A stretch of 10,070 bases of DNA from Candidatus Dormiibacterota bacterium. GTDB lineage: Bacteria > Chloroflexota > Dormibacteria > Aeolococcales > Bog-877. The position numbers and the translations under genes are program-made. The notes below the pieces were generated by a model. It was not told the origin of the DNA. It did no database searches and saw only the letters and a program-made list of their open reading frames with translations. Below, in pieces: positions 1 through 10,070 of this stretch (the first letter of the stretch is position 1; every line of letters begins with the position of its first letter). The stretch lies in NCBI GenBank assembly GCA_003132265.1, contig PKXE01000072.1, forward strand, positions 8,648 through 18,717, given 5' to 3'.

Positions 1-645
1 AACGGGGCCGGCAAGTCGACCACCCTGGACATGATCGCCGGCGCCACTCCGCCCAGCTCTGGCCGGGTGCTCTTCGAGGGCCGGGATGTGACGCAGATGC
101 CCGCGTACCAGCGGGCTCGCAACGGCATCATCCGGACCTTCCAGACCTCCAGCGAGTTCGCCCGCCTCACCGTCCTGGAAAATCTCTTGGTGGCGGCGCC
201 CCGACTCCGCGGCGAGGGGCTGTTCGGCTCGCTGCTTGGCAAGTGGTACTGGAGGGCCGAGGAGCAAGAAGAGGTGGAGCGCGCCCGGGATCTGCTCAGG
301 CGCTTCGAGCTATCGGAGAAGGAGGACGAGTACGCAGGCAACCTGAGCGGGGGCCAGAAGCGCCTGCTGGAGATCATGCGGGGGCTGATAGCCCGGCCGA
401 AGATCCTGCTTCTCGACGAGCCCATGGCGGGCGTGAACCCCTCTCTGGCCCGGCGTATCGAAGGCCTCCTCCTGGAGCTCAACCAGGAGGGCCTGACCAT
501 GATCATGGTGGAGCACGAGCTGGGCACAGTGGAGCGGCTCTGCAACCCGGTAGTGGTCATGGCCGACGGCCGCGTCCTTCGCCAGGGAACCATGGCCGAA
601 CTCCGCCAGGACCGGGAGGTGCTGGATGCCTACCTCATTGGCTGA
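1..645 (+). CDS. Branched-chain amino acid-type ABC transporter ATP-binding protein (LivG-like), 5' truncated
   Basis: This is a cytoplasmic ATPase subunit of an ABC importer of the branched-chain amino acid/amide/urea class (HAAT family). The window opens inside the Walker A motif: the first codons read NGAGKST, so the upstream start is missing. About 215 codons remain. The signature LSGGQKR is followed by Walker B (ILLLDEP) and the switch histidine in MVEHEL. The LivG-type insert is present after the Q-loop (RTFQ). The reading frame runs on past the LivF start, overlapping it by 20 bases, so the two ATPases are translated from one message and probably form a LivG/LivF heterodimer. The permease and binding-protein genes are presumably upstream, outside the window. 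The substrate cannot be read from the ATPase. Family assignment is firm; the exact solute is unknown. Confidence 0.93.
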   Translation, partial: NGAGKSTTLDMIAGATPPSSGRVLFEGRDVTQMPAYQRARNGIIRTFQTSSEFARLTVLENLLVAAPRLRGEGLFGSLLGKWYWRAEEQEEVERARDLLRRFELSEKEDEYAGNLSGGQKRLLEIMRGLIARPKILLLDEPMAGVNPSLARRIEGLLLELNQEGLTMIMVEHELGTVERLCNPVVVMADGRVLRQGTMAELRQDREVLDAYLIG

Positions 646-1381
646 GGCGCCCCGCCCCGCCCCCCGGCTGGTGATCGAAGGGCTCAGTGCGGGCTACGGC
701 CGGGACCCGATCATCTCCGGCATCGACTTGGCGGTCGGCGGCGGCGAGGTGGTCTCGGTGATCGGGGCCAACGGAGCGGGGAAGTCGACGCTGCTCAAGG
801 CCATCACCGGCGCGCTCCCGTCGATGTCCGGCCGGGTGTCCCTCGGAGACCGCGATGTCACCAACCTCAGCGGTAATCGGCTGGCCCGGCTCGGGATCGG
901 CTACGTTCCCCAGAGCCGGGACGTTTTCGACACCCTGACGGTTGCCGAGAATCTCGAGATGGGCGGCTACCTGCTGTCCACCCGGGAGCGTTCCCGGCGT
1001 GCCGAGGAGGTGCTGGGCATCTTTCCCAAGCTGAAGGAGATGCTGGGTCGGCGTGCCATGAAACTAAGTGGCGGTGAGCGCAAGATGGTGGCGCTGGCTC
1101 GGGTGCTGATGCTCAGCCCCCAGGTGCTGGTCCTCGACGAACCCACCGCTGGGCTTTCCCCGGAACTTTCCCGGTCGGTGCTGCGGGATCAGGTGAGGGC
1201 CCTAGCGGACGGTGGCGTTGCCATACTGCTGGTGGAGCAGAAGGCGTTTGAGGCGCTCGAGATCTCAGACTGGGCCCACGTCCTGGTGGCTGGCAGGACG
1301 GCGATCGAGGGTCCGGGCACAGTCCTGGCCACCCGCAGTGACATTCGCGAGGTGTTCCTTGGTGCAGAAGTTCGCGCTTGA
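626..1381 (+). CDS. Branched-chain amino acid-type ABC transporter ATP-binding protein (LivF-like)
   Basis: This is the second ATPase of the same importer, 251 residues, close to the usual LivF length of about 235-250. Walker A is GANGAGKST at residues 47-55, the Q-loop is YVPQSRDVF, the signature is LSGGERKM and Walker B is VLVLDEP, with the switch histidine replaced by glutamine in LLVEQKA. That Glu-Gln form is usual in LivF. The ATG at 626 has a good ribosome site, GGGAGG at 614-619, inside the end of the LivG gene. The 20-base overlap implies translational coupling. The first 14 residues are a short extension rich in Pro and Ala before the ABC domain begins at LVIEGLS. No membrane segment is present, so the protein acts on the cytoplasmic face of the permease. 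Confidence 0.94.
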   Translation: MPTSLAEAPRPAPRLVIEGLSAGYGRDPIISGIDLAVGGGEVVSVIGANGAGKSTLLKAITGALPSMSGRVSLGDRDVTNLSGNRLARLGIGYVPQSRDVFDTLTVAENLEMGGYLLSTRERSRRAEEVLGIFPKLKEMLGRRAMKLSGGERKMVALARVLMLSPQVLVLDEPTAGLSPELSRSVLRDQVRALADGGVAILLVEQKAFEALEISDWAHVLVAGRTAIEGPGTVLATRSDIREVFLGAEVRA

Positions 1382-1493
1382 CGAAAGGCCAGTGAAGGCC
1401 GGCGCCAAGCTGGCACTTCGCCCTGACAGTCGTTCCCGGAACGGTCGCGCGGCCAAATCTGTTCCGACACCGGACCCGGCGCGGGCCAGCGAG

Positions 1494-2165
1494 ATGCCCT
1501 CCGCAGGCGGTGGTCCCGGGGCAGCTGAGGTCACCCTCTCCAGCAAGAGCGAGTTGGTGGTCAGGGCCGTCAGGGAGATGATCGTGGCCGGACAGCTGCT
1601 GCCGGGAACCCCTCTCCGGCAGCAGGAATTAGCCCGGCTCTTCGGAGTCAGCGCGACCCCAGTGCGAGAGGCGATCCGGCGCCTAGAGGCTGAGGGGCTG
1701 GTTCGTTCCCTGGTCCATCGGGGCGCCACGGTGGCCCGACCTGATGCGATGCACCTGGAGGAGAGCCTCCGCATCCTGGCGGTGTTGGAGGCGCTGGCCG
1801 GCCGACTGGCAGTGGAGCGGATGTCCGACGCTGACCTGCGGGAGGTCGAAGACCTACACGAGCAGGTGAGACTCTGCCGGGACGACGAGCGGCGACGGAA
1901 GGAGCTCAACCGGATCTTCCACTTCCGGGTCTATGAGTGCGCCGGCTCCCCGATGCTGCTCTCGATCATGCGCCTGCTCTGGTCCTCGTTTCCGGGCGGA
2001 CCTCATGTCGGACGCCCCCTCGACGAGTCAGTTCGTGGCCACGCCCGCCTGCTGGATGCGCTGCGCCAGCGCGACCCGGTCGAGGTCACCCGGGCCATCG
2101 ACGAGCACGTGAGCGGCATGATCGACTACGTCCAGGCAGGACCGCCCGCGGTAGGCGGGATCTAA
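1494..2165 (+). CDS. GntR-family transcriptional regulator with FCD ligand-binding domain
   Basis: This is a 223-residue DNA-binding regulator of the FadR/VanR-like (FCD) subfamily. The N-terminal winged helix spans about residues 17-83 and carries the family hallmarks LRQQELARLFGVS and TPVREAIRRLEAEGLV, followed by the wing HRGATVA. The all-helical C-terminal FCD domain spans about 86-212. Candidate metal/ligand residues are Asn139, His143, His182 and His205, by comparison with the family. Such regulators usually bind carboxylates or amino-acid-like effectors. The start is uncertain. ATG 1494 gives the usual family length. GTG 1392, ten bases after livF and preceded by AAAGG, would add 34 low-complexity residues. 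The gene follows the transporter on the same strand and may be cotranscribed; its likely targets are the transporter or the dehydrogenase downstream. Confidence 0.88.
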   Translation: MPSAGGGPGAAEVTLSSKSELVVRAVREMIVAGQLLPGTPLRQQELARLFGVSATPVREAIRRLEAEGLVRSLVHRGATVARPDAMHLEESLRILAVLEALAGRLAVERMSDADLREVEDLHEQVRLCRDDERRRKELNRIFHFRVYECAGSPMLLSIMRLLWSSFPGGPHVGRPLDESVRGHARLLDALRQRDPVEVTRAIDEHVSGMIDYVQAGPPAVGGI

Positions 2166-2181
2166 CCCCGGCCCCAGAAGG

Positions 2182-2215
2182 CCCTTGCTCGACCGCCGCC
2201 GCGCGCGAGAAAGGG
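2182..2215 (+). terminator. Stem-loop after the GntR gene, probable terminator
   Basis: CCCTTGCTCG (2182-2191) pairs with CGAGAAAGGG (2206-2215) with a single mismatch (G2187 opposite A2210), leaving a 14-base GC-rich loop. The stem begins 17 bases after the GntR stop codon. No T-run follows, as is often the case for hairpin terminators in high-GC Gram-positive bacteria. Position and pairing are seen directly; termination is inferred. Confidence 0.5.
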
Positions 2216-2332
2216 TGCTCGCGACAGCGGAGAGCGGAGACTCGGGAGCGTCGGCAACTTCACGCTCGGGGAAGCGTCAGAGTTCGTCTAGAGCGCCGGG
2301 CGCGATCAACCGACGGCGGCCCAGCACTGCGA

Positions 2333-2357
2333 CGAGCAGAAACGAGCACATTGCTCG
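2333..2357. promoter_or_regulatory. Palindrome and half-site cluster upstream of the dehydrogenase, candidate operator
   Basis: CGAGCA (2343-2348), the spacer CAT, and TGCTCG (2352-2357) form a perfect 15-bp dyad 37 bases before the dehydrogenase start. A further direct half-site CGAGCA lies at 2333-2338, spaced ten bases (one helical turn) from the next copy. Two more TGCTCG copies sit at 2186-2191 and 2216-2221 in the same gap. Operators of FCD regulators are usually short dyads, so the adjacent GntR protein is a plausible binder. CGAGCA is not rare in the coding regions of this window, which weakens the case for the isolated copies. The rest of the 229-base gap (2166-2394) shows no credible gene and no clear promoter. 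Confidence 0.4.
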
Positions 2358-2394
2358 CCACCCCCTCGGCAACGTCGGCCCACAATTAGAAACC

Positions 2395-3390
2395 GTGGAG
2401 GTGATGGAGCTTCGGGCGCCTGCTCCGGCGGTGAGCGGACCGCTGCGGCCCGTCTCCCGACCCGACCCGACCCCGGGGCCGGGCGAGGTCCGGCTTCGCG
2501 TAGAGGCGTGCGCTGTGTGTCGGACCGATCTGCAAATCAGCTCCGGCGACCTCCCTGCCAGAGTGCTGCCGATCGTACCCGGGCACCAGATCGTGGGCAG
2601 GGTGGTTGAGGTGGGTGAGGGGGTCGGCCCGGAGTTTCTGGGTCGGAGGCTTGGGGTGGGATGGCTCGCCTCCGCCTGTGGTGACTGCGAGTTCTGCCGG
2701 GGTGGCCGGGAGAACCTCTGCCGCAAGGCGACCTTCACCGGATGGGATAGGGATGGCGGGTTCGCCAGCCAGGTGGTGGTGCGGGCAGACTTCACTCAGC
2801 GGTTGGCGGACGAGGGTGATCCGGTCCAGCTGGCACCACTCTTGTGCGGTGGGGTGATCGGCTACCGGGCCTTTCGCCGCACCGAAGTTGGCCGGGGGGA
2901 CCGGCTGGGGCTGTTCGGGTTCGGGGCCTCGGCCTGGCTGGTGGCCCAGCTGGCGATTGCGGAGGGCTGCCAGGTCTTCGTCGTCACCCGCGACGAGTCG
3001 GCCCGCCAGCGGGCGAAGGAGCAAGGCGCAACCTGGGTTGGCGCTCCCGGGGAGTCGCTACCGGTCCCGCTCCAGGGCGCTATTACCTTCGCTCCCGTCG
3101 GGGCGGTGGTGGTCGACGCGCTCCGGGCCTTGGACCGGGGCGGGACCTGTGTCGTGAACGCCATCCATTTGGACCGCATCCCCGAGTTCCCCTTCGAGCA
3201 CCTTTACTGGGAGCGGCGGCTCATCAGCGTCGCCAACTTCACCCGCCAGGATGCCGCTGAGTTCCTCCAGCTGGCCCAGCAGATCCCGATCCGCACGCTG
3301 GTCGAGCAGTTCCCCTTGGCTCAGGCCAACCAGGCCCTGCTCCAGCTCCAGGAAGACGGCATCCCCGGAGCGGCGGTGCTGGTTCCCTAG
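2395..3390 (+). CDS. Zinc-dependent alcohol dehydrogenase family protein
   Basis: This is a 331-residue cytoplasmic medium-chain dehydrogenase/reductase that should interconvert an alcohol and an aldehyde or ketone using NAD(P). The GroES-like domain carries the catalytic-zinc cysteine in VCRTD (Cys42), PGHQIVG (His64, with Gln where many members have Glu) and Cys151 in LLCGG. Four structural-zinc cysteines are at 95, 98, 101 and 109 (CGDCEFC and NLC). The Rossmann motif is GFGASA at 175-180. The C-terminal segment LYWERRLISVANFTR is typical of the AdhA-like group. I chose GTG 2395 because its N-terminus lines up with that group's usual MKAM-type start. ATG 2404 is the alternative, but then GGAGG lies only two bases upstream. 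The gene is separated from the regulator by 229 bases and a stem-loop, so it probably has its own promoter. The substrate is unknown. Confidence 0.9.
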   Translation: MEVMELRAPAPAVSGPLRPVSRPDPTPGPGEVRLRVEACAVCRTDLQISSGDLPARVLPIVPGHQIVGRVVEVGEGVGPEFLGRRLGVGWLASACGDCEFCRGGRENLCRKATFTGWDRDGGFASQVVVRADFTQRLADEGDPVQLAPLLCGGVIGYRAFRRTEVGRGDRLGLFGFGASAWLVAQLAIAEGCQVFVVTRDESARQRAKEQGATWVGAPGESLPVPLQGAITFAPVGAVVVDALRALDRGGTCVVNAIHLDRIPEFPFEHLYWERRLISVANFTRQDAAEFLQLAQQIPIRTLVEQFPLAQANQALLQLQEDGIPGAAVLVP

Positions 3391-3391
3391 A

Positions 3392-4675
3392 TCAGGGAGG
3401 CTGGGAGGAGAACTCCTTCTGGAGCCGTGTGACGGCCTCCCTGGCCGCCACGGTCAGCTCCAGCGCCAGCCGTCGGTCTAGATCCAGGGAGGGGGTCGTC
3501 TCGAGCGCTCGCAGCCGTTCCTCGAGTAGGTTGAGCTGGTCCGCAATCTCGCCCGGGGTCGCCAGAGCCCGGAGCCGGGCCGCCGCCACCGAAGCGGGGT
3601 CACCCTGACGCTGGGCGTGCTGGTAATGCCCGAAGGCCAGTCGATCCCGATCAGCGGCGAGCAAGAGACGCACTGCCGCCTGGCCGGACTCAGAGATCTC
3701 CTCGGCCGGCGCGTGGAGCCGGCAGAGACCATCGAGGCCCGCCGCGAGCGCCCCGGTGATCGCAGCCGCCGCGGCGCCGCCGGCCGCATCTCGGGGGGAG
3801 AGCATCCGGGCGACCGTTTCGAGCAGCGACCAGGAGGCCACCGGGCCGGGTTGGAGCCCTCCCAGCTCCGTCAGTGAGAGCAGAGCGCAGACCGCGGTGA
3901 TCCGGCCGATCCCCCCGGGCACCGGTGTCACCCGGGTGGCCGCCGCGCCGGCCTCCGGAGAGACGTCTCCGCGTAGCTGTCCGTCGACCATCGAAGTTCC
4001 CACGTCGAGGACCGTCGTTCCGGAGCGGATCGCCGCCTTGGGCATCACGCCGGCGATTCCGATGGCGGAGATCAGCACGTCGTAAGGAGGCAGGGGATGA
4101 ACATTGGCGATGTCGCTCTGGACCACGGAAACCTGGGCCCCGGTCGCCAGCAGTCGCTGCGCGATCGGCCGGCCGCCGGTCGACCCGTGGCCGATGATCA
4201 GGATCCGAGATCGCGAAGCATCGATTCCCAGGTACAACAGGGTCGCGAGGCAGGCCTCGGCGACAGGTGTCCCGCGGCGCCGGCCCTCAGCTGCCGCCGA
4301 GAGTGCCGCCGGGGTCACCGCTTCGACGTCCTTGCTGGCGGGGAGGTGGGCGGCCACCACCCCCGGGGGCAGCGAATCGACCGGTTGAACCACCACCACT
4401 CCATGGACGGTGGGGTTGACCACCAGGGCGTCGAGGGCGGTCAGGGTTGTCTCAGCGTTGTCCCGGGGCACCGTCCGGTGCACGACTTCAACCCCCCCGG
4501 CGACTGCCTCGCGCTCCAGCGAGCGGGCGAACGAACCGCCCGGCACGTTGCCCTCTTCGACCACGACCCCCAGCCGATAGGGGAGCTTCCTCGCTCGGCA
4601 GCGATCTCTGAGCTGGGCCCGGAGTTCCTCTAGCAACGGCGCGAGGTCGAGCAGATTCGAGGCTGCGGAGTCCAT
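3392..4675 (-). CDS. FolD-like methylene-tetrahydrofolate dehydrogenase fused to a cyclodeaminase/cyclohydrolase (FchA/FTCD_C-like) domain
   Basis: This is a 427-residue predicted cytoplasmic one-carbon enzyme. Residues 1 to about 275 follow the FolD layout: a substrate Gln in VVVQPVD (Gln97), KDVEA (115-119) where FolD has KDVDG, a nucleotide loop IIGHGSTGGRP (160-170), VLDVGTSMVDG and PVPGGIGRIT (251-260). Residues about 280-427 resemble the FTCD C-terminal/FchA family: SPRDAAGGAAAAAITGAL at 293-310, then ADRDRLAFGHYQHA and an Ala-rich helical tail. At about 148 residues this is shorter than the usual 180-200. The FolD Tyr-x-x-x-Lys pair is absent (GGSFARSLERE), and there is no lysine at all between residues 30 and 115. 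I infer that the FolD part may oxidise methylene-THF while the second domain supplies or replaces the cyclohydrolase step. The ATG has GGGGAG just upstream. FolD ancestry is firm, the second domain is likely, and the activities are unproven. Confidence 0.85.
   Translation of the reverse strand: MDSAASNLLDLAPLLEELRAQLRDRCRARKLPYRLGVVVEEGNVPGGSFARSLEREAVAGGVEVVHRTVPRDNAETTLTALDALVVNPTVHGVVVVQPVDSLPPGVVAAHLPASKDVEAVTPAALSAAAEGRRRGTPVAEACLATLLYLGIDASRSRILIIGHGSTGGRPIAQRLLATGAQVSVVQSDIANVHPLPPYDVLISAIGIAGVMPKAAIRSGTTVLDVGTSMVDGQLRGDVSPEAGAAATRVTPVPGGIGRITAVCALLSLTELGGLQPGPVASWSLLETVARMLSPRDAAGGAAAAAITGALAAGLDGLCRLHAPAEEISESGQAAVRLLLAADRDRLAFGHYQHAQRQGDPASVAAARLRALATPGEIADQLNLLEERLRALETTPSLDLDRRLALELTVAAREAVTRLQKEFSSQPP
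3393..3443. terminator. Inverted repeat at the convergent gene ends, candidate bidirectional terminator
   Basis: CAGGGAGGC (3393-3401) and GCCTCCCTG (3435-3443) are perfect 9-bp complements. The 33-base interval holds a second small dyad, AGGAG-AA-CTCCT (3406-3417). The structure begins three bases after the dehydrogenase stop codon and lies inside the last codons of the opposing folate gene. With only one base between the two stop codons, transcripts from both sides must end here. No T-run is present, so termination is inferred from position and pairing only. Confidence 0.45.
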
Positions 4676-4725
4676 CAGCTCCCCATCGAGTCGGCGACCG
4701 AGTCCAAAGGATCTCTCCCCAGGTC

Positions 4726-4739
4726 ACTGCCCGAGCAGT
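4726..4739. repeat. Short palindrome upstream of the folate fusion gene
   Basis: ACTGC (4726-4730), the spacer CCGA, and GCAGT (4735-4739) form a perfect 5-bp dyad 50 bases upstream of the minus-strand start at 4675. Its position would suit an operator for that gene. It is short enough to arise by chance. Confidence 0.25.
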
Positions 4740-4772
4740 TCATCTCCATCGGAACCGCGATGCTCCGACCGT

Positions 4773-4796
4773 AGCAGGCGGCATCCGCAGCCTGCT
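4773..4796. repeat. Inverted repeat in the divergent promoter region, candidate operator
   Basis: AGCAGGC (4773-4779) and GCCTGCT (4790-4796) are perfect 7-bp complements separated by ten bases. The centre-to-centre distance of the half-sites is 17 bases. The repeat lies about 100 bases before the folate gene and about 200 bases before the rhodanese gene. It could be a regulator site or an RNA hairpin in the folate gene leader. No known regulator motif was recognised. Confidence 0.35.
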
Positions 4797-4986
4797 GGCC
4801 CAGGGCCTCGACCTCTCGACGCACCCACCGCTCTGCCAGTCAGCTTCCAAGCACTTTCTCAGCCGCAGCGCGGTCTCTCCACCCAAAACCTCTGTCACAC
4901 TAGCCCCGTCCGCCGGGGTCGAGGTGGGGCCGGCCACGCCCGGTCTGCTCGCACTTCCAGCAGAGCCCCGCCGCCGGTGGATCTCA

Positions 4987-4991
4987 GGAGG
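4987..4991 (+). promoter_or_regulatory. Ribosome binding site that sets the TTG start of the MBL/rhodanese gene
   Basis: GGAGG lies seven bases before TTG 4999, an ideal spacing. It also falls inside the reading frame that would begin at ATG 4924, which has no comparable site. The site therefore argues for the TTG start. Confidence 0.7.
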
Positions 4992-4998
4992 CCGGAGC

Positions 4999-6363
4999 TT
5001 GGTCGAGGTCGTGACCCTGGAGACGCCAGAGCTGGGGGACCGCACCTATCTGGTCCACGACGGGAAGCAGGCCATCGTCGTCGATCCCCAGCGCGACACC
5101 GACCGGGTACTGGCCCTGGCCGACTCGGCCCGGGTCCAGATCACCTGTGTTGCCGAGACCCACATCCACAACGACTACGTCTCGGGGGGGTGGGCCTTGT
5201 CTCAGGCGCTGGGAGCCCGCTATCTGGTCGCCGCCGCCGACGACGTCTCTTTCCAGCGCCAACCGGTGAGTGAGGGCGATCGGGTTGAGGTGGGCTCCAT
5301 GACCCTGCAGGCGCTGGCCACCCCCGGGCACACCGCCAACCACCTCTCGTTCCTGCTCTGGGCCAAGGACGGTCCGCGAGCCCTCTTCAGTGGAGGCTCG
5401 CTGCTCTATGGAGCGGTGGGGCGCACCGACCTGGTCTCGCCGCGCCTCACCGAAGAGCTGGCCCGCGCCCAGCACCGCTCGGCGCTGCGGTTGGGGGCCC
5501 TGCCCGAGAGCCTCGCGCTCTACCCCACCCACGGATTCGGGAGCTTCTGCGCCAGTGCGCCCACCTCCGCCACCGAGCCCAGCCACACCATCGGGACCCA
5601 GCGGGCCACCAACCCCGCCATGATCGGGGACGAGGACGGTTTTGTGAAGGGTCTGCTGGCGGGGTACTCCCTCTATCCGCGCTACTACGCTCACATGAGC
5701 CCGCTCAATCTCGAGGGCGCGGCGGCGCCCGACCTCTCCCTGCCCCCCCCAATCGATATCGCCGAGGTCGGTCGGCGCATCCAGGGGGGCGAGTGGGTCA
5801 TCGACCTCCGGGGCCGGACCGAGTTCGGCCCCTCTCACGTGGCTGGCACGGTCAACTTCCCGACGGGCGAGCAGCTGGCGACCTACGTGGGTTGGGTCGT
5901 CCCCTGGGCCGCTCCCCTGACCATGGTGGCCAGCTCCCGGGCGGACGTCGGCCGGGCCCGCCGGGCTCTGGCCAGGATCGGGATCGACTGGCTCGCTGGC
6001 TGGTCGAATGTCCCGCTGGCCGACCTTCAGGCGGCACTCGGGAGTTCCTCGTACCTGGTGACCAATTTCCAGGGCCTGGCCGAGGCCGTCCGTTCCCACG
6101 ACGTTCAGATCCTCGACGCCCGTCGTCCGGACGAGTGGCGCGAGCGCCACATCAAGAACGCGATCAACATCCATCTCCCCGACCTGCCCCCCCGGATCAG
6201 CGAGCTTCCCAACCGGCCCATCTGGGTGCACTGCTCCGCCGGGTACCGGGCCAGCGTCGCCGCCAGCCTTTTGGACCGGGCGGGCCGCGAAGTGGTGTTG
6301 GTCGATGACGACATCGAACGGCTGGAGGAGGTCGGTCTAGAACTGGTCAGCGGCTCCGAGTAG
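4999..6363 (+). CDS. Metallo-beta-lactamase fold protein with two rhodanese domains
   Basis: This is a 454-residue cytoplasmic protein of the persulfide-dioxygenase-like MBL/rhodanese group, probably acting on glutathione-like or other low-molecular-weight persulfides. The MBL domain (about 1-240) has THIHNDY at 54-60, TPGH (His111) and YPTHGFGSFC (His178). Where ETHE1-type enzymes have the metal-binding Asp in FTGD, this protein has FSGGSLLYG, with Gly133 at that place. Rhodanese 1 (about 245-345) is probably structural, because its loop reads VASSRAD with Ser312 at the cysteine position. Rhodanese 2 (about 350-450) has the active loop HCSAGYRAS with Cys412. The TTG start is favoured by the strong GGAGG site and gives the usual family N-terminus. 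The gene heads a plus-strand sulfur-related stretch and ends in a hairpin. Family is firm; substrate and metal are inferred. Confidence 0.9.
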   Translation: MVEVVTLETPELGDRTYLVHDGKQAIVVDPQRDTDRVLALADSARVQITCVAETHIHNDYVSGGWALSQALGARYLVAAADDVSFQRQPVSEGDRVEVGSMTLQALATPGHTANHLSFLLWAKDGPRALFSGGSLLYGAVGRTDLVSPRLTEELARAQHRSALRLGALPESLALYPTHGFGSFCASAPTSATEPSHTIGTQRATNPAMIGDEDGFVKGLLAGYSLYPRYYAHMSPLNLEGAAAPDLSLPPPIDIAEVGRRIQGGEWVIDLRGRTEFGPSHVAGTVNFPTGEQLATYVGWVVPWAAPLTMVASSRADVGRARRALARIGIDWLAGWSNVPLADLQAALGSSSYLVTNFQGLAEAVRSHDVQILDARRPDEWRERHIKNAINIHLPDLPPRISELPNRPIWVHCSAGYRASVAASLLDRAGREVVLVDDDIERLEEVGLELVSGSE

Positions 6364-6364
6364 A

Positions 6365-6386
6365 CGTCCCATTCCCGCCGGGGACG
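6365..6386 (+). terminator. Hairpin directly after the MBL/rhodanese gene
   Basis: CGTCCC (6365-6370) pairs perfectly with GGGACG (6381-6386) around a ten-base loop, starting one base after the stop codon. There is no T-run. It occupies the place where a -35 box for the next gene would be, so it could act as a terminator, an operator, or both. Confidence 0.45.
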
Positions 6387-6400
6387 GACTCGGTCCAACC

Positions 6401-6406
6401 TATGAT
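6401..6406 (+). promoter_or_regulatory. -10 element of a probable leaderless promoter for the HIT gene
   Basis: TATGAT matches the TATAAT consensus at five of six bases. It is followed by exactly six bases (GGCCCC) and then the ATG at 6413. In actinobacteria a TANNNT hexamer at this distance usually means that transcription starts at the A of the start codon, giving an mRNA without a 5' leader. No -35 box is evident. Confidence 0.6.
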
Positions 6407-6412
6407 GGCCCC

Positions 6413-6754
6413 ATGGGTTCCGACTGCCTGTTCTGCCGGATCGTGGCCGGCGAGCTGCCCGCCGACGAGGTCCACCGCGAGCCCGGCATCATCGCCTTCA
6501 AGGACATTCACCCGGTGGCTGAGACCCACGTCCTGGTCATCCCCGAAAGGCACATCGAGGATCTCCGCCAGCTCCAGGAGGAGGACGCCCCGCTCTGGCT
6601 CCGCCTGGCCCAGGTGGCCAACGTGGTGGCCGCCGATCTCGGCCATGAAGAGGGATACCGCTTCTACGTGAGCGTCGGTTCCGCGGGCGGGCAGACAGTC
6701 CCCCATCTCCATATCCACGTCATGGCAGGGAGCATGCGCCGCCTGCCGTCCTGA
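6413..6754 (+). CDS. HIT-family (histidine triad) nucleotide-binding hydrolase
   Basis: This is a 113-residue cytoplasmic HIT protein of the HinT/PKCI type, the usual length for the group. Members hydrolyse purine nucleoside phosphoramidates and related AMP conjugates. The N-terminal CLFC pair (Cys5, Cys8) and the segment FCRIVAGELPADEV are typical. The active-site triad HLHIH is at residues 98-102. HVLVIPERHI is the conserved central strand. The C-terminus after the triad (VMAGSMRRLPS) lacks the common GGR ending. No ribosome site lies before the ATG. Instead a TATGAT hexamer six bases upstream points to a leaderless transcript separate from the preceding gene. The HIT protein lies between two rhodanese proteins, but no direct link with sulfur transfer is established. 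Confidence 0.93.
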   Translation: MGSDCLFCRIVAGELPADEVHREPGIIAFKDIHPVAETHVLVIPERHIEDLRQLQEEDAPLWLRLAQVANVVAADLGHEEGYRFYVSVGSAGGQTVPHLHIHVMAGSMRRLPS

Positions 6755-6775
6755 TTCGAGCTGGCCCTCCTCGAG

Positions 6776-6781
6776 TATTCT
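6776..6781 (+). promoter_or_regulatory. Possible -10 element for the MoeB-like gene
   Basis: TATTCT fits TANNNT and lies 53 bases before ATG 6835, predicting a leader of about 45 bases. The hexamer sits within an imperfect dyad, CTCGAG-TATT-CTTGAG (6770-6785). No good -35 box was seen, so readthrough from the HIT gene is an equal possibility. Confidence 0.3.
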
Positions 6782-6834
6782 TGAGTAGCGGGTCGGATTT
6801 TGGCCCAGGCTTGGGCGGTGGGAGTGCACTTCAG

Positions 6835-8040
6835 ATGGCTTTGAGTTCGCGGGAATTGGTCGAGCAGGCGCGCCGGGAGGTGCCCGAGGTGGCGCCGCAG
6901 GAGCTACGGGCCCGGCTGGCTCACGACGGCGCTTGCCAAGTCCTCGACGTCAGAGAGCCGGAGGAGGTTGCCCAGGGCGTACTTCCTGAGGCCGTGCTCA
7001 TCCCGAGGGGCTTCCTGGAGCTCCAGGTGGAGTCGGCGATCCCCGATCGCTCGACCCCGATCACCGTCTACTGCGCTTCCGGGGTGCGTTCTCTCCTGGC
7101 GGCGAGGACCCTGCGTGGAATGGGGTACTCCGACGTGGCCTCCCTCCAGGGGGGCTTCAACGCCTGGAAGGACCAGGGACTGCCCTTCACGGTGCCGCAC
7201 TCCTTCACCCAGGAGCAGCGCGAGCGCTACAGCCGCCATTTCCTGCTCAGCGAGGTCGGCGAGGCGGGCCAGGCCAAGCTGCTCGGCGCCAAGGTGCTGC
7301 TGCTGGGGGCAGGTGGCCTGGGGGCCCCGGTCGCCTACTACCTGGCTGCCGCCGGGGTGGGGACCATTGGGCTGGTGGACTTCGACCGAGTGGAGCTGAG
7401 CAACCTGCAGCGGCAGATCGTCCACACTGTGGACCGACTGGGGATGCTCAAGACCGAATCGACGGCGATCGCGCTCAAAGCGCTCAACCCCGAGGTGAAG
7501 GTCGTGGAGCACAACGTCCACTTGGACAGCTCCAACGCCGCCGAGATCTTCTCCCGGTACGACGTGATCATGAACGGGAGCGACAACTTCCCGACCCGTT
7601 ACCTCGCCAGCGATGTGGCGGTCTTCCTGGGTAAGCCGCTGGTGGACGGCGGGATCTTCCGCTTCGAGGGCCAGGCCACGACCATGATCCCGTTCGAGTC
7701 GGCCTGCTACCGCTGCCGCTACCCGGCGCCCCCGCCCCCGGAGGAGGCGCCCAGCTGCTCCGAGGCCGGCGTCCTGGGGGTGCTGCCCGGGCTAGTCGGC
7801 ATGATCCAGGCGATCGAGGTGATGAAGCTGCTCCTGGGCATCGGGAAGACGCTGAGCGGCCGGCTGCTGCACGTCGACGCGCTGACGATGGAGTTCACCG
7901 AGTTCCGCCTTCGGCGCGACCCCGAGTGCCCGGTCTGCGGCGAGCATCCCTCGATCACCGAGCCCATCGACTACGAGGGCTTCTGCCGCAACCCCAACCT
8001 GGTCGTGTCGGCGCCGGCCCCCGCCCCGGTCCTGGCCTGA
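6835..8040 (+). CDS. MoeB/ThiF-type sulfur-carrier adenylyltransferase with N-terminal rhodanese domain
   Basis: This is a 401-residue cytoplasmic E1-like enzyme that should adenylate the C-terminal Gly-Gly of a small sulfur carrier (MoaD, ThiS or CysO type) and pass sulfur to it. Residues about 18-120 are a rhodanese domain with the active loop YCASGVRS (Cys80). Residues about 128-375 are the MoeB/ThiF domain: RYSRHFLL, the ATP loop GAGGLG (158-163), LVDFDRVELSNLQRQ, and GVLGVLPG. Zinc cysteines are CYRC (291, 294) and CPVC (365, 368). Cys308 in PSCSEAG is at the conserved family cysteine. Mycobacterial MoeZ has the rhodanese at the C-terminus, so the order here is reversed. I chose ATG 6835, with GGGAG ten bases upstream. 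A TTG at 6781 would add 18 low-complexity residues. No carrier gene is in view, so molybdopterin, thiamine and cysteine pathways cannot be separated. Confidence 0.9.
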   Translation: MALSSRELVEQARREVPEVAPQELRARLAHDGACQVLDVREPEEVAQGVLPEAVLIPRGFLELQVESAIPDRSTPITVYCASGVRSLLAARTLRGMGYSDVASLQGGFNAWKDQGLPFTVPHSFTQEQRERYSRHFLLSEVGEAGQAKLLGAKVLLLGAGGLGAPVAYYLAAAGVGTIGLVDFDRVELSNLQRQIVHTVDRLGMLKTESTAIALKALNPEVKVVEHNVHLDSSNAAEIFSRYDVIMNGSDNFPTRYLASDVAVFLGKPLVDGGIFRFEGQATTMIPFESACYRCRYPAPPPPEEAPSCSEAGVLGVLPGLVGMIQAIEVMKLLLGIGKTLSGRLLHVDALTMEFTEFRLRRDPECPVCGEHPSITEPIDYEGFCRNPNLVVSAPAPAPVLA

Positions 8041-8083
8041 GCCCCCAGCGGGTGCGGCGCCCAGTCGCGCTCCTTTGGGCAGT

Positions 8084-8110
8084 GCCAGGCGCTTGAGCTC
8101 CGGCGCTGGC
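8084..8110 (+). repeat. Stem-loop between the MoeB-like gene and the small helical gene
   Basis: GCCAGGCGC (8084-8092) pairs with GCGCTGGC (8103-8110) with one bulged G, giving an 8-bp stem and a ten-base loop. The loop contains TTGAGC, the possible -35 box of the next promoter. The structure may terminate the MoeB-like transcript, act as an operator, or both. Confidence 0.4.
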
Positions 8111-8119
8111 GGGTACCAT
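8093..8119 (+). promoter_or_regulatory. Probable leaderless promoter for the 71-residue gene
   Basis: The -10 hexamer TACCAT (8114-8119, a TANNNT) is followed by six bases (GGAACC) and then GTG 8126. This is the same spacing as at the HIT gene. TTGAGC at 8093-8098 could be the -35, with a rather short 15-base spacer. No ribosome site precedes the GTG, which fits leaderless translation. Confidence 0.55.
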
Positions 8120-8125
8120 GGAACC

Positions 8126-8341
8126 GTGAAGCAGGCCACGATCTCGCTCGACGATCTGATCACCGCAGTGGAGACCGCCCGTGACAAGGTGATGGCGGAT
8201 GAGGTCCGGTCCCTGGTCAAGTTCGGTATCCCCAAGGCTATGGCCCAGCAGATGGTCGCGGCCCGGTTCCAGCAGAAGGTTGTAGGTGAAGAGGGCGAAG
8301 GCGGGGAGACAGAGACTCCAGCCTGGCCCGACATGAGCTGA
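8126..8341 (+). CDS. Small helical protein of unknown function (71 residues)
   Basis: I do not recognise this protein. The predicted sequence is mostly amphipathic helix: SLDDLITAVETARDKVMADEV, then RSLVKFGIPKAMAQQMVAARFQQ. It ends in a short acidic Gly/Glu-rich tail (GEEGEGGETE) and WPDMS. It has no cysteine, no signal peptide and no membrane segment, so it is expected in the cytoplasm. The GTG at 8126 is chosen because the coding-like sequence begins there and a TACCAT hexamer lies six bases upstream. An in-frame ATG at 8075 would add an implausible Ser/Gly/Arg stretch across the promoter. The gene stands 51 bases before the HEAGH protein, so the two may be cotranscribed. A small adaptor or regulatory role is only a guess. 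Confidence 0.7.
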   Translation: MKQATISLDDLITAVETARDKVMADEVRSLVKFGIPKAMAQQMVAARFQQKVVGEEGEGGETETPAWPDMS

Positions 8342-8392
8342 TCCAACTTCCGCCCCCGCCCCCGATCGGTCTGGAGAACGGACAGGGGCAGC

Positions 8393-9475
8393 GTGGAGGA
8401 GTTGGTCCCGTTCAGCCCTTACCGGTCCGATCGGCAATACGCCCGGCTGGAGACCTATCGCCGTCTGGGCCTGCCGGATGCGACCTGGGCCGCTGAGCAG
8501 TTCAACCTCCGGGTCCACGTCTCGACCGCCGGCCCCGAAGGTGCTGAGCGCCGAGCCGCCGAGGTGTGGGAGGCAGTCGAGCGGCTCCCACTCCAGGTCA
8601 AGGACATCGTTCGGGGCGTCATCGACGAGGTGCGCCTTGACCACGAGGACAGCTTTCCGGCGGAGACTCTGGGGACCTGGCGGGACGCGACCATGCGGAT
8701 CAACCGGGACTGGTCACTCATCCCCGCTTTGCGGAACCCCGGCTGGCACCGGGATCTCGGCTATGACCTCTTGCGGGCCACTTTGGTCCACGAGGCTGGT
8801 CACGCCCTGGTCGAGGATCCAAGGGGCGGGATCCGGCTGCGCGACAGCGTGGCCCTGATCGCCGCCTCGGGGTGGCTGCCCCATCCCCTAGTGGACCCCA
8901 TCCCCTACGGCCCGGTCGGCCGGCAGGTCTCCACCCTCAGCGCTTACTACCTGGAGCGGCTGCGCCAACTCGACCCGCGCTGGGATGGAGACCTCTCACT
9001 GGGCAGCCCCGGGTTGCCGTCGGCGCAGCAGCTGGATCGCGACGTGATGCAGGAGGTCAGCACCTTCAATCGGCTACGGACCAAGGATCGCGGATCGCTG
9101 GCTCTGCAGGGGTCGGACCAGCTGCTCCGCCGCCTCCGCAACGATGACCCTCCCCACTTGACCCACGAACTGGCCGCTCACGGTCTCAGCCTGGAGGACG
9201 TCGACGCCGCAGTGCGGCGGCGGCGGGGCATCTCCCTCTACGCTGAAGAGTCGATCTCGGAAACCCCGGCCGAGATCTTTCGTTGCATCCACGCTCCCTT
9301 CACGCGAGCTGAACGCAGCCGTCCGGCGCTGATCGAGGGGGAACGCGTGCTCGTCGAGCCCTGGCGCACCGCCGACCGGGCGATCGGAGCTCGCCGCCCG
9401 GCGCTCGCGCCCGAGCGGCCCTGGGAGGCACTGCAGCTGATCCGCCGAGGCGTGGGCCGGGAACTGGGGAGGTGA
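8393..9475 (+). CDS. Putative zinc metallopeptidase with HEAGH motif, otherwise unknown
   Basis: This 360-residue protein has no signal peptide or membrane segment. The one clear motif is LVHEAGHALVEDP, giving the zincin HExxH at residues 133-137 (His133, Glu134, His137). About 150 residues later YAEESISETPAEIF (283-296) resembles the gluzincin-type segment Tyr-Ala...Glu-x-x-Ala-Glu-x-Phe seen in several small zinc-peptidase families. Glu290 or Glu294 could be the third zinc ligand. The N-terminal 100 residues and the linker are charged and match nothing I recognise. The GTG start has AGGGG a few bases upstream; nothing better lies nearby. The next gene starts five bases after the stop, so the pair is an operon. 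Peptidase activity is inferred from the motif; the substrate is unknown. Confidence 0.75.
   Translation: MEELVPFSPYRSDRQYARLETYRRLGLPDATWAAEQFNLRVHVSTAGPEGAERRAAEVWEAVERLPLQVKDIVRGVIDEVRLDHEDSFPAETLGTWRDATMRINRDWSLIPALRNPGWHRDLGYDLLRATLVHEAGHALVEDPRGGIRLRDSVALIAASGWLPHPLVDPIPYGPVGRQVSTLSAYYLERLRQLDPRWDGDLSLGSPGLPSAQQLDRDVMQEVSTFNRLRTKDRGSLALQGSDQLLRRLRNDDPPHLTHELAAHGLSLEDVDAAVRRRRGISLYAEESISETPAEIFRCIHAPFTRAERSRPALIEGERVLVEPWRTADRAIGARRPALAPERPWEALQLIRRGVGRELGR
9468..9472 (+). promoter_or_regulatory. Strong ribosome binding site for the 95-residue gene
   Basis: The run GGGGAGGTGA (9467-9476) closely matches the anti-Shine-Dalgarno complement and spans the stop codon of the preceding gene. 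Its GGAGG core is eight bases before ATG 9481. It is among the strongest sites in the window and supports both the small gene and coupling to the metallopeptidase gene. Confidence 0.75.
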
Positions 9476-9480
9476 CTTAG

Positions 9481-9768
9481 ATGGACCAGCGTTTCCGACT
9501 CAAAGAATCGGGTGGTCGCCGGGGCGCCGAGGCGTGGGGTTTCCCGGTCCAGCTGGAAGGGGACTCCGACCTCTGCCAGCGGATCAGCGGCTACCTCCAT
9601 GACCCGGTCCCAGCACTCACCCAGTCGCTGGACCCCCAAACGGGTGAGCGCGGGACTAGGGTCATCACCCTGGCCCCCGGCGACCCCGGGTGGTTGGTGG
9701 GCTGCCTGCGGAGAGCTGCCCAGGAGCTCGGCCTGCACCTCACGGAGGTTCCCCTCGGTGGGAAATGA
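9481..9768 (+). CDS. Small protein of unknown function (95 residues), coupled to the metallopeptidase gene
   Basis: I do not recognise this protein. It is a soluble-looking alpha/beta sequence with a charged start (MDQRFRLKES), two isolated cysteines (Cys32, Cys75), a strand-like stretch GTRVITLAPGDPGWLVGCL and a helix RRAAQELGLHLTEV, ending PLGGK. There is no signal peptide or membrane segment. The reading frame is well supported by a near-ideal ribosome site, by a start only five bases after the metallopeptidase stop, and by coding-like third-position GC. The tight coupling suggests that the two products act together, for example as an accessory or inhibitor of the peptidase, but nothing in the sequence proves this. 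The near-terminal Gly-Gly is followed by Lys, so it is not an obvious sulfur-carrier tail. Confidence 0.72.
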   Translation: MDQRFRLKESGGRRGAEAWGFPVQLEGDSDLCQRISGYLHDPVPALTQSLDPQTGERGTRVITLAPGDPGWLVGCLRRAAQELGLHLTEVPLGGK

Positions 9769-9786
9769 GACCCGCCGCGGAAAAGC

Positions 9787-9816
9787 TTGTCCAACCCGGC
9801 GAGCAGAGACTATGGT
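9787..9816 (+). promoter_or_regulatory. Possible promoter for the lipoprotein gene
   Basis: TTGTCC (9787-9792) and TATGGT (9811-9816) are separated by 18 bases. This predicts a start near 9823 and a leader of about 26 bases that contains the G-run before GTG 9849. The hexamers match consensus at four of six bases each. Confidence 0.4.
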
Positions 9817-9848
9817 TCATTCCTCGTCAGGTTTCGGGGGGGCGGCAG

Positions 9849-10070
9849 GTGACCGGTTGGGGACGGTCGCGGCGAGCTGCGCTGACGGTCGGGTTGGGGC
9901 TGATGGTGGTGTGGACCGCCGCCTGTGCTAGCGCCCCGGCCAAGATTCCCCCTGCGACCACGAGGCCCTCGGCGGCGCCCACCACGGTCGCTCCCGGCGT
10001 GTCGGTGAGCCCGTCCGAGCTCGCCCTCCCCCCGTACTCCGTCTCGACGTCCAATCCGCTGCCGGCAGGT
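9849..10070 (+). CDS. Predicted lipoprotein, 3' truncated by the window end
   Basis: The first 74 codons of a secreted, membrane-anchored lipoprotein are present. The N-terminus has a basic region (TGWGRSRRA), a hydrophobic stretch (ALTVGLGLMVVW) and a lipobox-like TAAC, so lipidation is predicted at Cys26. A Pro/Thr/Ser/Ala-rich linker follows (KIPPATTRPSAAPTT), typical of actinobacterial lipoproteins, and then the window ends before any domain. GTG 9849 is chosen because it gives a standard short signal peptide. An in-frame ATG at 9765 overlaps the previous stop as ATGA, but the intervening codons include two AGA and a CTA, unlike the neighbours, so it is less likely. The function cannot be judged. 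Solute-binding or penicillin-binding-like proteins are among the possibilities. Confidence 0.72.
   Translation, partial: MTGWGRSRRAALTVGLGLMVVWTAACASAPAKIPPATTRPSAAPTTVAPGVSVSPSELALPPYSVSTSNPLPAG

Follow-up and report, generated by a model that had tools for sequence, protein, structure and literature searches.

Which protein opens methenyl-tetrahydrofolate (methenyl-THF) when FolD has lost the residues tied to this hydrolysis? The question is raised by a gene in a 10,070-nucleotide stretch of DNA (the window) from a Dormibacteria genome of 2.28 Mb (83% complete, 233 contigs). The gene, 4675..3392 on the minus strand, has 427 codons and its open reading frame was judged to be real; it joins a FolD-like half to a C-terminal domain that resembles FchA/FTCD_C. 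FolD is usually annotated as bifunctional, and the sources name members of the fusion family as bifunctional FolD or give them hypothetical or domain-based names, despite the lost second site. We put the probability at roughly 55% that the protein is a dehydrogenase-cyclohydrolase, in which the cyclohydrolase step has moved from the FolD half to the fused domain. The features of the gene and of its first half are as follows.

3392..4675, minus strand: whole gene, FolD-like plus FTCD_C-like domain, 427 aa
3851..4675, minus strand: FolD-like half, residues 1-275
4517..4531, minus strand: F49-A-R-S-L53, replacing the Tyr-x-x-x-Lys motif (alignments)
4385..4390, minus strand: V96-Q97, with V96 replacing the Gln of human Q100 (alignments)
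4328..4333, minus strand: K115-D116, the retained folate-binding Asp (human D125), D116 in 53/53
4166..4192, minus strand: G162-P170, GHGSTGGRP, dinucleotide-binding motif; GRS in most FolDs compared
3896..3919, minus strand: P253-T260, PGGIGRIT, with invariant R258; Pro in most FolDs compared

The first-pass annotation had described a stretch without Lys between residues 30 and 115 and the loss of the Tyr-x-x-x-Lys pair. Both points hold: Lys is absent between K30 and K115, and phmmer alignments to solved FolDs place F49-A-R-S-L53 at the motif. F49 and L53 are fixed in all 53 full-length sequences of the conservation set, which consists of the window's own protein and 52 homologues. A third residue, which the annotation had not named, is also lost; the column of the Gln of human Q100 is occupied by V96 in the window's protein (Val 45, Ile 4, Met 4; n=53) and directly precedes the invariant Q97. 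The folate-binding Asp is kept in 53/53 sequences, as it is in 121/121 other FolDs. The NAD(P)-binding domain PF02882 scored 79 bits, above its cut-off of 27, while the catalytic domain PF00763 scored 24.9 bits, below its cut-off of 32.8; PF00763 is carried by many homologues in precomputed Pfam. The overall FolD fold was recovered over residues 4-276 of the predicted structure. The retained fold, the folate Asp and the dinucleotide-binding domain suggest that this half is a methylene-THF dehydrogenase. As a separate point, the cofactor motif reads GHG instead of GRS as in FolD (H163 in 52/53), which may bear on the choice between NAD and NADP.

The second half of the protein contains these features.

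3395..3838, minus strand: FTCD_C-like domain, residues 280-427, five helices
3770..3790, minus strand: D296-A302, aligned to the PGGGS motif of FchA/FTCD_C, here A-G-G-A-A
3644..3646, minus strand: D344, retained invariant Asp of FchA/FTCD_C
3476..3478, minus strand: D400, the Asp kept from the Ser-Asp motif of FchA, whose Ser is lost

The proposed likeness of this domain to FchA/FTCD_C proved weak by sequence and clear by predicted fold. Pfam and NCBIfam scans of the whole protein gave no match in the C-terminal domain. When 17 C-terminal domains were scanned singly against PF04961, matches with E-values up to 10 were obtained for 14 of them, the best at 7e-4; the domain of the window's protein reached 9 bits, short of the cut-off of 24.5. 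The profile searches that the annotation had called for thus bear out PF02882, with PF00763 and PF04961 both below cut-off. A profile built from the 17 domains found TM1560 in the PDB (E 0.0026), which a phmmer search with the single sequence did not recover. Kinship to ribonuclease PH was considered and rejected, since its weak phmmer rows (best E 0.081) are attributable to chance in an Ala/Gly-rich stretch; ribonuclease PH also ranked behind TM1560 in the profile search. With the domain modelled alone, the first four Foldseek rows were TM1560 (twice), FTCD and FchA of Methylobacterium extorquens, at E-values of 0.005-0.093, none of them below 0.001 and the fourth tied with a talin domain. 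The predicted fold of the C-terminal ~150 residues is clearly that of FTCD_C/FchA, and the structural check proposed at the outset therefore recovered both folds.

We compared the domain with FchA at ten polar columns shared by at least 90% of 18 FTCD_C/FchA sequences (mostly stand-alone, a few in longer frames); these columns are defined by conservation and are not published catalytic residues. Two of the ten are kept, both Asp (D344 and D400), and eight are lost; conserved Thr, Ser, Asn and Arg positions are altered. Relative to M. extorquens FchA (7vg4), TM1560 (1o5h) and the cyclodeaminase domain of FTCD (1tt9), the fold and the two Asp are alike, whereas the PGGGS motif and the eight polar residues are lost and the domain is shorter. 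An FTCD_C-type fold with distant FchA kinship in profiles is thus supported; we do not file the domain as FchA because only two of the ten columns are kept.

The domain has a conservation pattern of its own. Among the 53 sequences 42/147 positions are invariant, many of them charged, and the invariant polar set includes D315, C318, R319, H321, D342, R345 and R401. In 12 pairs, many with dS near 1, dN/dS was 0.04-0.32 for this domain and 0.11-0.23 for the FolD half. With values about as low as those of the FolD half, decay of the domain, which had been raised as a possibility because it is compact and Ala-rich, is unlikely.

The fusion occurs in 16 of the 18 genomes of the window's Dormibacteria family (f1). 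In the other 183 genomes searched, none of the matches listed covers the C-terminal domain. PF02882 exceeds its cut-off once in each of the 16 fusion genomes and nowhere in the remaining two, G004 and G017; in eight family genomes there are partial, weaker rows that fall short of it. In the protein database the hits P0002-P0061 belong to the fusion group, in full or as pieces, and P0062-P0077, 241-313 aa long, are ordinary FolDs. The C-domain profile retrieved nine members of the fusion group or pieces of them from this database, besides one FTCD_C protein (E 5.2); among the matches listed, this search and a further one (best 120 of 289) together added nothing but pieces, ordinary FolDs and that FTCD_C protein. 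No protein combining PF02882 with PF04961 was among the matches listed in searches that rely on shared short words. The source names of close homologues are mostly Candidatus Dormibacteraeota, Dormibacteria or Dormiibacterota; P0032 is labeled Candidatus Nanopelagicaceae; a correct label would put it in another phylum.

Next we analyzed the folate metabolism of the family. All 18 genomes are incomplete MAGs (64-93% complete), in which a repeated absence carries more weight than a single one. The fusion is the only FolD found in the 16 fusion genomes; the search for a second, intact FolD suggested by the first-pass annotation came back empty in these MAGs. Formate-THF ligase (FTHFS) was detected in 2/18 genomes, G004 and G005, and not in 15 of the 16 fusion genomes; Mch was found in 0/18. 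Another FTCD_C occurs in G005 and G008, where the frames look, by reading, like full formiminotransferase-cyclodeaminases. The other 14 fusion genomes gave no further FTCD_C in the PF04961 search, which also misses the fused domain and could miss a second one equally diverged. PurH and a formyltransferase domain are present in 18/18 genomes, which calls for some means of making 10-formyl-THF; all but one of the 16 fusion genomes combine these users with no detected formate route. G004 has FTHFS and no fusion, and G017 (84% complete) has neither. The absence of MTHFS (5-formyl-THF cyclo-ligase, PF01812) was set aside as a family trait: the enzyme is found in 1/18 family genomes (G004), but it is rare in relatives too (7/121, compared with 11/14 control genomes).

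The same coupling of lost Lys and FchA was then followed in Chloroflexota, which we take to be the wider phylum of the genomes compared. The sample comprises 121 FolDs from 115 genomes outside f1: matches occurred in 146 such genomes, of which 113 were examined, and G156 and G193 were added solely via FTCD_C loci. G120, G126, G131 and G141 were also read from FTCD_C loci; 6 of the 49 neighbor cases were reached through fchA. As a neighbor we counted a same-strand FTCD_C frame inside the 2-4 kb stretch around FolD. Such a neighbor adjoins 49 of the 64 FolDs without the Lys (K-less) and 0 of the 57 that bear it, four of which (G028; G059, 166 bases; G095; G099) have less than 650 bases upstream, where a neighbor could be missed. 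In other words, the Lys is missing in all 49 FolDs with an adjoining fchA. The fchA gene lies upstream of folD on the same strand in 49/49 pairs, at a distance of at most 100 bases in 47 of them (227 in G188 and 1008 in G159). Fisher's test gave p 1e-20; this value ignores relatedness and is to be read with the counts by family, namely 22 K-less with the neighbor, 3 K-less without it, 8 with Lys and 1 mixed. K-less FolDs mostly keep the Tyr (60/64) and often the Gln (39/64).

Of 15 K-less FolDs without the neighbor, 13 are in genomes with FTCD_C elsewhere, although that of G167 sits in a long frame and may be a full FTCD. For G138 no FTCD_C elsewhere was shown, and in G160 a second FolD in tandem bears the Lys. 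Tyr, Lys, Gln and Asp are all kept in the 49 FolDs examined from the remaining three families of the class (21 from f2, 3 from f3, 25 from f4). An FTCD_C gene also occurs in many genomes of f3 and f4, which indicates that the FTCD_C neighborhood, and not its mere presence, predicts Lys loss. Lys loss and FchA go together in this phylum. The earlier suggestion that the loss and the fusion complement each other is consistent with these 49 fchA-adjacent cases and with family genomes that have no other FolD, no Mch and mostly no FTHFS or other FTCD_C.

Several loci in this survey merit separate mention. The tandem FolDs of G160 (L145:1111-2013 and 2038-2928, plus strand) include one without and one with the Lys and may divide the labor between them. 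The FolDs of f12 (L118 in G177, L139 in G138, L140 in G117) have a triple change (Phe, Val, Leu) akin to that of the fusion; they have no noted fused domain and no FTCD_C neighbor, and G117 and G177 have FTCD_C elsewhere. Diverged FTCD_C proteins occur at L160-L171 (f4), where the PGGGS region is P-A-S-G or P-A-G-G; the examined FolDs of these genomes keep the Lys and have no adjoining FTCD_C. FTCD_C and FTHFS are present in the f3 genomes G054 (L152), G056, G060 (L158), G066 and G070 (L155), from which the homology query recovered no FolD.

These data are consistent with the following scheme. As the sole 5,10-methylene-THF dehydrogenase found in the family genomes, the fusion would oxidize methylene-THF to methenyl-THF in its FolD half, which would have given up methenyl-THF hydrolysis with the Tyr/Lys/Gln set. 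The far-diverged C-terminal domain would convert methenyl-THF to 10-formyl-THF, which would then supply PurH and the formyltransferases. The fusion would thus be a joined version of the K-less FolD and FchA gene pair of the phylum. Of the annotation's proposal that the second activity was replaced by the new domain, the residue loss and the FTCD_C-like half stand; the replacement itself, like any channeling, is what we infer, in a domain that has lost eight of ten polar residues. A more specific version, in which a site rebuilt from the two FchA Asp and the domain's own invariant set is fed methenyl-THF directly by the FolD half, is put forward tentatively.

Methenyl-THF also opens without an enzyme. 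The C-terminal domain could have ceased to be an enzyme and might support oligomers, bind folate or regulate the dehydrogenase, with methenyl-THF opening spontaneously or by way of an unrecognized protein. The eight lost polar residues and the missed Pfam cut-off fit this alternative. However, purifying selection about equal in strength to that acting on the FolD half, the 42 invariant positions and the want of another recognized cyclohydrolase in most family genomes make it rather doubtful. It is improbable that the FolD half does both steps by a rebuilt site, with the C-terminal domain as an accessory: R258, which could stand in for the Lys, is Arg in 53/53 sequences and never in the other aligned FolDs (Pro or a few others), but Tyr, Lys and Gln are all lost and Lys loss accompanies FchA in the phylum. 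Another one-carbon substrate, either formimino-THF with the C-terminal domain as deaminase or a modified folate, would suit the strongly remodeled FolD site and the membership of formimino-THF cyclodeaminase in FTCD_C, but is improbable given that no other FolD was found in these genomes, which have PurH and formyltransferases, that the folate Asp is retained and that formiminotransferase was seen (by reading) in two genomes alone, within long FTCD frames.

The fusion protein resembles FolD/MTHFD in the fold over residues 4-276, the dinucleotide-binding domain and the folate Asp, but differs by Phe, Leu and Val in place of Tyr, Lys and Gln and by the extra domain. With the K-less FolD and FchA pairs it shares the missing Lys and an FTCD_C-type partner at hand; the pairs, however, are two genes with fchA first and the Tyr mostly kept, whereas the fusion is one polypeptide of reversed order with a far-diverged partner. 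Yeast MTD1 (1edz) is a eukaryotic NAD-dependent dehydrogenase, to our knowledge without an FTCD_C-type domain. MTHFD1 is likewise a FolD fused to another folate enzyme, but its partner is formyl-THF synthetase and its FolD half retains the cyclohydrolase residues. This FolD-FTHFS fusion of opisthokonts is mentioned in a tree-of-life survey of FolD genes, whose main text contains no mention of FchA, cyclodeaminase or Chloroflex (PMC11064299). A separate FchA is known (PMC7219735, citing Aluri 2016), and passages on acetogens and syntrophs describe one-carbon gene clusters that contain fchA and folD (PMC3584212, PMC10213532). Searches of an open-licence library, which lacks most subscription papers, brought up no account of a fusion of FolD with FTCD_C.

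The fusion points to the likely partner of K-less FolD, and looking for Lys loss beside fchA is an easy check by which many annotations could be put right. Should the fused domain prove active while keeping so few of the FchA residues, this would reveal which parts of the active site are truly needed; a cyclohydrolase with a rebuilt site would be a further chemical solution to the methenyl-THF step beside FolD and FchA.

In a FolD tree of 107 rows (including one identical G160 row under two labels) the nine fusions group in a single clade, whose branch is very long (2.58). A constraint placing them with the f2-f4 FolDs was not rejected (AU p 0.46) in a set of 102 rows, from which the G160 rows and three long-branch rows were left out. 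The FolD half may, on these sequences, descend from a K-less FolD lineage or from a K-bearing ancestor within the class that lost the residues. Because the FolD-FTCD_C order is the reverse of the fchA-folD order in 49/49 pairs, the fusion did not arise by loss of a stop codon there.

The surroundings of the gene are partly shared. An HIT protein and a MoeB-rhodanese gene are near the fusion in 10/10 family loci and likewise in the window, a Mur ligase in 10/10 loci and not in the window, and an alcohol dehydrogenase in 8/10; these shared neighbors speak for vertical inheritance of the fusion. None of the identified neighbors has a folate link. In the window the fusion gene converges with a gene for a zinc alcohol dehydrogenase (end 3390), their stops lying tail to tail. 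Upstream and in the opposite direction is a metallo-beta-lactamase/rhodanese gene (4924-6363, plus strand), which has a close counterpart in 1/10 family loci; together with a rhodanese-ThiF/MoeB gene (6781-8040, plus strand) it makes two rhodanese fusions nearby. A 360 aa protein at 8393-9475 (plus strand), with no Pfam match above cut-off, has counterparts in 7 of the ten family loci compared.
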